A stretch of DNA of 64,000 nt. It comes from Candidatus Falkowella caecavicola. GTDB taxonomy: Bacteria > Bacillota > Clostridia > Oscillospirales > Ruminococcaceae. The DNA lies in NCBI GenBank assembly GCA_904420125.1, contig CAJFUK010000031.1, positions 1 through 64,000 of the forward strand, written 5' to 3'. Below are positions 1-64,000 of the stretch, piece after piece; position 1 is the first letter of the stretch, and every line of letters starts with the position of its first letter. The position numbers and the translations under genes are program-made. The notes under the pieces are model-generated. The model made no database searches. It worked only from the letters and a program-made list of their open reading frames with translations, and was not told the DNA's origin.

Positions 1-612
1 GAAAAAATATTGGAAGTGGCACAGCGACTTTTTTTAGAAAAGGGATATGAAAATACAACTATTCAAGATATTGTCGATGAACTGGGTGGATTAACAAAAG
101 GGGCAATATATCATCATTTCAAATCCAAAGAGGACATCATATGCGCTTTGAGTGATAAACTCTTTGCTGAAAATAATCCTTTTGCTATTGTGAAGCAGAG
201 AAAAGATTTGAACGCATTGCAGAAAATGCGGGAAGCTGTTAAACTAAACCAACAAAACACGCAAGAAAGTCAACTGAATATCGAGGCACTTCCCTTACTG
301 AAAAATCCGCGTATCTTTGCGGAAATGATCAAATCCAACCATCAACATCTCACGCCGTTATGGTTGGATTTGATTGAAGAAGGGATTGCCGACGGCTCTG
401 TTCAAACAGATTACCCAAAAGAAATTGCAGAGTTAATACCTTTGCTTGGCGATGTATGGCTCTATCCGAACATCTTTCCTGCAACGGAAGAAGAAATAGT
501 CCATAAGTTTTTATTCTTCAAGGAAATGCTTGAAAAAATGGGCGTTCCTATTATTGATGATGAATTAGTAGAACTTGTAAAGATAAGGCTTAATCAAATT
601 TCAAAACTATAA
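1..612 (+). CDS. TetR/AcrR family transcriptional regulator (5' truncated)
   Basis: A DNA-binding repressor of the TetR family, cut by the window edge: the frame is open back to base 1 (E-K-I-L-E-V-A...), so the true start lies upstream. The N-terminal helix-turn-helix is plain, with the recognition helix TKGAIYHHFKSKEDI followed by an all-alpha ligand-binding region of about 150 residues, which gives the usual family length. Three genes follow in the same direction (membrane protein, hydrolase, KTR protein), and repressors like this normally control their neighbours. The inducer cannot be read from the sequence. A hairpin directly downstream suggests that its transcript ends before the membrane protein gene. 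Confidence 0.9.
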   Translation, partial: EKILEVAQRLFLEKGYENTTIQDIVDELGGLTKGAIYHHFKSKEDIICALSDKLFAENNPFAIVKQRKDLNALQKMREAVKLNQQNTQESQLNIEALPLLKNPRIFAEMIKSNHQHLTPLWLDLIEEGIADGSVQTDYPKEIAELIPLLGDVWLYPNIFPATEEEIVHKFLFFKEMLEKMGVPIIDDELVELVKIRLNQISKL

Positions 613-618
613 GATTAG

Positions 619-646
619 CTAAAATGCCTGTTAGAAGGCATTTTAG
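619..646 (+). terminator. Hairpin terminator after the TetR gene
   Basis: An 11-bp perfect stem (619-629 with 636-646) with a 6-base loop starts 7 bases after the TetR stop codon. The T-tract after it is short (TTTA), so termination may be partial. Confidence 0.6.
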
Positions 647-691
647 TTTAGAAAAATACATTCATTCAGAAGGTATTAAAAGGAGGGTATT

Positions 692-1258
692 ATGCTGCAA
701 GTTAAGAAATGGGGACTATATATTCTAACTTCGATGTGCTTAATAGCGATGATGGTATGCGTGATCTGCGATTATGCCATTACAAAAACCTTGACTTGGT
801 CTTTGATTGTTTTACTTTCTTTGATTGCCGGGTGGCTCGTATTAGTACCCTTTTTCATAGCAAGAAGCAAAGTAATAAAAAAATCATTGATTGTTATCAG
901 TATAATCACAATTCCTTATTTAGCAGGGTTAAGTGCTATTTTGAAATTACAGCTTATCTTATCAATGGGAAGCAGTATTGCCGGTTTGTCGATTGCGACG
1001 GCATGGGGGATATACGGAGTTTTTGTAAAATATCAAAAGAGAATATTTTTAGCCTTTGCCCTTTCACTGTTTATTGTAATCCCTTTAGCATGTGGGATTA
1101 CGCATATTACAGCATATTTTGTCGAAAGTGTTCCTATGGATTTCATCTCTGACCTATTTCACATCATAACAACATTGGTATTAAGCGGCGCTTGTTTGAT
1201 GGTCGATTTGGTTAGACTGCATCGCGCTAATATTAGAAAGGGGCAAACAGAATTATGA
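692..1258 (+). CDS. Multi-pass membrane protein of unknown function
   Basis: A 188-residue integral membrane protein with about six hydrophobic helices (roughly residues 8-28, 33-57, 63-85, 88-110, 117-145 and 154-175) joined by short loops. A good ribosome binding site, AAAAGGAGGG, lies 5-6 bases before the ATG. No family is recognised and no transport or catalytic motif is visible. Its end overlaps the start of the hydrolase gene by 4 bases, so the two are translationally coupled. Placed between a TetR regulator and a hydrolase, it is probably part of a small regulated detoxification or stress cassette, which is inference only. Confidence 0.8.
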   Translation: MLQVKKWGLYILTSMCLIAMMVCVICDYAITKTLTWSLIVLLSLIAGWLVLVPFFIARSKVIKKSLIVISIITIPYLAGLSAILKLQLILSMGSSIAGLSIATAWGIYGVFVKYQKRIFLAFALSLFIVIPLACGITHITAYFVESVPMDFISDLFHIITTLVLSGACLMVDLVRLHRANIRKGQTEL

Positions 1259-1878
1259 CCTATGTTTTTATACATGGACTTGGGCAGACTTCATCAAGTT
1301 GGGACAAGGTAATAGCCCATCTTCCCACTGACATACAAATCTATCGGCCTTGTTTATCGGCTATTGTAAAAGATAAACAGATTACATACGAAAATCTCTA
1401 TAACGCATTTGAAAATGAATGCAACCGCATGGAAATGCCGTTATGCTTGTGCGGCATTTCACTTGGCGCTATCCTTGCATTACAGTACGCGCTAAACAAT
1501 CCTCAAAAGGTAAAATCTTTCATGTTGATCGCACCGCAATATAAAATGCCGAGATTACTGTTAGGCATTCAAAATATTGTGTTTCGCATTTTGCCTCAAA
1601 CGGCGTTTGGATCAATGGGCTTTTCTAAAAGGGATATGATTGCATTGACAACTTCCATGAAGAAGATAGACTTTACATCTTTGCTGAATGAGATTGCTTG
1701 TCCAGCTTTCATTGTCTGCGGTCAAAAGGATCGAGCAAACCAAAACGCTGCAAGAATATTGGCAAATACTATTCCAAATGCGAAATTGTCTTTCGTTGAA
1801 AGCGCAGGACATGAAGTAAATATAGACACTCCTGTAACATTAGCAGACTTGATAAAAAAGGCATGGTTCTATGAGTAG
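1255..1878 (+). CDS. Alpha/beta hydrolase
   Basis: A 207-residue, probably cytoplasmic serine hydrolase of the alpha/beta fold. The oxyanion-loop motif FIHGLGQ is at residues 5-11. The catalytic triad is readable as Ser69 in the nucleophile elbow GISLG, Asp159 in GQKD and His186 in SAGHE. It is shorter than most members (250-300 residues) because the cap region is small. It overlaps the membrane protein gene upstream and the KTR gene downstream, so the three form one operon. The substrate cannot be inferred; this family includes esterases, lactonases and peptidases. Confidence 0.88.
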   Translation: MTYVFIHGLGQTSSSWDKVIAHLPTDIQIYRPCLSAIVKDKQITYENLYNAFENECNRMEMPLCLCGISLGAILALQYALNNPQKVKSFMLIAPQYKMPRLLLGIQNIVFRILPQTAFGSMGFSKRDMIALTTSMKKIDFTSLLNEIACPAFIVCGQKDRANQNAARILANTIPNAKLSFVESAGHEVNIDTPVTLADLIKKAWFYE

Positions 1879-2215
1879 TCATCAATATTGGCTATTGTGT
1901 CCTATCTGCAAAAATAAGACGCGAATAAGATTACGGGAAGATACAGAACTCAAAAACTTCCCTCTCTACTGTCCGAAATGCAAACAGAAAACGCTAATTG
2001 GCGTAAAGCACATGAGAATATCCGTTATCCAAGAGCCGGACGCACAGACGCAGAGAGCCGATAACACGCAAGATGAAAATGCGGTTATCGGCTCTGTTAT
2101 TTTATTTGGAGGTACAAGTATGTTGATTGCCATTTCTCATTATCTACAATCAAAAAAAGCCCTTGTGCTTGCATGGGATTTTGCGCGCATGAAGATGAAC
2201 ACACAAATCATATAG
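1871..2215 (+). CDS. Cysteine-rich KTR domain protein with frameshifted C-terminus
   Basis: The first 60 residues are a typical cysteine-rich KTR protein: a zinc-ribbon-like fold with two CxxC pairs (C10/C13 in CPICKNKTR and C34/C37 in CPKCKQKTL). Members are small (about 55-65 residues) and commonly travel with conjugative elements of Firmicutes. Here the family's usual ending, D-A-x-T-Q-S-R-stop, is almost intact, but an extra 'ag' near 2052-2057 (cagagagc in place of cagagc) moves the frame. The stop at 2062-2064 is skipped and about 55 unrelated residues are added, reading through the gene's own terminator. The extension is probably not functional. The start overlaps the hydrolase stop. 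Function of the family: unknown. Confidence 0.85.
   Translation: MSSHQYWLLCPICKNKTRIRLREDTELKNFPLYCPKCKQKTLIGVKHMRISVIQEPDAQTQRADNTQDENAVIGSVILFGGTSMLIAISHYLQSKKALVLAWDFARMKMNTQII
2054..2106 (+). terminator. Terminator hairpin inside the extended KTR reading frame
   Basis: A 12-bp perfect stem (2054-2065 with 2084-2095) is followed by GTTATTTTATTT. In the ancestral frame the KTR stop codon (2062-2064) would sit in the left arm, the usual arrangement of a stop codon next to an intrinsic terminator. The frameshift has put the whole hairpin inside the ORF. Confidence 0.75.
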
Positions 2216-2242
2216 TTACCTTTGTTAATCCATATATTCAAT

Positions 2243-2282
2243 GCCCATGCGGTTTTATGCTGCATGGGCGTTTGTTGTCTTT
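2243..2282 (+). terminator. Hairpin terminator downstream of the KTR gene
   Basis: An 8-bp stem (2243-2250 with 2262-2269) is followed by the T-rich tract GTTTGTTGTCTTT. It is probably the terminator now used by the extended KTR transcript. Confidence 0.55.
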
Positions 2283-2384
2283 ACTCCCTGCTTGGGAAGA
2301 AAGGAAGTGAGGAAAATGCGCAATACACAGCAGCATTTTATTTTTCATGAAATAAAAGAGTGGACATATTTAAATCCTTATTGA

Positions 2385-2804
2385 ATGATGAAAAGAATTT
2401 ATTTGTTTAATCATGAAATGAAAAAGAGGTACAAATTTTTTATGAACTACATAAGCGGGATTTTTACCCGAGCAGATATTCAGCAAATCCGGAAAGTTCT
2501 CCTGCATGACGTGCCGGAAATGCATATTGACCCACGTTCATACCCAGAACGAATCGAAAGCGGCCATAAGCATTTGACCACCCAACTGCATAGAGATGAC
2601 CCAAACGAAAAAAATCTCGGGGAAATAACCGAGCCGATTGACTGCCATGCCGGCGCAATCGAAGAAGTTTATAGGGAAATCGGCTTGCAGGTCGGCATCA
2701 TACTTGCCACCCAGATAGAGCAGAAACTGAAAACCGCTTTTACTGGGAATATGATAATGAGATGTTTTATCAAACGAGATAAACATATCATCCGCTTTTT
2801 ATAA
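2385..2804 (+). CDS. Hypothetical protein, possibly the 3' part of a broken gene
   Basis: A 139-residue ORF with no recognised family. The middle is hydrophilic, and a C-terminal stretch (IEEVYREIGLQVGIILATQI) resembles in shape the helical tail of small uncharacterised proteins seen in Clostridia. No ribosome binding site precedes the first ATG. An internal ATG at 2442 has AAGAGG 12 bases upstream and may be the real start. A 22-codon ORF with a better binding site (ATG at 2316) ends in TGA at 2382-2384 in exactly the same frame, so the gene may once have begun at 2316 and now be split by a nonsense codon. Reverse-strand ORFs overlap it, so coding status is uncertain. Confidence 0.4.
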   Translation: MMKRIYLFNHEMKKRYKFFMNYISGIFTRADIQQIRKVLLHDVPEMHIDPRSYPERIESGHKHLTTQLHRDDPNEKNLGEITEPIDCHAGAIEEVYREIGLQVGIILATQIEQKLKTAFTGNMIMRCFIKRDKHIIRFL

Positions 2805-2912
2805 TGGCTAAAAAAACACCCCATCCGGCGGTGTTCGTCTACATTCCCGATCATGCATATTCATCTGAAAAATCAGCGTTGATTTTCATTGCATAGAAAC
2901 AATAAGAGTAAA

Positions 2913-2942
2913 CGGAAGGCATATCCAAAGATATGCCTTCCG
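2913..2942 (-). terminator. Terminator of the eda-kdgK transcript
   Basis: A 12-bp perfect stem (2913-2924 with 2931-2942) and 6-base loop, followed on the minus strand by TTTACTCTTATTG. It lies about 95 bp after kdgK. The stretch 2805-3034 holds nothing else that I can support. Confidence 0.7.
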
Positions 2943-3034
2943 TCACCAGTTAACAATAGATCTTATGCCGTTATCCCGCCGGGGCAAAACCGCCGCTTTG
3001 TTCCTGTTTATCGCACTGGAATCTATCAAAAAAC

Positions 3035-4057
3035 TTATCTCTGTACTCTTCCAGAACCATCGCCTTTTGCCAGTGTGCTGACTTCTGCTACAGAAACCTG
3101 ATTGAAGTCGCCTTCAATCGAATGTTTCAGGCAGGAAGCTGCTACTGCAAACTCCAATGCCTCCTGCGGGCTGTAATTGCTGACAGTTGCATAAATCAAA
3201 CCGCCGCCGAACGAATCGCCGCCGCCAACGCGGTCAACAATATGTACCGGATATTCCTTGGAAAAATAATATTCTTTGCCATCATACATCATAGCCGCCC
3301 AGCGGTTATCCGAAGCGGAAATCGAGGTACGCAGTGTGATCGCCACTTTGGAGAAACCGAAACGATCCGCCAGCTTCTTTGCGACTTCCTTGTAATTTTC
3401 ATGATTCAATTTTCCGCCGGTAACATCCGTGTTCTCGGCCTTAATTCCGAATACTTTTTCTGCATCCTCTTCGTTGGCAATACATACGTCTACATACTCC
3501 ATCAGCTGTCCCATCACCTGACCGGCTTTTTCGCTGGTCCAGAGATTTTTGCGGAAGTTCAGGTCGCAGCTGACGGTAACGCCATGCGCTTTAGCCGCTT
3601 TACAAGCATCCATACAGATTTCTGCTACCGTATCCCCCAACGCCGGGGTAATACCGGTAAAGTGGAACCATTCTGCCCCCTCAAAAATCGCATCCCAGTC
3701 AAAATCACTCCGGTCTGCCGTTGCAATCGAAGAGCCTGCCCGGTCATAGATTACCTTAGACGGACGCTGGCTTGCACCCTTTTCCAGGTAATAGATGCCC
3801 ACACGGCTGCCGCCACGAACAATTTTGCTGGTGTCCACGCCAAAACGGCGCAGGGAATTGACAGCTGCCTGCCCAATATCATGCGACGGCAATTTGGTGA
3901 CAAAGCTTGCATCCAGACCGAAATTTGCCAGAGAAACAGCCACGTTAGCTTCCCCGCCGCCGTATGTAGCTCCAAAACTCTCCGCCTGTACAAAACGGTA
4001 ATAGCCCTCTGGAGCCAGTCTCAACATAATCTCTCCAAAAGTAACGATTCTTCCCAT
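3035..4057 (-). CDS. kdgK: 2-keto-3-deoxygluconate kinase (PfkB family)
   Basis: A cytoplasmic sugar kinase that phosphorylates 2-keto-3-deoxygluconate to KDPG, which the neighbouring aldolase splits. The 340-residue protein opens with MGRIVTFGEIMLRL, carries the sugar-binding glycine run GATYGGGEANVA, the internal DLNFRKNLW segment and the C-terminal ATP/catalytic motif VDRVGGGDSFGGG (catalytic Asp; the family usually has GAGD). The ATG at 4057 was chosen because GGAGG lies 8 bases before it; the longer frame would run into eda. It is 40 bp downstream of eda in one transcript. Gene order and substrate logic support KDG kinase over fructokinase or ribokinase. Confidence 0.92.
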   Translation of the reverse strand: MGRIVTFGEIMLRLAPEGYYRFVQAESFGATYGGGEANVAVSLANFGLDASFVTKLPSHDIGQAAVNSLRRFGVDTSKIVRGGSRVGIYYLEKGASQRPSKVIYDRAGSSIATADRSDFDWDAIFEGAEWFHFTGITPALGDTVAEICMDACKAAKAHGVTVSCDLNFRKNLWTSEKAGQVMGQLMEYVDVCIANEEDAEKVFGIKAENTDVTGGKLNHENYKEVAKKLADRFGFSKVAITLRTSISASDNRWAAMMYDGKEYYFSKEYPVHIVDRVGGGDSFGGGLIYATVSNYSPQEALEFAVAASCLKHSIEGDFNQVSVAEVSTLAKGDGSGRVQR

Positions 4058-4097
4058 TTGTTTTTCCTCCATCTGTTTTATTTTTCCAAGTGCTCGC

Positions 4098-5057
4098 TTA
4101 TTTCTGTACCAGATGCACTGCAAAACCGCCAATCTGGTCTTTCAGATAAATCGCTGTCATTTTTCCGTCTTTGCCATATTTGGCCGTATCATAATCGAAT
4201 ACAATGCCTTTGTGCTCCATATAGGCAACCGCGCGTTCAATATAATTGGTCCTGAATCCAATATGACCGTGTGTCCCCAGATACGGTTTTTTCATCACTT
4301 CTACTGCACTGCCGGCAAAAACCGAACTGTTTCCGTCCTTACGCAGAAAACCAAACAGATGACAGAAACTGTCCGCCGTGGCAGAAGCATCTGTTTCATC
4401 TGCCGCATTGATACCGACATGGGCCAACTCCAGTCCCAGCATCTGCTCCATTGCTTCCTGTGCCAGAGATTTAATTTTAGCAAAATCTTTTGCTTTCAGG
4501 GCATCTCCCGGTACCATCCAGCTGCCCCCGCAGGCCAGTACTTTCGGGAAGGACAGATAATTGTTCAGGTTTGTGGCGTTAATACCGCCGGTAGGAATAA
4601 ACCGGACATTGGTGTAAGGCGCTGCCATCGCTTTGATCATCGCAATGCCGCCTACCTGTTCTGCCGGGAAGAACTTCACAACGTCCAGCCCCAACTCCAG
4701 CGCCTGTTCAATATTGCTCGGGCTGGAACATCCCGGAACAATCGGAATATTCTTTTCCACACAATAAGCAACCACCTTCGGATTCAGACCCGGACTGACC
4801 ATAAATTTCGCACCGGCCGCCCATGCACGGTCCACCTGTTCGGTTGTCAGAACCGTTCCTGCGCCAACCAGCATATCCGGAAAAGCTTCTGTCATTCTGC
4901 GGATGGCCTCCGCCGCATGTGCAGTCCGGAAAGTCACCTCTGCGCAGGGGATTCCGCCGTCACAGAGCGCTTGTGCCAGCGGCACGCTGTCTTCTACATC
5001 TTCAATTTTAATAACCGGAACAATACCAATTTGATACAGTTCTTTTAAAACATCCAT
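4098..5057 (-). CDS. eda: KDPG/KHG aldolase fused to a C-terminal VOC (glyoxalase-like) domain
   Basis: Residues 1-205 are a class I 2-keto-3-deoxy-6-phosphogluconate aldolase, which cleaves KDPG to pyruvate and glyceraldehyde 3-phosphate. The Schiff-base lysine is in DVVKFFPAEQ, the general-base Glu in CAEVTFRT and the phosphate-binding motif in PTGGINATN. Residues 206-319 are an extra domain (AHVGIN..., GHIGFRTNYIERAV, GGFAVHLVQ) with the paired beta-alpha-beta-beta-beta look of the VOC superfamily. Stand-alone Eda is about 205-215 residues, so this is a real fusion. The start at 5057 has AAGGAGAG 7 bases upstream. It is co-transcribed with kdgK from the promoter at 5171-5199. The VOC part may act on a sugar-acid intermediate, which is inference. 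Confidence 0.9.
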   Translation of the reverse strand: MDVLKELYQIGIVPVIKIEDVEDSVPLAQALCDGGIPCAEVTFRTAHAAEAIRRMTEAFPDMLVGAGTVLTTEQVDRAWAAGAKFMVSPGLNPKVVAYCVEKNIPIVPGCSSPSNIEQALELGLDVVKFFPAEQVGGIAMIKAMAAPYTNVRFIPTGGINATNLNNYLSFPKVLACGGSWMVPGDALKAKDFAKIKSLAQEAMEQMLGLELAHVGINAADETDASATADSFCHLFGFLRKDGNSSVFAGSAVEVMKKPYLGTHGHIGFRTNYIERAVAYMEHKGIVFDYDTAKYGKDGKMTAIYLKDQIGGFAVHLVQK

Positions 5058-5109
5058 TACAAACTCTCCTTTATCTCTGTGTCTGTATAGACATCGCCGG
5101 TTTGTCATT

Positions 5110-5127
5110 TTAGAAACGTTTCATTCT
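5110..5127 (-). promoter_or_regulatory. Palindromic operator (LacI-type) upstream of eda-kdgK
   Basis: The perfect 10-base palindrome GAAACGTTTC (5113-5122) lies inside an overlapping inverted repeat TTAGAA...TTCTAA. It is about 45 bases downstream of the predicted transcription start and about 55 bases before the eda ATG. AACGTT-centred palindromes are typical of LacI-family repressors, some of which control uronate genes in Firmicutes. The regulator itself is not in the window. Confidence 0.6.
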
Positions 5128-5170
5128 AACCGTAGATATATACAGGCTATAGAATTTCAATCTATCTGTC

Positions 5171-5199
5171 ATTATAGTACGTTCCCTCCGGTTCGTCAA
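5171..5199 (-). promoter_or_regulatory. Sigma-A promoter for eda-kdgK
   Basis: On the minus strand TTGACG (5194-5199), a 17-base spacer and a perfect TATAAT (5171-5176). It lies between the uxaC terminator and eda, so eda-kdgK is a separate transcript from uxaC. Confidence 0.8.
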
Positions 5200-5271
5200 G
5201 GTCAACCGGCAAGAAATCCCATGTCGGAACAACAAAAATCCCCTGCAAAAAGCGGTTGAAACTCTTCACAT

Positions 5272-5326
5272 TGAACAAAAAAGCAGAGGTGTCTTTCTGC
5301 CGCTGTCAGTCCAGCAGAAAGACACC
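5272..5326 (-). terminator. Terminator of uxaC
   Basis: A 13-bp perfect stem (5288-5300 with 5314-5326) begins 14 bases after the uxaC stop codon and is followed on the minus strand by CTCTGCTTTTTTGTTC. Confidence 0.85.
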
Positions 5327-5339
5327 CACCAACCACCCG

Positions 5340-6734
5340 TTAAAAAGCAAAGTACTTCTCTGCATTCTGATAGCTGATATCTGTGATCATCCGGCCAAGC
5401 GTCTCCATATCGGACGGGTATTCCCCATTTTCTACCAGCTGGCCAATCAGGTTACAAAGGATCCGGCGGAAATATTCATGCCGGGTATACGAAAGGAAAC
5501 TGCGGGAATCTGTCAGCATCCCGACAAAATTGGCAAGCAGACCGGTTTCTGCATATCCGGACAATTGCGCCTCCATCCCCTGTTTGGTGTCATTAAACCA
5601 CCACGCGGCGCCATGCTGTATCTTCCCGGCCGTCTTTCCGTCCTGAAAGCCGCCGGCAATGACCTGCAGTAGCCGGTTATCATTAGGATTTAAAGAGTAA
5701 AGAATGGTTTTGGGGAGTTCATCTGTTTGAGCCAGCGTGTCCAGCAAACCAGACAGTGGTGCAATACAGCCTGTGTCCGCAATTGCATCAAACCCAGTAT
5801 CCGGACCGAGACTGCGGAACGCTCTGGTGTTGGTATTACGCAGCGCACCATAATGAATCTGCATCACCCATCCACGCTTTGCATAGGCGCGTGCGCAGAA
5901 AAGAATCAGGCGGGTTTTATATATTTCTGCTTCTTTTTCTGTAAAGGGTTCCCCAGCCAACGCTTTTTTGAGCGCAGCATCTGCTTCCGCATCGGTTCCG
6001 AGACAGAACGGGACATCGCCCAGCCCATGGTCGGATACCCGGCAACCCATCCGGTCAAAAAATGCCAGTCGTTCTTCCATGACCGTCAGCAGATCCTGAA
6101 AAGACCGAATTTCCCTGCCTGCTGTCTGGCCAAGCATATGGATATACTCTGTAAAATCTGGTTTTTCCAGATTAACCGCCCGATCCGGCCGAAAGGCAGG
6201 CAGCACCTTTACATCAAATCCGCTCTCAGCGATCTGCTGATGATAACGCAGGTCATCCGCTGGATCATCCGTCGTGCAGATCACCTGTACATTGGACTGC
6301 ACAATCATTTCCCGTGCGCCGAAGCCACTGCGCAGTTTCTGATTGCAGAGATTCCAGACCTCTTCAGCTGTCCGGCCATTCAGTATGCCGTCATATCCGA
6401 AATAACGCTTCAATTCCAGATGGGTCCAATGGTAAATCGGGTTGCCGATTGCTTTTTCCAGCGTTTCCGCCCACGCCTGAAATTTTTCACGATCCGGCGC
6501 ATTGCCGGTTATGTAATCTTCCGGGATCCCATTTGCGCGCAGAAGACGCCATTTATAATGATCCCCGCCCAGCCAGACCTGTGTAATATTGTCGTATTGC
6601 AGATCTTCTGCAATCTCTTTCGGGCTGATATGGCAGTGATAGTCAATAATTGGCTGCTTTTCTGCATAGTTGTGGTAAAGTGTCTTTGCGGGTTCTGTGC
6701 TTAACAGAAAATCCTCGTCCATAAAAGCTTTCAT
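5340..6734 (-). CDS. uxaC: Glucuronate/galacturonate isomerase
   Basis: Uronate isomerase of the amidohydrolase superfamily, converting D-glucuronate to fructuronate and D-galacturonate to tagaturonate in the cytoplasm, the first step of hexuronate breakdown. The 464 residues match the usual 465-470. Motifs include the N-terminal metal ligands IDYHCHISPKEIAEDL, ICTTDDPADDL and VMQIHYGALRNTNTR, and the C-terminal GMLTDSRSFLSYTRHEYFRR. The later pathway genes eda and kdgK lie directly downstream on the same strand but behind a terminator and their own promoter. The reductase and dehydratase steps (uxaB/uxuB, uxaA/uxuA) are not in the window and must be elsewhere. The ribosome binding site AAGGATG is about 10 bases upstream. 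Confidence 0.96.
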   Translation of the reverse strand: MKAFMDEDFLLSTEPAKTLYHNYAEKQPIIDYHCHISPKEIAEDLQYDNITQVWLGGDHYKWRLLRANGIPEDYITGNAPDREKFQAWAETLEKAIGNPIYHWTHLELKRYFGYDGILNGRTAEEVWNLCNQKLRSGFGAREMIVQSNVQVICTTDDPADDLRYHQQIAESGFDVKVLPAFRPDRAVNLEKPDFTEYIHMLGQTAGREIRSFQDLLTVMEERLAFFDRMGCRVSDHGLGDVPFCLGTDAEADAALKKALAGEPFTEKEAEIYKTRLILFCARAYAKRGWVMQIHYGALRNTNTRAFRSLGPDTGFDAIADTGCIAPLSGLLDTLAQTDELPKTILYSLNPNDNRLLQVIAGGFQDGKTAGKIQHGAAWWFNDTKQGMEAQLSGYAETGLLANFVGMLTDSRSFLSYTRHEYFRRILCNLIGQLVENGEYPSDMETLGRMITDISYQNAEKYFAF

Positions 6735-6783
6735 ACGTCACACATCCTTTTTATCCTGTTTGTTCGAATTTCTGCCTTCTTGG

Positions 6784-7359
6784 CTATACCAGCAGGTCTT
6801 TGAGCATCCGTTTCGGTACATGATGTCGGTCCTGCTCATCCCGATAATAAGCGGTTTGTCCATCCTTCGGCATATCTTCCAAATAGATTGTTTCGGCGGG
6901 TTTGCCCAGCGCGATGATCAACATCGGCTTCAGATGGGACGGAAAACCCATCGCTTCTGCATAAGGCTCTGCATCGAAATTGCCGATCATACAGCCTCCA
7001 AACCCCTGCTCACAGGCAGCCAGCAACATGGTTTGCGCCACAATTCCCATATCCGCACGAAACCGGTCCGGATTTGCTGCAATCGAGATGTCCGCCAGCA
7101 CCGTGATGTATCCGGTCGGACGCTCTCCCTTTGCCGGGCCGTCATATCCTTTTAAAAGGCGCGCCCATCTTGTAAAGGAAAACACCTTTGCAAGCTCATC
7201 CGCCGCTGTGCTGATATGGTATTTAAAGGGCTGGATATTCACACTGGCCGGCGTAAAACGCGCCGTATCTACCAGATCTGCCAGCAGTTCCGCCGGAATC
7301 GGAACAGATTCATCGAATTTTCTGTAGCTTCTGCTTTGTATTACCAGGTCTTTGATCAT
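6784..7359 (-). CDS. Nitroreductase family protein
   Basis: A 191-residue flavin (FMN) oxidoreductase of the nitroreductase fold. The N-terminus SRSYRKFDESVPIP is the family's FMN-phosphate-binding R-S-x-R region. RFTPASVNIQPFKY follows, and the C-terminal half has GCMIGNFDAE and a PMLIIALGKPAET segment. Such enzymes use NAD(P)H to reduce nitro groups, quinones or enoates; the physiological substrate is not evident. It lies 20 bp downstream of the aldehyde dehydrogenase, so the two are probably one transcript, and 49 bp upstream of uxaC. The start has AGAGGA 6 bases before the ATG. Confidence 0.9.
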   Translation of the reverse strand: MIKDLVIQSRSYRKFDESVPIPAELLADLVDTARFTPASVNIQPFKYHISTAADELAKVFSFTRWARLLKGYDGPAKGERPTGYITVLADISIAANPDRFRADMGIVAQTMLLAACEQGFGGCMIGNFDAEPYAEAMGFPSHLKPMLIIALGKPAETIYLEDMPKDGQTAYYRDEQDRHHVPKRMLKDLLV

Positions 7360-7379
7360 ACGAATCCTCTTTTCTTTTT

Positions 7380-8768
7380 CTATTTCATCAGTTTTTTTAA
7401 CTGCTCCAGCTTATTGTTGTAAGGGGGATAGCGCAAAGCAATATCCATCCGCAGGGACTTTTTTAAAATTCCCTTTTGATGGGAAAACGTATCAAAGCCA
7501 TATTTACCGTGATACTGCCCCATGCCGCTTGTTCCGCGGCCGCCAAACGGCAGATTGGACGCAGCCAGATGAATGATCGTGTCGTTAATCGCGCCGCCGC
7601 CGAATGGAATTTCCCGAACAACCCTTCGTTCCAGCCAGGAATTCCGGGTAAACAAATACAATGCCAGCGGGTCCGGACAATGGCGGACTGCTGCAAAAAT
7701 TTCTTCTTCATCCTGATAGGTCAGTATCGGTAAAATCGGGCCAAAAATTTCCTCTTTCATGACAGCGCTCTCCCAGGTTACGCCGTCCAGCAACGCTGGT
7801 GCAATCCTGCAAGTTTGTGGATCGCTCTCCCCGCCCAACAGTAAATTTCCTTCCTGCATCAGTCGGCACAGCCGATCAAAATGCCTGGCATGAATAATCC
7901 GCGGATATTCGGGATTTTTCAGCGGATTCTCGCCATACATCTCCTTCACCGCCTGCTGATAGCAACCGGCAAATTGCTCGGCCACAGATGCATGCACCAG
8001 CAGGTAATCCGGCGCCACACAGGTCTGCCCTGCGTTTAATAATTTTCCCCAGGCAATCCGGCGAGTGGCCAGCGGAATATCCGCTGTGGCATCCACAATA
8101 CAGGGGCTTTTTCCCCCCAGCTCTAACGTCACCGGTGTCAAATGCTTTGCCGCAGCCTCCATCACAATTCTGCCGACCCTTTGCCCACCGGTAAAGAATA
8201 TATGCGCAAAAGGTTGCTGCAACAGAGCTTCTCCAACTTCCGGTCCGCCGGTACACGCGGCAATATATTCCGGAGGAAAAAAATCCCGGATGATTTCCGC
8301 TAATAGAGCAGAAAGATGCACGGCTTCTTCCGGCAGTTTCAATACAGCACAGTTTCCGGCTGCGATCGCTGCTGCCAAAGGGGCAATGGTCAGCTGCAGC
8401 GGATAATTCCAGGGAGAAATGATCAAAACACTCCCCAACGGCTCTGCGTAAATATATCCTTTGGATGGAAAATGCAGCCAGGAGATCCGAACCCGTTTCG
8501 GACGTGTCCACCGCCTCAGATACCGAAGGATATACCGGATCTCCTCATATAAAAATCCCAGCTCTGTTTCATAACCTTCAAAAGGAGCCTTTCCCAAGTC
8601 TGCCTGTAGCGCAGCAAGTAATTTTTCTTCATTTTGGTGAAGTGCCTGAAGCAAACGTTTCAGCTGTGCAATCCGATAGTCGATATCCAGCGTACGGCCA
8701 GCTATAAAATACTCGTTTTGTCTTTTCAGTAACTCCTGCATGCCTTTTCTATACATTCCTTTCTTCAT
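7380..8768 (-). CDS. Aldehyde dehydrogenase, class 3 (fatty/aromatic aldehyde type)
   Basis: NAD(P)-dependent oxidation of an aldehyde to a carboxylic acid. The 462-residue product matches ALDH3 length (about 455). Visible motifs: cofactor binding ISPWNYPLQL, the GxxxxG loop FTGGQRVGR, catalytic Glu in TLELGGKSP, nucleophilic Cys in GQTCVAPDY, KEEIFGPILP, and the class 3 C-terminus LPFGGRGTSGMGQYHGK. Candidate starts are 8768 (MKKGMYRKGM) and 8741 (MQELLKRQ). Neither has a strong binding site, so the first 9 residues are uncertain; the extended frame to 8897 is not family-like. The hydrophobic C-terminal anchor of mammalian homologues is missing. Confidence 0.93.
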   Translation of the reverse strand: MKKGMYRKGMQELLKRQNEYFIAGRTLDIDYRIAQLKRLLQALHQNEEKLLAALQADLGKAPFEGYETELGFLYEEIRYILRYLRRWTRPKRVRISWLHFPSKGYIYAEPLGSVLIISPWNYPLQLTIAPLAAAIAAGNCAVLKLPEEAVHLSALLAEIIRDFFPPEYIAACTGGPEVGEALLQQPFAHIFFTGGQRVGRIVMEAAAKHLTPVTLELGGKSPCIVDATADIPLATRRIAWGKLLNAGQTCVAPDYLLVHASVAEQFAGCYQQAVKEMYGENPLKNPEYPRIIHARHFDRLCRLMQEGNLLLGGESDPQTCRIAPALLDGVTWESAVMKEEIFGPILPILTYQDEEEIFAAVRHCPDPLALYLFTRNSWLERRVVREIPFGGGAINDTIIHLAASNLPFGGRGTSGMGQYHGKYGFDTFSHQKGILKKSLRMDIALRYPPYNNKLEQLKKLMK

Positions 8769-8927
8769 TCCATCCGTTTTCTTTCCAGAGGCGACAATAC
8801 GTAAGACAGCCGGTCTGTATCTAATCAAAAATTTACTCTCCCGCTCTATTTTCTTCCGAAAAAAACGTTCTATTCTGTATATCTTTTTCAACGGCAACGG
8901 ATTTCTGCAATCAAAGCCTCCCGGGGT

Positions 8928-9833
8928 TCACAATGCTGCCTGATAAACGCCCTGCAGATGAAAGTCCGGCGTATATTCCTGCTTGGCAGAACTGCGCTGC
9001 TGCATATATCCGGATAATCCCAGATCCTCTGCTGATTGCAGAACCGTGCGGTATTCTGCAGTAAAAATCCGCCGGTTGAGCTCTGGATAGAGAGCGGCTA
9101 TCCGGTTCGGCGTGTATTGGCTCATCAGGCTCAATAAAACCGTACCGGCAGGAAACTGTTCGGCAATCCATTCCAGAACCGCAATCGAATCCTTCCGACA
9201 GCCAGGCAGAACCAGATGCCGGATCATCACGCCTTTTTGCAGAAGCCCATCTGCTCCTGTCTTAACCGGACCTGTCTGGCGATACATTTCTATAATCGCA
9301 GCAGAAGCCCATGCAAAATAATCTGGTGCAGCGGAATAGCGCGCAGATAAACTGGAATCTTTATATTTACAGTCCGGCAGATAAATATCCACATAGTCGG
9401 TCAGTGTCCGGATCGTCTCCGGCTTTTCATAACCGCCTGTATTATATACTACCGGAATCGTCAGTCTATGCCGAACCTGGTCGAGAGCCCGTACCACCCA
9501 GGGAATATACTGGGTGGCACTGACCAGATTGATATTGTGTGCCCCCTGTTCCTGCAATTCCAGAAAAATATCTGCCAGGCGGGATGTTGTAATCTCCGCA
9601 CCAAAATTATCTATACTGATGGAATGATTCTGACAAAAGCAGCAGCGCAACGGACAGCCGGAAAAAAACACCGCGCCTGAACCGCGGGTCCCGCTGATAC
9701 AGGGTTCCTCCCAGGTATGCAGCGCCGCACGTGCCAAACGAACCCGCCTGCCGCCACCGCAGAATCCCGTCTGTTCGGTGCGATTGGCTCCGCACGCGCG
9801 AGGGCAGAGCGTACATGCCTGTATCGTCTCCAT
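8928..9833 (-). CDS. PflX-like radical SAM protein (COG1313 type)
   Basis: A cytoplasmic radical S-adenosylmethionine enzyme of about 301 residues. It starts with a Cys motif, CTLCPRACGANR...GFCG, followed by the radical SAM cluster CPLRCCFC (CxxxCxxC) within FSGCPLRCCFCQNHSIS, then TGGYEKPETI and the strand VDIYLPDCKYKD. This is the arrangement of the PflX proteins, homologues of pyruvate formate-lyase activase with no proven substrate. The ATG at 9833 was chosen because the protein's conserved part begins there and GAGG precedes it; the frame continues upstream to 9953 without a good binding site. No glycyl radical enzyme is nearby, so the partner is unknown. Confidence 0.88.
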   Translation of the reverse strand: METIQACTLCPRACGANRTEQTGFCGGGRRVRLARAALHTWEEPCISGTRGSGAVFFSGCPLRCCFCQNHSISIDNFGAEITTSRLADIFLELQEQGAHNINLVSATQYIPWVVRALDQVRHRLTIPVVYNTGGYEKPETIRTLTDYVDIYLPDCKYKDSSLSARYSAAPDYFAWASAAIIEMYRQTGPVKTGADGLLQKGVMIRHLVLPGCRKDSIAVLEWIAEQFPAGTVLLSLMSQYTPNRIAALYPELNRRIFTAEYRTVLQSAEDLGLSGYMQQRSSAKQEYTPDFHLQGVYQAAL

Positions 9834-9988
9834 TTTTTGCCTCAACCTTTCTTTCCTTTGGTGGAACATGGCCAACAATATCTTACGGTTACACCCCGTT
9901 GATAGTTTGTTTTTGGGAATTGTTGGCGGATATTGTGTTTTTCCCTGTTTCATCCTCTCAAAAGATCAGGGATGGTCTTCTAATTGAT

Positions 9989-10027
9989 AGTATGGTTTAT
10001 TATACCATACTGCCGGTTTGCTTTCAA
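9989..10027 (-). promoter_or_regulatory. Promoter with overlapping palindrome for the radical SAM gene
   Basis: Minus-strand TTGAAA (10022-10027), 17-base spacer, TATAAT (9999-10004). A perfect inverted repeat AGTATGGT-N7-ACCATACT (9989-9996 and 10004-10011) covers the -10 box and start site, where a repressor would block transcription. The leader to the ATG at 9833 is about 160 nt. Confidence 0.72.
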
Positions 10028-10064
10028 TGCAAATTCCAAAGGAGTTCATCAATTTTCTCCGCAA

Positions 10065-10096
10065 AAAAGGCTGTATCTAAAACGATACAGCCTTTT
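10065..10096 (-). terminator. Terminator behind the GGGtGRT remnant
   Basis: A 13-bp perfect stem (10065-10077 with 10084-10096), 6-base loop, A-rich on one side and T-rich on the other, so it could work in both directions. It stands 33 bases after the stop codon of the remnant at 10129-10242. Confidence 0.75.
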
Positions 10097-10128
10097 GTAT
10101 CCTGTGTTTTTGGTCAGAGAAAACAGCC

Positions 10129-10242
10129 TTATTTGCGTACTTGTTCCGCAGCCGCCACGCCGGCCATCGGATTATTTCTCATGGCACATCGGGCTGACAA
10201 TTCATGAGCAGGTCATCCTTCCATAAGATTTTTCTCGCTCAT
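10129..10242 (-). pseudogene. Decayed C-terminal tail of a GGGtGRT-family gene
   Basis: On the minus strand, 37 codons (one of them TGA at 10213-10215) end in TAA at 10129. The last 28 residues read P-A-H-E...A-M-R-N-N-P-M-A-G-V-A-A-A-E. They align with the end of the intact GGGtGRT protein at 25577-26575 (PAHVEMMGLIGMGNNPM then VGATVACAVAA): PAH, E, M-x-NNPM, G and the alanine-rich tail are shared. Everything upstream of that tail is missing. A terminator follows, as in the intact copy. The simplest reading is a deleted paralogue whose last codons survive. A tiny selenoprotein is possible but unlikely. Confidence 0.55.
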
Positions 10243-10443
10243 TCAGAATCCCGCCGGATGATCCATTTCACAGAAAACATGCTTGTTTTCGATTTTGTGA
10301 AGCCCAATTACAGAATAGACCGCACTCCCGCCCTGGTTCGAGAATACACATACGCCTGATGGGTCTGGATAAGCTGTGAATCCCTCCTTACGGTATCCGG
10401 ACAGGAACAGATCCGCTGCCGGTCGATTTATGATAGAATTCAC
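10243..10443 (-). CDS. Small hypothetical protein at the end of the phosphonate operon
   Basis: A 66-residue ORF starting at GTG (10443), 11 bases after the reductase stop codon, with AGGAT-type sequence upstream. It is rich in aromatic residues and Gly (SGYRKEGFTAYPDPSG, FSNQGGSAVYSVIG) and matches no family I know. It could be a last small gene of the phn operon or debris from the deletion that left the GGGtGRT tail next to it. Coding status is doubtful. Confidence 0.3.
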   Translation of the reverse strand: MNSIINRPAADLFLSGYRKEGFTAYPDPSGVCVFSNQGGSAVYSVIGLHKIENKHVFCEMDHPAGF

Positions 10444-10454
10444 AGCCTGCTATC

Positions 10455-11579
10455 CTATAAAGTTCTCCTATTGAGTATCCAGCTATATAAAGAACGGATT
10501 GCCTCTGTGCTTAATATGACCGGATTATTTTTCAGCCGAACCGTGTTGACCGACTCCACCAGCAGATCTAATTCCTCCATCCGAAAGTTTTCCGGTACCT
10601 CTTCCTGAAAGAGGGCGGTATACAAGTCGGCCATCCGTTTAGGCGCATCCTTGGGGCTGTCGCAACCGATTTCCCGGGAGATCTCCGTTAAGATTTCCAG
10701 CAGGTAAGACTGCCCGCGGGTATCGATACAGAATTCCAGATGGTCGAGCATATACTGCCAGACATAGGGCAGGCAAACTCCTACCGCTCTGCCGTGAGGA
10801 AGGCCGAACAAACTGGTCAGTTTATAGCTCATGGCATGAGCTGCCGTTGTCTGGGTAATGTTAATGGCCTGACCAGCCAAATTGGCTGCCATCAGCATGG
10901 TTTCATTTTCTTCCGGCCGGTTGGCTAAATATCCATCCATGGCATCCAAGATCATCCGGACAGCACGTTGGGAAAGCATCCGGCTTTCTTGGGTAGAATT
11001 TACCGACCACCAGGATTCGATTGCCTGACACAATGCATCCAGCATGGTACATTTCTTTTGGTAGAGCGGCAGGGTATCCAGTACATCTGCGTCCAGAATA
11101 ACTGCCTGGGGAATGGCCCCCGAACTGGATATCGACTGCTTGGTGCCTTGATAATAGATAACAGCAAACCGGGTGGACTCGCTTCCAGTACCGGAAGTAG
11201 TGGGAACGGCAATCAGGGGAATAGGATTGTCTTCCAGTTCCTGTTGCAGGTAATTTTGACCCGGATCCATTCCACTGAATAATTTAATGCATTTAGCCAC
11301 ATCCATCGTGCTTCCGCCGCCGACCGCCACAATGGTATCACAACCCTGTTTGCGAAATAATTCCACGCCCTTACAGACGTCCTCATACACCGGGTTGGGA
11401 GTAAACTGATTGAAAGTCACATAAGGCACCGGACAATTTGCAAATTCTTTGGAGAGCTTTAAAAACGGAAAGGCTCTATCGCATACCAGAAGAAATTTGT
11501 CCGTTTTGCTCTTTTTTAAAAGAGAGAATAGCTCTTTTGAAGCATTACGCCTGCATAGAATGGTCTGGTTCATCATCAT
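10455..11579 (-). CDS. Iron-containing alcohol dehydrogenase, phosphonoacetaldehyde reductase-like
   Basis: A 374-residue group III (iron-dependent) alcohol dehydrogenase. The NAD-binding motif is VAVGGGSTMDVAKCIK, followed by AVPTTSGTGSES, and the metal-site residues lie in LDALCQAIESWWS, TTAAHAMSYKL and GLPHGRAVGV. The family position next to phosphonate genes matches phosphonoacetaldehyde reductases (PhpC type), which make 2-hydroxyethylphosphonate from phosphonoacetaldehyde. It is the last gene of the phn operon, its start overlapping the hexapeptide transferase stop. An alternative role is reducing acetaldehyde released by PhnX. The choice between the two cannot be made from sequence. 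Confidence 0.8.
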   Translation of the reverse strand: MMMNQTILCRRNASKELFSLLKKSKTDKFLLVCDRAFPFLKLSKEFANCPVPYVTFNQFTPNPVYEDVCKGVELFRKQGCDTIVAVGGGSTMDVAKCIKLFSGMDPGQNYLQQELEDNPIPLIAVPTTSGTGSESTRFAVIYYQGTKQSISSSGAIPQAVILDADVLDTLPLYQKKCTMLDALCQAIESWWSVNSTQESRMLSQRAVRMILDAMDGYLANRPEENETMLMAANLAGQAINITQTTAAHAMSYKLTSLFGLPHGRAVGVCLPYVWQYMLDHLEFCIDTRGQSYLLEILTEISREIGCDSPKDAPKRMADLYTALFQEEVPENFRMEELDLLVESVNTVRLKNNPVILSTEAIRSLYSWILNRRTL

Positions 11580-12196
11580 CCTCCTGTAGTGGGACGATGC
11601 CCATATTTCTTAATAAATCCAAGGATATCATTGAAATCCGCCAGCCGTTCCCGGATGATATCGTGGTCCCATTCCCACCAGCGGGTGGATTCAATTCCAC
11701 GAATAATGCTTTCAGAAAAGCGCATCCGGATTTTACGGGCCGGAACGCCCACTACAACGGAATATGGCTCTACATTTCGGGTCACGACAGCGCCGCTGCC
11801 GATCACAGCACCGTTCCCGATGGTCACGCCGGGCATCACCGTGGCATTATGCCCCAGCCATACATCATGTCCAATGGTAACCACTTTTCCCATTCGTCCC
11901 TGAAAAAACTCCTGATCGTCTTCACCGAATCCAAACAAGCTGCGGCGGTAAGTAAAATGGTGCTGCGCCACTCTGGCATAACAGGGATGGTTTCCGGGAT
12001 TAATGCGTACAAAAGTCGCTATGGAACAGAAATTTCCAATATCAGCCGCGTAAATTTGGTTATACCCGGCACAATAGGAGTAATCCCCAATCTGGGTCTC
12101 CTCCAGAATACTGTGCGCCTTAATTTCCGTATATTTACCGAGCCGAACGTTGTTGAGCAGTACATCGTCCTCAACTGTTGGCTGGACACTCAACAT
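11576..12196 (-). CDS. Phosphonate-operon hexapeptide-repeat acetyltransferase
   Basis: A 206-residue left-handed beta-helix transferase of the LbH/xenobiotic acetyltransferase type. Hexapeptide turns are visible as IGDYSYCAGYNQIYAADIGNF and later IGHDVWLGHNATVMPGVTIG, ending in GVPARKIRMRF. Members found inside phn operons form a distinct subgroup (phosphonate metabolism transferase, DapH/GlmU-related). They probably acetylate an aminoalkylphosphonate or an intermediate, like the unrelated PhnO. It overlaps the PHP gene by 7 bases and the reductase by 4 bases, so it is translationally coupled within the operon. Confidence 0.87.
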   Translation of the reverse strand: MLSVQPTVEDDVLLNNVRLGKYTEIKAHSILEETQIGDYSYCAGYNQIYAADIGNFCSIATFVRINPGNHPCYARVAQHHFTYRRSLFGFGEDDQEFFQGRMGKVVTIGHDVWLGHNATVMPGVTIGNGAVIGSGAVVTRNVEPYSVVVGVPARKIRMRFSESIIRGIESTRWWEWDHDIIRERLADFNDILGFIKKYGHRPTTGG

Positions 12197-12990
12197 ATCG
12201 CCTCCACCCCGCTTTCCTCCGAAAGACAGCAGCCAATTCCAGGCGAATCCGGCTCGTAGTCACCATGAAAATCACTGCCGCCGGTTAGGAACAAACCATA
12301 TTCACGCGCATACTCACAGATTATCGATTTGTCCTTTTCCGAATTGGCAGGATGGTTCAATTCCAGTCCGGCCAGTCCTTCCCGTACCAGCCGAGGAATG
12401 AGAGAAAAGTTTTGCTGCTGGCCGCTGTGCGCCAGCACCGCCAGTCCACCGCTTTCCTTTATGATCCGCACAGCTTCATACGGATCCAGGTATCGGATAT
12501 CAAAGGCACAGATGCCTCCGTTTTTAAAGATTCGCTTGTAGAAGTCTCCAAACATATCCGGGGCCTGCCCGGTTTTCACCAGGTACTCCATGATGTGCTG
12601 CTTATAAACATATTTCCCGTCCGCACGATGCAGTTGATCCAGTTCAATGGAAAAACGGTTTTTCCGCAAAACTTCGATTTGCTTTAGAGAGTTCTCATGC
12701 CGGGACAACAGCAGCGGATGAACGAAATCCTCCACCAGAGAAATATTTTGAATATGGTACCCCAATATATGTACCCGCATATTGGCGCTGTAATCAAAGC
12801 ATGAAATCTCGATGCCCGGAATCACCTGCACGGGTAAGCCGCTGGGAATCTGCCGCACCTGGGAAAGGGTATCGTGATCGGTAACAGCGATAATGTCCAG
12901 GCCCTTTTCCTCAGCATATAGAGCCAGTTCCCCAATGCTGCAACTGCCGTCAGAAACGCGGGAATGCGTATGTAAGTCTGCCTTTTTCAT
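12190..12990 (-). CDS. PHP-domain phosphoesterase, probable cyclic ribose phosphate diesterase (PhnPP type)
   Basis: A 266-residue PHP-domain metal-dependent phosphoesterase. Metal ligands appear in the N-terminal ADLHTHSRVSDG, in AVTDHDT, in GIEISC, in LAHSG and in the C-terminal GGSDFHGD. In C-P lyase operons that lack PhnP, this family opens 5-phosphoribosyl 1,2-cyclic phosphate, the product left after methane release; a characterised example is known from Eggerthella. The operon here has no phnP, so the replacement fits. It is coupled to phnL upstream (4-base overlap). Confidence 0.87.
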   Translation of the reverse strand: MKKADLHTHSRVSDGSCSIGELALYAEEKGLDIIAVTDHDTLSQVRQIPSGLPVQVIPGIEISCFDYSANMRVHILGYHIQNISLVEDFVHPLLLSRHENSLKQIEVLRKNRFSIELDQLHRADGKYVYKQHIMEYLVKTGQAPDMFGDFYKRIFKNGGICAFDIRYLDPYEAVRIIKESGGLAVLAHSGQQQNFSLIPRLVREGLAGLELNHPANSEKDKSIICEYAREYGLFLTGGSDFHGDYEPDSPGIGCCLSEESGVEAIC

Positions 12991-13679
12991 ACCAGCGTTC
13001 CCTCCGAAATATTAAACACCTTGTCGCACAGCCCTTCCATAAATTCCAGGTCGTGAAATATACCGATCATGCTCTTGCCTTTTTCCTTCAGACGTATCAG
13101 CATGTCCTTGACCAGAACCTTGGTCTTGTTGTCCAGAGAAGCCGTCGGTTCATCCAGCAGCATGAACCTCGGCTGTTTAACCATGGTGTGCGCCAGGTTC
13201 AGACGCAGCCTCTCGCCGCCGGAAAAAGTGTTGGGGTAGATGTCCCAAAGGTTCTCCGGCAGACGAAAATACCGAAGCATGTCTTCCGCTTTCTCCTGTG
13301 CCTCCTGGATGTCGGCTCCAGACTCCAACAAAGCGTTCATCACGTGTTCCTTAGCGGTAGTACGGGGCATAACGTGCAGGAACTGGGACACATACCCGAT
13401 TTCATTCTTCCGCAGGTACAGGATTTCCCGTTCCGAGGCAGTGGTCAAATCAATGCGGCCAAAGGCTGCACTCTGATAATAGATGTGCCCCTGCGTGGCC
13501 AGATAAGTGCGGTGAATACATTTGAGAATGGTGGACTTTCCTGCACCGGAAAGTCCGACGATCCCGACAAATTCCCCTTCCTGTAAATCCAGTGAAATAT
13601 TCTGGCAGGAGTGAATATGCTTGTCGGCGTTATGCAGGTAAAATTCCTTTGATAACTGTTGAATGGACAAAATTTCCAT
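12987..13679 (-). CDS. phnL: C-P lyase complex ABC-type protein PhnL
   Basis: A 230-residue ABC-class ATPase without a membrane partner. It works with PhnG, PhnH and PhnI in forming the ribose triphosphonate from ATP and the phosphonate. Walker A is GLSGAGKSTILKC, the signature FSGGERLRLNLAHT, Walker B FMLLDEPTASLD, and the switch His is in IGIFHDLEFM. The order phnM-phnL is reversed compared with E. coli (KLM). It overlaps the PHP gene and sits 3 bases after phnM, deep in the operon. Confidence 0.95.
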   Translation of the reverse strand: MEILSIQQLSKEFYLHNADKHIHSCQNISLDLQEGEFVGIVGLSGAGKSTILKCIHRTYLATQGHIYYQSAAFGRIDLTTASEREILYLRKNEIGYVSQFLHVMPRTTAKEHVMNALLESGADIQEAQEKAEDMLRYFRLPENLWDIYPNTFSGGERLRLNLAHTMVKQPRFMLLDEPTASLDNKTKVLVKDMLIRLKEKGKSMIGIFHDLEFMEGLCDKVFNISEGTLV

Positions 13680-13682
13680 AAC

Positions 13683-14855
13683 TTACCTCCTGTATTCCAC
13701 CCGGGAGGTGGTACGGCCGTCAACCAGCACATGCGTAATGACCGGATATCCGTCGAGTAACTCGATGATCAGCAAATCCGCTTTCTTTCCCGGTTCGATG
13801 GAACCGTATTCGCTGCCCAGGCCAACGGCTCTGGCCGGATTGAGACTGGCCTTGTTCACCATTTCGGGAAGCGGTACGCCATACTTTCGATGCATGATGA
13901 ATACACCGTGCAGGATGGCGGGCGGGTAATAGTCGGAGCAAAGAATATCGGCACATCCTGCCTGAATGGCGTCAGCAGCAGACATGTTACCGGAATGGGA
14001 ACCTCCCCGCAGGATGTTCGGCGCTCCGACCACCGTAGCAAATCCCATGTCGTTGGCGTATTTCGCTGCTTCCACCGTAATGGGAAATTCGCTGATGTCC
14101 ACACCGATTTCCCGGTTTATCTGAAGCTTTTCCTTTGTATCGTCGTCGTGAGAAGCGACAGCAATGCCATGTTCGTGCGCCATATGACAGAGCTCCCGCA
14201 ATTGTTCAAAAGACAGTACGTCTTTGGTTTCTTCCTTGGCGAGGAAGGCTTCAAAATCAAACTCCTCTGCTTCACACCCTTGATATTTGGCAAGGGTCTG
14301 CCGGTAAATCGCCAGGTCCTTATACTGTCCCTGTCCCGGTGAGTGATCCATAAAAGAGATTTCATGGACCAACCCCTGGGCAATCATATCTCTGGCAATG
14401 TCATAGGCATCCAGGTTGTCGATTTCCACCCGAAGATGAAACCTGTGGTGAATCAGATGGAAACGGTCGTGGATATCCCGGATCAGTTCCGCCATCTCCT
14501 GCACGCTGGCCAAGGTACGCAGAGGACTTTTTCCAAACCGCTCGTCCTTATACAAGGACAAGGAATGGTACATTGTGGTAATCCCCTGATGGAGCAGTTC
14601 CCGTTCACATTCTTTAAGCGCCAGTTCAAAATCAAATCGTGCGGTCGGCCTGGGCAGGATAAACTGCTCAATCCGGTCGGAATGAATATCAATGAAGCCC
14701 GGCGTTACAAAACGGCCATGGGCATTAATCATTTTGTCGGCCTTTTCCGGAAGCGTATCTGAAATGGACTGAATGCGGTCCCCTTCCAGAACCAGGTATT
14801 TTCCGTCCACAATTTCGTCGGGCAGAACCAGCCGCCCATTCTTAATCACAATCAT
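13683..14855 (-). CDS. phnM: Alpha-D-ribose 1-methylphosphonate 5-triphosphate diphosphatase
   Basis: A 390-residue amidohydrolase-superfamily enzyme that removes pyrophosphate from the ribose triphosphonate before C-P bond cleavage. The N-terminal metal motif is FVTPGFIDIHSDRIEQ, with HEHGIAVASHDDD and later CSDYYPPA in the barrel. The beta-sandwich ends carry ILVLEG-like strands at both termini (KYLVLEGDRIQSI, KKADLLIIELLDG). Length agrees with the family (about 380). It is 11 bp after phnK and directly before phnL. Confidence 0.96.
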   Translation of the reverse strand: MIVIKNGRLVLPDEIVDGKYLVLEGDRIQSISDTLPEKADKMINAHGRFVTPGFIDIHSDRIEQFILPRPTARFDFELALKECERELLHQGITTMYHSLSLYKDERFGKSPLRTLASVQEMAELIRDIHDRFHLIHHRFHLRVEIDNLDAYDIARDMIAQGLVHEISFMDHSPGQGQYKDLAIYRQTLAKYQGCEAEEFDFEAFLAKEETKDVLSFEQLRELCHMAHEHGIAVASHDDDTKEKLQINREIGVDISEFPITVEAAKYANDMGFATVVGAPNILRGGSHSGNMSAADAIQAGCADILCSDYYPPAILHGVFIMHRKYGVPLPEMVNKASLNPARAVGLGSEYGSIEPGKKADLLIIELLDGYPVITHVLVDGRTTSRVEYRR

Positions 14856-14866
14856 TTTGGCCCTCC

Positions 14867-15700
14867 TTACAGCAACGAATGTACCAGCTGCTGTGTATAG
14901 GCATGCTGGGGATCTTCCAGAATCTGATCGGTCAGGCCGCTTTCGATAATTTTGCCGTCCAGCATCACGATCGTACGGTCGGCCAGCATCCGGATCACTG
15001 CTAGGTCGTGAGAAACCAGTAAAATGGAAATACCGTATTTCGCCTTGATCTTGCGGATGAGGTCGAGCACCTTTGCCTGTACGGATAAATCCAGGCCTGT
15101 GGTCACTTCGTCCAGCAGAAGCAGCGCAGGATTATTGGCCAGTGCTTTGGAAATCTGTACCCGCTGCTGCATGCCGCCGGAAAAATTCTTTGGCGCTTCG
15201 CTCATGCGGGAAGTGAGAATTTCCACCGCTTCCAGAAGTTCTTTGGCCCGTTCCGTCATCTGTCCAGCATTGCGGCTGCCAGCGGCAATAATCTTCTCAG
15301 CGATGTTGGAGGCCGCGGAGTAATCCATCCGCAATCCCCGGATGGGGTTTTGGTACACCATCCCCATGATGGTGTTTTTGATATGCCGTTTCTCGGCAGC
15401 GCTGGCTTCCCAGATGCTCTTTTTTCCGTGGCCATAGTTTTGCAGATAGGCGGCTCCGCCGGTAGGTTCCAAATCAAAATAGAGGCTCTGCATCAAGGTA
15501 GACTTGCCCGAACCGCTTTCCCCCACGATTCCCAGCACCTCGCCGGGATAGACGTCCAGGGACAGGTTGTTGGCGGCCCAGACAGTTCCGCAGGCTGTGC
15601 AGCGATTTTTCTCCAGATGATCGGCGCATTGCGGGCAGCCGCTGCCATAACGGACGGTCAGCCCCCGCACGCTGAGTACGGGTGTTTCCTGTAACATCAT
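14867..15700 (-). CDS. phnK: C-P lyase complex ABC-type protein PhnK with a four-cysteine insertion
   Basis: A 277-residue ABC-type ATPase that binds the PhnJ face of the C-P lyase core. Walker A is GIVGESGSGKSTLMQ, the signature NFSGGMQQRVQI, Walker B LLLLDEVTTGLD, and the H-loop LLVSHDLAVI. Between the first strand and Walker A there is an extra segment, GCPQCADHLEKNRCTACGTV, with two CxxC pairs that look like a zinc ribbon. E. coli PhnK lacks it, and it accounts for the extra length. The start at 15700 has AAGGAGG 10 bases upstream and overlaps the phnJ stop (ATGA). Confidence 0.95.
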   Translation of the reverse strand: MMLQETPVLSVRGLTVRYGSGCPQCADHLEKNRCTACGTVWAANNLSLDVYPGEVLGIVGESGSGKSTLMQSLYFDLEPTGGAAYLQNYGHGKKSIWEASAAEKRHIKNTIMGMVYQNPIRGLRMDYSAASNIAEKIIAAGSRNAGQMTERAKELLEAVEILTSRMSEAPKNFSGGMQQRVQISKALANNPALLLLDEVTTGLDLSVQAKVLDLIRKIKAKYGISILLVSHDLAVIRMLADRTIVMLDGKIIESGLTDQILEDPQHAYTQQLVHSLL

Positions 15701-16530
15701 TTTGAACGCACCTCCTTGCAGTACGAGGTATCGGAACACTGATAATACCGCTCACCCGTGGCGGAATCAAAGATTTCATCCAGATAGGTGTCTGTACTGC
15801 CGCAAAGACGGCACTTCTTGCCCTTAAAGCTTTCCTTCTCAAAAGGCACATCGTCAAAGGCTAAAGATACTACCTTGGTGTGCGGCGGAATCGCATAAAT
15901 CTTCTTTTCCCGCCCGGCGCCGAACAGATACAGGCACTCGGCCTGATGCAGTTTGGGATTATCGAACTTCGGGATAGGACTGGGGTTCATAATGTATCGA
16001 TCCTCTACCAGGCATGGGTACTCCGAGCTGATAGTCACCTTTCCGTATTTGATCAGGCTTTCATACAGCTGCAGCCAGATGGGAGCATAGTCCGACTCAG
16101 CGTGCATCTTTTTGGTAACCGACTCCTGGGGTTCCACAACCCGGAGCGGTTCCGGAAGGGGCACCTGCAGCACCAGAATCTGGTCGTTGGTTAAAGGGAT
16201 CTCCGGTACCCGGTGCCGAGTCTGGATAATGGTCGCTTCCTGTGTGCGGGTGGTACAGGGTACATCGGTGCACATCTTCACAAATTTTTTAATGTTGACA
16301 GCGTTGACACTCTCATCACTTCCCTGGTCGATCACCTTAAGGGTGTCCTCAGGCCCAATGAGAGACAGGGTAAGCTGAATACCGCCCGTACCCCATCCGC
16401 GGCCGATGGGCAGTTCGCGGGAGCCGAAAGGCACCTGATAGCCGGGAATTGCCACCGCTTTCAGCACGCTGCGCCGGATTTCCCGTTTGGATCCTTCGTC
16501 CAGGAAGGCGTAGTTATATTTATCAATCAT
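15697..16530 (-). CDS. phnJ: Carbon-phosphorus lyase catalytic subunit (radical SAM)
   Basis: The enzyme that breaks the C-P bond of ribose 1-phosphonate 5-phosphate, releasing the alkane and the 1,2-cyclic phosphate. The 277-residue protein has PhnJ's unusual C-terminal cysteine set with spacing C-x2-C-x21-C-x5-C (CRLC...QCSDTSYC), identical to the spacing in E. coli. Three of these Cys bind the Fe-S cluster and one is the thiyl radical residue. N-terminal motifs FLDEGSKREIRR and GRGWGTGGIQLTLS are typical. The start at 16530 has GGAGG before it, and it overlaps phnI by 8 bases. Confidence 0.97.
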   Translation of the reverse strand: MIDKYNYAFLDEGSKREIRRSVLKAVAIPGYQVPFGSRELPIGRGWGTGGIQLTLSLIGPEDTLKVIDQGSDESVNAVNIKKFVKMCTDVPCTTRTQEATIIQTRHRVPEIPLTNDQILVLQVPLPEPLRVVEPQESVTKKMHAESDYAPIWLQLYESLIKYGKVTISSEYPCLVEDRYIMNPSPIPKFDNPKLHQAECLYLFGAGREKKIYAIPPHTKVVSLAFDDVPFEKESFKGKKCRLCGSTDTYLDEIFDSATGERYYQCSDTSYCKEVRSK

Positions 16531-17587
16531 GGTTTTCCCTCCGTGTTTTTCGCACCGCATCCAATTTGGACTGGAAGGTGACGTAATGCGGCAGCTTCAG
16601 ATGGGAAATAAACCCGTTCATTTCCAGGCTGTCGCCGTGCAACAGCACGAACTCGTCGTTTTGCGTGGGATAATCCCCCGTGGTGTTCAGCTCGTGGTCG
16701 AGCACTGCCATAGCGATCGCTTTATTTTCATTGCGCCCCATGACCGCGCCGTAGCCGCAGGCCAACTTGAGCTGGTCCTTGTCGTCTGCCTCGTTGAAAA
16801 CTTCTACTTCTGTAAGCAGAATTTCTCCGATCCATAAACTCTCGGCAGGGTCCTCCAGATAAGGCACGTCAATCTCCAGATAGCCGCTGCGCAGCTCTCC
16901 CACTGTGGGATGCACCTGTCCGAATCCCCGCAGCACGGAATACGCAAGTCCCGAAATAAAGCCGGTATCTGCCCGTGACAGAGTCTGCAACCGGGCGCTG
17001 CGGGGCGCGGGGAATTCCAATAGGTTCTGGGTCACATCAAAAGGTTCCTGGTCATCCGGTTCAAACCGGTCGATCAGTCCCTCTGCCTTCAGCTCATCGG
17101 ATACCCGTCCGCAGGGAGAAATTTCTACAGGCTCCTGCCCCTCTATTTCCTGTAACATTTTTTGGCAAAGAGCAGGTGCATCCTCCTGCTGTAATTCAAA
17201 ATTCATCAAACGATGTGTATAATCATAGGTAGCGCCCAGGATCTGACCGCCGGGAATGTCCTTAAAAGCGGCGGAAATCCGGCGTACCAGCCGCATATTC
17301 CGGGTATCTGCCACCAGAGAATCGTAGCTGCGTTTGAGCGTGGAACGATAAGCACGCAGCAAAAATACCGCTTCATCGCTGGATCCCTCACACTGCTTCA
17401 GCGCCAGCGCCGCATAAGTCTTGGAATACAGGCCCGCCTCGCTCATCACCCGGTCAACCAGCAGGCTCATCTTTTCTTCAATCACTTCCAGATCCAGATC
17501 TTTTTCAGTGCCGCTTCGATAATATTCCAGCAGGCGGATACTGGCCTCGATGGCCTCTTCCCCGCCTGAAACTGCTACATAAGCCAT
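16523..17587 (-). CDS. phnI: C-P lyase core subunit PhnI
   Basis: The nucleosidase-type subunit that, with PhnG, PhnH and PhnL, exchanges adenine of ATP for the phosphonate. It has 354 residues, starting MAYVAVSGGEEAIEAS, which is the family start; the open frame runs about 70 codons further upstream but into phnH. Internal family sequences include QILGATYDYTHRLMNF, HYVTFQSKLDAVR at the C-terminus, and DTGFISGLAYSVLRGFGQVH. It is 1 base after phnH and 8 bases overlapped with phnJ, so the core subunits are tightly coupled. Confidence 0.96.
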   Translation of the reverse strand: MAYVAVSGGEEAIEASIRLLEYYRSGTEKDLDLEVIEEKMSLLVDRVMSEAGLYSKTYAALALKQCEGSSDEAVFLLRAYRSTLKRSYDSLVADTRNMRLVRRISAAFKDIPGGQILGATYDYTHRLMNFELQQEDAPALCQKMLQEIEGQEPVEISPCGRVSDELKAEGLIDRFEPDDQEPFDVTQNLLEFPAPRSARLQTLSRADTGFISGLAYSVLRGFGQVHPTVGELRSGYLEIDVPYLEDPAESLWIGEILLTEVEVFNEADDKDQLKLACGYGAVMGRNENKAIAMAVLDHELNTTGDYPTQNDEFVLLHGDSLEMNGFISHLKLPHYVTFQSKLDAVRKTRRENHD

Positions 17588-17588
17588 A

Positions 17589-18167
17589 TCAGCACTCCTC
17601 CATTCTGACAAGTCTCGGAATGCAGAGCAGTTTGCTTTCCGGAAGAAGGAAAATGTAGTCAATCCCCTGAGGATATTCATATTCCTGCGCATCCCGCAGC
17701 CCGATTGCCTGCATGATATCGCAAGGTACCGTCGCCCCGGTCTGTCCATCCACCCCCGGCCCGCTGAGCAGGACCTGCTGCTCTGTCTGCCCATCCGGGA
17801 TTTTTACAATACATGTAGCGGAAGCATGCGGATTTTCCAGCGTTCCTTTTTTGGCAGTTTCGATAATGGTCGGAAGCAGATCTCCAGAAGATATAAAGAG
17901 GTAATCTGCCTGTTCCGGTGATACCGATTTGGCGTGGGTAAGCAAAATAATCTGCTCGGTAAGCACCGGGTTTTCCGGAGCACAAAAGCTGACGCTGGCA
18001 TCCAGTAAAGTCATGGCGAGCGCCAGCATATCCGGAGCCTCACCAAACAACTTTTCGCTCTGGAGCCGTATGTCGCACTGGCGTCCCGGATTGGCCATAG
18101 CCTCTAATAAACGCCGAAACACCTTCTGGGCATCGAACACCTCGTCAAATGTATGTAACTGTTTCAT
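17589..18167 (-). CDS. phnH: C-P lyase core subunit PhnH
   Basis: A 192-residue subunit of the PhnGHIJ core, with a PLP-transferase-like fold but no catalytic lysine. The N-terminus (FDEVFDAQKVFRRLLEAMA) followed by NPGRQCDI is characteristic, and GPGVDGQTGATVP and PQGIDYIFL mark the C-terminal half. Length agrees with E. coli PhnH (194). Its start overlaps the phnG stop by 4 bases. Confidence 0.95.
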   Translation of the reverse strand: MKQLHTFDEVFDAQKVFRRLLEAMANPGRQCDIRLQSEKLFGEAPDMLALAMTLLDASVSFCAPENPVLTEQIILLTHAKSVSPEQADYLFISSGDLLPTIIETAKKGTLENPHASATCIVKIPDGQTEQQVLLSGPGVDGQTGATVPCDIMQAIGLRDAQEYEYPQGIDYIFLLPESKLLCIPRLVRMEEC

Positions 18168-18589
18168 GGCGTCACCTCCGAATCCATAGATTGGAAGTTG
18201 ACCATAGTCTGCATAAACATAGCGTTTTCTCTTTCCAACCGGTGTGTCTGTTCTTTCTCCAGCTGTTCCAGCACGTCGTACCGCTGGAATACGCCCTTAT
18301 TACAGGCCGCGTCGATCACTGCCATATCCAGTACCTTATCAAAATCATCCCCCATGAGCACAGCAATTCCCTTTGCGCCTTCCAGATCCACGATCGCTTC
18401 GCTGACGATCACTTCACCCAGATAAAACAGACTCTCCTGTACCGGTTCCCGCATACGAATCATAGTCAGTGACTTCTCCGGTGCTTTTACAATGACGGGA
18501 GAATACGCGGATTTGATCTCGTCAGCCAGTTGCCTGACCTGTTCTTTACCGGCGCGCGCCAGTATTCTTGATAAACGTCTTTTTTCCAT
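18164..18589 (-). CDS. phnG: C-P lyase core subunit PhnG
   Basis: A 141-residue subunit of the C-P lyase core, close to the 150 of E. coli. Recognisable parts are ARAGKEQVRQLADEI near the N-terminus, VREPVQESLFYLGEV-like sequence in the middle (here MREPVQESLFYLGEV), and GIAVLMGDDFDKVLDMAVID. It begins 11 bases after the second phnE and is translationally coupled to phnH. Confidence 0.95.
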   Translation of the reverse strand: MEKRRLSRILARAGKEQVRQLADEIKSAYSPVIVKAPEKSLTMIRMREPVQESLFYLGEVIVSEAIVDLEGAKGIAVLMGDDFDKVLDMAVIDAACNKGVFQRYDVLEQLEKEQTHRLERENAMFMQTMVNFQSMDSEVTP

Positions 18590-18600
18590 ATAAGGTCTCC

Positions 18601-19494
18601 TTATTTCACTTTTGCCTTGATTTTTGTGGAAATCATCTCCAGAATGACCACGGCAATCACTACAATATAGGTCAGCAGGCCCATTTCGTGCAGATCAAAG
18701 TAAAAGCTTCCTGCCATAAACAGGTTAAAGCCAATGCCGCCGGCCCCGGCCGCCGCTCCCATGGCCACCGCGTTCGCAAAATTGATCTCAAACCGCATGA
18801 ACGTCCAGGCTACCATAGATGTAATCGTAGAAGGCAGTATTGCTTGGCAGACGATTTGCCAGTAACTGGCGCCGTTGGCTTTGAGTGCTTCAATGACGCC
18901 GTGATCCATCTCTTCGATGGATTCCGCATAGGCTTTTGTCAGATAGGCAAAGCTGTGGAATGTCAGACCGGCTACGGCCGCCACGCTGCCCAGTCCCGCC
19001 GACACTGCAAAGATCAGTACCCACAGTACAGTCGGCACCGCACGGGCGACTGCCACCACGCTTTTAACGATATTGACACAGACCGGATGGGCGATATTAC
19101 GTGCGCACAGCAACGAGCAGAAGAACGCCAGCACTGCGCCAATCAAGGTGGACAGCGTGCCCAGGCAGAAGGTAACCAGCAGCTGGTACAATACCCCGCC
19201 CACCGTATCCCTGGACAGTTCGGGTTCTAAAAACACGGTTTTGATATTATGTAAGGTATCTGTCACTGCCTGACCAAAATCAATACCCTGATAGTCAAAA
19301 GTAACAAAAGCCACAACGGTAATCGACAAGAGCACCAACACCAGCAGCTTGACCGCCAGCTGGCTTTTGTTCCTGGCGCCAATCTTGATCTTTCCGTTCC
19401 GGGAACGGTTGACAAACCTTTCCAGATTGACCGCCGCAGAACTTTTTTCGCCGGACAGTGGTCTGGTCGCCACGGCAACTGTTTCGTTTATCAC
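18601..19494 (-). CDS. phnE: Phosphonate ABC transporter permease (second PhnE)
   Basis: A 297-residue inner-membrane permease of the phosphonate/phosphite import system. About six helices are visible after a charged N-terminal tail of about 45 residues, with the ABC coupling loop EALKANGASYWQIVCQAILP (the EAA motif). Two phnE genes lie in tandem (this one and 19491-20291, overlapping by 4 bases), so the channel is probably a heterodimer, as in several Firmicute phosphonate importers. Confidence 0.94.
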   Translation of the reverse strand: MINETVAVATRPLSGEKSSAAVNLERFVNRSRNGKIKIGARNKSQLAVKLLVLVLLSITVVAFVTFDYQGIDFGQAVTDTLHNIKTVFLEPELSRDTVGGVLYQLLVTFCLGTLSTLIGAVLAFFCSLLCARNIAHPVCVNIVKSVVAVARAVPTVLWVLIFAVSAGLGSVAAVAGLTFHSFAYLTKAYAESIEEMDHGVIEALKANGASYWQIVCQAILPSTITSMVAWTFMRFEINFANAVAMGAAAGAGGIGFNLFMAGSFYFDLHEMGLLTYIVVIAVVILEMISTKIKAKVK

Positions 19495-20291
19495 AGGATC
19501 ACCTTCCTTATCTTATTGGAAACCGTTTCTATCACCAGCACCAGAACGACAATGGACAGTACCACCAGACTGGCGGAAGCAAAATCCAGCCGCTTGTAAT
19601 ACAGGTCAAACAGATACCCAATTCCGGTAGCAGTCAGAATACCGATGAGGGTCGAGGAACGGATATTGGTCTCAATCATATACAACACCCAGGTCGTGAT
19701 ACCTGGCAGCGAGGATGGAATGATCCCCTGGAAGACTTTCTGGATGAAGTTGGCGCCCGTTGCGTCCAGCGCTTCCACACAATTGGAACTGACCTCATCT
19801 ATCGTTTCAATAAAAGCGCGGGTCAACAAACCGAATGTAGTGAAAAACAAGGCGAAAAATCCGGTCAGGATATTCTGCCCAAAGGAAAACATCAGCAGCA
19901 TGGCCCACACAACATCCGGCACATTCCGGAAAAAGGCAGCGACGATCCGTACGGCCCGTTTGAGAAGACCGTTGATTTTGGTAATGTTGGAGCCCAGTAA
20001 GCTGAAGAAGAACGCCAGCACCGCGGCCACTACAGTGACCGCTACCGACAGCAAAGCGGTTTCCAGCAGTTCGCTGAGGATTTTTGGGAACCGCTCCATT
20101 GCACCGGCGTCTGGGATCAGATTAGCCGCAATCCACTGGATAGCGGCCGGGAAGGAAGAAATCCCGTCCACCGGGTTGAATTCCGCCACGACGGAAGCGC
20201 CTGCGAAGATCGCAATAAAGGCGAGAAATACCAGTGTATAGGTCAGCTTGCGTTTTTTAAATATGTCCATGGTTGTCTGCATATCAATCAC
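19491..20291 (-). CDS. phnE: Phosphonate ABC transporter permease (first PhnE)
   Basis: A 266-residue permease with an N-terminal membrane helix (LTYTLVFLAFIAIFAGASVV) and five further helices. The coupling motif is EALDATGANFIQKVFQGIIP. It is similar in layout to the following phnE but shorter at the N-terminus. The start overlaps the phnC stop by 4 bases, fixing the C-E-E order behind PhnD. Confidence 0.94.
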   Translation of the reverse strand: MIDMQTTMDIFKKRKLTYTLVFLAFIAIFAGASVVAEFNPVDGISSFPAAIQWIAANLIPDAGAMERFPKILSELLETALLSVAVTVVAAVLAFFFSLLGSNITKINGLLKRAVRIVAAFFRNVPDVVWAMLLMFSFGQNILTGFFALFFTTFGLLTRAFIETIDEVSSNCVEALDATGANFIQKVFQGIIPSSLPGITTWVLYMIETNIRSSTLIGILTATGIGYLFDLYYKRLDFASASLVVLSIVVLVLVIETVSNKIRKVIL

Positions 20292-21061
20292 CCCTGTACA
20301 TCCATGATCAGGTCATGGTCGCTGGACTGGTAAATTTCGTGGATTATCTCTTTGGTCAACCCGCTTGTCGGGCCGTCGTACACAATTTTTCCAGCCGTCA
20401 CGCCGATAATGCGTTCGGAATATTTCATAGCCACATCCACCTGATGCAGATTCACCAGACAAGTAATATTTTTTGTTTGGTTAATGGATTTCAGATGATC
20501 CATAATGACCTTGGAGGATTTGGGATCCAGAGAGGCAATCGGCTCGTCACACAGGATCAGCTTGGGATGCTGCATGATGGCCCGGGCGATGCCCACCCGC
20601 TGCTTCTGTCCCCCGGACAGCTCATCACAGCGTTTGTAGGCCTGTTCTTCCAGCCCCATTTCCTGGATAATGCGGAAAGCCTCCTGCTTTTCCTCTTCCG
20701 TATAATGGCCGGCTGCACCGTTGAGTGTGGATTTTTGCCCAAGCCGTCCATGAAGAACGTTTTCTACAACGCTCAGGCGATCTACCAGGTTATAATGCTG
20801 AAAGATCATGGCTGTTTTCGTACGGATTTCCCGCAGCTCTTTCTTTTTGCTCGAAGTGACGTTCTGCCCATCAAAAAAGATCTCTCCCTGCGATGCATCC
20901 ACCAGACGGTTGATACATCGCAGGAGCGTTGATTTTCCAGCCCCGGAAGGGCCGATGATGGACACGAACTCGCCTTCTTCGATGGAAAACGTAACATCCT
21001 GCAGCGCTTTGGTGACGTTATTGTAGGTTTTGCTTACGTTTTGAAAGCTCAGAAGCGCCAT
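20288..21061 (-). CDS. phnC: Phosphonate ABC transporter ATP-binding protein
   Basis: A 257-residue ATPase that powers phosphonate import through the two PhnE permeases. Walker A is IIGPSGAGKSTLLRC, Q-loop MIFQHYNLVDRLSV, signature [15 protein letters not shown], Walker B LILCDEPIASLD, and H-loop CLVNLHQVDVA, the His-Gln variant typical of PhnC. A good binding site precedes the ATG (AGAAGGAG). It follows phnD by 18 bases. Confidence 0.95.
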   Translation of the reverse strand: MALLSFQNVSKTYNNVTKALQDVTFSIEEGEFVSIIGPSGAGKSTLLRCINRLVDASQGEIFFDGQNVTSSKKKELREIRTKTAMIFQHYNLVDRLSVVENVLHGRLGQKSTLNGAAGHYTEEEKQEAFRIIQEMGLEEQAYKRCDELSGGQKQRVGIARAIMQHPKLILCDEPIASLDPKSSKVIMDHLKSINQTKNITCLVNLHQVDVAMKYSERIIGVTAGKIVYDGPTSGLTKEIIHEIYQSSDHDLIMDVQG

Positions 21062-21079
21062 ATTCGTGTCTCCTTCTTT

Positions 21080-22141
21080 TTATTTGCTCAGTTCACGGAT
21101 GGGATCGAACCAGGAATCCTCCACCAGTACAAAGCGTTCATTCGCAGCCTTTTCAAACATACCTACATGATCGGAACCTTCTGGAACAAAGATCAGCTCG
21201 TTATTGGCAACCTCATCGGAGGTGAACAGATCCTGAATCGCCTTGACATCTTCGGGATCCAGTGCTTCCGAGTTGTAAGCGAAGGGGCCGTTGAGCACCG
21301 GGGTGGACTGAATAATGACAAATTCCTCGCCGGTCACCGTATCAAAAGGTGCGCTGGCGTCATCCTTAATCGCGTACACAGAACCGGTGGTGTTGGGCTC
21401 ACCCTCTACACAGTCGGCATAAGGAGCAATTTCAGTGTCGCAGAAAGCGGCTACATCGGCCTTACCGGACATGAGGTTAAACGCAGAACCCTGATGGGAG
21501 CCGCCGAACAGAACCTGGGAAAAGAGCATACCTTCTCCGCCCTCGATCAGATCATCCTCGGTGAGATTGCGGGTGCTGAAATGGCTGATGATGGAACTCG
21601 TCGGCACCTTAAAACCGGATGTAGAGCTGTTGGATACAAAGGAAATCCTTTTACCCTCGATGTTGTCGATGGAATAGCTGTCGCCATCCGCATACTGGCC
21701 CTCATTCCCCTTTTCTACAGCCAGGAAACTGTAATAGAGTGCGTCATCCAGGGTGCCAGATTCGCCGGAGTTGACGAATAAGGGAAGTACTGCGTCATTG
21801 GATGCTTTTGCCTCAATATAGCCCTGGGCGCCCATGAAGCAGATCTGGGCGGTACCGTTGGACAGAGACTCAATAGCAATCGCGTAGTCGGTAGTCAGCT
21901 TCTGTTCTACTTTCTTGCCGGTGGCCTGCTCAATGAGTTTTGCATATTCTTCACGGGCTACATCATAATCTTCCGCCGATTCGTTGGGATACCAGACCAG
22001 CGTAATGGTATCGGCATAATTTCCGTTGCTTCCTGTTCCGCTGCCTGTACTGGAGGTCCCTTCGTCGGAAGAACATCCTGCCATTACGGAAGCGGTTATG
22101 ACGCTGCAAAGAGTCCATGCCAAAATTTTCTTGAGTTTCAT
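21080..22141 (-). CDS. phnD: Phosphonate-binding lipoprotein
   Basis: A 353-residue extracellular substrate-binding protein of the PhnD/PtxB type. Residues 1-22 are a lipoprotein signal peptide (KKILAWTLCSVITASVMAGC) with lipobox VMAGC, anchoring Cys22. A Ser/Gly/Thr-rich linker follows (SSTGSGTGSNG). The mature part has TLVWYPNESAEDYDVAREEY and the binding-site region SNSSTSGFKVPTS and FGGSHQGSAFNLMSGKADVA. It delivers phosphonates to PhnE/PhnC. Its gene is third in the operon, after phnX. Confidence 0.95.
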   Translation of the reverse strand: MKLKKILAWTLCSVITASVMAGCSSDEGTSSTGSGTGSNGNYADTITLVWYPNESAEDYDVAREEYAKLIEQATGKKVEQKLTTDYAIAIESLSNGTAQICFMGAQGYIEAKASNDAVLPLFVNSGESGTLDDALYYSFLAVEKGNEGQYADGDSYSIDNIEGKRISFVSNSSTSGFKVPTSSIISHFSTRNLTEDDLIEGGEGMLFSQVLFGGSHQGSAFNLMSGKADVAAFCDTEIAPYADCVEGEPNTTGSVYAIKDDASAPFDTVTGEEFVIIQSTPVLNGPFAYNSEALDPEDVKAIQDLFTSDEVANNELIFVPEGSDHVGMFEKAANERFVLVEDSWFDPIRELSK

Positions 22142-22205
22142 GTTGATTTTCTCCTTTTCACAACAAAATTATATTCTATGGTTAACAACTGGAAAGTTGT
22201 TGTTT

Positions 22206-22985
22206 TTATAAGTTCTCGAGCAAACTGGGCAGCTCGCTCATATTGCGGATGACATAGTCCGCCCCGCAATCGGCATATACTCTGCGAACCCGATCGATTT
22301 CCATCTGCCGTTGTTCCGGCATCAGGGCTTCATATTCTTTCTTTGAAAGCGCCATCAGGGAACTGCCCTCGATCAGACCCACCGTAATCAACCTGGCATT
22401 CTGCCCTTCTTTAATATCCGCCACGGTATCTCCTACCTTGACAGCGGCGTCTACAGAGGTAACCTCCAATGTTTCCAACGCTCTGAAAATCATATACGGA
22501 TAGGGACGTCCCATCTTTTTGGTGGAATCCGAACTGAACCAGCAGTCCGGCTTATACCCCGCTTTTTCGGCAGCCGGAACCACAATGGCCATCATTTCAT
22601 TATTGTAGCCTGTGGTGGAGCCGATTTTAATGCCGCGGCTCCTTAGTTGAGCCACCGCGTCCAGAACATGAGGAATCGGCTCGGCATAATCCGGCAGCAG
22701 GGAGAGAATCAATTCCTCACTGCGCCCATATACCTTGTCCACATCCTCAGCTGTCCATGGCCGGCCGTAGACCGCTGCCCAAAGGGCTGCAATACGCGGC
22801 ATCTCGAATATGGTCTGTACGTGCATCCGTTTGGAAAGCCCCATAGGTTCCCGAATTTCTTGAGTCGTGAGGCTGATCCCCGCCTCCTCGAAAGCCCTGC
22901 GAAACGCCTCCACCGGAGCAAAGCACCCATAATCCACGGTGGTACCCGCCCAGTCAAAAATAACGGCTTCAATCTTTTTGCTCAT
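22206..22985 (-). CDS. phnX: Phosphonoacetaldehyde hydrolase (phosphonatase)
   Basis: A 259-residue HAD-superfamily enzyme cleaving phosphonoacetaldehyde to acetaldehyde and phosphate. The nucleophilic Asp is in IFDWAGTTVDYG (the D-W-A-G-T motif specific to phosphonatases), the Schiff-base Lys lies in MGLSKRMHVQTI, the motif II Thr in GSTTGYNNEM, and the acidic motif in VKVGDTVADIKEG. Length fits the family (265-270). The start overlaps the phnW stop, so product and consumer enzymes are translationally coupled. Confidence 0.97.
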   Translation of the reverse strand: MSKKIEAVIFDWAGTTVDYGCFAPVEAFRRAFEEAGISLTTQEIREPMGLSKRMHVQTIFEMPRIAALWAAVYGRPWTAEDVDKVYGRSEELILSLLPDYAEPIPHVLDAVAQLRSRGIKIGSTTGYNNEMMAIVVPAAEKAGYKPDCWFSSDSTKKMGRPYPYMIFRALETLEVTSVDAAVKVGDTVADIKEGQNARLITVGLIEGSSLMALSKKEYEALMPEQRQMEIDRVRRVYADCGADYVIRNMSELPSLLENL

Positions 22986-24079
22986 GCATGTTCCTCCTGC
23001 AGTGCAATGTATTCTTTAAAAATATCCAGCAGCTTATAAATATCCTCTGGATAAATTTCTCCGATATTCCCGATCCGGAAGGTATCAGCGTCAGTCAGTT
23101 TACCGGGATAGATGGCGTAGCCGCGCTCTTTGATAAAGCGATACATTTCCGGAAAAGAAAAGGCCTGGTGTTCCGGATACAGGAAAGTGGTGATGATCGG
23201 GCTTTGTACATCTGAGGCTATGTAGGTCTGGAATCCCAGCTGTTTCATCCCTTCAATGAGCAGTTGATTGTTTTGGGTATAACGTTTATGCCGGGCTGCC
23301 ACGCCGCCCTCCTGCTCCAGTTCCTTCAGCGCCTGGGCAAAAGCCAGCACTGCATGAGTAGGAGAAGTAAAGCGCCACTTTCCATCCTCTTCCATTCCTT
23401 TCCACTGACTATACAAATCCAGCGACAAGCTCCGGGCTTTACCAGCACATTTCTCCAACGCCTCACGTCGTGCAATGATAAAAGAAAACCCCGGAACCCC
23501 CTGAATGCACTTGTTAGCGGAGCTAATCAGAAAGTCAATCCCCATTTTGTCTACAGGGATCTCGATGCCGCCGAAACTGGACATAGCGTCCACAATCAGC
23601 GTTTTCCCAGCTTTCTTGACAACTTCCGCTACTGCGTGAATATCATTCAGGATACCCGAGGTTGTTTCACAATGTACAATCGATATATGGGTGATATCCG
23701 GATCGTCTTTTAATCTTCTCTCAATTTCACCTGCATCTGGTATGCAGTGATAAGCCTCCTCATAGACCGTATGAAGGATTCCCGCGCTTTTAGCGATCTC
23801 CGCCATCCGTAAACCATACGCGCCGTTGGCAGCCACCAGCAGCTTATCCTGCGGCCCTACAGAGCTGGTCAGCACGGACTCTACGCCAAATGTGCCGCTG
23901 CCCTGCATCAGTACGGCGGTATACTCGTTTTCGTCAACCTGCGCTACCTTCAGCAGATCCTTCCGTATTTGCTGTGTGATGGCTTTGTACTCATCATCCC
24001 AGGTACAATGATCTGTCAGCATTTGCTGTTTGACGGTATCGGTCGTGGTCAGCGGACCAGGCGTCAACAATTTATACAT
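22982..24079 (-). CDS. phnW: 2-aminoethylphosphonate:pyruvate aminotransferase
   Basis: A PLP-dependent aminotransferase of 365 residues that converts 2-aminoethylphosphonate and pyruvate to phosphonoacetaldehyde and alanine. It starts MYKLLTPGPLTTTDTVKQ, the canonical PhnW opening. MQGSGTFGVESVL binds the PLP phosphate, and the Schiff-base lysine is in ISSANKCIQGVPG. It is the first gene of the 16-gene phosphonate operon and follows the Pho-box promoter at 24128-24193. GGAGAACATCC precedes the ATG. Confidence 0.97.
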   Translation of the reverse strand: MYKLLTPGPLTTTDTVKQQMLTDHCTWDDEYKAITQQIRKDLLKVAQVDENEYTAVLMQGSGTFGVESVLTSSVGPQDKLLVAANGAYGLRMAEIAKSAGILHTVYEEAYHCIPDAGEIERRLKDDPDITHISIVHCETTSGILNDIHAVAEVVKKAGKTLIVDAMSSFGGIEIPVDKMGIDFLISSANKCIQGVPGFSFIIARREALEKCAGKARSLSLDLYSQWKGMEEDGKWRFTSPTHAVLAFAQALKELEQEGGVAARHKRYTQNNQLLIEGMKQLGFQTYIASDVQSPIITTFLYPEHQAFSFPEMYRFIKERGYAIYPGKLTDADTFRIGNIGEIYPEDIYKLLDIFKEYIALQEEHA

Positions 24080-24127
24080 ACCGGATGTTCTCCTTCCATC
24101 TTTTTCTTTTTTGCTTTTTACATGCTT

Positions 24128-24193
24128 ATTTTATGGCATTGAGTCTGTAAAAACAAGCAAGAGGGGGTAAAAGGCGTGTAAAGATCTCGTTAA
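24128..24193 (-). promoter_or_regulatory. Pho-box array and promoter of the phosphonate operon
   Basis: Minus strand, repeats with an exact 11-bp period: TTAACG (24188-24193), TTTACA (24177-24182), TTTACC (24166-24171), then a weak TTGCTT (24155-24160). This is the form of PhoP/PhoB binding sites in Firmicutes. Directly downstream are TTGTTT (24151-24156), a 17-base spacer and TAAAAT (24128-24133). The array touches the -35 box, as expected for activation in low phosphate. Confidence 0.72.
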
Positions 24194-24198
24194 ATAGG

Positions 24199-24229
24199 AA
24201 AATCCGGCAGGATATTCCCGCCGGATTTT
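24199..24229 (-). terminator. Terminator hairpin just upstream of the phnW promoter
   Basis: A 10-bp perfect stem, AAAATCCGGC with GCCGGATTTT (24199-24208 and 24220-24229), 11-base loop. It would end a minus-strand transcript starting at the Pho boxes at 24550-24577, and on either strand it has a T-rich arm. Confidence 0.65.
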
Positions 24230-24249
24230 GTGTATAATTTACAATTCAG

Positions 24250-24435
24250 TCAAATATGAGGCCTTTTCACGGTATTTTTCGCGTCCCATCTGATACCCGG
24301 TGATCCGGCAGCAACCGTTTGACTGCACCCAGATTCAATCCTTTCACTTGAGGTGTTTTTTAGTTTACGAGTACCCGGCACAGCGACATTTCCCGGCCTG
24401 ATGATTCCAGAGCCTTTAGACCGGCCCCTATCCAT
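24250..24435 (-). CDS. Possible 61-residue small protein in the phosphonate leader region
   Basis: An ORF on the minus strand with a convincing ribosome binding site (GGAAGGATTTAAA before the ATG at 24435), a stop at 24250 and a terminator 20 bases later. Pho boxes in the right orientation lie about 115 bases upstream. The product is basic and low in hydrophobics (PGTRKLKNTSSERIESGC), with no family match known to me. The arrangement promoter-binding site-ORF-terminator is complete, but the protein composition is ordinary for a chance frame, so this is tentative. Confidence 0.3.
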   Translation of the reverse strand: MDRGRSKGSGIIRPGNVAVPGTRKLKNTSSERIESGCSQTVAAGSPGIRWDAKNTVKRPHI

Positions 24436-24549
24436 TTTAAATCCTTCCAGATTTTTTATCTGTATCTCAAGTCAAACATCACCATGCAGATCTTTCATGC
24501 AAACCATTTCTTTCAAAATGGTTTCAGTAAAAGTGACAGACATACTTTC

Positions 24550-24577
24550 GTTAAAATCGTGTAAAAAATTCTGTAAA
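24550..24577 (-). promoter_or_regulatory. Second Pho-box array (minus strand)
   Basis: TTTACA (24572-24577), TTTTAC (24561-24566) and TTTAAC (24550-24555) at exact 11-bp spacing on the minus strand. No strong -10 box is visible within 40 bases (TATGTC is the best), so promoter strength is unclear. It would drive the stretch that ends at the hairpin 24199-24229. Confidence 0.5.
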
Positions 24578-24590
24578 GGTGCAGAAAACC

Positions 24591-24656
24591 TTTACACCGG
24601 TTTTACAAAACTTTAACGGAGCAGTGATGGTTTCTCCATTAGATTTTCTATATTAT
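24591..24656 (+). promoter_or_regulatory. Third Pho-box array with -10 box (plus strand)
   Basis: TTTACA (24591-24596), TTTACA (24602-24607) and TTAACG (24613-24618), perfect 11-bp spacing, on the plus strand. A TATTAT box lies at 24651-24656. It is back to back with the minus-strand array at 24550-24577, only 13 bases away. The transcript would run through the hairpin at 24737-24775 towards the flavodoxin gene. Confidence 0.6.
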
Positions 24657-24736
24657 TATAGAGAATACATATAGTCGGAAAGTAGCGCAATACCAGCCCC
24701 ACCTTCCCCCCCTTGGCCTGTGCCGTATAGGGAAGA

Positions 24737-24775
24737 AACAGTACGCCGGCCTGCATGAAAGCCTGGCGTACTGTT
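24737..24775 (+). terminator. Strong leader hairpin before the flavodoxin-domain gene
   Basis: An 11-bp stem (24737-24747 with 24765-24775) continues inwards with GGC/GCC, interrupted by one bulged T. The following sequence has few T's, so it may be a partial terminator or attenuator. It lies about 110 bases from the predicted start of the plus-strand Pho-box promoter and 57 bases before the flavodoxin ATG. Confidence 0.55.
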
Positions 24776-24832
24776 TACGCTGGATTCGTTTACATTGGCA
24801 TGATTATACTGACAAAAAGAAGGGGTACATTT

Positions 24833-25366
24833 ATGGAAAATATCATTCTGTATGGCAGTAAATATGGCAGTACCCGCCGGTATGCGGAAGCACTGGCTGA
24901 AAAGACAGGGATTCCGGCAGTCCGATATGAGGACGCGCCGGGACTGTCTGACAAGAAAACCATCGTCTATCTGGGTGGTCTGTATGCCGGCGGCGTTTTA
25001 GGATTATCCAAAACCATGCGGGGGTTTTCCCTCCGAGACGGACAGAAGCTGATTCTTGTAACCGTGGGCCTGGCTGATCCAAAAGAGCCGGAAAACCGGG
25101 CGAACATTCGGACCTCCCTGCAAGGGTATCTACCTGCGGAGCTGTTTCATCAGATGAAAATCTACCATTTGCGTGGCGGGATCGACTATCAGAATCTTTC
25201 TCTCGCCCACCGGGCGGTGATGGCGCTGCTGTATCAATCTTTGCGCAGGATTCCCGTGGAAAAACAAACGCCGGAAAACCGAGCGCTGATCGAAACGTAC
25301 GGAAAGCAGGTAGATTTTACGGATTTGGGGGCATTAGAACCGATTATTCAGGAAATACAGGAGTAG
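24833..25366 (+). CDS. Flavodoxin-domain protein
   Basis: A 177-residue FMN-binding protein. It starts MENIILYGSKYGSTRRYAEAL, where YGSKYGSTRRYA is the phosphate-binding loop, followed by VYLGGLYAGGVLGL and ILVTVGLADP. Size and layout resemble HemG-type (protoporphyrinogen oxidase-like) flavodoxin domains rather than electron-carrier flavodoxins. Helper roles in electron transfer are likely. The ATG at 24833 has AAGGGG upstream; the frame is open to 24755 but that part overlaps the leader hairpin. It may be under the plus-strand Pho-box promoter, which would make it phosphate-regulated (inference). Confidence 0.82.
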   Translation: MENIILYGSKYGSTRRYAEALAEKTGIPAVRYEDAPGLSDKKTIVYLGGLYAGGVLGLSKTMRGFSLRDGQKLILVTVGLADPKEPENRANIRTSLQGYLPAELFHQMKIYHLRGGIDYQNLSLAHRAVMALLYQSLRRIPVEKQTPENRALIETYGKQVDFTDLGALEPIIQEIQE

Positions 25367-25499
25367 CAGCAGGGATAGGCCGTTGTGAACGTCCTAAAAA
25401 TACCCTTGATCCCGCTTTAAGAACCTGCATGTCGCCAATTGATTGCCAAAAATTCCATGAGGGCGGCAAATGGACAACAAAATTGGTTTAGGAAACAAC

Positions 25500-25540
25500 A
25501 ACAGGGCTTTCCGATGCACAACGCATCAGAAAGCCCTGTT
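25500..25540 (-). terminator. Terminator of the NifU-like/GGGtGRT operon
   Basis: A 12-bp perfect stem (25500-25511 with 25529-25540), loop of 17 that itself pairs partly (GATGC/GCATC), followed on the minus strand by GTTGTTTCC. It lies 36 bases after the GGGtGRT stop codon. The rest of 25367-25576 holds no gene. Confidence 0.8.
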
Positions 25541-25576
25541 TGCTAAAAGTCCAGATTTTATGCGGATTTACATTCC

Positions 25577-26575
25577 TTATTTCAGCGCTTCATACGCAGC
25601 AACCGCACAAGCTACAGTGGCTCCGACCATCGGGTTGTTGCCCATACCGATCAAGCCCATCATTTCAACATGTGCAGGAACAGAAGAAGATCCTGCAAAC
25701 TGTGCATCTCCATGCATACGGCCCATGGAGTCGGTCAAACCATAGGATGCCGGTCCAGCCGCCATGTTGTCCGGATGGAGCGTACGGCCTGTACCGCCGC
25801 CGGATGCAACAGAGAAATATTTGACGCCGTTTTCATAAGACCATTTCTTATAGGTACCGGCAACCAGATGTTGGAAACGAGTCGGGTTGGTAGAGTTACC
25901 TGTAATGGAAACGTCTACTTTTTCCGCTTTCATCACTGCAACGCCTTCCAAAACGTCGTTGGCGCCATATACCCGAACTTTTGCCTTTTCACCGTCAGAG
26001 AAAGGAACTTCTCTGACTACTTTCAAATCACCGGTTTCAAAATTATACTCTGTTTCCACATAGGTAAAACCATTGATTCTGGAAATGATGTAAGCAGCGT
26101 CCTTGCCAAGGCCGTTCAGAATTACACGCAAAGGCTGTTTACGCGCCTTATTTGCGGTTCTTGCAATACCGATTGCACCTTCTGCCGCAGCAAAGGACTC
26201 ATGCCCTGCCAGGAAGCAGAAGCATTGGGTTTCATCGCGGAGAAGCATTGCGCCCAGATTACCATGCCCCAGGCCGACATTTCTCTGTTCTGCCACAGAA
26301 CCCGGAATGCAGAACGCCTGCAAGCCTTCCCCGATCGCTTCTGCAGCGTCCGGAGCAGATTTTGCACCTTTTTTCAGTGCAATTGCCGTTCCCAGTGTAT
26401 AAGCCCAAACTGCGTTTTCAAATGCGATGGGCTGAATTCCTTTTACGATTTCATCTACATTAATGCCTTTTTCCAGACAGAAATCTCTAGCCTCTTCCAA
26501 AGATGCAAAGCCATATTGAGCCAGGCATTTTTCGATTTTTGGCATTCTTCTTTCCTGACCTTCGAATTTAGCCAT
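25577..26575 (-). CDS. GGGtGRT family protein of unknown function
   Basis: A 332-residue cytoplasmic protein carrying the motif that names the family, GGGTGRT at residues 259-265, in FSVASGGGTGRTLHP. Other conserved-looking parts are GLGHGNLGAMLLRDET (101-116), FCFLAGHESFAAAEGAIG (119-136) and the C-terminus GMGNNPMVGATVACA. The family is widespread in anaerobes, is usually paired with a NifU-like scaffold gene as here (94 bp upstream), and has no established function. The pairing suggests an iron-sulfur or redox link. A decayed second copy of the C-terminus is at 10129-10242. It is probably transcribed from the promoter at 27510-27538. Confidence 0.92.
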   Translation of the reverse strand: MAKFEGQERRMPKIEKCLAQYGFASLEEARDFCLEKGINVDEIVKGIQPIAFENAVWAYTLGTAIALKKGAKSAPDAAEAIGEGLQAFCIPGSVAEQRNVGLGHGNLGAMLLRDETQCFCFLAGHESFAAAEGAIGIARTANKARKQPLRVILNGLGKDAAYIISRINGFTYVETEYNFETGDLKVVREVPFSDGEKAKVRVYGANDVLEGVAVMKAEKVDVSITGNSTNPTRFQHLVAGTYKKWSYENGVKYFSVASGGGTGRTLHPDNMAAGPASYGLTDSMGRMHGDAQFAGSSSVPAHVEMMGLIGMGNNPMVGATVACAVAAYEALK

Positions 26576-26668
26576 GAAGCGAACCTCCTATAAATTCAAA
26601 TTTATTTTCAAGCAATCGAAATTTGATGTCCTGCAGCAAATTGATGATGCAGTGCAACAGATTCAGAT

Positions 26669-27361
26669 TTATTCTTCACGCGGGTCGATATATTTGACAG
26701 CTTCGTCATAACGGCCATAAGTAGCAATATTTTTCTCATAAGCTGCATTTGGCTCTGTGCCATGACGGATATCCTCCAGCATCTTGCCCAACCGTACAAA
26801 TTTGTAACCGATAATCTCGCCGTTTTTGTCTACACCCAAACTCAGGATATAGCCTTCTGCCATTTCCAGATAACGAACGCCTTTTGCTTTAGTACTGAAA
26901 ATGGTACCCACCTGAGAGCGAAGGCCTTTTCCAAGATCCTCCAGACCCGCGCCAATCGGAAGTCCGCCTTCTGAGAAAGCAGTCTGTGTTCTTCCATATA
27001 CCAGCTGTTTAAAAATTTCACGCATCGCAACGTTAATTGCGTCACAGACAAGGTCTGTGTTCAATGCTTCCAGCAGTGTTTTTCCGGGAAGAATTTCGCC
27101 AGCCATTGCCGCCGAATGGGTCATACCGGAACAACCCAGTGTTTCTACCATTGCTTCCTCAATAATACCGTCTTTTACATTGAGGGTCAACTTACATGCG
27201 CCCTGCTGCGGTGCACACCATCCAACACCGTGAGACAGACCGGAAATATCCGAAATCTGATAAGCTTTTACCCATTTTCCTTCCTCTGGGATCGGGGCTG
27301 GTCCATGATGCGGTCCTTTTGTAATCGGACACATTTTCTCAACTTCATGAGAATAGTTCAT
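26669..27361 (-). CDS. NifU-like iron-sulfur scaffold paired with the GGGtGRT gene
   Basis: A 230-residue protein with an IscU/NifU-N type core. Likely cluster ligands are Cys49 and Cys56 (GVGWCAPQQGACKLTL) and Cys77 (ETLGCSGMTHSAAMAG), with Cys106 in LVCDAINVAMREIF. The core is followed by about 90 further residues (GAGLEDLGKGLRSQVG...) not found in plain IscU. This longer form is the partner normally found next to GGGtGRT genes and is distinct from the general IscU. The start has AAAGGAG 8 bases before the ATG. It is the first gene of the two-gene operon. Confidence 0.9.
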   Translation of the reverse strand: MNYSHEVEKMCPITKGPHHGPAPIPEEGKWVKAYQISDISGLSHGVGWCAPQQGACKLTLNVKDGIIEEAMVETLGCSGMTHSAAMAGEILPGKTLLEALNTDLVCDAINVAMREIFKQLVYGRTQTAFSEGGLPIGAGLEDLGKGLRSQVGTIFSTKAKGVRYLEMAEGYILSLGVDKNGEIIGYKFVRLGKMLEDIRHGTEPNAAYEKNIATYGRYDEAVKYIDPREE

Positions 27362-27509
27362 ATTGTTACTCCTTTCGGTTTATTTAGGCCAGCGCAGAAA
27401 CACCGGCTTAAATGATAAACAATGAATATGCAGTCATGAAAAACAACACGCGGGTAGGACAAACGCCCTGCCGGATTACTACACGGTTCGTTTTCACTTC
27501 ACATAGTTT

Positions 27510-27538
27510 ATTATAGTCGATTTTACCGATTTATGCAA
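27510..27538 (-). promoter_or_regulatory. Sigma-A promoter of the NifU-like/GGGtGRT operon
   Basis: Minus strand TTGCAT (27533-27538), 17-base spacer, perfect TATAAT (27510-27515). The leader to the ATG at 27361 is about 140 nt and contains GGCAGGGCG/CCTACCC-type complementarity. The rest of 27362-27667 holds no gene that I can see. Confidence 0.78.
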
Positions 27539-27667
27539 GACTAATTGTTATAAACTTAACAAAAGATTTTGAAAAAATTACAAAGGAATCAAAGAAAAAC
27601 CTTGCTTTCTGTCCAAAGAAGCGATATGCTGGATCCATAAATGGATATTTCTAAAGGAGGCACCAGC

Positions 27668-27985
27668 ATGTCGTTTTTTGAAAAAGTATACCTGATCGTT
27701 GCACAGATTCCCAGCGGAAAGGTTGCAACTTATGGACAGATTGCACGTCTGGCTGGAAATCCCCGTATGTCCAGACAGGTAGGCTGGGCCCTGCACCAGA
27801 ATCCCAGACCTGGAGAAATTCCATGCCATCGAGTTGTGAATCGGTTTGGACAATTAAGCGGCGCGTTCGCTTTTGGCGGATCCGATACCCAGCGAATCCT
27901 GCTGGAAATGGAGGGCGTGTCCGTATCGGCAGAAAACGCGGTCGATCTGGCAGAATACCAATGGCATCCGGAAACTGCAGAATAA
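27668..27985 (+). CDS. MGMT-like DNA-binding/alkyltransferase domain protein
   Basis: A 105-residue protein equal to the C-terminal domain of O6-alkylguanine-DNA alkyltransferase. The helix-turn-helix is KVATYGQIARLAG, the arginine-finger region MSRQVGWAL, and the active-site motif PCHRVVN with the acceptor cysteine present, so it may be a true methyltransferase and not only an alkyltransferase-like protein (which have W or A there). The start ATG at 27668 has AAAGGAGG at the right distance. It is monocistronic, pointing away from the NifU-like gene. Confidence 0.88.
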   Translation: MSFFEKVYLIVAQIPSGKVATYGQIARLAGNPRMSRQVGWALHQNPRPGEIPCHRVVNRFGQLSGAFAFGGSDTQRILLEMEGVSVSAENAVDLAEYQWHPETAE

Positions 27986-28002
27986 ACGCCCGGTATGCCT
28001 TG

Positions 28003-28042
28003 CTCTCATAGTAAGCCGCCCCGCATGAGAGTATCTGTTTTT
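28003..28042 (+). terminator. Probable terminator after the MGMT-like gene
   Basis: A 7-bp stem CTCTCAT/ATGAGAG (28003-28009 with 28025-28031), a 15-base loop and TATCTGTTTTTG behind it. Confidence 0.5.
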
Positions 28043-28148
28043 GATCGGGAACCCCTACCTTTTTATTTAAAATAAAATGAAAAAGTCTGCTTTTTCGATC
28101 CTTTCCGCACCATTCTGTATAAGGGTACCATCATGACAGTGCCTGAAA

Positions 28149-28182
28149 AACAGGCCGCGTATCTTTCTGACACCGGCCTGTT
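28149..28182 (-). terminator. Terminator of the amino-acid ABC transporter operon
   Basis: A 9-bp perfect stem AACAGGCCG/CGGCCTGTT (28149-28157 with 28174-28182), T-rich on both sides. It lies 17 bases after the ATPase stop codon and could also stop plus-strand transcripts. Confidence 0.75.
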
Positions 28183-28198
28183 ATTTTTACCCGTATGT

Positions 28199-28939
28199 TT
28201 ATAAAACCTTGGCTAAGAAAGCCTGCAAACGTTCGCTCTGGGGATGTGTAAACAATTCGACCGGCGTATTTTCTTCTACAATCTTTCCGCCGTCCATGAA
28301 CATAACCCGCTGTCCGACCTCACGTGCAAAATTCATTTCATGGGTTACAACCACCATGGTCATCCCGCTTTTGGCCAGATCTTTCATGACATCCAGCACT
28401 TCGCCGACCATTTCCGGATCCAGAGCAGACGTAGGTTCGTCAAACAGCATTACTTCCGGTTCCATGCAGAGCGCACGGACAATAGCAACCCGCTGTTTCT
28501 GCCCACCGGAAAGCTGGGAAGGATAGGCGCCGGCACGATCAGCCAGCCCAACGCGCCGTAACAGTTCCATCGCTTTTTCCTCTGCTTCCGGCCGGCTCTT
28601 TTTGAGAAGCTTGATCGGCGCCAGGGTCATATTTTTCAAAATGGTCATATGGGGAAACAGGTTAAAATGCTGGAATACCATCCCCATCTTCTGGCGGTAA
28701 TGATTGATGTTGACTTCTGCCTGATTGGTAATATCCACATCATCAAAGAAAATATGTCCCCCCGTCGGTTCTTCCAGCAAATTCAGACAACGCAGAAAGG
28801 TACTTTTTCCAGAACCGGAAGGCCCGATCACAACGACAACTTCTCCCTTTTGGATCTCGGTTGAAATACCATTGAGAGCATGCAGGTCTCCAAAGGCTTT
28901 TTCCAGATTCTCTACCCGGATCAGTGTATTAGTGGTCAC
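28199..28939 (-). CDS. Polar amino-acid ABC transporter ATPase (GlnQ family)
   Basis: A 246-residue ATPase energising import by the permease encoded upstream. Walker [17 protein letters not shown]-loop [11 protein letters not shown], signature [14 protein letters not shown], Walker [13 protein letters not shown] and H-loop [14 protein letters not shown] are all intact and typical of the glutamine/cystine/arginine subfamily. The start is probably GTG at 28939, 10 bases after GGAGG; the ATG at 28966 lies upstream of that binding site. It overlaps the permease gene by 11 bases. Confidence 0.93.
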
Positions 28940-29678
28940 TGTTACGCAGCCTCCTTTCCAAAGCATTGACCATTGCGGTAAAAATCATCACCAGCACCAG
29001 ATAAATCAATGCTACCGCAAGCAGCGGCATGAACGCGTCAAATGTACGGCTCCGGATAAGATCTCCACCACGTGTCAGCTCTTCCAGCGCAATATAGCTG
29101 GAAACAGATGTTTCTTTGAGCAGCACGATAAACTCATTTCCCAATGCAGGCAGAACATTTTTAAATGCCTGCGGGATAATAATATGGATCATGGTGCTTG
29201 CGTAGCTGAAGCCCAGGCTGCGTCCAGCTTCAAACTGCCCATTATCAATGGACATAATCCCGGAACGGAAAATCTCTGCTACATAAGCGCCGGAATTAAT
29301 CCCGAAGGCAATCACCGCCACAATAACTTTATTGATGGAAACGCTCTGAAAAACGACAAAATTGATGATCAGCAGCTGTACCAGCACCGGGGTGCCACGG
29401 ATAACGGTTAAGTAAATCTTGCAAATGGCATTAAAAAAGCGCAGTTTTCCGGTTTTATCATGGGTTGCACGGACAATCGCGATCAAAAAGCCTAACAGAA
29501 TGCCGACCAATACGGCAAACAGAGTGATCTCCAGCGTGACCCATAAACCATCCCAAAGATAGCGCCAGCGTTCTTCAACAATAAAATTCAGAATAAATTT
29601 ATCTACAATTTGTGTTTGAAACCACTGTTGAAAATTCTCCCAGGTTTCTGTAAACCATACACTGATATCAGACACCAT
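28929..29678 (-). CDS. Polar amino-acid ABC transporter permease (HisM/GlnP family)
   Basis: A 249-residue membrane protein. The N-terminus is periplasm-type amphipathic (residues 1-38), then five or so helices from residue 43. The family hallmark [20 protein letters not shown] followed by GRSLGFS (EAA loop) is present. It partners with the ATPase (overlapping genes) and the binding protein (upstream, 136 bp away). Only one permease gene is present, so the channel is a homodimer. Confidence 0.92.
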
Positions 29679-29769
29679 TCATCCCGCCCTTTCTTCATAA
29701 TCTGACAAAACCTAAGAAAAAGGCCGTCCCCGGCGGCCCGCTGTTCTTTCCATATCGGAGAGAACCTGC

Positions 29770-29791
29770 GGGCGGCTGAGGACAGCCGCCC
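29770..29791 (-). other. Intercistronic hairpin between binding protein and permease genes
   Basis: A 9-bp GC-rich stem (29770-29778 with 29783-29791) with a 4-base loop, 23 bases after the binding-protein stop codon and without a T-tract. Such hairpins protect the upstream mRNA part, so that more binding protein than permease is made. A second, looser GC-rich inverted segment follows at 29711-29735. Confidence 0.6.
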
Positions 29792-29814
29792 TAAATTCGT
29801 AGACTTGTTGCGAT

Positions 29815-30621
29815 CTACTTTCTCACAATAATTACCTGATAACCGGTGCAATAAGAATCTGTGAAATCCACAGACTGTTTTCTTTCTTCATTAACAGTCA
29901 TACCAGCAGCACCGAAATCCGCTTTTCCACTCTGAATCGCAACCAAAATGGAGTCAAAAGCCATATCCTCGATGACCAGTTCCTTGCCGAGTTTGTCACA
30001 GATTGCCCGTGCAAAATCAACGTCCAAGCCAACAATATTCTGGCCTTCATGGTATTCATAAGGCGGGAATTCCGCATTGGTCGCCATCACCAAAGTACCG
30101 TCATAAGTAATGCCTTCCGGAGAAGTATAGGGTTCTGCCCCTTCCTTCTGTTCAATATAATAGTCGAGCAGTTGCTGCAAAGTGCCATCCTCTTTCAGTT
30201 CAGCAATCGCCGTGTTCATCTGTTCCAGCAGCTCAGTGTTTCCTTTTTTCAGACAAATTGCGTAATCTTCGATACGATAGGCTTCATCAATAACACGGAT
30301 ATCGTCGTTCTGGGCAACAAATACCTGTGCGGGCTGGTTATCAATAACCACCGCGTCAATTTTTCCCTGCTGCAGCGCCTGTACCGCATCCATACCCTTA
30401 TTATAGCGCTCCACAATTGTTCCTTGGTCTTCGTAGTCTTCTGTTACGAAAAGATCTCCTGTAGTTCCCAGCTGTACACCGACTCTCTTGCCAATCAGGT
30501 CATCCGGTTCTTCAATCACATTCGCAGAACCGTCCAGACTGCTTTCGCTCTCGGTTCCACCGCAGGCAGTCATTGTCAGAAGCATCGAAGCAGCCAATAA
30601 AATAGCCCATAACTTTTTCAT
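29815..30621 (-). CDS. Amino-acid ABC transporter substrate-binding lipoprotein
   Basis: A 268-residue extracellular binding protein (family 3 solute-binding). The signal peptide is KKLWAILLAASMLLTMTACG with lipobox TMTAC. The mature part has LIGKRVGVQLGTTGDLFVTE, VVIDNQPAQVFVAQN and, in the second lobe, FPPYEYHEGQNIVGLDVDFA and GAAGMTVNEERKQSVDF, all typical of polar amino-acid binding proteins. The specific amino acid cannot be told. The ATG at 30621 has GGGGGA 7 bases upstream. It is the first gene of the operon. Confidence 0.92.
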   Translation of the reverse strand: MKKLWAILLAASMLLTMTACGGTESESSLDGSANVIEEPDDLIGKRVGVQLGTTGDLFVTEDYEDQGTIVERYNKGMDAVQALQQGKIDAVVIDNQPAQVFVAQNDDIRVIDEAYRIEDYAICLKKGNTELLEQMNTAIAELKEDGTLQQLLDYYIEQKEGAEPYTSPEGITYDGTLVMATNAEFPPYEYHEGQNIVGLDVDFARAICDKLGKELVIEDMAFDSILVAIQSGKADFGAAGMTVNEERKQSVDFTDSYCTGYQVIIVRK

Positions 30622-30653
30622 TTCTATTTCCCCCAAAAGTTTGATTCCCATGT

Positions 30654-30682
30654 ATTATAATACATTCTTTGCCAGAAAGCAA
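30654..30682 (-). promoter_or_regulatory. Sigma-A promoter of the amino-acid transporter operon
   Basis: Minus strand TTGCTT (30677-30682), 17-base spacer, TATAAT (30654-30659). The -10 box lies in the palindrome TGTATTATAATACA, a possible operator. Confidence 0.75.
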
Positions 30683-30754
30683 GGCATAATTACCGTTATT
30701 TTGATTTTTTTGGCTTTATTTTAGATTCCCCATCAAATCTTGAAGATATAAAAG

Positions 30755-31141
30755 CTAAAATTCCTGACTGACAGCATCTGCTTTGCGCAAACACTGCAGG
30801 GCTTCTTCTTTGGTTGGAACAAAAAAGACATCTTTTCCATGATTGGATTCGTAAATAAAGTCTTTTAAAGGTTTGCTGGTATACTTTGTGAAATCACCAT
30901 AAATTGCGATTTTCATATGGTAGTTAATCAGTTTTTGCAAAACTTCTCCAGCCAATCCTGTGCTGAGGATAAAAAAATCTTCGATAATCAGATTTTTATC
31001 CAAAGCCATGCTATCCGCGTCTGTCTGATATTTGACCGTCATCATCAAATCCAGCGCAGATTGCAAATCTGTCACAACTTTGCTGTCGCCAGAAACCACC
31101 GCAATTTTAGTCTGACCAACGATGGTTTGCTCAATATGCAT
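30755..31141 (-). CDS. DUF4180 domain protein
   Basis: A 128-residue cytoplasmic protein with the pattern of DUF4180: an N-terminal strand-rich part, the acidic centre LIIEDFFILSTGLAGEVLQK, and the later MKIAIYGDFTKYTSKPLKDF and GKDVFFVPTKEEAL. The last part (a residue taken from a field, then a VF/V strand) recalls proteins linked to DUF4062/STAS-like folds. Function is unknown. It is monocistronic, with GAAAGGGGAA before the ATG. Confidence 0.85.
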   Translation of the reverse strand: MHIEQTIVGQTKIAVVSGDSKVVTDLQSALDLMMTVKYQTDADSMALDKNLIIEDFFILSTGLAGEVLQKLINYHMKIAIYGDFTKYTSKPLKDFIYESNHGKDVFFVPTKEEALQCLRKADAVSQEF

Positions 31142-31199
31142 GAATGATTCCCCTTTCTATTAATTCGTTTGAACCGAAAAAGCACAGCAGCGCGTCTTT

Positions 31200-31544
31200 C
31201 ACGTCCTGTTTTAAGATGCAGCAATCAAAGTTCTGAAATCTCTGCTCCCGATTGCGGCTTTATTGAGATATCATCTCGGTGCTGTGGCTTTTGTCCGCGT
31301 CACATCCCATATCCATTGGGAGCCCCGCTGGACAGGCCAAATACCAAAAGCGAAAAAAGAAAAAACGGGTGATTGCCAAGAGATGCCGCGGACATTTCGG
31401 TTTTCCCTCCAGCTGTCCCAGCATAATATTATCTGCCATACTGACCATAAAAGAAATTAAATTGCGCAGCATCGGCAAAGCGATCGAAAACAGCAATTTA
31501 TATCATCCCTTATCGCGGGGCCTGGTTGTCGTCGTTTGGAGCAT
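31200..31544 (-). pseudogene. Remnant of a MATE-family multidrug efflux transporter
   Basis: The N-terminal ~75 residues of a MATE transporter survive in pieces. A start ATG at 31544 with AGGAG upstream gives M-L-Q-T-T-T-R-P-R-D-K-G, then TGA (31506-31508) where a Trp codon would fit. The frame goes on as IALPMLRNLISFMVSMADN and IMLGQLEG. A frameshift follows, after which the -1/+2 frame gives TEMSAASLGNHPFFLFSLLV and FGLSSGA, exact MATE helix 2 sequence. After that homology stops at a junction with unrelated DNA. About 350 residues are missing. The gene carries a nonsense codon, a frameshift and a large deletion, so it cannot be functional. Confidence 0.8.
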
Positions 31545-31600
31545 GCTTTATTCTCCTGTTTACATCAACATTTTCTGTCTCTGCCGGGGACAAATATATA

Positions 31601-31632
31601 GCTTACCACCTATATCGCTATAAGCGGTAAGC
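31601..31632. promoter_or_regulatory. Imperfect palindrome upstream of the MATE remnant
   Basis: GCTTACC at 31601-31607 mirrors GGTAAGC at 31626-31632, and the inner bases TATA/TATA also pair (10 of 12 per arm around the centre). It lies about 60-85 bases before the MATE start codon, where a MarR- or TetR-type operator would be. It could instead be the terminator of something lost. Confidence 0.4.
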
Positions 31633-31722
31633 CTATTAGAGGATACTGTTCTAAATCGGATGACCATGGAAAATGAACGGATTTTATCGGGCCGTTGCTG
31701 CCCGGATTCCTGCAGCAGCCTG

Positions 31723-32262
31723 TTATATCGGCTGCGTGCGCATGGTAAAAAGATCATGGCCCTCCGGATCAATCCCAACAATTAAAGGGAAATCTTCAAT
31801 CTCCATTTTTTTAACAGATTCACATCCCAAATCCTCAAAAGCAACGACTTCACACGAACGGATACATTGGCATGCCAACGCGCCCGCTCCGCCCAATGCA
31901 CAGAAATACACAGCCCGATTGCGGCGGACAGCTTCCCGCACCTGCGAATTCCGCTGCCCTTTTCCGATCATCGCCGCCAGGCCCAAATCCAGCAAACGGG
32001 GTGCAAAGCGATCCATCCTGCCCGCCGTAGTCGGCCCGCAGGAGCCAACAGGCATTCCGGGCCTCGCCTGAGTAGGACCCGCATAGTAAATACAGGCCCC
32101 CTTCAACGGAAAAGGCAGCGTCTTTCCTGCATCCAACAGTTCAAAAAACCGGCGATGCGCCGCATCCCTTGCTGTATAGATCGTTCCGCTTAACAGAACC
32201 CGATCCAACACATGCAGCCGGGCTTCCGGAAGTTCTTCAATCCGTAGCTTATATTCTGCCAT
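31723..32262 (-). CDS. Class I fumarase/tartrate dehydratase-type beta subunit (orphan)
   Basis: A 179-residue protein equal to the C-terminal (beta) domain of iron-sulfur fumarate hydratase or L-tartrate dehydratase. Typical sequences: GTIYTARDAAHRRFFELL, YYAGPTQARPGMPVGSCGPT, the catalytic-loop TAGRMDRFAPRLLDLG and MIGKGQRNSQVREA. The beta subunit binds the substrate but the Fe-S cluster is held by the alpha subunit, which in most Clostridia is directly adjacent. Here no alpha gene is near: upstream is a coiled-coil protein, downstream a pseudogene. Whether it is fumarase or another hydro-lyase cannot be decided. Confidence 0.88.
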   Translation of the reverse strand: MAEYKLRIEELPEARLHVLDRVLLSGTIYTARDAAHRRFFELLDAGKTLPFPLKGACIYYAGPTQARPGMPVGSCGPTTAGRMDRFAPRLLDLGLAAMIGKGQRNSQVREAVRRNRAVYFCALGGAGALACQCIRSCEVVAFEDLGCESVKKMEIEDFPLIVGIDPEGHDLFTMRTQPI

Positions 32263-32395
32263 TTATTTCATTCCCCATCCATTCATCAACCCTTTGAGAA
32301 ATGCGTTTGCCATCCTGCGTATTTTTTCATGAGGCGGCACGATTTTTGTCAAATGGTGTATATTGCCGCTTGCGCCGGCATGTCCGACTTGCGGC

Positions 32396-33406
32396 TTAAC
32401 GAAAAAAGTTTGGTTGCGAACCAGCAGATGTGTTTGCCGAAGTACTTTCTTCCTGCGCTTTCTCCTGCAAATCCAGGCTTAATACCGCATGTTTTTCTGA
32501 ATATTCCTGAATCTGACGGCGCGTGCCCTCCATATCGCTGCATAGCTGTTCCAGCCCCTCCAGGAACCGGGACACGGCCTGCGTAAACTGTTCTTTCTGA
32601 TCCGTTGCCTGTTGTACCAAGGATTCCAGCATGCCGTCCGATTCATGGATGGATCCCATTGCTTTTTTCGCCATTTTATAAGCTTCAAATTCTGCGGCAG
32701 CCGTAATACTTTCCGCCTGATCCTTGGCCTGCTGTACCATCTGCGCGGCCGTTTGACCAGCCCGTTCGGTCAGGCTCGATGCGTTTTCCTGCGCGGACTG
32801 TCTCTCCCGCTGTGCTTCCTCACGTGCCGCGCGTAAAATCTGCTCGGCCTGCTGTTTTGCTTTTTCCAGGATCTCTCTGGTCTGATTTTGCACGTCATCC
32901 AGTCTTTCCCGTGCCTGCTGTTCTGCGTTTTTCATCAGCTCTGCCGCATCTTTGCCCGCGTTAGAAAGCACAGCGGCCGCCTCAGCGCGCTGCTGTTCCA
33001 TCTGTGCAGCGGTATCGTCATATTTTTTCAGCCGGAGTTCCGCCGCCTCAGCGCGGAATGCCGCATCTCTCTTCTCTTTTTTCGTATCCTGCAAAGTATG
33101 TTCAGTTTCTGCTAATTTTTGCTCCAGCGCTGATATTGTCTGATTTTTCTCTTCCAGCTGACTACGCAGAATTTCCACAAGCGCCTGGCTTTCCTGCAAT
33201 TGGGCCTGTGTTTTAGCCGTTTCTGCCTTCATCTGTTCCAGCTCTGTCGCAGCCGCTGCTTTTTCCGTATCCAGCGCGTCGATCTGTTCCTGCATCTGGC
33301 GGCGTTTGGATTCATAATCGTCCGTCAGCTCTTCTACGCACATTAAAACATCTTTTTTTCGAAATCCGCCAAACAGAGAGGTCTTCATCTTATCCCCATA
33401 TTCCAT
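32396..33406 (-). CDS. DivIVA-like coiled-coil protein
   Basis: A 336-residue protein that is almost entirely coiled coil (Ala/Gln/Glu heptads from about residue 25 to 300). The N-terminus MEYGDKMKTSLFGGFRKKDV resembles the membrane-binding start of DivIVA/GpsB-type proteins (FxxxGxxxxDV pattern). The middle (ARERLDDVQNQTREILEKAK and AEQILRAAREEAQ) is like the ATP-synthase-b/DivIVA coiled-coil stretches. It probably acts at the poles or septum as a scaffold (inference). The ATG at 33406 has AAGGAGA; the promoter is at 33500-33528. The C-terminal 25 residues are Ser/Thr-rich. Confidence 0.75.
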   Translation of the reverse strand: MEYGDKMKTSLFGGFRKKDVLMCVEELTDDYESKRRQMQEQIDALDTEKAAAATELEQMKAETAKTQAQLQESQALVEILRSQLEEKNQTISALEQKLAETEHTLQDTKKEKRDAAFRAEAAELRLKKYDDTAAQMEQQRAEAAAVLSNAGKDAAELMKNAEQQARERLDDVQNQTREILEKAKQQAEQILRAAREEAQRERQSAQENASSLTERAGQTAAQMVQQAKDQAESITAAAEFEAYKMAKKAMGSIHESDGMLESLVQQATDQKEQFTQAVSRFLEGLEQLCSDMEGTRRQIQEYSEKHAVLSLDLQEKAQEESTSANTSAGSQPNFFR

Positions 33407-33499
33407 AACCGATTCTCCTTTTGTCCAGCACGTCATCCGCAAAAAGACGCCACGCGACTGCTGTACCTGTTCGAATATTGGTTTATTTTATCATTTTAT

Positions 33500-33528
33500 A
33501 TTATACTGTCTATAAAAATTTTTTGCAA
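33500..33528 (-). promoter_or_regulatory. Sigma-A promoter of the DivIVA-like gene
   Basis: Minus strand TTGCAA (33523-33528), 17-base spacer, TATAAT (33500-33505). A divergent, weaker promoter for the HAD gene (TATAAT at 33554-33559, poor -35) overlaps this region. Confidence 0.75.
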
Positions 33529-33589
33529 GAGTATTTCCATGAAAACTAATTTTTGCTATAATCTTTATAGAAAAACGGGAGGGACTGTT

Positions 33590-34294
33590 ATGGATAACAA
33601 CCGGTTGGTGGTTTTTGATTTGGACGGTACATTAAATAAAACGGAAATTTTTTCTATTCCTGCCCACCGCAGACTCTTAAAGGAACTGGAGATCGACGGA
33701 AAAACAGACGCGGACATCATTGGGTTTTACGGAACAGTTGGATCGGAGTATATCCGGACATTTCTCCCGGATGCCGATGAAGAAACCCGCCGTCTCTATT
33801 TAAAAACAGTAGACCGTTATGAAAAAGAACTGATGCAGCAGCTGCATGATACTTATCCCGGCATTCCCGAAGCGTTGACAGAGTTAAAACGTCTGGGATA
33901 CCGCACAGCCGTCTGTTCCAATGCATACATCTCCTATATTGATTTTACTCTGCGGGCATTAGGCCTGCGGGATCAGATTGACGAAATCCAACCGCTGATC
34001 AGGGGAATGCATAAAGAACAGACGCTGCGGCTGCTCTTGAAGAAGCTCGATCCGGCCGCCGCCGTCATGGTAGGCGATCGCCGTTTTGATCTGGAAGCAG
34101 CCCGTGCCAATCAGATTCCCTTTATCGGCTGTCTGTATGGATACGGCGCGTCAGAAATGGAAACAGCGGATCGGGTTATTCGATCCGGTTTTGAACTGGT
34201 CGCAGCCGTCGAATCCTTAATTGGATTCGACGGGCGGCCATCTTATGGAAACAAGGAGGTTGATTCGGATGCTGAAAAGTCAGCAAATCCGTGA
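33590..34294 (+). CDS. HAD-superfamily phosphatase (phosphoglycolate phosphatase-like)
   Basis: A 234-residue haloacid dehalogenase-type hydrolase. Motif I VVFDLDGTLNKTE holds the nucleophile Asp, motif II is VCSNA, motif III the Lys in MHKEQTL, motif IV VMVGDRRFDLEAA. The helical cap sits between motifs I and II, as in Gph/PGMB phosphatases. The start at 33590 has GGGAGGG before the ATG (the longer frame to 33539 lacks one). The 3' end overlaps the dehydratase gene by 26 bases, so the two are coupled, which suggests a sugar-acid phosphate as substrate (inference). Confidence 0.88.
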   Translation: MDNNRLVVFDLDGTLNKTEIFSIPAHRRLLKELEIDGKTDADIIGFYGTVGSEYIRTFLPDADEETRRLYLKTVDRYEKELMQQLHDTYPGIPEALTELKRLGYRTAVCSNAYISYIDFTLRALGLRDQIDEIQPLIRGMHKEQTLRLLLKKLDPAAAVMVGDRRFDLEAARANQIPFIGCLYGYGASEMETADRVIRSGFELVAAVESLIGFDGRPSYGNKEVDSDAEKSANP

Positions 34295-35993
34295 AACGGC
34301 AATTGAAATGGACTCTCTGAAACTGGGGAGCGGCTGGACCCTTGAGGAACTGTCGCAACCCCAGATTTATCTGGCCAGCACATATGGGGAAAGCCATCCA
34401 GGCAGCGTCCACCTGGAAAAACTGATGGACCGTGTCTGTCAAGCGCTGAAAACGCTACAGATGCGGGGGGCGCGTTATTTTGCAACGGATATGTGCGACG
34501 GCATCGCACAGGGGCATGACGGCATGAATTATTCGCTGGTTTCCCGCGAATATATTGCCGGCCTGATGGAAATTCAGGCAAAGGCCTCTCCTTTCGACGG
34601 CGGAATTTTTCTGTCCAGCTGTGACAAAGGAGTGCCTGGCGTTCTGCTTGCCATGGCGCGGCTGGATATGCCTTCTGTTTTGATTCCGGGAGGGATCATG
34701 AAAGCGGGGCCTGATATGCTTACACTCGAACAGATTGGCGCTTATGGAAGTATGTATCAGCGGCATGAAATCACATTGGAAGAATTTCAGCAGAAACAGA
34801 TGGAAGCCTGTACCGGCTGCGGCGCCTGCCAGTTTATGGGCACAGCCAACACCATGCAGGTTTTAAGCGAGGCCCTCGGACTGGCCCTGCCGGGAACCGC
34901 TCTGCTGCAGGCCAGCTCTCCGGAGCTTCTGCAGGCATGTGACCGTGCGGCCCAGGCGCTGCAAAAACTGATTGAGCTTGACCTGACGCCCCGCAAAATT
35001 TTGACCTGGAAGTCGTTTGAAAACGCGGTGATGGTGCATGCAGCGGTTGCCGGCTCCACCAATGCGCTTCTGCATATTCCTGCGCTGGCTCATGAATTGG
35101 GGATTCCGGTCGATGCAGATCTTTTTGACCGTGTCAATCGTTATATCCCCTACATAACCAACATCCGCCCCAGCGGAAAATATCCCAGCGAATATCTCCA
35201 TTATGCCGGCGGCGTACCGGCGGTGATGGAAGAACTGCGCCCATGGCTGCATCTGGATGCGCTCACTGTGACTGGAAAAACATTAGGAGAAAATCTGGAC
35301 GACCTGCGCGCTTCCGGTTATTATGAAGCCTGCACAGCTCTCCTGCAGGGAACCGGATTAACCGGCCGGGACATTATCAAGAGCCGTTCTGCACCTATCA
35401 ATCCGCAGGGATCTCTGACAGTTCTCAGGGGGAACCTGGCTCCAGAGGGTGCAGTTGTCAAACATAGTGCGATTGATCCGTCATTGATGTCTGTCACCCT
35501 GCGTGCCGTACCATTTGATTGTGAGGAGGATGCGCTTCAGGCTGTACTCCGTCATGAAGTACAGCCTGGAGATGCAGTGATTATCCGTTATGAAGGGCCT
35601 AAAGGCAGCGGTATGCCGGAAATGTTCTATACCACAGAAGCGATTGCCAGTGATCCTCTGCTCTGCAGCTCCATTGCTCTGATCACCGATGGACGGTTTT
35701 CCGGTGCAACCCGTGGTCCGGCGGTCGGACATGTTTCCCCGGAGGCGGCCAGCGGTGGCCCGATTGCTCTGATCGAACCAGGGGATCTGATCCGTTTGGA
35801 TATTCCCAAACGGACGCTGTCTCTGATCGGCGTGCAGGGAAAGGAACTTTCGACAGAGGAAATCGATCAAATTTTAGAAGCGCGGAAAAAGAAGTATATT
35901 CCCCCAACGTCCAAACCGGTTTCCGGTGCTTTGGGCATCTATCAAAAACTGGCTGTCTCCGCTATGAAGGGCGGATATATGGAGATTGACTGA
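34269..35993 (+). CDS. IlvD/Edd family dehydratase
   Basis: A 574-residue iron-sulfur dehydratase. Cluster cysteines are visible in FATDMCDGIAQGHDG, FLSSCDKGVPGVLLAM and ACTGCGACQFMGTANTM. The C-terminal substrate region is ITDGRFSGATRGPAVGHVSP. The family covers dihydroxy-acid dehydratase (IlvD), 6-phosphogluconate dehydratase (Edd) and sugar-acid dehydratases. No branched-chain genes are nearby, while a phosphatase gene overlaps it, so a sugar-acid dehydratase is as likely as IlvD. The start ATG at 34269 has AAGGAGG 9 bases upstream. Confidence 0.88.
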   Translation: MLKSQQIRETAIEMDSLKLGSGWTLEELSQPQIYLASTYGESHPGSVHLEKLMDRVCQALKTLQMRGARYFATDMCDGIAQGHDGMNYSLVSREYIAGLMEIQAKASPFDGGIFLSSCDKGVPGVLLAMARLDMPSVLIPGGIMKAGPDMLTLEQIGAYGSMYQRHEITLEEFQQKQMEACTGCGACQFMGTANTMQVLSEALGLALPGTALLQASSPELLQACDRAAQALQKLIELDLTPRKILTWKSFENAVMVHAAVAGSTNALLHIPALAHELGIPVDADLFDRVNRYIPYITNIRPSGKYPSEYLHYAGGVPAVMEELRPWLHLDALTVTGKTLGENLDDLRASGYYEACTALLQGTGLTGRDIIKSRSAPINPQGSLTVLRGNLAPEGAVVKHSAIDPSLMSVTLRAVPFDCEEDALQAVLRHEVQPGDAVIIRYEGPKGSGMPEMFYTTEAIASDPLLCSSIALITDGRFSGATRGPAVGHVSPEAASGGPIALIEPGDLIRLDIPKRTLSLIGVQGKELSTEEIDQILEARKKKYIPPTSKPVSGALGIYQKLAVSAMKGGYMEID

Positions 35994-36118
35994 TTTTCCG
36001 ATTCGCGTGGTGGAATGATTGGTGCCAGCCAGTGCTATCTTCGCCTGTTCCGGTGAATTCGACAACAAAAATCAAATGTGATGGGCTTTAGTAAAACTCA
36101 ATTTGGAGGAAGACAGAA

Positions 36119-36553
36119 TTGATCAAGAAAGCGGGAATCAGTGAACTGGAAATGATTGCAGGTTTAGCTGTTTTGCTTTGGAAGGAGCATACGATCCAGG
36201 AACTGAAAGATGAGTTTTTAGAAATAATCCTTCAGGAAAAAGCGCAGTTTTTTCTAAAATATGATCAGAATGTACCTGTTGGATTTGCACAGTGTCAATT
36301 AAGGTACGACTATGTAGAAGGAACAGAAACCAGCCCCGTTGGATATTTAGAAGGTATTTTTGTTCAGGAAGAATACCGGCACAAAGGCTATGCCAGGGAG
36401 TTGTTGTCCGCATGCGAGCAATGGGCCAGGAATAAAGGGTGTCAGGAATTTGCCAGCGATTGTGAAATAGGCAATGACAGCAGTATCCATTTCCATACGG
36501 CTGCAGGTTTTACGGAAGCCAATCGAATCGTCTGCTTTACAAAAAAACTGTAA
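36119..36553 (+). CDS. AAC(6')-I-like aminoglycoside N-acetyltransferase
   Basis: A 144-residue GNAT acetyltransferase. The stretches LRYDYVEGTETSPVGYLEGI and FVQEEYRHKGYARELLSACE (acetyl-CoA-binding Q/R-x-x-G-x-A/G type loop) and the ending EANRIVCFTKKL are characteristic of the AAC(6')-I enzymes that acetylate the 6'-amino group of aminoglycosides. The start is TTG at 36119, with TTGGAGGA 8 bases before it. GC content is lower than in the neighbours. It stands alone between two unrelated operons and has a strong terminator. Whether it gives resistance or acts on another amine is unknown. Confidence 0.75.
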   Translation: MIKKAGISELEMIAGLAVLLWKEHTIQELKDEFLEIILQEKAQFFLKYDQNVPVGFAQCQLRYDYVEGTETSPVGYLEGIFVQEEYRHKGYARELLSACEQWARNKGCQEFASDCEIGNDSSIHFHTAAGFTEANRIVCFTKKL

Positions 36554-36583
36554 AACCTGTCTGTGGATTGAAAAAATAGGGAA

Positions 36584-36630
36584 AACAACAGCAACAGCGG
36601 CTTTGTATTTTTAAGCCGCTGTTGCTGTTG
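36584..36630 (+). terminator. Very long perfect terminator hairpin
   Basis: A 19-bp perfect stem (36584-36602 with 36612-36630) with a 9-base loop. It begins 31 bases after the AAC(6')-like stop codon. Both flanks are simple enough for it to act in both directions, ending also the minus-strand operon at 36729. Confidence 0.85.
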
Positions 36631-36728
36631 TTGATATTATGAACCCCTTCCGGCTCCCCGTCACACGGCAGCACCAATACAAAATCCCGCCGGATATAAA
36701 CAGTCCGCCGCATGCGTCCGGAGTTATT

Positions 36729-37226
36729 TTAGCCTTCCATGCCCGGATGATACCCGGACATATCCTGATAGACGCCGGGAAATGAATCCGGAATTAGAGT
36801 AGCGCCTACGGTTTTTTCATAGAAAGAAGTAGGCCCTACCCACCCGATCACAGCGTACCCATAACCGTCTGCCCGCATAGAAAGCAGACATTTTTTCATC
36901 AGGGCTTCCCCGATCCTGGCACCCCGTTCAGATGTCAACACCCCAATAGGCCCAAAAAAGTTTTTCGCCGTTACATCATAACAGGCAAAGCCAATCACTT
37001 TCTGTTCTTTGACAGCAATATAACAGGTAATGGGATGCCCGGTGAAAGCATAGGCCGCCTCATTTTTCCAGCCTTCTCCAAACTCTTCCTCAACAAACCG
37101 AAGCACCTGATCCCGGTCCATAGCCATTGCCCGCATAATCCGAACACCTTTCTGAGCCAGGTGTTCATACAGCGCGGGGTCCTCTGTAATATGATACAGT
37201 TTTACCAGCATATCAGCCATACGCAT
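36729..37226 (-). CDS. GNAT family N-acetyltransferase
   Basis: A 165-residue acetyltransferase of the GNAT fold with an acetyl-CoA loop at IGVLTSERGARIGEALMKKC and a C-terminal SFYEKTVGA segment typical of the fold. The substrate is unknown. The ATG at 37226 has AAGGAAAGGGGG upstream and lies 22 bases after the NAD(P)HX repair gene, so it is read with it. The first residues are uncertain because three in-frame ATG codons are close together. Confidence 0.82.
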   Translation of the reverse strand: MRMADMLVKLYHITEDPALYEHLAQKGVRIMRAMAMDRDQVLRFVEEEFGEGWKNEAAYAFTGHPITCYIAVKEQKVIGFACYDVTAKNFFGPIGVLTSERGARIGEALMKKCLLSMRADGYGYAVIGWVGPTSFYEKTVGATLIPDSFPGVYQDMSGYHPGMEG

Positions 37227-37248
37227 TACCCCCTTTCCTTTTTTTCTT

Positions 37249-38814
37249 TTATCTGTCATCCATCAGCCGGCAGACTGTTTTTGGAATTTGTGCCAGGATA
37301 TCACCTGCCAGTAGACTGTTCTCTGCCATGCCAGAGTTTATTAAATCATCAGCGGCTGCTCCATGCGCATATACTGCGTTACAGACAGCTGCCGTTACAT
37401 TTCCGCTTTTGCCTAGAAATCCCAGAATCATTCCAGCGAGCAGATCGCCGCTTCCGCCTTTGGCAAGCCCGGGATTGCCGGAAGTATTCACGTACACCCG
37501 TCCGTCTGGAAAGGCCGTCAACGTAAAAGGCCCCTTCAGCACAACGACCGCACCGCTTTCTTTTGCCAGCGCAGCCGCATAACCAAACCGGTCCATATGG
37601 ACAGTCTGTACGCTGCACCCACACAAACGCGCCATCTCCCCTGTATGAGGAGTCAACACCGTCAAAGCCTTTCTTCGGCGCACCAGGGTCCAAAGATCAG
37701 AACCAGCTTCCAGATAATACAATGCATCCGCGTCAATAACCAGGGGTGCGTCTATCAACAACATCTGCTCAAGCACCTCACGGGTCTCCGGAAACCGTCC
37801 CATCCCCGGACCAATGGCATAAGCATCCCCCTCCGGAATCGATATTTCCCCGGAAAAGTGTCCCTCCGGTGCCGGTTCTAAATGGTACATGGCCTCGGTC
37901 ATATGTGCAGCCGCCATTGCCTGAATACAGTCTGGCAGAACCACTGTCAGCAAACCGCAGCCGCCGCGCAGACATCCTTTCGCCGCCATGGTAATCGCAC
38001 CCGGCATTTCTCTGGAACCGCCGACCAGGACAGCCCTGCCGTAATCCCCTTTATGACTGTCCGGCGCGCGGTGAGACAGTGTATTCCGTAACTCTGCCTG
38101 TCCCCAGAGCATACAGCGGCATCCTGTGCTTTCAATGGCTTTTGGCGGAATTCCGATTTCCACGATTTCCACTTCCCCATAGAAAGAACGGGCAGGATAC
38201 AAAAAGGCACTGGGTTTAGGGCATTGAATGGTCAATGTTACGTCTGCACAAACTGCTAACGAAACATTTGCCTGATCCGCGGCAACCCCACTCGGCAGAT
38301 CAATCGCAAAAACCAATGCCCTGGGCGCATTGTTGATCAGACGGATCACATCTGCATAAAACCCTCTGGGTTGTCCGTGCATCCCGATCCCCAGCAAAGC
38401 ATCTACGATAACATCTGCCGCCTGAATCGCTTCTTCGACCGCCTGGACAGCCGCTTCCTCGGACAAATCCGACAGGGAAAGTAAAGAATATCCGGCCTTC
38501 TGATAGAAAGCAAGATGGGCAGCAGCTGCCCCGGTCAGCTGTCCCGGTTCCGGCACCAGCAGCAGGCGGACCGCAAATCCTTCCGCCTGCATCTGGCGTG
38601 CCAATGCGATCCCGTCGCCGCCGTTATTGCCTGTGCCGGCTAAAATCACTGTCTGCAACTCTTTGGCGCCGCTCTGTATCTGTGCCAATCTGGGCTTCAT
38701 GGCATGCAGCAGCGCCTGTGCTGCGTTTTCCATCAACAATTCCTCCGGCATTCCAATGGTCTCGATTGCATACCGGTCTGCCGCATACATTTCTTCTTTG
38801 GTCAGAACACGCAT
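37249..38814 (-). CDS. Bifunctional NAD(P)HX epimerase/dehydratase
   Basis: A 521-residue metabolite-repair enzyme. The N-terminal half (residues 1-215) is the NAD(P)HX epimerase (YjeF-N) with MENAAQALLHAM and AGTGNNGGDGIALARQM. The C-terminal half is the ADP-dependent dehydratase with KGDYGRAVLVGGSREMPGA, GPGMG, VIDADALYYL, LTPHTGEMARL and TSGNPGLAKGGSGDLLAGM, which carries the catalytic Asp. Together they restore hydrated NADH/NADPH. It is in an operon with the thioesterase (19 bp upstream) and the GNAT gene. Confidence 0.95.
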   Translation of the reverse strand: MRVLTKEEMYAADRYAIETIGMPEELLMENAAQALLHAMKPRLAQIQSGAKELQTVILAGTGNNGGDGIALARQMQAEGFAVRLLLVPEPGQLTGAAAAHLAFYQKAGYSLLSLSDLSEEAAVQAVEEAIQAADVIVDALLGIGMHGQPRGFYADVIRLINNAPRALVFAIDLPSGVAADQANVSLAVCADVTLTIQCPKPSAFLYPARSFYGEVEIVEIGIPPKAIESTGCRCMLWGQAELRNTLSHRAPDSHKGDYGRAVLVGGSREMPGAITMAAKGCLRGGCGLLTVVLPDCIQAMAAAHMTEAMYHLEPAPEGHFSGEISIPEGDAYAIGPGMGRFPETREVLEQMLLIDAPLVIDADALYYLEAGSDLWTLVRRRKALTVLTPHTGEMARLCGCSVQTVHMDRFGYAAALAKESGAVVVLKGPFTLTAFPDGRVYVNTSGNPGLAKGGSGDLLAGMILGFLGKSGNVTAAVCNAVYAHGAAADDLINSGMAENSLLAGDILAQIPKTVCRLMDDR

Positions 38815-38832
38815 CAGCCGTCCTCCCTTCTG

Positions 38833-39249
38833 TTATTCTTCCAAACCGCGCATCATGAGCGCATAAATATCCGGCGCATATTTTTTCAGGTTCACCGGAC
38901 GGAAAGAGGTATTCACAAAGCCATGGGTTGTTGTCCCTTCATTGAGGATTTCCGTTTCCCCCTGCCTGCGGACCGTATAAGCAAAAGAAATCCTGGACAC
39001 GGTTAATTTTTGAATCCGCACGGTAATGGACAGGACATCCTCATAGAAAGCGGCGCGGATATAACGGCTGGTGAGTTCTGTCAGCGGCAGCAGAATCCCT
39101 GCTTTTTCCACATCGGAATACCGCATACCCAGTTTCCGGATAAACTCCGTGCGCGCCGCTTCATACCATACCGCGTACATGGAATGATGTGCAATGCCCA
39201 TCTGGTCTGTTTCTGCATAACGTACAATAATTTGTGTTTCTGATATCAT
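38833..39249 (-). CDS. Acyl-CoA thioesterase, 4HBT/YbgC family
   Basis: A 138-residue hot-dog-fold thioesterase. The catalytic motif is VRYAETDQMGIAHHSMYAVW, with the Asp and the HxxxxxW pattern of 4-hydroxybenzoyl-CoA thioesterase-like proteins. YTVRRQGETEILNEGTTTHG is the central strand pair. It hydrolyses short acyl-CoA or acyl-ACP. It overlaps the phosphoesterase gene by 4 bases. Confidence 0.93.
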   Translation of the reverse strand: MISETQIIVRYAETDQMGIAHHSMYAVWYEAARTEFIRKLGMRYSDVEKAGILLPLTELTSRYIRAAFYEDVLSITVRIQKLTVSRISFAYTVRRQGETEILNEGTTTHGFVNTSFRPVNLKKYAPDIYALMMRGLEE

Positions 39250-40139
39250 TTAAACACTTCCTTTATCTGACGCCCATGCGTTTTTTTGTTTACGTTCGCC
39301 TTGTTCGGGAGAATATCAATCGTCACCACTTCCGGCGGATTAAACACACGCGGACAGCGATTTTTACAAAGACCGCGGCTGACAATCAAAGACGTATGTC
39401 CGATCTGATATCTTCCGCCTGCATATTTAGGAAAAAACCCCTGATGGGGAGCATAAAGACCGTTGCAGATTCCCGGAATCCGCACCTGCCCGCCGTGAGC
39501 ATGGCCGCATGTGATCAAGTCAAAGGGATATTGTTGATAATCCGCCACACATTCCGGATGGTGGGAACATAAAACGGTATAAACTTCCGGACGGATGCCC
39601 AAACCGCAGTCTGCCAGCTGTTTGATCCATCCGGACCGGTTGCTGCCGGAGGATGCCGTACGGTCAATCCGAAATCCGGATGGATCATCTACACCAGCGA
39701 CACAGATTTTCTGTCCACGTATCAGGATCTGCTGGCTGCTTCCCTCCAGAACTGTGATACCATGCTGCCGGAGATTTTCTTTGATCTGCGCCATCCGACC
39801 GCTGCGGTATTCATGATTGCCTGATACATAATAGCACCGGTACCTTGCGCCAATGTTCTTTAGTAACCTCCACGCTCCATAACCCGGCGCCTTGTCATCC
39901 ACGATATCTCCAGCCAGCAGCAGCAAATCCGGATGCTGCCGGTCAATTACCTGCAAAAGCTTTTTCTGTCCCGATCCGTAGATCGAGCTATGCAGGTCTG
40001 CCAGCAAAACAATACGGATCGGAGCAGCGACTTTTGCACTGATTTCCGTATAACGGCGAACCGTAATCCCTTCCCATACTGCCGCCGTACCTGCCGCTGT
40101 TAACAGTAACATGGGTACAACGATCTTACTCCATCCCAA
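39246..40139 (-). CDS. Membrane-anchored metallophosphoesterase (YaeI/YkuE type)
   Basis: A 297-residue calcineurin-like phosphoesterase. An N-terminal membrane anchor or uncleaved signal is at residues 4-24 (KIVVPMLLLTAAGTAAVWEG). Metal-binding motifs follow in order: LADLHSS, LAGDIVDDKAPG, YVSGNHEYRSG, LCSHHPE and TCGHAHGGQVRIPG. This is the arrangement of the membrane-associated UDP-diacylglucosamine/phospholipid phosphoesterase-like group. The substrate is unknown. The gene starts the operon with the thioesterase and NAD(P)HX genes. Confidence 0.92.
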   Translation of the reverse strand: MGWSKIVVPMLLLTAAGTAAVWEGITVRRYTEISAKVAAPIRIVLLADLHSSIYGSGQKKLLQVIDRQHPDLLLLAGDIVDDKAPGYGAWRLLKNIGARYRCYYVSGNHEYRSGRMAQIKENLRQHGITVLEGSSQQILIRGQKICVAGVDDPSGFRIDRTASSGSNRSGWIKQLADCGLGIRPEVYTVLCSHHPECVADYQQYPFDLITCGHAHGGQVRIPGICNGLYAPHQGFFPKYAGGRYQIGHTSLIVSRGLCKNRCPRVFNPPEVVTIDILPNKANVNKKTHGRQIKEVFK

Positions 40140-40268
40140 ATGATAACCTCCCGTTCTGTACGCCGGTACTCTGTCTGATTGGTCAATCTATATGAGGGCG
40201 TCTTATCATCCTCATTGTATTCAGTGGCTGCATACCATATGAATAGCAAAAGTATACCGTCTGCCGTA

Positions 40269-41879
40269 CTACTTGGCATATCGGGCCAGAATTGCCTCGG
40301 CGACCCGCAGCCCATCTGCCGCCGCGCTCATAATACCACCTGCATATCCCGCGCCCTCGCCGCAGGGATAAAGCCCTTCCACACCGACAGCCTCCAGATT
40401 TTCTCCCCGCAGAATCCGCAGCGGAGAACTGGTACGGGTTTCGGCGCCTGTCATCACAGCGCCGGAACCTGCATATCCATGCATTTTCCGGTCAAATGCC
40501 TGTAGGCCCCGTTGCAGCAGTGTGGTGACCGGCTCCGGAAATAATTCTTCCGGAACAAATTCCCGCACACCTCTTGCATAGGAGGGGGTGACGCCGCTGG
40601 AAAGCAGCCGTGCCTTCCCTTCCAGCCAGGGTTGTACAGAAACTGCCGGAGCTGCATAGGAACGCCCGCCCAATACAAAGGCTTTCCGCTCCAACGCTTC
40701 CTGAAAAAGCATGCCGTCTAATGGCCGTTGTCCAAAATCTTCCGGAAATACGTTCACTACAACCGCCGCATTGGCATTATCCTGATCCCGGCTGAATTCG
40801 CTCATGCCATTGGTTACTACGGTTTCCTCTGCTGAACAGGACGGAACAACCAACCCACCGGGACACATACAGAAAGTATAAACGCCTCTTTCCTGTTCCC
40901 GATAAGAAAGCTGATATTCTCCTGCCGGAAGAAGCGGATGACCGGCCAGTGCACCATAGAGCATTCGGTCAATATCTGCCTGCCGGTGTTCAACGCGCAT
41001 GCCGACAGAAAAAGTCTTACTTTGAATCGATAACGGCTTCTCCGCCAACATTCGAAAGGTATCCCGTGCGCTGTGTCCGATTGCCAAAACGAGCGTTTCT
41101 GCCGGCAGCAGCATACCGCCTGTCCGGATACCGGTCAGCCGGCCCGTTTCGATCCGAATATCTTCTACGCCGGAAAAAAAGCGAACCTCGCCGCCGCACG
41201 CGCAGATTTCATGTCGTATGGACTGCACAATTCCCCGCAGATAGTCTGTGCCAATGTGGGGCTTGGCTTTTTTCAAAATTTCTTTGGGCGCCCCATGACG
41301 GACAAACTCCTGTAAAATCCAGCGGCAGCGCGGATCTGAAATCCGGGTCGTGAGCTTCCCATCTGAAAAAGTACCGGCGCCGCCTTCCCCGAACTGGACA
41401 TTTGCACATGGATCCAAAGCGCCTCCGCCCCAAAAACGCCGGACCGCCTCCACCCGTGTCTCCAGATCAGCGCCCCGCTCCAGCACCAATGGACAAAGCC
41501 CCGCGCGCGCCAGCAAAAGCGCAGCAAACATGCCGGCAGGTCCAAATCCTGCAATGATTGGCCGGATTTGTGGCTTTTTCTGGACAGTTTTCAAAAACAG
41601 TGGTTCTGCTTCCTGACCGGGCAGATACTGTACCGCAGGATTTCCTGCTGCCGCGGCAACAGCCTGTTCATCCCCATCCAGTTCCAGATAAACACTGCAA
41701 ACAAAAGCTGTATAGCCTCTTCGCCGGGCATCTACGGATATCTTGGCAACGCCACCGGACCGTACGCAGCTCCGCCGAACCTTCAAAATTCGGAGTGCCT
41801 GCGCCACAGCAGCCTGTTCTGCCTCTTCCATATGTTTGTACTCTAATCCGACACGAATGCCTGTCACCTGAATCGGCAT
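40269..41879 (-). CDS. Large FAD-dependent dehydrogenase (COG2509 type)
   Basis: A 536-residue flavoprotein. Residues 1-90 form a small N-terminal domain. The Rossmann FAD motif is PIIAGFGPAGMFAALLLARA at about residue 107, followed by VLERGADLETRV and QFGEGGAGTFSDGKLTTRI, then TLVLAIGHSARDTF and the C-terminal GLYPCGEGAGYAGGIMSAAA. This family (FAD-dependent dehydrogenases of anaerobes) has no settled substrate, but a structural likeness to BaiN/HI0933 flavoproteins suggests a reductase. It is monocistronic. Confidence 0.9.
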   Translation of the reverse strand: MPIQVTGIRVGLEYKHMEEAEQAAVAQALRILKVRRSCVRSGGVAKISVDARRRGYTAFVCSVYLELDGDEQAVAAAAGNPAVQYLPGQEAEPLFLKTVQKKPQIRPIIAGFGPAGMFAALLLARAGLCPLVLERGADLETRVEAVRRFWGGGALDPCANVQFGEGGAGTFSDGKLTTRISDPRCRWILQEFVRHGAPKEILKKAKPHIGTDYLRGIVQSIRHEICACGGEVRFFSGVEDIRIETGRLTGIRTGGMLLPAETLVLAIGHSARDTFRMLAEKPLSIQSKTFSVGMRVEHRQADIDRMLYGALAGHPLLPAGEYQLSYREQERGVYTFCMCPGGLVVPSCSAEETVVTNGMSEFSRDQDNANAAVVVNVFPEDFGQRPLDGMLFQEALERKAFVLGGRSYAAPAVSVQPWLEGKARLLSSGVTPSYARGVREFVPEELFPEPVTTLLQRGLQAFDRKMHGYAGSGAVMTGAETRTSSPLRILRGENLEAVGVEGLYPCGEGAGYAGGIMSAAADGLRVAEAILARYAK

Positions 41880-41914
41880 GTGCTATCCCCCTGTTTGCTG
41901 ATCTTACCAAAACA

Positions 41915-41948
41915 GATATATCCTCCGTTCTGGAGCGGAGGATATATC
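41915..41948 (-). terminator. Terminator of the cdaA-cdaR operon
   Basis: A 13-bp perfect stem (41915-41927 with 41936-41948), 8-base loop, followed on the minus strand by TGTTTTGG. It is 81 bases after the cdaR stop. Confidence 0.8.
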
Positions 41949-42029
41949 GCAATCGGTATAGAAACTTCTGTCCTTTTCGGAAAAGACCGGTTCTGCAATT
42001 TGCATCGAGCACGTTACAGAATCAACCGC

Positions 42030-43307
42030 CTAATCTTTCGCTGTAGCCCGGATGACCGCCGACTTGCTGCCCACTGCCCAGACAACGCCGCTTTCTGAAA
42101 TTTCGATCCGGACAGGTACGGTCGATTGTCCTTCTACAATATTTTCGTTGGCCAGGTCGATCACCGCGGTCAGATCCGCAGAAGTCAGATTCTCTACAAT
42201 CTCCGGCTCACCGACAACCCGTACGTTCATCACCTTGGTAGACACGATTTGTATATCGTAGTCTGCCGGTGCGTTAATCACATTATTGGCGTCTATATTG
42301 ACCGTAAAGGTACGTACCGCATAATCATCGGTTTCAAATTTAATGGTAACCTGATCGAGCTGGTCCAGATTCAGATAGCCTGCCGGCAGCCCAACGTCCA
42401 TGACAACAGTATATCCTGTATCCATATTTCTAAAATCAATATTGCCCAGAGAAAAGGACTCAATATTGGCTTCGACGCCTGCCGGCACCGCCACGGTAAT
42501 TTCATCCGCGGACATGGTATACTGCAATTCATCAACCGGGAATCCCGCCGGCAGATTGGTATAGGTAAAACGAAGCGGAACCGTAATAATTTTATATACC
42601 GGCACTGTAATGCTGTATTCCTGTGCGCTGTAGGTCAGGGATTTCAGATCGAGAATATTATTGTCTTTATCATACAGTACCAGTTTTCCCTGTGTTTTCA
42701 GGGTATCGGTCAGTGTTCCCCGAATTTCCTCCATCGGGGTAATGACACAGCGGGCAATCTGAGATACATCGCGTTCCGGCCCGGTGATCGTCAGCTGTTC
42801 CGGAATCGAGTATACGGTTGTGCCCATCATGTACCCGTCGGCAATCCGAATATTTTCAATATCCACTTCCAGCGGAAACTCTTTGGAAACAATGGTATCA
42901 AACGTGACGGAAATGTCGGTGGGAGAAATCGACTCAATACTGATTTCCTCATCCGGATTACGCAGCGCGCCCCGGATTGCCAGCGAAAAAGTACCCGCTG
43001 TCTGCACGTCGCGCGAAGAAGCGGTGACCTGAAAATCCTCCGGAGTCAATGCGCCGACTTTATAGCGTTTTCCGATGACCGTGATATCGACTGTATGCTG
43101 GGTATTTCCGATCACTTCCAGATTATTTTCCGTTGTAATCGTCTCCAGCAGGATTTCTACCGGTACATCGCTGATGACCTGCCGTGTTTCCGGGCTTAAT
43201 ACGGTCGCCACAATAAACCAGGCTACCACAGCAATCACAAACGACAGAATCATTGCCTTTTTGGGATTTTCCAACCAGGCAGATGTATTAATCTTGATTC
43301 GTTTCAT
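42030..43307 (-). CDS. cdaR: CdaA regulatory protein, YbbR-domain
   Basis: A 425-residue membrane-anchored extracellular protein with one N-terminal transmembrane helix (AMILSFVIAVVAWFIVATVL, residues 17-37) and four YbbR repeats of about 85 residues each, strand-rich and with repeated V-x-G/P-E motifs such as LTITGPERDVSQI and VRVVGEPEIVENL. CdaR binds and modulates the diadenylate cyclase CdaA, whose gene overlaps by 4 bases upstream. glmM, the usual third gene, is not directly downstream here: the transcript ends at 41915-41948. Confidence 0.92.
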   Translation of the reverse strand: MKRIKINTSAWLENPKKAMILSFVIAVVAWFIVATVLSPETRQVISDVPVEILLETITTENNLEVIGNTQHTVDITVIGKRYKVGALTPEDFQVTASSRDVQTAGTFSLAIRGALRNPDEEISIESISPTDISVTFDTIVSKEFPLEVDIENIRIADGYMMGTTVYSIPEQLTITGPERDVSQIARCVITPMEEIRGTLTDTLKTQGKLVLYDKDNNILDLKSLTYSAQEYSITVPVYKIITVPLRFTYTNLPAGFPVDELQYTMSADEITVAVPAGVEANIESFSLGNIDFRNMDTGYTVVMDVGLPAGYLNLDQLDQVTIKFETDDYAVRTFTVNIDANNVINAPADYDIQIVSTKVMNVRVVGEPEIVENLTSADLTAVIDLANENIVEGQSTVPVRIEISESGVVWAVGSKSAVIRATAKD

Positions 43308-44212
43308 TTTCTTTTCACCTTCCAGAACTTCGACTTCCGGTCCTTTCCTTCTTCGGGTGTTTCAGAAATGAGACTGCGCCGCAGATAGCGGCATAGGGAA
43401 TCTTTTGTATAATTTCGGGTCAGCACACCATTTTCTGCAATGGAAATCGCGCCGGTTTCCTCTGAAACCACTAAGATCAGCGCGTCGGAATTTTCGCTCA
43501 TTCCGATTGCCGCGCGGTGCCGGGCGCCAAGTTCCCTTGCAATCAGTTCTTCTTTACTCGGCTTGGGAAGGAAACAGGAAGCTGCCAGTATCCGCGCATC
43601 CCGAATAATGACGGCGCCGTCATGCAACGGCGAATTGTGAAAAAAAAGATTTCCTATCAGTTCAGGGCTTACGTCCGCATTGACAACAACCCCTGTTGAA
43701 ATCTGTTCCCCCAAACGTGTCTTTCGTTCAAATACAATCAGAGCGCCGGTTTTTGTACGGGACAAATCTTCAGCAGCCGTACCGATCATGTCAATCGTAT
43801 GAATCCATTTGGTACGCAGATCCTCATCCTCCTGCTGACTGGAAAACACGTTAAAGCTGGCCACCTTGGTCTGTCCGGCCTTTTCCAGCACACGCCGCAA
43901 CTCCGGCTGAAAGATAACAATCAACGCTAAAATTCCCCATTGGAAAATATTGCTCAACAGCAGCTGAATGGTTTTTAAACCAAGCCACTCAGCAAGCACA
44001 GCAGCGACAAGGAGAAGAATGATTCCCTTAACCAGCTGTGCTGCCCGGGTTTCACGTACAATCTGAATCAATTTATAAATCAGATAGGATACAATGACGA
44101 TATCCAGCAAATCATTCCATCCAAAAGTTCTGATAATACTTGTTAACGTTGTAGAACAGGCTACAACAATCTTTTCCCATAAATCTGCAATTACTTGCAT
44201 CATATGCAACAT
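43304..44212 (-). CDS. cdaA: Diadenylate cyclase CdaA
   Basis: A 302-residue membrane enzyme that makes the second messenger cyclic di-AMP from two ATP. Three N-terminal helices lie in the first 100 residues (LVKGIILLLVAAVLAEWLG is one). The DAC domain follows, with the DGA motif in SPLHDGAVIIRD and the RHR motif in LGARHRAAIGMSE. C-di-AMP controls potassium and osmolyte transport and wall homeostasis. The start could be MLHMMQ or MMQ three codons on. It is co-transcribed with cdaR from the promoter at 44287-44314. Confidence 0.96.
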   Translation of the reverse strand: MLHMMQVIADLWEKIVVACSTTLTSIIRTFGWNDLLDIVIVSYLIYKLIQIVRETRAAQLVKGIILLLVAAVLAEWLGLKTIQLLLSNIFQWGILALIVIFQPELRRVLEKAGQTKVASFNVFSSQQEDEDLRTKWIHTIDMIGTAAEDLSRTKTGALIVFERKTRLGEQISTGVVVNADVSPELIGNLFFHNSPLHDGAVIIRDARILAASCFLPKPSKEELIARELGARHRAAIGMSENSDALILVVSEETGAISIAENGVLTRNYTKDSLCRYLRRSLISETPEEGKDRKSKFWKVKRK

Positions 44213-44286
44213 CCCTTCAGCCAGATTCTGAAGCCTGTGCAGGCCATAAGTGTTATGTCTGCAAACAAAAAGAATCTATCTTTACT

Positions 44287-44314
44287 ATTGTAACATATTT
44301 ATAAATTAAATCAA
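44287..44314 (-). promoter_or_regulatory. Promoter of cdaA-cdaR
   Basis: Minus strand TTGATT (44309-44314), 16-base spacer, TACAAT (44287-44292), about 75 bases before the cdaA start. On the plus strand, TATAAT at 44452-44457 is a -10 candidate for the kinase gene, with a poor -35. The rest of 44213-44495 is AT-rich and empty. Confidence 0.62.
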
Positions 44315-44495
44315 GGGAAAACGCAAGTTTTTTCGTATATTTTTCCTAAATGGCTGGAGAAAACATTCGGTGTTTTTTTCATATTATGACTGGATTTTTT
44401 CTGTAAGGCCTTTTATTTTCAATTTTTATGTTTATTTTCTATCAAATTTTTGTATAATGAAATTATAAAGTTCCGGATGCAAAGGAGGTATTTTT

Positions 44496-45431
44496 ATGGG
44501 GCTGCAGAAACTGACTTTTATTTTTAATCCCCATGCCGGCACAAAGGAAATCCGCGGCAAACTCTTTGATATTGTGGATACATTTTGCCGTGCCGGCTAT
44601 CAAATCACCATCTATTCCACACAGGCAGCCAGGGATGCCGCGGATAAGACACGGCTGTTTGCCGGTCAAAGTGACCTGCTGCTCTGCTCCGGCGGAGATG
44701 GTACGCTCAGCGAGGTGGTCAGTGGGCTGATGTCTTGTGAACGGCGGCCTGTGATTGGGTATCTTCCGGCTGGAACTACCAATGATTTTGCATCCAGTCT
44801 GAAAATACCCCGCAGCATAGAGCAGGCTGTTAAAAATATATTGGAAGGCGTTCCCTATTCCTGCGATATCGGTGAATTAAACGGCTCATTTTTTACTTAT
44901 GTTGCCGCATTTGGCGCCTTTACCAATGTCGCTTACGGCACACCGCAAATTAAGAAAAATTTTTTGGGACATATCGCGTATATTCTGGAAGGCATCAAGC
45001 AGCTTCCCGCCATTCAGCCAACCCATTGCCGGGTGACATGGAACGGCGGTGAAGCAGAAGGGGATTTCCTGTTTGGCATGGTTTCGAATTCTCATTCCAT
45101 CGGCGGTTTAAAAGGAATTACCGGAAAAGGCGTTGTACTCAATGACGGCTTATTTGAGGTCCTGCTGATCCGGGATCCAAAGAATTTTTTAGGGATGCAG
45201 GCGATTGCCGCTGCACTGGTCCGGCGGGAAATCCTTCCGGAATATATGCTGGCATTTAAAACCGATACACTGGACCTGTTTTCCGACCATCCGGTTCCCT
45301 GGACAACAGATGGCGAATTCGGTGGAGAAATCCAACAGGCAAAAATCACCAATCATAAGCAGGCAGTCCGGATTATGGTACCTCCGGACGCACCGGAAGT
45401 GATTGAAACCGACCGAAGAAACCGAGGATAA
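44496..45431 (+). CDS. Diacylglycerol kinase-like lipid kinase (YegS/DgkB family)
   Basis: A 311-residue lipid kinase of the NAD-kinase/DAGK fold. Visible parts are the N-terminal FIFNPHAGTKEI (nucleotide-binding), the glycine motif CSGGDGTLSEVVSGLM, and GYLPAGTTNDFA which contributes to catalysis. Later, VLNDGLFEVLLIRDP and the C-terminal WTTDGEFGGEIQQ match DgkB/BmrU. It probably phosphorylates diacylglycerol in lipid recycling. An AAAGGAGG binding site precedes the ATG. The next gene follows 6 bases on, so they form an operon. Confidence 0.93.
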   Translation: MGLQKLTFIFNPHAGTKEIRGKLFDIVDTFCRAGYQITIYSTQAARDAADKTRLFAGQSDLLLCSGGDGTLSEVVSGLMSCERRPVIGYLPAGTTNDFASSLKIPRSIEQAVKNILEGVPYSCDIGELNGSFFTYVAAFGAFTNVAYGTPQIKKNFLGHIAYILEGIKQLPAIQPTHCRVTWNGGEAEGDFLFGMVSNSHSIGGLKGITGKGVVLNDGLFEVLLIRDPKNFLGMQAIAAALVRREILPEYMLAFKTDTLDLFSDHPVPWTTDGEFGGEIQQAKITNHKQAVRIMVPPDAPEVIETDRRNRG

Positions 45432-45437
45432 AAAGAG

Positions 45438-46358
45438 ATGCATGCAGCTTATCAAAAAGCAAGAGAATTTATCTATCGAAATGCCAGGCCGCTTGATTTG
45501 GCACGCTGGCAGTACCATTTTGAAAACGGCAGTAAAGAGGCCGTTTTCGATGCCTTATCCTATTATCAAAATGACGACGGCGGATTTGGACACGGGCTGG
45601 AGGCAGACGCATGGAACCCCAATTCTTCTCCGATTCAGACATTCACGGCCACTGAAATTTTGCGTGAAATACAGGATATAGATCCTTCCCATCCCCTGAT
45701 CGCCGGCATCCTGCGCTATCTGGCAAGCGGCAGGGACTTTAACGGGCAGTTCTGGTATACCGTCGTGCAGAGCAACAATCTGTATCCGCACGCGCCATGG
45801 TGGCATACGGACAGCGACAGCACCTGCCACAATGATTACAACCCCACGGCCGGTTTTGCCGGATGGATCATCCGTTTTTCCGATCCGGGCAGCAGCCTGT
45901 ATCAGCTCGGCTGCCGGATCGCACAGGAAGCCTGTGCGCAGCTGCTGTCCTGTGAAAAGTGCAATGATATGCATACGATCACCTGCTATATCAGGCTCAT
46001 GGAGTACATACAGCAGGCAGGAAAAACCGATGTTATTGATCTACCGGCTTTGCAGCAAAAGCTGTCTGAACAGGTAAAAAATAATATCACCGCCAATGTC
46101 GCAGAATGGGAAACGTTTTATTGCTGTAAGCCCTCACAGTTTTTCAATACCAAAGATTCCGTTTTCTATCCTGACAACCAAAGCATAGCCGAATATGAAT
46201 GCGAATATATCATCAAAACACAGCTGGAGGACGGCTCATGGAATATTCCCTGGAGCTGGAATGATTATCCGGCAGAATGGGCTATCAGCAAAAACTGGTG
46301 GAAATCCAATGGGATCCTATTGAATATGCTGTATCTGCGCGGATTGGGCAAAATATAA
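45438..46358 (+). CDS. Prenyltransferase/squalene-cyclase-fold protein of unknown function
   Basis: A 306-residue soluble protein related to the alpha/alpha barrel of terpene cyclases and prenyltransferases. Repeats of the QW type can be seen: ALSYYQNDDGGFGHGLEADA at residues 36-55 and IKTQLEDGSWNIPWSW near residue 258. The DxDD cyclisation motif is missing, so it is not a squalene-hopene cyclase. It is short (half of SHC) and lies 6 bases after the lipid kinase, in one operon. A role in handling a hydrophobic or envelope substrate is possible (inference only). No signal peptide is visible. Confidence 0.7.
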   Translation: MHAAYQKAREFIYRNARPLDLARWQYHFENGSKEAVFDALSYYQNDDGGFGHGLEADAWNPNSSPIQTFTATEILREIQDIDPSHPLIAGILRYLASGRDFNGQFWYTVVQSNNLYPHAPWWHTDSDSTCHNDYNPTAGFAGWIIRFSDPGSSLYQLGCRIAQEACAQLLSCEKCNDMHTITCYIRLMEYIQQAGKTDVIDLPALQQKLSEQVKNNITANVAEWETFYCCKPSQFFNTKDSVFYPDNQSIAEYECEYIIKTQLEDGSWNIPWSWNDYPAEWAISKNWWKSNGILLNMLYLRGLGKI

Positions 46359-46371
46359 ATTGCATAGCCGG

Positions 46372-46606
46372 CAGACTGTCGAAAAAGTATCATGAGATGG
46401 AAACCGGCACGCAGGCAGCATATGCCCGCCTGCGCGACTCCGGCATTGGAGGTAAATCCAATGTCGGATTTCACGGGCAAAGCACCTGAAAAGAAAACCA
46501 GCGGTGTAAACGGCTTTGCCGATACTTACCGCTGGTTTTCGCTAAAAAAGTATGGGGAAAATGCAGAACAGGGTTTGACCGCAGCGACTGCGTTTGTCCT
46601 CCGAGG
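46372..46606 (+). repeat. Interspersed structured repeat, copy A
   Basis: First of two copies (the other at 61976-62162) of a sequence that starts CAGACTGTCGAAAAAGTAT and contains AAAAGAAAACCAGCGG and AATGCAGAACAGGG, then TTGACCGCAG and TCCTCCG. Hairpins: CGCAGGC/GCCTGCG (46410-46416, 46428-46434); a stem only in this copy around 46439-46466; a 12-bp stem AAAACCAGCGGT/ACCGCTGGTTTT (46494-46505, 46528-46539); and a weak third stem closing the conserved loop at 46555-46604. It begins 14 bases after the preceding gene. No coding sequence is shared, so it is a non-coding repeat. Confidence 0.75.
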
Positions 46607-46631
46607 GCGTATTGACTTTCCGGCATGTTTT

Positions 46632-46664
46632 CGGCCCGGCAGAATTTTCTGCCGGGCCGTTTTT
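46632..46664 (+). terminator. Strong intrinsic terminator of the lipid kinase operon
   Basis: A 12-bp perfect GC-rich stem (46632-46643 with 46648-46659), 4-base loop and TTTTT. It stands behind repeat copy A, so the repeat is transcribed with the operon above. Confidence 0.9.
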
Positions 46665-46685
46665 AATCTTTACAATATCCTGGCG

Positions 46686-48092
46686 TCACTTTGCGGTCTT
46701 TGGGCCGCAGATCTCTGCAATCGCATGGGCAAAAATCTTGGCATTTAACAGCAGATGCTCAATCGTAATAAATTCATCCGCACCGTGCATATGATTGTCC
46801 TCTCCCGGGAACACTGCGCCAAAAGCTACCCCGCCCGGCGTATGATGCACATAGGTCCCGCCTCCAATCGCTTTACAGAAGCCGGGCAGTCCCGTCTCCT
46901 CTGTATACACCTTCAGCAGGGACTGCACAAAATGGCTGTCCTCCTCCACATGATGCGGCTCATCCCCCATCATCTCTTCTATACAGAAGCCGGCCGACTC
47001 CAGCGCCTGCCGCAGTTTTTGCTGTACCTGCTCTAAGCTGCAGCAAAGCGGAAACCGGATATCCGTCCACCCTTCCATTTTTCCGTCTGCATATGAAAAA
47101 ACGCTGAAAACCAGTGTCAATGCGCCGGATTTTTCATCCCAGTTTGCCAGTGAAGCACCGCGCCCATCGGTTTCCCCATATGGAAAAATCTCCAACAATG
47201 CCCGTAACTTGTTCAGTCCATCGCCAGAGGGCAGGGAAAAGCGACAGAGCAGCTGTATTAAAGCAGTCAGAGCATTTTTCCCCTGCTCCGGCGTCGAAGC
47301 ATGCGCACCGGAACCAGCTGCATGGATGGTTAGAATACCGTTTTCCTCTGCCGTCGTAAAGGTCACCCCGCTGGTATCTTCGGCGATCCACCTTTTGGCC
47401 TCTTCCGCGTCTATCCCCTGTACCGCAGCTTCCGCCTCTGCCGGAACCGCGTTAATGGTTTTTCCCCCTCGAATCCAGAGAATCCTTTTTTCTTTTGGTT
47501 CCTCGGTATACGAGGCGGAAAACCGGGTCCGCAGCATTCCTTTTTCAATATGAATGACTGGATAATCTCCGTCCGGTGTAAACAATAGCGGCGGCATTTT
47601 CTGTACGGACTCATAATACTCGATATCCTTGGATCCATTCTCCTCATTGGTGCCCAGGATCAACCGCACATTTCCCTGAAGGGGAATCCCCAATTCACGA
47701 ACCGCCAACATCGCATATAATGCAGCCACAGAAGGTCCTTTATCGTCGATCGCTCCCCGGCCGATCACCTTTCCGTCTGTTACAATGCCTACGTATGGAT
47801 CAACGCTCCACCCGCTTCCCTCCGGCACAACATCCAGATGACTCAGGATTCCAAGCAGCGGTTCCCCACTTCCCAGATCCACCGTGCCCGCATAATTTTC
47901 AAAATTACGTACAGTAAATCCCATCCGTTCCGCTGCGGCCAAAGCGGCTGCCAGCGCTTGAGCCGGCCCGCGGCCAAAAGGATATCCCGGTTCTGCAGGC
48001 TGCTGATAGCTGGGAATCCGGATCAGTTCCTGCAGCAATCGAATCATCTCATCTTTTCGGCTGTCTATAAAATCGTGAATCTGTTTGATCAT
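46686..48092 (-). CDS. M20 family dipeptidase (Sapep/PepV-like)
   Basis: A 468-residue zinc dipeptidase. Metal and catalytic motifs are LLGILSHLDVVPEG, GRGAIDDKGPSVAALY, GTNEENGSKDIEYYE and, at the C-terminus, CKAIGGGTYVHHTPGGVAFG with the last metal-binding His. An inserted lid domain lies between, as in PepV and Staphylococcus Sapep. It splits dipeptides in the cytoplasm. It converges on repeat copy A. The start has AAAGGAATCATTG before the ATG. Confidence 0.92.
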   Translation of the reverse strand: MIKQIHDFIDSRKDEMIRLLQELIRIPSYQQPAEPGYPFGRGPAQALAAALAAAERMGFTVRNFENYAGTVDLGSGEPLLGILSHLDVVPEGSGWSVDPYVGIVTDGKVIGRGAIDDKGPSVAALYAMLAVRELGIPLQGNVRLILGTNEENGSKDIEYYESVQKMPPLLFTPDGDYPVIHIEKGMLRTRFSASYTEEPKEKRILWIRGGKTINAVPAEAEAAVQGIDAEEAKRWIAEDTSGVTFTTAEENGILTIHAAGSGAHASTPEQGKNALTALIQLLCRFSLPSGDGLNKLRALLEIFPYGETDGRGASLANWDEKSGALTLVFSVFSYADGKMEGWTDIRFPLCCSLEQVQQKLRQALESAGFCIEEMMGDEPHHVEEDSHFVQSLLKVYTEETGLPGFCKAIGGGTYVHHTPGGVAFGAVFPGEDNHMHGADEFITIEHLLLNAKIFAHAIAEICGPKTAK

Positions 48093-48242
48093 AGCAATGA
48101 TTCCTTTCTATGTTTTTGATGTTCTTTTCATAGTATACCCGCCAAACACACTCTGTCAAGCAGAGTTTCTAAAATTTCTGTTTTGCGCTGAACCTGCCGG
48201 TTTGTCATCTCACCGACAGCCTGTCCATTCTCCGAATACAAT

Positions 48243-48274
48243 AATCACCGGAAGTGTATACACTCCCGGTGATT
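48243..48274 (-). terminator. Terminator after the ACT-domain gene
   Basis: A stem of 9 bp plus 4 bp interrupted by one mismatch (48243-48256 with 48261-48274), then ATTATTGTATT on the minus strand. It is about 75 bases after the ACT gene and separates it from the dipeptidase gene. Confidence 0.65.
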
Positions 48275-48346
48275 TAAATCCATATCAATCAAAACGTCCA
48301 AAGTTTTTCTACCGCCGCACGGCCGGTTTCTGCTGTTTGGTTCCTG

Positions 48347-48781
48347 TTACAGGTCATACAGCTCCTCACTTGGCAAAAGGGCAACGCCGTGTGCTTTCAA
48401 AGCCTCCATACCGGTCTCAATTTCTTCAATGCGCATAATCAAAAACGCCTCGTTTGTTTTACGGCTGATGAAAGCATACATGTAATCAATACTGATATTG
48501 ACGTCTGCCATGATTTTGGCAACGCCTGCAAATGTACCGGGAACATCCGACATCCGCACACCGATTACATCTGTAATCTTGGCAGTCAGCCCAGCCTCTT
48601 TCAAGACCTGCACAGCCTCCTCCGGGCGATTGACCAGCATCCGAAGAATCCCAAAATCGCTCGTATCCGCAATGGACAGGAACCGTATATCAATGCCAGC
48701 GCGGCCCAACACCGCTGTAATATCCGCCAGACGCCCAGCTTTATTTTCTACGAAAACGGAAATCTGCTTGATAATCATCAT
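48347..48781 (-). CDS. Tandem ACT-domain protein
   Basis: A 144-residue protein made of two ACT domains (residues 1-70 and 71-144). Domain 1 has ISVFVENKAGRLADITAVLG and domain 2 VIGVRMSDVPGTFAGVAKIM. ACT pairs bind amino acids or aromatic ligands. This type is found beside phenylacetate-CoA ligase and indolepyruvate oxidoreductase genes, exactly as here, and probably senses an aromatic acid. The ATG at 48781 (GGAGG 9 bases upstream) was taken over the one at 48787. Confidence 0.87.
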   Translation of the reverse strand: MMIIKQISVFVENKAGRLADITAVLGRAGIDIRFLSIADTSDFGILRMLVNRPEEAVQVLKEAGLTAKITDVIGVRMSDVPGTFAGVAKIMADVNISIDYMYAFISRKTNEAFLIMRIEEIETGMEALKAHGVALLPSEELYDL

Positions 48782-48889
48782 AATCATAGGCCTCCTTGTA
48801 GAATCATTCATCTGTGTCTTTTCAAAGAAAAACGGATGCAGAACATCTGCCTTTATATTTATATTATACCATAAATCAGCAGCTTTTGT

Positions 48890-50191
48890 CTATAGTTTCC
48901 GGTTATCAATCACTCTCTTGGATTTTCCTTCGGTACGTGCGATCGAATTGGGTTCCATCAAACGCACCTTAGCGGAAAGGCCCAGTATATGATGCAGGGC
49001 AGCGGCAATTTTTGCTTCTGCAGCCTCCAACCCCTTGACCGCATCGCTGAACATGTCATCCGTCATCTCGACCTGTACTTCCAACCTGTCCAGGTTATTG
49101 ACCCGATCGACCACAAGCTGGTAGCTGGAGCCGAGTTTCAGGTCAAGCAGAACGCTCTCAATCTGGGAGGGGAATACATTCACGCCGCGGATAATCAACA
49201 TATCGTCCGTTCGGCCACAAGGTTTGCTCATCCGCACCAGCGTACGGCCGCAGCTGCATTTTTCATGCGTAATCGCAGCCACGTCTCTTGTGCGGTACCG
49301 GATGAGCGGCAGAGCCTGCTTGGAAATACAGGTAAATACCAGCTCGCCCTGCTCTCCATCCGGAAGCACCTCTCCGGTTTCCGGATCAATAATTTCCGGG
49401 ATATAATGGTCCTCATTGACGTGCAGGCCGTTTTTCGCTTCACATTCAAAGGACACGCCCGGCCCCATAATCTCGGACAGGCCGTAGATGTCATAGGCTT
49501 TGATATCCAGCAGCTCTTCGATTTTTTCCCGCATTCCATCAGTCCAAGGCTCCCCGCCGAAAATGCCGGCGCGCAGCGGAAGTGTTTTCGGATCAATGCC
49601 CATTTTACGGATAGATTCTCCGATATACATAGCATAGGAAGGCGTACAGGCCAGAATATTGGAACCAAAATCCCGTAAAATATCAATCTGGCGTTCTGTG
49701 TTTCCGGTCGCTGCCGGGATCACGGTTGCACCGAACTTTTCTCCGCCGTAATGCAGGCCGAGCCCTCCTGTAAACAGCCCGTATCCATAAGACACATGGA
49801 TAAAATCAGATTTTTTTCCGCCGATTGCCGCAATCATCCTTGCAACGTCGGTTGCCCAGTCATCCAGATCCTTGCTGGTATAACCGACCACCGTCTGCTT
49901 CCCGGTTGTCCCGCTGGAAGCGTGGACCCTGGCAAGTTCTTCCCGCGGAACGGCAAAAAGCCCGTACGGATAATTGTCACGAAAATCTTTTTTTGTAGTA
50001 AACGGCAGTTTATGCAGATCATCGACCGACCGGATATCGTCTGGCCGAATCCCGTTCTGATCTAACAGGCTGCGGTAAAACGGAACATTTTCGTAACAGC
50101 GTCTGACCATATCGTGCAAACGCTCTGCCTGCAATGTTCGCATGGTTTCCCGATCCGCACATTCGATTGCCGGCTCAAAATAATTTCCCAC
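48890..50191 (-). CDS. paaK: Phenylacetate--CoA ligase family protein, copy 2
   Basis: A 433-residue adenylate-forming enzyme that activates aryl-acetates (or the like) to CoA thioesters using ATP. The ATP loop is RVHASSGTTGKQTVVGYTSK, the AMP motif YDIYGLSEIMGPG, the adenylation motif RYRTRDVA and the C-terminal hinge near GRTDDMLIIRGVNVFPSQIE. Length is normal (430-440). A second homologue is at 52633-53931, with the IorAB genes between them. Substrate pair: an aromatic acid formed by Ior or taken up (inference). Confidence 0.94.
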   Translation of the reverse strand: MGNYFEPAIECADRETMRTLQAERLHDMVRRCYENVPFYRSLLDQNGIRPDDIRSVDDLHKLPFTTKKDFRDNYPYGLFAVPREELARVHASSGTTGKQTVVGYTSKDLDDWATDVARMIAAIGGKKSDFIHVSYGYGLFTGGLGLHYGGEKFGATVIPAATGNTERQIDILRDFGSNILACTPSYAMYIGESIRKMGIDPKTLPLRAGIFGGEPWTDGMREKIEELLDIKAYDIYGLSEIMGPGVSFECEAKNGLHVNEDHYIPEIIDPETGEVLPDGEQGELVFTCISKQALPLIRYRTRDVAAITHEKCSCGRTLVRMSKPCGRTDDMLIIRGVNVFPSQIESVLLDLKLGSSYQLVVDRVNNLDRLEVQVEMTDDMFSDAVKGLEAAEAKIAAALHHILGLSAKVRLMEPNSIARTEGKSKRVIDNRKL

Positions 50192-50244
50192 ACAGAAACC
50201 TCCCTGTTTGTCAAAAAATACTTATATTTCTGTTGCCCCAGGCA

Positions 50245-50814
50245 TTATGCGCCGTAAGCAATATGAAACGCCTTGAGATTCAGGTCCAGAAATTTAGCCG
50301 GTACCGTTTCCCGAATAGCCTGTTCCCACTGTTCCTGTGAAAAAGGCAGTGCCTTTGCCAAATGACCGATCAGCGCAACGTTTACCGCCTTGCTGCTGCC
50401 GGCTGCGACTGCATCCTGCAGCGCATCAATCGCCAGTACATCAGCGCCGGCTGCCCGCAGCTTGTCGATGATATTTTCCGGATACTGTGCGTTACCCATA
50501 ATGACCGGCATCGGGTCAATCCTCTGGGTGTTGACGACAAGCTTTCCGCCTTTTTTTAGATAAGACAGATATCTTGCCGCTTCGAGTTCTTCAAAAGCCA
50601 AAATATAATCTGCTTCTCCGCGGTTGACAACCGGAGAATACACCTGTTCCCCATACCGGACATACGTCACCACAGAACCTCCGCGCTGACTCATCCCATG
50701 TACCTCGCTGACCTTTACGTCATAGCCGTTTTGTATTAAAACATTGCCGAGCAGGCGGCTGGCCAGCAAAGTACCCTGACCGCCGACGCCTACAATCATA
50801 ATGCTCTTTGTCAT
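50245..50814 (-). CDS. iorB: Indolepyruvate ferredoxin oxidoreductase, beta subunit
   Basis: A 189-residue gamma-type domain of a 2-ketoacid:ferredoxin oxidoreductase. It opens with IMIVGVGGQGTLLASRLLGN, the typical GxGGQG motif, followed by VSEVHGMSQRGGSVVTYVRY. It forms the heterodimer with IorA (upstream, 41 bp away). The ATG at 50814 has CGGAG upstream; the frame to 50838 is also open. Confidence 0.95.
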   Translation of the reverse strand: MTKSIMIVGVGGQGTLLASRLLGNVLIQNGYDVKVSEVHGMSQRGGSVVTYVRYGEQVYSPVVNRGEADYILAFEELEAARYLSYLKKGGKLVVNTQRIDPMPVIMGNAQYPENIIDKLRAAGADVLAIDALQDAVAAGSSKAVNVALIGHLAKALPFSQEQWEQAIRETVPAKFLDLNLKAFHIAYGA

Positions 50815-50855
50815 TTTCTCCGTTTCCTTTCCAATCAAACTGTTCCTGTACGCCC

Positions 50856-52589
50856 TTATTCCCCTTTGCAGATCGCGCCAAACTTACACAGGCTCAGGCA
50901 CTCTCCGCATCCAACGCACTGAATATTGTCAATAGCAGCTTTTCCGTCCCGCATCATAATCGCCGGGCAGCCGATTCTAAAGCATGCCTTACAGGATTTA
51001 CATTGATCCGCATCAATCGAAAACGGTTTGTTGTGTTTGACGTTTTTCAAAAGTGCACAGGGCCGGCGCGCAATCACAACAGACGGCTCTTCCACAGCGA
51101 TTTCCTCTTTCAGGACTTCGTAAGTCGCGTCGATATCATAAGGATCAACCACTTTGACCCGATTGATGCCAACAGCTTTTGCAAGCGCTTCCAAATCCAC
51201 CGCGGCTGTAGGATCTCCTTTAATGGTAAGCCCCGTGGTTGGATTTTGCTGATGTCCGGTCATACCGGTGATGGAGTTATCCAGAATAACCGTTACTGTG
51301 TTTGCCTGGTTATAGGCTACATTAATCAGCCCTGTCACACCGGAATGGATAAAGGTAGAATCTCCGATGACAGCAACCGTCGCTTTCCCCTTGTCTTTTC
51401 CGACCGCTTTATTATATCCGTGCGCGCCGGAAACGGAAGCGCCCATACAGACTACCGTATCCACAGCGCTTAAAGGAGCTGCAGCGCCCAGAGAATAGCA
51501 GCCGATGTCCCCGCTGACATATACGCCCAGCTTTTTAAGCGCATAATACGTGCCGCGATGCGGACATCCGGCGCACATAACCGGCGGCCGTCCCGGTACT
51601 TCTTCCGGGAAAGCGAGACATTCTGTCTTTTCGCCCAGGATTTTTTCCCGGACCATTTCCTGGGAAAATTCGCCGCAGAGCGGAAAAACTTCTTTGCCAA
51701 TCACAGAAATCCCGTGTTTTCTGCAATGCGTTTCAATGATATCATCCAGTTCTTCGACGACATACAGACGATCGACCTTTGCCGCGAATTTCCGGATTAA
51801 GTCTACCGGCAGCGGATGTACCATACCGAGTTTCAGACAGCAGGCACGGTCTCCCAGCGCCTCTTTAACATATGTATAGGAAATACCCGAAGTAATCACG
51901 CCGATCGCAGGATCCCCCTCCTCGATCCGGTTCAGGGTGGTTTCCTCAGCCAATGCCGTGAATTTCTCCAGCCGTTCTTCCACAACCGGATGGCGTTTGA
52001 TGGCCATAGCAGGCATCATGACATTTTTCTGAATATCTTTCTGATAAGGGCTAAGCACCGGCTCACAGCGTTCAGAAAGGGTGCAGAAACTTCTGGAATG
52101 CGCGACGCGTGTGGACAGACGGAGCAGAACCGGCGTATCAAACTGTTCAGAAAGTTCAAAGGCAAGTTTTGTAAACAGCAGACATTCTTCAGAGGTAGAA
52201 GGTTCCAGCATCGGTACTTTAGAGGCTCTGGCATAGTGCCGGCTGTCCTGTTCGTTCTGGGATGAGTGCATACCGGGATCATCCGCCACACCAATCACCA
52301 GTCCGCCATGAACCCCGATATAGGAAACGGTGAAGAGCGGATCCGCCGCCACATTCAGACCGACATGCTTCATCGCTGCAAAAGCGCGTTTTCCTGCCAT
52401 ACTGGCACCAATCGCTACTTCGACAGCCACCTTTTCATTGGGAGCCCATTCGCAGTACATCTCATCATAAGTTGCTGCAAATTCCGTAATTTCCGTACTC
52501 GGCGTTCCCGGATAACTGGAAACCACCGATACGCCGGCCTCATATAAACCTCTGGCAACAGCCTCATTGCCCAACAGCAGTTTTTGCAT
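50856..52589 (-). CDS. iorA: Indolepyruvate ferredoxin oxidoreductase, alpha subunit
   Basis: A 577-residue thiamine-diphosphate enzyme that oxidatively decarboxylates aryl pyruvates to aryl-acetyl-CoA, passing electrons to ferredoxin. The N-terminal domain has VVSSYPGTPSTEITEFA, the central domain MCAGCPHRGTYYAL, and the TPP motif GDSTFIHSGVTGLINVAYN. C-terminal ferredoxin-like clusters are CKSCKACFRIGCP and CVGCGECLSLC, which carry two 4Fe-4S groups. Length fits the family. It lies between iorB and the second paaK, all on the minus strand and probably one transcript. Confidence 0.96.
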   Translation of the reverse strand: MQKLLLGNEAVARGLYEAGVSVVSSYPGTPSTEITEFAATYDEMYCEWAPNEKVAVEVAIGASMAGKRAFAAMKHVGLNVAADPLFTVSYIGVHGGLVIGVADDPGMHSSQNEQDSRHYARASKVPMLEPSTSEECLLFTKLAFELSEQFDTPVLLRLSTRVAHSRSFCTLSERCEPVLSPYQKDIQKNVMMPAMAIKRHPVVEERLEKFTALAEETTLNRIEEGDPAIGVITSGISYTYVKEALGDRACCLKLGMVHPLPVDLIRKFAAKVDRLYVVEELDDIIETHCRKHGISVIGKEVFPLCGEFSQEMVREKILGEKTECLAFPEEVPGRPPVMCAGCPHRGTYYALKKLGVYVSGDIGCYSLGAAAPLSAVDTVVCMGASVSGAHGYNKAVGKDKGKATVAVIGDSTFIHSGVTGLINVAYNQANTVTVILDNSITGMTGHQQNPTTGLTIKGDPTAAVDLEALAKAVGINRVKVVDPYDIDATYEVLKEEIAVEEPSVVIARRPCALLKNVKHNKPFSIDADQCKSCKACFRIGCPAIMMRDGKAAIDNIQCVGCGECLSLCKFGAICKGE

Positions 52590-52632
52590 TAGAATAAAAT
52601 CCCCTTTCGATTATCTTTCTATTCTACAAACA

Positions 52633-53931
52633 TCAGTGTTCATTCCGCAGATCCAGAATCCGCTTCGCTTTTCCCTCAAAGCGCTGCAGGGTCTTAGGTT
52701 CTACCAGCGTCACCTTGACATCCAGGCGTAAAGTGGAACGCAGCTGGGCGCGAATATCTTCCCGCAGCTGTTCCAGTTCTTTATAACGTTCCAGCAGATC
52801 CCCATTAATCAGTTCTACTTTTACTTCGAGATTATCCATAAACTTGGATGAACGGGTGATAATCAGCTGATAGTGCGCGCCGATATTCGGAATCGTCATC
52901 AACACGCTCTCAATCTGGGATGGGAATACGTTGACCCCCTTTATGATCAGCATATCATCGGTGCGCCCCATCACTTTTTCCATCCGCGCATGGGTCCGCC
53001 CGCACCGGCAGGGCTCATAATGGATCCGGGAAATATCTTTGGTGCGATACCGGATCATCGGAACGCCTTCTTTGGTCAGCGTTGTAATCACCAGCTCGCC
53101 TGTCTCCCCCGGTGCCTTAGGTTCCAGCGTATCCGGATCTATGATTTCTGCCAGATAATGATCTTCTGCGATATGTAAACCACAGCGGTATTCACATTCT
53201 CCGGCAACTCCCGGCCCCCCTAACTCTGTCAGCCCATAGTTGTCCGTCGCAAACAGATGGAAGTTCTCCTCAATTTTTGTGCGCATTTCCGGCGTGCAGC
53301 CTTCGCTGCCAAATAAACCGGTTTTGAGTTTAAAGCCATCCATCCCCTTTTCTCTGGCGACTTCACTCATATAGATCGCATAAGAAGGCGTAGATACCAG
53401 TCCAGTAACGCCGAAATCTTGGAGCATCATCAGCTGGCGCTCTGTGTTTCCGGAAGAAGCCGGCACAACGGTAGCGCCGATCTTTTCCAGCCCGTAATGC
53501 AGACCGAGGGCACCGGTAAACATACCGTACCCAAAGGAAATCTGGACGATATCCTCATCGGTAATCCCTGCTGCGGTACAGACACGGGCCACACAATCAG
53601 CCCAGTTATTCAAATCATTTCTGGTGTATCCGCCAACAATCGGCTTTCCAGTTGTACCGCTGGAAGCATGAAGACGAACGATCTCCCGCATCGGCACTGC
53701 AAAAAATCCGTATGGATAATGATCCCGCAGATCCGTTTTGGTGGTCATCGGCAGGTATTTGACATCAGAAAGCGTCTTGATCTTTTCTGCCGTAACGCCC
53801 AGTTCCTCTAATTTTTTATGATAAAACGGCACTCTTTTATCTGCATAATCGACAATAAAGCGCAGGCGTTCCAGCTGCAGCGCCTCAATGTCTTTTCGAC
53901 TCATGGTTTCCAGATCCTTCTGCCACATCAT
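52633..53931 (-). CDS. paaK: Phenylacetate--CoA ligase family protein, copy 1
   Basis: A 432-residue paralogue of the enzyme at 48890-50191. ATP loop RLHASSGTTGKPIVGGYTRN, AMP motif ATDNYGLTELGGPG, adenylation motif RYRTKDIS and C-terminal GRTDDMLIIKGVNVFPSQIE. It begins MMWQKDLETMSRKDIEALQ, with AAAGGG 10 bases before the ATG at 53931. The open frame extends 50 codons upstream into non-family sequence. It is first in the cluster paaK-iorA-iorB-paaK-ACT, read from here. Confidence 0.94.
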   Translation of the reverse strand: MMWQKDLETMSRKDIEALQLERLRFIVDYADKRVPFYHKKLEELGVTAEKIKTLSDVKYLPMTTKTDLRDHYPYGFFAVPMREIVRLHASSGTTGKPIVGGYTRNDLNNWADCVARVCTAAGITDEDIVQISFGYGMFTGALGLHYGLEKIGATVVPASSGNTERQLMMLQDFGVTGLVSTPSYAIYMSEVAREKGMDGFKLKTGLFGSEGCTPEMRTKIEENFHLFATDNYGLTELGGPGVAGECEYRCGLHIAEDHYLAEIIDPDTLEPKAPGETGELVITTLTKEGVPMIRYRTKDISRIHYEPCRCGRTHARMEKVMGRTDDMLIIKGVNVFPSQIESVLMTIPNIGAHYQLIITRSSKFMDNLEVKVELINGDLLERYKELEQLREDIRAQLRSTLRLDVKVTLVEPKTLQRFEGKAKRILDLRNEH

Positions 53932-54238
53932 GATTGATCGTCCCTTTCTATCCAGTGCTGTCGGCACACCGCTGGATATATCAATAAAATCTTCAGAAAA
54001 CGTAAAAAAATTTTGCCGGTTTAACGCGGCAAACAGATATATTGTTATATTACTATATTTTTGGAATAAAAGCAAGTTCTTTTCTTTAAAATATGTCTTA
54101 AAAGATTCCCCTTTGTCTTTTCCTGTATTTTTCCGTATGTTTCACCCGCCTTCCTGCTGGAAACCGTTGCGTCCCGATGTGCCTGTTCAAGCTGCGTGTT
54201 GATGGAAAAACTTCGGTCATCCTCATCAGCAGGCTTTG

Positions 54239-54267
54239 TTGCAGATCATATACTCATATGATATAAT
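54239..54267 (+). promoter_or_regulatory. Sigma-A promoter for the small membrane protein gene
   Basis: TTGCAG (54239-54244), 17-base spacer, TATAAT (54262-54267). It supports the GTG start at 54299. The stretch 54076-54238 holds nothing else I can name. Confidence 0.7.
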
Positions 54268-54298
54268 AAATTGAAAAATGTCGTTTGGGGGCGATCTT

Positions 54299-54607
54299 GT
54301 GTTTGAGTTTATTCTCATGATTCTCTTAGGACTGTTGCTGACGATGCTTGGAATATCAAATATTCGGGGCAATATTTCCAGCATTCACTGGTATAATCGA
54401 AAAAGAGTGACAAAGGAAAATCAGGGTGCCTATGGCAAATGGATAGGAACAGGAACGGTACTGATCGGCGGCAGTCTTGTGATAACTGGGGTCCTAGAGT
54501 TATTGAACGAAAAAGAATATTGGTTTTTGATTCTTCTGATAGGAATTGTCATCGGACTAAGTTTAATGATCTATGCACAATTTAAGTATAATAAAGGAAT
54601 TTTTTAA
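54299..54607 (+). CDS. Small three-helix membrane protein
   Basis: A 102-residue protein with three hydrophobic helices (residues 4-22 FILMILLGLLLTMLG, 49-67 and 75-93). The start is probably GTG at 54299, because GGGGGC lies 6 bases before it; an ATG at 54278 has none. The layout is like DUF3784-type small membrane proteins, without a sure match. Function unknown; monocistronic. Confidence 0.65.
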   Translation: MFEFILMILLGLLLTMLGISNIRGNISSIHWYNRKRVTKENQGAYGKWIGTGTVLIGGSLVITGVLELLNEKEYWFLILLIGIVIGLSLMIYAQFKYNKGIF

Positions 54608-54775
54608 TCCGGCATGATTAGACCGTCTCCATTTCTGAAGTGACCGCAGTCCAAAAAATTCTCTGTTCTCCCCTTTAGTTTTTGTGTTATGGTGGTCCAA
54701 TTTTTGAGCCATTCGTCCAAACAGATCAGAAAGAGGGATCCGCCTGACAACCGGTGAATCCCCGATAAACCGGAT

Positions 54776-55030
54776 TTATTTTGTGATTTCCTTGCCGCAA
54801 TAAGAACAGTATTTTCCCTTTGACAATCGCAATTTACCGCAATGCGGACACTTGTCATGAAACGCCTTATAAACGACACATACAAATATCATGAATAGAC
54901 AGACAAGCCCAATGTAAGCACCTGCTGTAATATCATAATTGCCATCTAATAGTTTTAATCCGACAATCCCCCAATCAATGACAAAAGTAATTATTGCAAT
55001 AACATATATCCAAGAGATCATCTTTTTCAT
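54776..55030 (-). CDS. Membrane protein with C-terminal zinc ribbon
   Basis: An 84-residue protein with two helices (WIYVIAIITFVIDWGIVGL and GAYIGLVCLFMIFVCVVY) followed by a zinc ribbon, CPHCGKLRLSKGKYCSYCGK, holding two CxxC pairs. The ATG at 55030 has GTGAGG 9 bases upstream. Proteins of this kind are common in Clostridia, with no known role. It converges on the small membrane protein; the 168 bases between (54608-54775) hold no gene. Confidence 0.75.
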   Translation of the reverse strand: MKKMISWIYVIAIITFVIDWGIVGLKLLDGNYDITAGAYIGLVCLFMIFVCVVYKAFHDKCPHCGKLRLSKGKYCSYCGKEITK

Positions 55031-55155
55031 TGAACCACACCTCACAAACTGGCATTTGTCACTTTCATGATATCATATCATTAAACTGCTTTCAATAAAA
55101 ATGATTGATGGCCCTCAACAACACGAGTGGTAAAAGGAATTCTCCGTTCCGCTTC

Positions 55156-55184
55156 TTGCAAAGATATGAAAAAAGGAGTATAAT
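55156..55184 (+). promoter_or_regulatory. Sigma-A promoter of recD2
   Basis: TTGCAA (55156-55161), 17-base spacer, TATAAT (55179-55184); the ATG of recD2 at 55214 follows at about 30 bases. Confidence 0.78.
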
Positions 55185-55213
55185 GAAAAAATTACAAGAT
55201 GAAGAGGGACGCT

Positions 55214-57439
55214 ATGCAAAACAGGGAGCTTGAAGAACTCAGCGGCAGTGTCGAAGAGATTATTTTTCAGAATACGGACAACGGCTTTACTGTATTGGAA
55301 TTGAATATTGGCGAGGAACTGATCACTGTTGTCGGCGAGCTCCTGGGGGTCAGTGAAGGAGAAGAACTGAATCTGGTTGGAAGATTTACCACACATCCGA
55401 CCTATGGGAGCCAGTTTAAGGTGGAGGCCTATGAACGGAGCATGCCTGCGACTGCCAGTGCGATCCGGAAATATCTGGCCTCCGGTGTGATTAAAGGCAT
55501 CGGCCCTGCCCTGGCACAAAAAATCGTCGACCGTTTTGGCGACGAAACATTGGAAATTATGGAATCCCAGCCCTTGCGTCTGGCAGAGGTCAAAGGCATT
55601 ACGCTCCAAAAGGCGGAAAAACTTTCGGAAGAACTGCGGCAGATTTTTGGTGTCCGCGCAGTGATGCTGTTTTTGGGGAAATACGGCCTGCAGCCGGGAC
55701 AAAGTGTCAGCGCGTGGAAAAAATGGGGTAGTCTGACCATGGAGATTCTGCAAAACAACCCGTTTTTGCTCTGCAGTGAAGATATCGGCGTTCGTTTTGA
55801 AGATGCGGATCAGATTGCAGAAGAGATGGGATTTCCGCCGGAATATCCGGAGAGAATCAAATGCGGGATGCTTTGGGTGCTGCGGTATAATGAAAACAAT
55901 GGGTATACCATGTTGCCCAAAGATCAGCTGCTCTCTCTCTCCGGCCGTTTATTGGGACTGGACGATTCTGTCGTGGAAAACACATTGGCTGAACTGTTGG
56001 AAAGCCATCAGTTGTATGGGGTACAATGGAATAAAGAATATATCTACCGCCCGGAGTACTTTTTTGCAGAAACCGGATCCGCTGCCCGGATTGCACTCAT
56101 GCTGAAAGAAGGTCCTTCGGCAGATCTGGATCCGGAAGAAACAGAAAGGCTGATTGCCGGGGAAGAAAAGCGCAGTGGAATAGCTTATGAGCATCTCCAG
56201 CGCAAAGCGATTGCCCAAGCCCTTTCCAACCGGATTTTTATTTTAACCGGCGGACCTGGCACCGGTAAAACCACAACGTTAAACGCCATTGTGTCCATTT
56301 TGGAACAGCAGGGACTCCAGGTTACCATTGCCGCGCCCACCGGCCGCGCGGCCAAACGGATTGCTGAACTGACGGGCCATGATGCCAAAACCATCCACCG
56401 GATGTTGGGCGTTCAAATCGGAAAAAACAGCGGTCATGGATTTATTCATAATGAAGCCAATCCGTTAAAAAGCGATGTGATTGTCATTGACGAAATGTCC
56501 ATGGTCGATACCCTGTTGTTTGACGCGCTGTTAAAAGCGGCCAAAAAAGGGTGCCGACTGATTCTGGTCGGCGATTCTGACCAGCTGCCTTCTGTTGGGG
56601 CCGGCAATGTACTGAAAGATTTAATTGACAGCGATTGCATCCCGGTTGTCGAACTGCGGGAAATTTTTCGGCAGGCCGCGCAAAGCCTGATTATCACCAA
56701 CGCACATGCGATTGTTTCCGGAGAAATTCCCTGTCTGGACGATAAAACCAACGACTTTTTCTTCATGCCCCGTACCAGTACCGAAGCTGCCGGGCAAACA
56801 GTTGTCGATCTCTGTACTGAGCGCCTGCCCGCCAGCTATGGATATTCTCCGTTGGAGGATATCCAGGTTCTCTGCCCGACCCGTAAAGGAGAAATGGGGA
56901 CGGTAGAATTAAACCGCCGTCTACAGGCCAAGTTCAATCCAAAATCACCGGAAAAAGCGGAATTTTCATTTGGGGCCTATACGTTCCGGGTAGGAGATAA
57001 AGTCATGCAGGTCCGGAACAATTACGACATTGAATGGAATAAAGACGAGGAAACCGGCACAGGAATCTACAATGGAGACATTGGAATTATTCGGATGATT
57101 GACCGGAATGCAGGCGTCATGGCGATTGATTTTGATAAACGGATCGCCTATTACACATTTGACCTGGCCAAAGAACTGGACCTGGCCTACGCGGTCACGG
57201 TGCACAAAAGCCAGGGAAATGAATTTAATGCGGTGATCCTGCCGCTGATGGGCGGATATGAAAAATTATATTACCGGAATCTGCTGTATACAGCCGTAAC
57301 CCGCGCCAGGAAGATTCTCATTATTGTCGGCAGCAGATATTGGGTGGAATATATGGTACATAACAACAAAAAGCTGCTTCGCTATACAGGGCTCAAAAAT
57401 TTTATCCGACAGATGGTTCTTGGGGAGGGAGAAAAATGA
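55214..57439 (+). CDS. recD2: RecD2-type ATP-dependent DNA helicase
   Basis: A 741-residue superfamily 1B helicase (5'-3') for DNA repair, acting without RecBC. The N-terminal domain (1-190) has the helix-hairpin-helix region GVIKGIGPALAQKIVDRFGD. Walker A is GGPGTGKTTTLNA at about 346, Walker B VIVIDEMSMVD at about 421, then LVGDSDQLPSVGAGNVLKDL, and the C-terminal helicase motif YAVTVHKSQGNEFNAV and YTAVTRARKIL. The ATG at 55214 has GAGGGA just before; the upstream ATG at 55199 lies in the binding site. It overlaps comF by 4 bases. Confidence 0.95.
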   Translation: MQNRELEELSGSVEEIIFQNTDNGFTVLELNIGEELITVVGELLGVSEGEELNLVGRFTTHPTYGSQFKVEAYERSMPATASAIRKYLASGVIKGIGPALAQKIVDRFGDETLEIMESQPLRLAEVKGITLQKAEKLSEELRQIFGVRAVMLFLGKYGLQPGQSVSAWKKWGSLTMEILQNNPFLLCSEDIGVRFEDADQIAEEMGFPPEYPERIKCGMLWVLRYNENNGYTMLPKDQLLSLSGRLLGLDDSVVENTLAELLESHQLYGVQWNKEYIYRPEYFFAETGSAARIALMLKEGPSADLDPEETERLIAGEEKRSGIAYEHLQRKAIAQALSNRIFILTGGPGTGKTTTLNAIVSILEQQGLQVTIAAPTGRAAKRIAELTGHDAKTIHRMLGVQIGKNSGHGFIHNEANPLKSDVIVIDEMSMVDTLLFDALLKAAKKGCRLILVGDSDQLPSVGAGNVLKDLIDSDCIPVVELREIFRQAAQSLIITNAHAIVSGEIPCLDDKTNDFFFMPRTSTEAAGQTVVDLCTERLPASYGYSPLEDIQVLCPTRKGEMGTVELNRRLQAKFNPKSPEKAEFSFGAYTFRVGDKVMQVRNNYDIEWNKDEETGTGIYNGDIGIIRMIDRNAGVMAIDFDKRIAYYTFDLAKELDLAYAVTVHKSQGNEFNAVILPLMGGYEKLYYRNLLYTAVTRARKILIIVGSRYWVEYMVHNNKKLLRYTGLKNFIRQMVLGEGEK

Positions 57440-58179
57440 TATGGCGCCGGTTGCTGCAGGCCATTTATCCCCAGCACTGTCCTTTTTGCGGTGTCATTAT
57501 TCCACGCGCTCAGATCACCTGCCAAACATGTGCTGACTCCCTTCCTTACGTAGATGCCAGGCTTTGTCCGGTCTGCTCTAAACGCCCTTGTATCTGTCAG
57601 GAACACCATTTTTGTCTGGATGGAACCGCACCGGTTTTCTTTTATACCGGCAGCGTATGCCGGGCCATCCTCCATTTTAAAAAACACGGCAAACGATATT
57701 ATGCGGATGTCTTCGCAGCATATATGGCAAAAGCCGTGGCAGAAAAATTTTCGGGCCTGCAGTTTGATCTGCTGATTCCTGTTCCCATGCATCCGGCGGA
57801 CCGGTTTCTTCGCGGATATGCGCATATGGATGCGCTGGCCAAATCCTTATCCAGCCGCACCGGTATTGCTCTATCCAACCATACGGTCCGTAAGATTAAG
57901 CGGACAAAGAAACAACAAAGCTTATCGGCGCATGAAAGGTTCTATAATTTACAACAGGCATTTCAATGCAGTAAACCCCAACGAATTAAGGGAAAAACCA
58001 TTCTGGTATGCGACGACGTGCTGACCACAGGCGCAACCGTCAATGAATTGGCGCGGTTGCTTAAACAGTCCGGTGCAGCCGGCGTTTATGTTGTGGTATT
58101 GGCCACAACACAGCACCCCTCTTATCCAAAACGGGTGGTCTCATCTGCTGGAAAAAGAGGAGAGAATGGGCAATTTTAA
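57436..58179 (+). CDS. comF: ComF family phosphoribosyltransferase-like protein
   Basis: A 247-residue protein of the competence ComFC type. The N-terminal zinc finger has CPFCG, CQTC and CPVCSKRPCICQ. The C-terminal phosphoribosyltransferase domain carries the PRPP motif ILVCDDVLTTGATVNE. ComF helps single-strand DNA processing during transformation. It is translationally coupled to recD2, so both are DNA-handling genes in one operon. The second competence helicase gene (comFA) is not next to it. Confidence 0.92.
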   Translation: MIWRRLLQAIYPQHCPFCGVIIPRAQITCQTCADSLPYVDARLCPVCSKRPCICQEHHFCLDGTAPVFFYTGSVCRAILHFKKHGKRYYADVFAAYMAKAVAEKFSGLQFDLLIPVPMHPADRFLRGYAHMDALAKSLSSRTGIALSNHTVRKIKRTKKQQSLSAHERFYNLQQAFQCSKPQRIKGKTILVCDDVLTTGATVNELARLLKQSGAAGVYVVVLATTQHPSYPKRVVSSAGKRGENGQF

Positions 58180-58221
58180 ATGGTAATAAAATATTTATTT
58201 GGATTTTTTTTACATTTAGTC

Positions 58222-58250
58222 TTGTGATATTAGTAAAAATATGGTATATT
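58222..58250 (+). promoter_or_regulatory. Sigma-A promoter of the mreB-like gene
   Basis: TTGTGA (58222-58227), 17-base spacer, TATATT (58245-58250), about 50 bases before the ATG. Confidence 0.68.
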
Positions 58251-58300
58251 AGAAAAAACAGGCAGGAAAAACGTATGAATACAGGAGGATATAAAGACAT

Positions 58301-59317
58301 ATGGCAGGATTGGATATCGGACTGGATTTAGGGACTACGTCCATTATGATTTATATGAGCAATAAAGGGGTCGTACTGGAAGAGCCGTCTGTTGTTGCGA
58401 TTAATAAACGCACCAACGCAGTTTTGGCAGTCGGCACAGAAGCCTATCGCATGTTGGGACGTACACCGGATTATATTATGGCGGAAGCGCCTTTAAAAAA
58501 CGGGGTCATCTCCGATCACCATTTAACCGGGCTGATGATCCGTGAGTTTCTGCGGCGGGTTTCAGCAAATCTGATGATTAAGCCGCGCGTCGCAATTTGT
58601 ATTCCTTCCAGTATTACGGATATTGAATCCCGCGCTGTCATTGACGTCGCTGTCAATTCTGGTGCACGGCGGGTCTATCTGATCGAAGAACCGATTGCCG
58701 CTGCAATTGGTGCGGGCATTGATATTACCGCGCCCAACGGTCATCTGATTGTCGATATCGGCGGTGGAACCACCGATATCGCCGTGATCTCGCTCAATGG
58801 AATCGTGACAAAGGACTCGATCAAAATTGCCGGAAATTGCATGAATGAAGCGATTGTCAAATATATGTCTACAGCCCACAAATTATTGGTAGGTGAAAAA
58901 ACAGCAGAACAGGTAAAAATCCAGATTGGCACCGTATTCTCGCCTTCCGCGGACAAACGAGTCACCGTCAAGGGTCGTAATCTGATGACCGGCCTTCCGG
59001 AATTTATCGAAGTGACCCAGGAAGAGCTGTATCCGGTGTTGCTGTCCTTTGCCATGCAGATTGTGCATGCGGTTCGCGCAGTGTTGGAAAAAACACCGCC
59101 GGAACTGGTGGGAGATATTTATTCCAACGGATTGCTGTTAACCGGCGGCGGTTCTCTGCTGAACGGACTGGATTCGCTCTTGGCGGCAGAAACCGGCGTA
59201 CATGTACGCCATGCGGAAAACCCGCTGCACTGCGTTGCCATTGGTACAGGGCGGGTCTTTGAACATCTGCATGAAATCAGAGATGGATTTTCAAACGCCG
59301 CAACTTATAAACATTAA
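58301..59317 (+). CDS. MreB/Mbl family actin-like cell shape protein
   Basis: A 338-residue bacterial actin. The phosphate 1 loop is GLDLGTTSIMIYMSNKG, phosphate 2 region LIVDIGGGTTDIAVIS at about 150, adenosine loop LLTGGGSLLNGLDSLL, and IEEPIAAAIGAGIDI in the connecting helix. It polymerises under the membrane to direct wall growth. No mreC/mreD follows, so it is a stand-alone Mbl- or MreBH-like paralogue; the three cannot be told apart here. AGGAGG lies 10 bases before the ATG. Confidence 0.93.
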   Translation: MAGLDIGLDLGTTSIMIYMSNKGVVLEEPSVVAINKRTNAVLAVGTEAYRMLGRTPDYIMAEAPLKNGVISDHHLTGLMIREFLRRVSANLMIKPRVAICIPSSITDIESRAVIDVAVNSGARRVYLIEEPIAAAIGAGIDITAPNGHLIVDIGGGTTDIAVISLNGIVTKDSIKIAGNCMNEAIVKYMSTAHKLLVGEKTAEQVKIQIGTVFSPSADKRVTVKGRNLMTGLPEFIEVTQEELYPVLLSFAMQIVHAVRAVLEKTPPELVGDIYSNGLLLTGGGSLLNGLDSLLAAETGVHVRHAENPLHCVAIGTGRVFEHLHEIRDGFSNAATYKH

Positions 59318-59376
59318 TTTTTTAACTGTCAAAGGCCGCTGATCTGTTTCCGAATCCATCTGTTCATATCATTTGA

Positions 59377-60522
59377 TTAATCTTTTCCCTGTAAAATCGG
59401 CTCCAGAAATGCTGTAAGCATTTCTGCGGCCTGCATCTGTTCGGCTGCATTGGGATGCCAGTGACCGCCGCCCCGGCTCTCTGGAAGCACCAGAGTGTAA
59501 TATCCCGCTTCTTCACCGCCCAGTTCCGCAAACACAGACTCTACCTCGGCGATAAAGTTTGTGCCCATCATCCCTGAGACCCAAACAATGGCCGCATCCG
59601 GATTCTTTTCACGGATTAAAGCTACATATGATGCCGCCGCCGTACGGAAGTCCTCTGCCGACACCTGGTTGACCTGGTCATTGGTCCCTAAATTCACAAC
59701 AACAACATCAGCCTGACGTTCAAATCCCCATTCTTCCTGATTATTCCGATAATAGCTGGTATAGGGATAGAGCATAGGCGAGCTAGGATCACCGGTCGCT
59801 ACACTGATTCCGCTGATTGCCAGAATCGAATAATCCGCGCCGAGTTTTTCTGCTGTGAGATAAGCATATGCCTGCGTACCGTCTTCCCATAAGGTAGTCC
59901 CTTCATCGTTGTTGCCCGTTACCTGTACGTTAAGCAAATCGCCGTAGCCGGCAGTAATGGAATCTCCCAAAAACTCAATATAATACCGGTTATTTTTGGG
60001 ACGGAAGAGCAGCTTTCCGTTGAGATCGAGGGATACAAAAGTCATTGGCTGGAACATCCCTTCACTCTGCCGCAGCACCTTAATGGTATGCCGGCCGGCC
60101 GGAAGATCTTCGGCAAGCACCAATTCATTTAAAATGTCACTGCCGTCTGCCAGCAACCGCTTTTCCGAACGCACGCCATCGATCCAAACCGTCAGATAGA
60201 TATCACCCCGATTGGGCACCATAGCCTTCAGGACAATATCTCCCTTACAGTCTGCGATAAACTCAATGCCAGCCGCTGTCCAGTCTACACAGAGGCCATA
60301 GATCTCATCCGATACCGTGCGTCCCTGTACCTTACAGTACGGACCAAGGTCCAGAAACGAATGGGTAGCAGGCGCATAAAATGCCTCATCATCCGCAAAA
60401 CGGTCTGTTTTATTTCCCGCTATCTGTCCTAACGGTTGTGCTGATAACGTGCTGGTACAGCCCATCAGCCCAGCCGAGAGCAGAATACCTGCTGATATCA
60501 GGCAGGAAATCCTCTTTTTCAT
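59377..60522 (-). CDS. Secreted SGNH-hydrolase lipoprotein, CE2-like carbohydrate esterase
   Basis: A 381-residue secreted esterase. Residues 1-22 are a lipoprotein signal (KKRISCLISAGILLSAGLMG then Cys22). An N-terminal beta-sandwich (about 50-170) precedes the SGNH domain. The catalytic Ser is in EFLGDSITAGYG (block I), NLGTNDQ is block III and HWHPNAAEQM carries the Asp/His block V. This two-domain design is that of family CE2 acetyl-xylan/glucomannan esterases, so de-acetylation of plant or wall glycans is likely. It is monocistronic. GAGGAGGG precedes the ATG at 60522. Confidence 0.88.
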   Translation of the reverse strand: MKKRISCLISAGILLSAGLMGCTSTLSAQPLGQIAGNKTDRFADDEAFYAPATHSFLDLGPYCKVQGRTVSDEIYGLCVDWTAAGIEFIADCKGDIVLKAMVPNRGDIYLTVWIDGVRSEKRLLADGSDILNELVLAEDLPAGRHTIKVLRQSEGMFQPMTFVSLDLNGKLLFRPKNNRYYIEFLGDSITAGYGDLLNVQVTGNNDEGTTLWEDGTQAYAYLTAEKLGADYSILAISGISVATGDPSSPMLYPYTSYYRNNQEEWGFERQADVVVVNLGTNDQVNQVSAEDFRTAAASYVALIREKNPDAAIVWVSGMMGTNFIAEVESVFAELGGEEAGYYTLVLPESRGGGHWHPNAAEQMQAAEMLTAFLEPILQGKD

Positions 60523-60595
60523 GAATATACCCTCCTCGTTCTTGTTATTCATCCGGCCCCGCCAGGGAATACTCTGTCAGACTGCCTGATGCAGA

Positions 60596-61276
60596 TTATC
60601 CCCTCTCCCTTCTGCTTTCAACCAGCAGAAGAAATTCATACAGCGGTTTTAACAGCAGAAAGTCTTCTGCAAGTTTGGCGGCCAGTTGGTCTGAAAACAA
60701 CAGCCCAAAATCCTGGCTGTCCCGATTAAACCCAATATTTTTCCGATCCAGCCATTGACGGATATTTTCCGGGTATTCCGGATAGCGGCTCCTCTTATAA
60801 CAATCCCCATCCAGCTCAAATACAGACTGTCTTTCATATGCCCGCAGTGCCTCCTGAAAAGGAGGTTCTTTTCGTAGAATCATTTCTCTGAGACAGGCCA
60901 TGGTATCAGCAGAAGCCTGGTAATATCCACATCCATAACTGAATCCCTGCTGAGAAAAGTCAAAATAAAAGCCCGGAAGGCCCTCATATAATTTTTTGTC
61001 CCGTATAAAAATCAGCCACATATTATCCCGATACAGCGACTTATCTTTGGAATAACGGGTGTCCCGATAAATTCTGGAGATTGAGCGGGTCACCTTGGGC
61101 TCAATGATCAATTTCGGATCAATCTGCTGCATCACCGGCTGCAGTGCGCATACCAAATCCTCCAGCGGATGAAGAACCAGTTCCTCATAGGCCGTTTTGT
61201 GCGCATGAAACCATTCCTTGCTGTTCTGTAGTCTGTTTTCAAACAAAAAATCCAGGGTTTGGGGCGTAATTGCCAT
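60596..61276 (-). CDS. DUF2461 domain protein
   Basis: A 226-residue cytoplasmic protein with the DUF2461 pattern: N-terminal ENRLQNSKEWFHAHKTAYEE, the central ISRIYRDTRYSKDKSLYRDN, and GFYFDFSQQGFSYGCGYYQA. No enzymatic role has been established for this family. The start was taken as ATG at 61276, with AAAGGA 8 bases upstream, in preference to the one at 61282. It is monocistronic, between the esterase and the spore coat genes. Confidence 0.9.
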   Translation of the reverse strand: MAITPQTLDFLFENRLQNSKEWFHAHKTAYEELVLHPLEDLVCALQPVMQQIDPKLIIEPKVTRSISRIYRDTRYSKDKSLYRDNMWLIFIRDKKLYEGLPGFYFDFSQQGFSYGCGYYQASADTMACLREMILRKEPPFQEALRAYERQSVFELDGDCYKRSRYPEYPENIRQWLDRKNIGFNRDSQDFGLLFSDQLAAKLAEDFLLLKPLYEFLLLVESRRERG

Positions 61277-61408
61277 ATCCATAGTCCTTTCTGCCATTTG
61301 ATGATCAAATTATAGCACACAAGAAGCAACAATGGAATAGCTCATTTGTATAAATATGCAGGCCAGTACGAATAATAACTGAGAAATCATTGAAAGGAGT
61401 GTCATAGG

Positions 61409-61594
61409 ATGGCGAACCTGACTACAAAAGAATTATCGGCAATTGATGACCAGCTTTCCCTGGAAGAAACCATGATCAAAAAGTATAAAATGTTTTCTCA
61501 GTCCTGTACCGATCCCCAGTTGAAGACCAAATGCGAGCAGATTGCTGCAAAACATCAGGAACATTATACCCGTCTTTTAAATCAGTTGAATTAG
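61409..61594 (+). CDS. Small spore coat-like protein (CotF-related)
   Basis: A 61-residue helical protein related to the N-terminal half of CotF/coat proteins with a ferritin-like antiparallel pair: ANLTTKELSAIDDQLSLEET, MIKKYKMFSQSC, and AAKHQEHYTRLLNQL. It begins with AAAGGAG 8 bases before the ATG. The next gene, 12 bases on, is a longer member of the same family, so the two form a sporulation operon. It is an indicator that the organism forms spores. Confidence 0.82.
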   Translation: MANLTTKELSAIDDQLSLEETMIKKYKMFSQSCTDPQLKTKCEQIAAKHQEHYTRLLNQLN

Positions 61595-61605
61595 GAGGGA
61601 TCCAA

Positions 61606-61890
61606 ATGCAGATTCAAACCGGTAATCAGCAGTTTGATGATAAGGCCATGATGCAGGACGCATTGATGTCTCAGAAATTTTTGACAGACGATTACAATAC
61701 CTACGCCAATGAGTGTGCGTCTCCGCAGGTCAAGGAACAATTTATGAGCATTTTAAATGAAGAGCATCAGATCCAGGCAGAGATCTTTCAGGAAATGCAA
61801 AAACGCGGATGGTATCCGGTTAAACCGGCGGACCAGCTTCAAATTGACCAGACTAAAAATAAATATATCAATCAGAATCCAAGCTATTAA
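61606..61890 (+). CDS. CotF-like spore coat protein
   Basis: A 94-residue protein of the CotF family. Sequence DDKAMMQDALMSQKFLTDDY then NTYANECASPQVKEQFMSIL, the four-helix unit seen in spore coat F proteins, and a Gly/Trp/Pro-containing tail RGWYPVKPADQLQ. The ATG at 61606 has TAGGAGGG 6-7 bases upstream. It lies in the operon after the smaller coat-like gene. Repeat copy B begins 86 bases after the stop codon. Confidence 0.9.
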   Translation: MQIQTGNQQFDDKAMMQDALMSQKFLTDDYNTYANECASPQVKEQFMSILNEEHQIQAEIFQEMQKRGWYPVKPADQLQIDQTKNKYINQNPSY

Positions 61891-61975
61891 CCCGTACACA
61901 AACACATCCTGCCATACCAATAAAACCTTGTCGTCATGCTGAAATGCAGAGGTAAAAACCAAAAGTTCAATCCAT

Positions 61976-62162
61976 CAGACTGTCGAAAAAGTATGAATAA
62001 GAGTGAAAGCAGTCACGCAGATGGACATGTGCTGCCTGCGTGACTGCTAAAAAGAAAACCAGCGGCAAACGTTGCACCGCTGGTTTTTTGCTTGAAAAAA
62101 GGGGCGTTGGAGGAAAAATGCAGAACAGGGGTTGACCGCAGTCATTGCGTTTTTCCTCCGGG
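61976..62162 (+). repeat. Interspersed structured repeat, copy B
   Basis: Shares the start CAGACTGTCGAAAAAGTAT, AAAAGAAAACCAGCGG, CCGCTGGTTTT, AATGCAGAACAGGG, TTGACCGCAG and TCCTCCG with copy A (46372-46606). Hairpins are clearer here: GCAGTCACGCAG/CTGCGTGACTGC; AAAACCAGCGG/CCGCTGGTTTT (62055-62065, 62077-62087) with TT behind, like a terminator; and a 13-bp stem 62109-62121 with 62147-62159 closing a 25-base loop (the conserved GAACAGGG...TTGACCGCAG). Again it stands behind a gene end. Confidence 0.75.
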
Positions 62163-62211
62163 AGAGTTGTCAACATGCCGTTCATACCGTTCATACCGAT
62201 GCACTTGGGTA

Positions 62212-63000
62212 CTACTCATTGGAGAATAATCTCCTGAACAATTCTTTTCTATTGTTAATAAACATCTCAGTGACCTGGTAACTGTCTGTTTCTTCATACT
62301 CACACGCATGTATGAAGCCATGATCAAAAGTGAAAATTTCCGCTTCCGGGATTCCCAATAGAATGGGAGAATGTGTGGCTATGATAAATTGAGAACCTTT
62401 CTTTGCATACTCGTATATTTCCATCAAAAGCGTTAATTGCCTTTGACAGGACAGGGCTGCTTCCGGCTCGTCAAATAAATATATACCGTTCGGTTTCAAG
62501 TGGTTTTGCGCGATAGATAGAAAACTTTCACCATGTGATTTTTCATGATATTTATTGGACGGATGGTTGATATCCGCATATTCTTCCTCTTTTGTAGCGA
62601 CATTATAAAAACTTTCCGCTCGAAGGAAATATCCCCAGTCTGCTTTGCGATAGCCTTTGGATAGGATGATGAATTGATATAAATCCGAATGTGAATCATA
62701 CGTTGAAAAATGATAATTTTTAGTCCCACCTTCTGGATTGAACCCGTATGATATGGCTATTGCTTCCAGTAAAGTGGATTTTCCACTCCCATTGTCTCCT
62801 ACAAAAAAAGTAATCGGTTTGGAAAACTCCAGCTTCTCTAATCCTTGGATTGCTTCAATCTTCCACAAATAACTATCTGGATCTATTTTGTTCCAATCAA
62901 CCGATATACTTTGAATAAAGAGGTTGTTCACATTCGTCACGCTCCCATTTTCTTGGTGAGACCCATACCGGATTTCTTTAAACGTTTTTCTGTATCCCAT
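62212..63000 (-). CDS. Stand-alone AAA ATPase (COG3910 type)
   Basis: A 262-residue ABC-class ATPase of the RecF/OLD-like predicted ATPase group. Walker A is FFVGDNGSGKSTLLEAIAIS, the signature SHGESFLSIAQ, Walker B GIYLFDEPEAALS and the H-loop ATHSPILLG. It lacks a nuclease domain and a membrane part. Related proteins serve as energising subunits in defence or repair systems, but no partner gene is adjacent, so its role is unknown. The stop is behind repeat copy B. The ribosome binding site is weak. Confidence 0.88.
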   Translation of the reverse strand: MGYRKTFKEIRYGSHQENGSVTNVNNLFIQSISVDWNKIDPDSYLWKIEAIQGLEKLEFSKPITFFVGDNGSGKSTLLEAIAISYGFNPEGGTKNYHFSTYDSHSDLYQFIILSKGYRKADWGYFLRAESFYNVATKEEEYADINHPSNKYHEKSHGESFLSIAQNHLKPNGIYLFDEPEAALSCQRQLTLLMEIYEYAKKGSQFIIATHSPILLGIPEAEIFTFDHGFIHACEYEETDSYQVTEMFINNRKELFRRLFSNE

Positions 63001-63054
63001 CTTGAGATTTAATATTTTACCATAAAATCACTCATGACCGCAATGAAATTAAAA

Positions 63055-63077
63055 AGGGCCGTTTTAAGCCTGGCCCT
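63055..63077 (-). terminator. Terminator behind the small ORF and WG-repeat gene
   Basis: A 6-bp stem AGGGCC/GGCCCT (63055-63060 with 63072-63077), 11-base loop, then TTTTTAATTTC on the minus strand. It lies 54 bases after the 88-residue ORF. Confidence 0.55.
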
Positions 63078-63130
63078 GCTTTACATATATACCCTTTCTC
63101 CTCAATACCACTTTCACCACATCGAATACT

Positions 63131-63397
63131 TTACGGCGTTCCTTCAGATAAGCCTCCCGTCCAGCCTTTGTCTTGTAATTGTGCCAGAATGCTTTCTTTT
63201 TCTTTACTATATTCCTTTTCTCCTGTTAATCTGTCTGCTTCTATCTGATCCGACAGATAGAAGCAGACACCATAATATGAGCCCACCAAAGGAGCAGACA
63301 TACCGTCCACTCCTTTGGTGGGATTTAATTTTCCAAAAAGTTCACCTGTTACAAGTGATAAAGATGCGGTTAATGTGATCAGACCCATATACTCCAT
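63131..63397 (-). CDS. Hypothetical small protein downstream of the WG-repeat gene
   Basis: An 88-residue ORF 37 bases after the WG-repeat gene and before a terminator. AGAGGG is 4-5 bases before the ATG. A hydrophobic helix is at residues 4-22 (MGLITLTASLSLVTGELFG), and the rest is acidic with basic ends (EADRLTGEKEYSKEKESIL). No family is recognised. Two strong inverted repeats lie within it (63232-63269, 63282-63322), unusual for coding DNA. Probably real, but unproven. Confidence 0.45.
   Translation of the reverse strand: MEYMGLITLTASLSLVTGELFGKLNPTKGVDGMSAPLVGSYYGVCFYLSDQIEADRLTGEKEYSKEKESILAQLQDKGWTGGLSEGTP
63232..63269. repeat. 16-bp perfect inverted repeat in the small ORF
   Basis: Arms 63232-63247 and 63254-63269 are perfectly complementary, with a 6-base loop. 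It is much longer than expected by chance for a coding segment. Confidence 0.7.
63282..63322 (+). repeat. 13-bp inverted repeat with T-rich flank in the small ORF
   Basis: CCCACCAAAGGAG (63282-63294) and its complement (63310-63322) with a 15-base loop, then ATTTAATTTT on the plus strand, giving it the look of a plus-strand terminator inside a minus-strand ORF. Confidence 0.6.
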
Positions 63398-63434
63398 ACA
63401 GACCCTCTATACTTATACTCATCCGGTCAGTCCC

Positions 63435-64000
63435 CTACTGACCTATCTTCCTCCATTGATGTACCATTTCCCCGCTGGTATTGATATACCCGCAGATCGT
63501 CGATCCTTCTTCTTCTATTTCCACGCTTGCCAGTCCATCATAAAATGTGTCTGCCGCTGTAAACTGTGCTGGGATCACCCATTCCCCTTTGCTGTTCATA
63601 TAGCCGCTTAAACCATGGACGTCATGTACCGCTATCAGCCCATCACTGAAGCTCGTGGAAGGATAACTGCCCTGTTCCAGCACGGCCGTGGTCTTTCCTT
63701 CTGCATCGATGAACGACCACACCCCGTTACTTTTTACCACCGCATACCCTTCAGAATAATCCCCCGCCGAATCATATTGCGGTTCTATCAGCCAGTCCCC
63801 CTTCACATCCATGTATCCGTACTTTTCTTTGTCCAGCACCACGGCTGCTCCTTCATGAAACCGGGAGACATACTCATATTTGGCAGGAATCACGGTTTGC
63901 CCTTTCCGGTTGATAAATCCATATTTCCTGTTGATCGTTGTCGCCGCGTTGATATATACCTTTCCATAGTCAAATATAGCCTGATTAATCAGGTTATATT
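63435..64000 (-). CDS. WG-repeat protein (truncated by the window edge)
   Basis: The frame is open to the window end, with no start. At least four WG-type repeats of about 30-40 residues are visible: YGFINRKGQTVIPAKYEYVS, KYGYMDVKGDWLIEPQYDSA, VWSFIDAEGKTTAVL, LSGYMNSKGEWVIPAQFTAA and CGYINTSGEM. Each has the G-F/Y-I/M-x-x-x-G-x-x-V-I-P pattern. WG repeats form a beta-sheet scaffold for binding, often on secreted or membrane proteins. The N-terminus, which would show a signal or enzymatic domain, is beyond the window. Confidence 0.85.
   Translation of the reverse strand, partial: YNLINQAIFDYGKVYINAATTINRKYGFINRKGQTVIPAKYEYVSRFHEGAAVVLDKEKYGYMDVKGDWLIEPQYDSAGDYSEGYAVVKSNGVWSFIDAEGKTTAVLEQGSYPSTSFSDGLIAVHDVHGLSGYMNSKGEWVIPAQFTAADTFYDGLASVEIEEEGSTICGYINTSGEMVHQWRKIGQ

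Follow-up and report, generated by a model that had tools for sequence, protein, structure and literature searches.

Insertion sequences of the IS1182 family (NCBIfam NF033551) are described with direct repeats of 2-60 bp (PMC7335449). One member, IS1272, targets stem-loops, several of which were identified as terminators by RNA-seq (PMC4923244), and it deletes the stem-loop that it targets (PMC4923244, PMC5678879). In pathway b of the proposed model, the stem-loop would instead be duplicated, through joining at its 5' feet (PMC5678879). The element described here resembles this family in its left end, CAGNCTGTCGAAAAAG, which recurs in IS1182-type insertion sequences from the same bacterial family and in one viral contig, in its choice of stem-loops/terminators as targets, and in its long, variable direct repeats. 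It differs in having no transposase gene, in its size of ~240 bp and in its internal three-hairpin core; moreover, whereas IS1272 removes its target stem-loop, the target of the element is duplicated. MITEs and MITE-like repeats such as MITEAba12, RUP, BOX and SPRITE are, like the element, short, non-coding, intergenic, bounded by inverted ends and multicopy in some genomes, and SPRITE is also terminator-like. Unlike them, the element targets the terminator hairpin itself, which is duplicated whole, and paired changes maintain its internal hairpins across genera and families. Group IIC introns insert beside terminator hairpins, a preference shared by the element, which differs from them in its lack of a group II match, its duplicated target and its transposon-type ends. 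Our literature search, in which subscription journals were thinly covered, found no description of the element itself.

The window (the whole stretch of 64,000 nucleotides analysed here) contains two related sequences, copies A and B, which are very probably decayed copies of a ~240 bp non-coding, MITE-like element that inserts at terminator hairpins and was probably moved by an IS1182-type transposase. The repeat pair is real: within the 2.4 Mb genome of the window (G000), BLAST aligns A and B in two blocks at 74-77% identity (E 5.6e-13 and 7.5e-5). An earlier note made from the sequence had put the shared length at about 190 bp, which is now extended to a core of ~215-240 bp with three hairpins, H1 to H3. 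The left boundary that it gave for A, 46372 (CAGACTGTCG...), stands, while comparison with relatives moved the right limits to ~46627 for A and ~62180 for B. The features are as follows (R1 is a covariance model described below, and g59 a genus rich in copies).

46372-46627, plus strand: copy A, decayed, with one foreign insert (BLAST to B; end-to-end alignment with 18 g59 copies; R1, E 7.6e-6)
46372-46390, plus strand: left end of A, CAGACTGTCGAAAAAGTAT, its first 17 bases being the left end of the IS1182-type element at viral contig locus L136
46406-46438, plus strand: H1 of A (folding; covariation in relatives)
46439-46483, minus strand: insert GTGAAATCCGACNTTGGATTTGNCCTCAATG, an unrelated dispersed repeat between H1 and H2 of A, absent from B and from all aligned relatives
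46493-46540, plus strand: H2 of A, AAAACCAGCGG...CCGCTGGTTTT, terminator-like on both strands (A-run, T-run) (folding)
46551-46603, plus strand: H3 of A, with conserved inner loop GAACAGGGTTTGACCGCAG (folding)
46604-46627, plus strand: right end of A, decayed, akin to GCGTGTCGACTTTATCGACACGCTC of intact copies (alignment)
46632-46659, plus strand: intrinsic terminator directly right of A
61976-62180, plus strand: copy B (BLAST to A; alignment with g59 copies; R1, E 3.4e-13)
61976-61994, plus strand: left end of B, CAGACTGTCGAAAAAGTAT
62009-62047, plus strand: H1 of B, with loop GGACATGTGC kept in relatives (folding)
62054-62086, plus strand: H2 of B, with a terminator-like score on the minus strand too (folding)
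62108-62160, plus strand: H3 of B, with loop GAACAGGGGTTGACCGCAG (folding)

Copy A does lie, as first reported, between the end of a gene (46358) and a terminator (46632-46659), and judging from this position alone the element would be transcribed. Crude reading-frame calls around the copies also returned antisense frames, which obscured the element's orientation with respect to adjacent genes. The flanks of A and B have no sequence in common by BLAST. Neither copy contains a transposase reading frame; the longest frames, 118 aa on the plus strand over A and 75 aa on the minus strand over B, lie on opposite strands and are far below transposase size. Neither BLAST nor a second covariance model, R2, built with A, B and sequences of further genera, revealed a third full copy in G000; the third match of R2 was the reverse strand of A. 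The absence of further copies, which the earlier note had named, together with an absence of pairing-preserving changes, as evidence against its proposal, holds within this genome, but many copies are present in relatives. A and B are probably old copies, immobile by now.

A search with the left-end motif AGNCTGTCGAAAAAGTAT brought up further genomes from the same bacterial family. At E<=0.001, two genomes of g59, G192 and G058, contain 53 and 52 matching places, respectively, some of which are pieces of one copy. The intact element in these genomes is about 240 bp long and consists of the left end CAGNCTGTCGAAAAAG, the three hairpins (H1, a terminator-like H2 and H3, which is long) and, as right end, the palindrome GCGTGTCGAC..GTCGACACGCTC, loosely inverse of the left end. 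Without its insert, A aligns end to end with 18 g59 copies, as does B. An independent test by covariance-model search used R1, which was built from g59 alone without any sequence of the window; in the window it finds B and A, with the E-values listed above, and nothing else. Across the family, R1 matched 19 of 248 genomes and 13 of 126 genera. R2 located 12 copies in G571 and 9 each in G446 and G537, all in other families of the order, and elsewhere in the order single or double matches near threshold. No match to the element was obtained on plasmids and phages, nor, using one H1 pattern, on viral contigs. A scan of all genome contigs for the loop motif was set aside, its 7 matches being about the number expected by chance and the one in Clostridia having no hairpin element around it. 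A different repeat, ACCTCCCTTGTCAAAGGGAGGGGGACCGCGC..GGTGGAGGGATTC, occupies dozens of places in g59 (G192/G058), including L064, L066, L070 and L072, and lies inside or beside some copies of the element, giving rise to longer variants.

Target-site duplications, which the earlier note had proposed to look for, were found at a number of copies. Comparison of the outer flanks of 49 copies, A and B included, gave a direct repeat with a score of at least 12 in 17; mismatched left-right flank pairs reach this score in 0.2% of 1500 draws. The duplicated flanks are terminator-type hairpins of 17-39 bp, for example AGCCGTCCCTTTTAAGGGACGGCTTATGT at L048 and AAAGCGGGGCCGCCGGAAAACTTCCGGCGGCCCCGCTTT at L096. 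The same comparison found no duplicated hairpin at the flanks of A and B, and it is for this reason that their mode of insertion is deduced from relatives. The terminator at 46632-46659 could be the surviving right copy of A's target hairpin, the left copy not having been found. Orthologous positions were compared by means of an empty-site query with 3417 of 4900 prepared bases, which covered seven of the ten sites, the last of these not quite in full. At L049 in G192 the hairpin stands twice, once on either side of the element; the orthologous position in G058 has one hairpin and no element. For two further copies (L170, L171), the sequence to the right of the element is matched at sites that lack it and have one terminator each.

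Orthologous copies of the element were also observed in two species between promoter-like sequence and a start codon (L046/L055, ~1500). Because these copies precede a start codon and are not at a terminator, the element may here lie in a 5' untranslated region; such off-terminator copies count against the reading proposed here.

The link to IS1182 comes from the ends. Behind the left end, IS1182-type transposase genes are present in three genomes, all of which carry the element: at L117 (G025), L116 (G244) and L119 (G175), where the insertion sequence is cut by the contig end. The viral contig locus L136 has an IS1182-type transposase gene behind the left end too. At all four loci the left end directly follows a hairpin; in G025, G244 and G175 it reads CAGCCTGTCGAAAAAG, and the left ends of A and B are identical to that of L136 at 17 of 17 bases. 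The protein encoded at L117 is an IS1182 transposase (NF033551; score 389.5 bits, cut-off 270), and this insertion sequence is complete, ~1562 bp long, with the 39 bp hairpin AAAGGCTGCTGCATTTCTTTCGGAAATGCAGCAGCCTTT on both sides. The likeness between element and insertion sequence is weaker at the right end than at the left. PF05598 is present in the carriers G025, G175, G244, G033, G226 and G221, among which matching left ends were seen for G025, G175 and G244. No PF05598 gene was found in G000, G192, G058 or G145, whose draft assemblies may miss it; G192, G058 and G145 are among the genomes richest in copies. A PF05598 match in G432 was discarded as belonging to another element without these ends.

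On the strength of these sequence comparisons, an IS1182-type transposase is most likely the mover of the element. An IS1182-family transposase would recognise the ends of the element in trans, and the element would be inserted at the stem-loop feet of an intrinsic terminator; joining would be staggered, and repair of the resulting gap would copy the whole hairpin to both sides. The element family fits pathway b of the model introduced above, and its many natural insertions, at least one of them with an empty site, provide material with which to study this unproven stem-loop-duplication branch. Since terminators are widespread, alike in shape and unlike in sequence, an element that targets them and duplicates the hairpin would occupy a nearly harmless niche.

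The second property of the element is its structure. Compared with dinucleotide shuffles, the single-strand folds are much more stable, with z -6.6 for A including its terminator and z -4.65 for B. The conserved loop GAACAGGG(K)TTGACCGCAG noticed previously is found in both A and B and is the inner part of H3, with the form GAACAAGGC-NNN-GCCGCAGTGAT in relatives. It had also been claimed that pairing is kept while the stems change, and this was borne out in an alignment of relatives, where 16 of 40 pairs are altered on both sides. Covariation was counted on a MAFFT alignment of 13 diverse copies (A4): 53 compensatory cells were obtained, versus 17.9+-3.3 after shuffling (0 of 500 shuffles as high) and at most 10 in slid controls, and 94% of the cells of this 13-copy alignment pair. 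This closer set was used because an alignment that took in distant groups (A3) misaligned H2, and A3 was dropped for covariation. Paired changes occur in the outer stem of H1, in H2 and in H3, while the inner stem of H1 hardly varies. In H1, a GG(A/G)CATG-type loop is constant and the outer stem varies (GTCAC/GTGAC, GTTCC/GGAAC, GTCAGGATTC/GAATCCTGAC, GTTGC/GCAAC), and conservation of the loop reaches across several bacterial families. As to a known RNA family, which would have spoken against the earlier proposal, the window has no Rfam match reaching a gathering cut-off and ten relatives matched only tRNAs outside the element; no group II intron core was matched in the window or these relatives.

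Together, these results support both halves of the original suggestion of a structured RNA or a non-autonomous mobile element: mobility, through the copy number in relatives, the duplicated target hairpins, the empty site and the ends shared with IS1182; structure, because the paired changes keep the fold. In a MITE the ends are expected to be kept while the inside drifts, so that an internal core conserved by paired changes across families is unusual, is not accounted for by transposition alone, and raises the question of what role the fold plays. Our best reading of the alignments is that the three-hairpin core has been maintained by selection across several families. We infer that it would be retained for some action of its folded form, as RNA or as extruded DNA, for example in restoring termination or in helping transposition. 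Possibly, H2 terminates transcription in both directions and thereby renders insertions harmless; the hairpins might assist transposition as extruded DNA; or a transcript of the element might have a function. The more specific proposal that the core functions, as RNA or as extruded DNA, in transposition or target choice appears rather unlikely. If true, the core could guide a hairpin-targeting transposase to terminators or act on the interrupted transcript, and its service in transposition or target choice would lead selection to preserve the fold across several bacterial families.

We next consider accounts other than an IS1182-moved element. The strong pairing-preserving changes, the retention of the H1 loop across several families and the orthologous copies common to two species (L046/L055) would all be expected of a vertically inherited, non-mobile structured RNA or 3'-UTR regulator, A and B then deriving from an old duplication. 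But matching places number about 50 per genome in g59 and lie at unrelated loci, target hairpins are duplicated, an orthologous empty site exists and A and B have no common flanking sequence. As a full account this explanation is refuted by the empty site, and we regard it as improbable; the structured core may nevertheless be a functional RNA that is carried by a mobile element.

We hold it equally improbable that the element is a MITE moved by another DDE family with long, variable target duplications. Several of the richest genomes, which are drafts, show no IS1182 gene, as such a mover would explain, but the 17-base identity of the left ends of A and B to that of the IS1182-type element at L136 and a target preference that is the same as that of IS1182-type elements both argue for IS1182. 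A REP/BIME-type element, mobilised by a single-strand (Y1) transposase, is less probable still: the element is small, palindromic, intergenic and numerous in some relatives, but the duplicated targets and the inverted ends indicate a DDE enzyme, and neither its size nor its order of three hairpins is like that of REP/BIME. Finally, derivation from a retroelement, for instance a group IIC intron, would account for the terminator preference and for a structured element, but it is the least credible of all, given that Rfam gave no group II intron in the window or ten relatives, that the target hairpin is duplicated where intron insertion is not known to duplicate its target, and that the left end matches that of IS1182 insertion sequences.

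Returning to the two copies in the window, A differs from B in an extra hairpin. This hairpin is real, but the extent first given to it, 46439-46466, is too short: it spans ~46439-46483, ~45 bp. Its description as an apparent insertion was right, but the inserted sequence comes from another family of repeats. By BLAST, the insert sequence is also present in G000 on contigs C6, C8, C49 and C74 (L009-L012), and the insert-repeat pattern with up to 3 mismatches occurs at 6 sites in G000 versus 0 for a reversed control pattern. Because the pattern recurs elsewhere in the genome, the insert is taken to be an unrelated dispersed repeat, which most probably inserted between H1 and H2 of copy A. The repeat carries the hairpin GAAATCCGACNTTGGATTTG, and on contig C8 it forms a degenerate head-to-tail run (L010, ~990-1310). 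Upstream of the insert repeat on contigs C6 (L009) and C49 (L011) there are long, near-identical stretches with a long hairpin, CTGTTGGTGAACAATAGACTTGCGG..CAAGTCTATTGTTCACCAACAG, which suggests a further repeated element in this genome.
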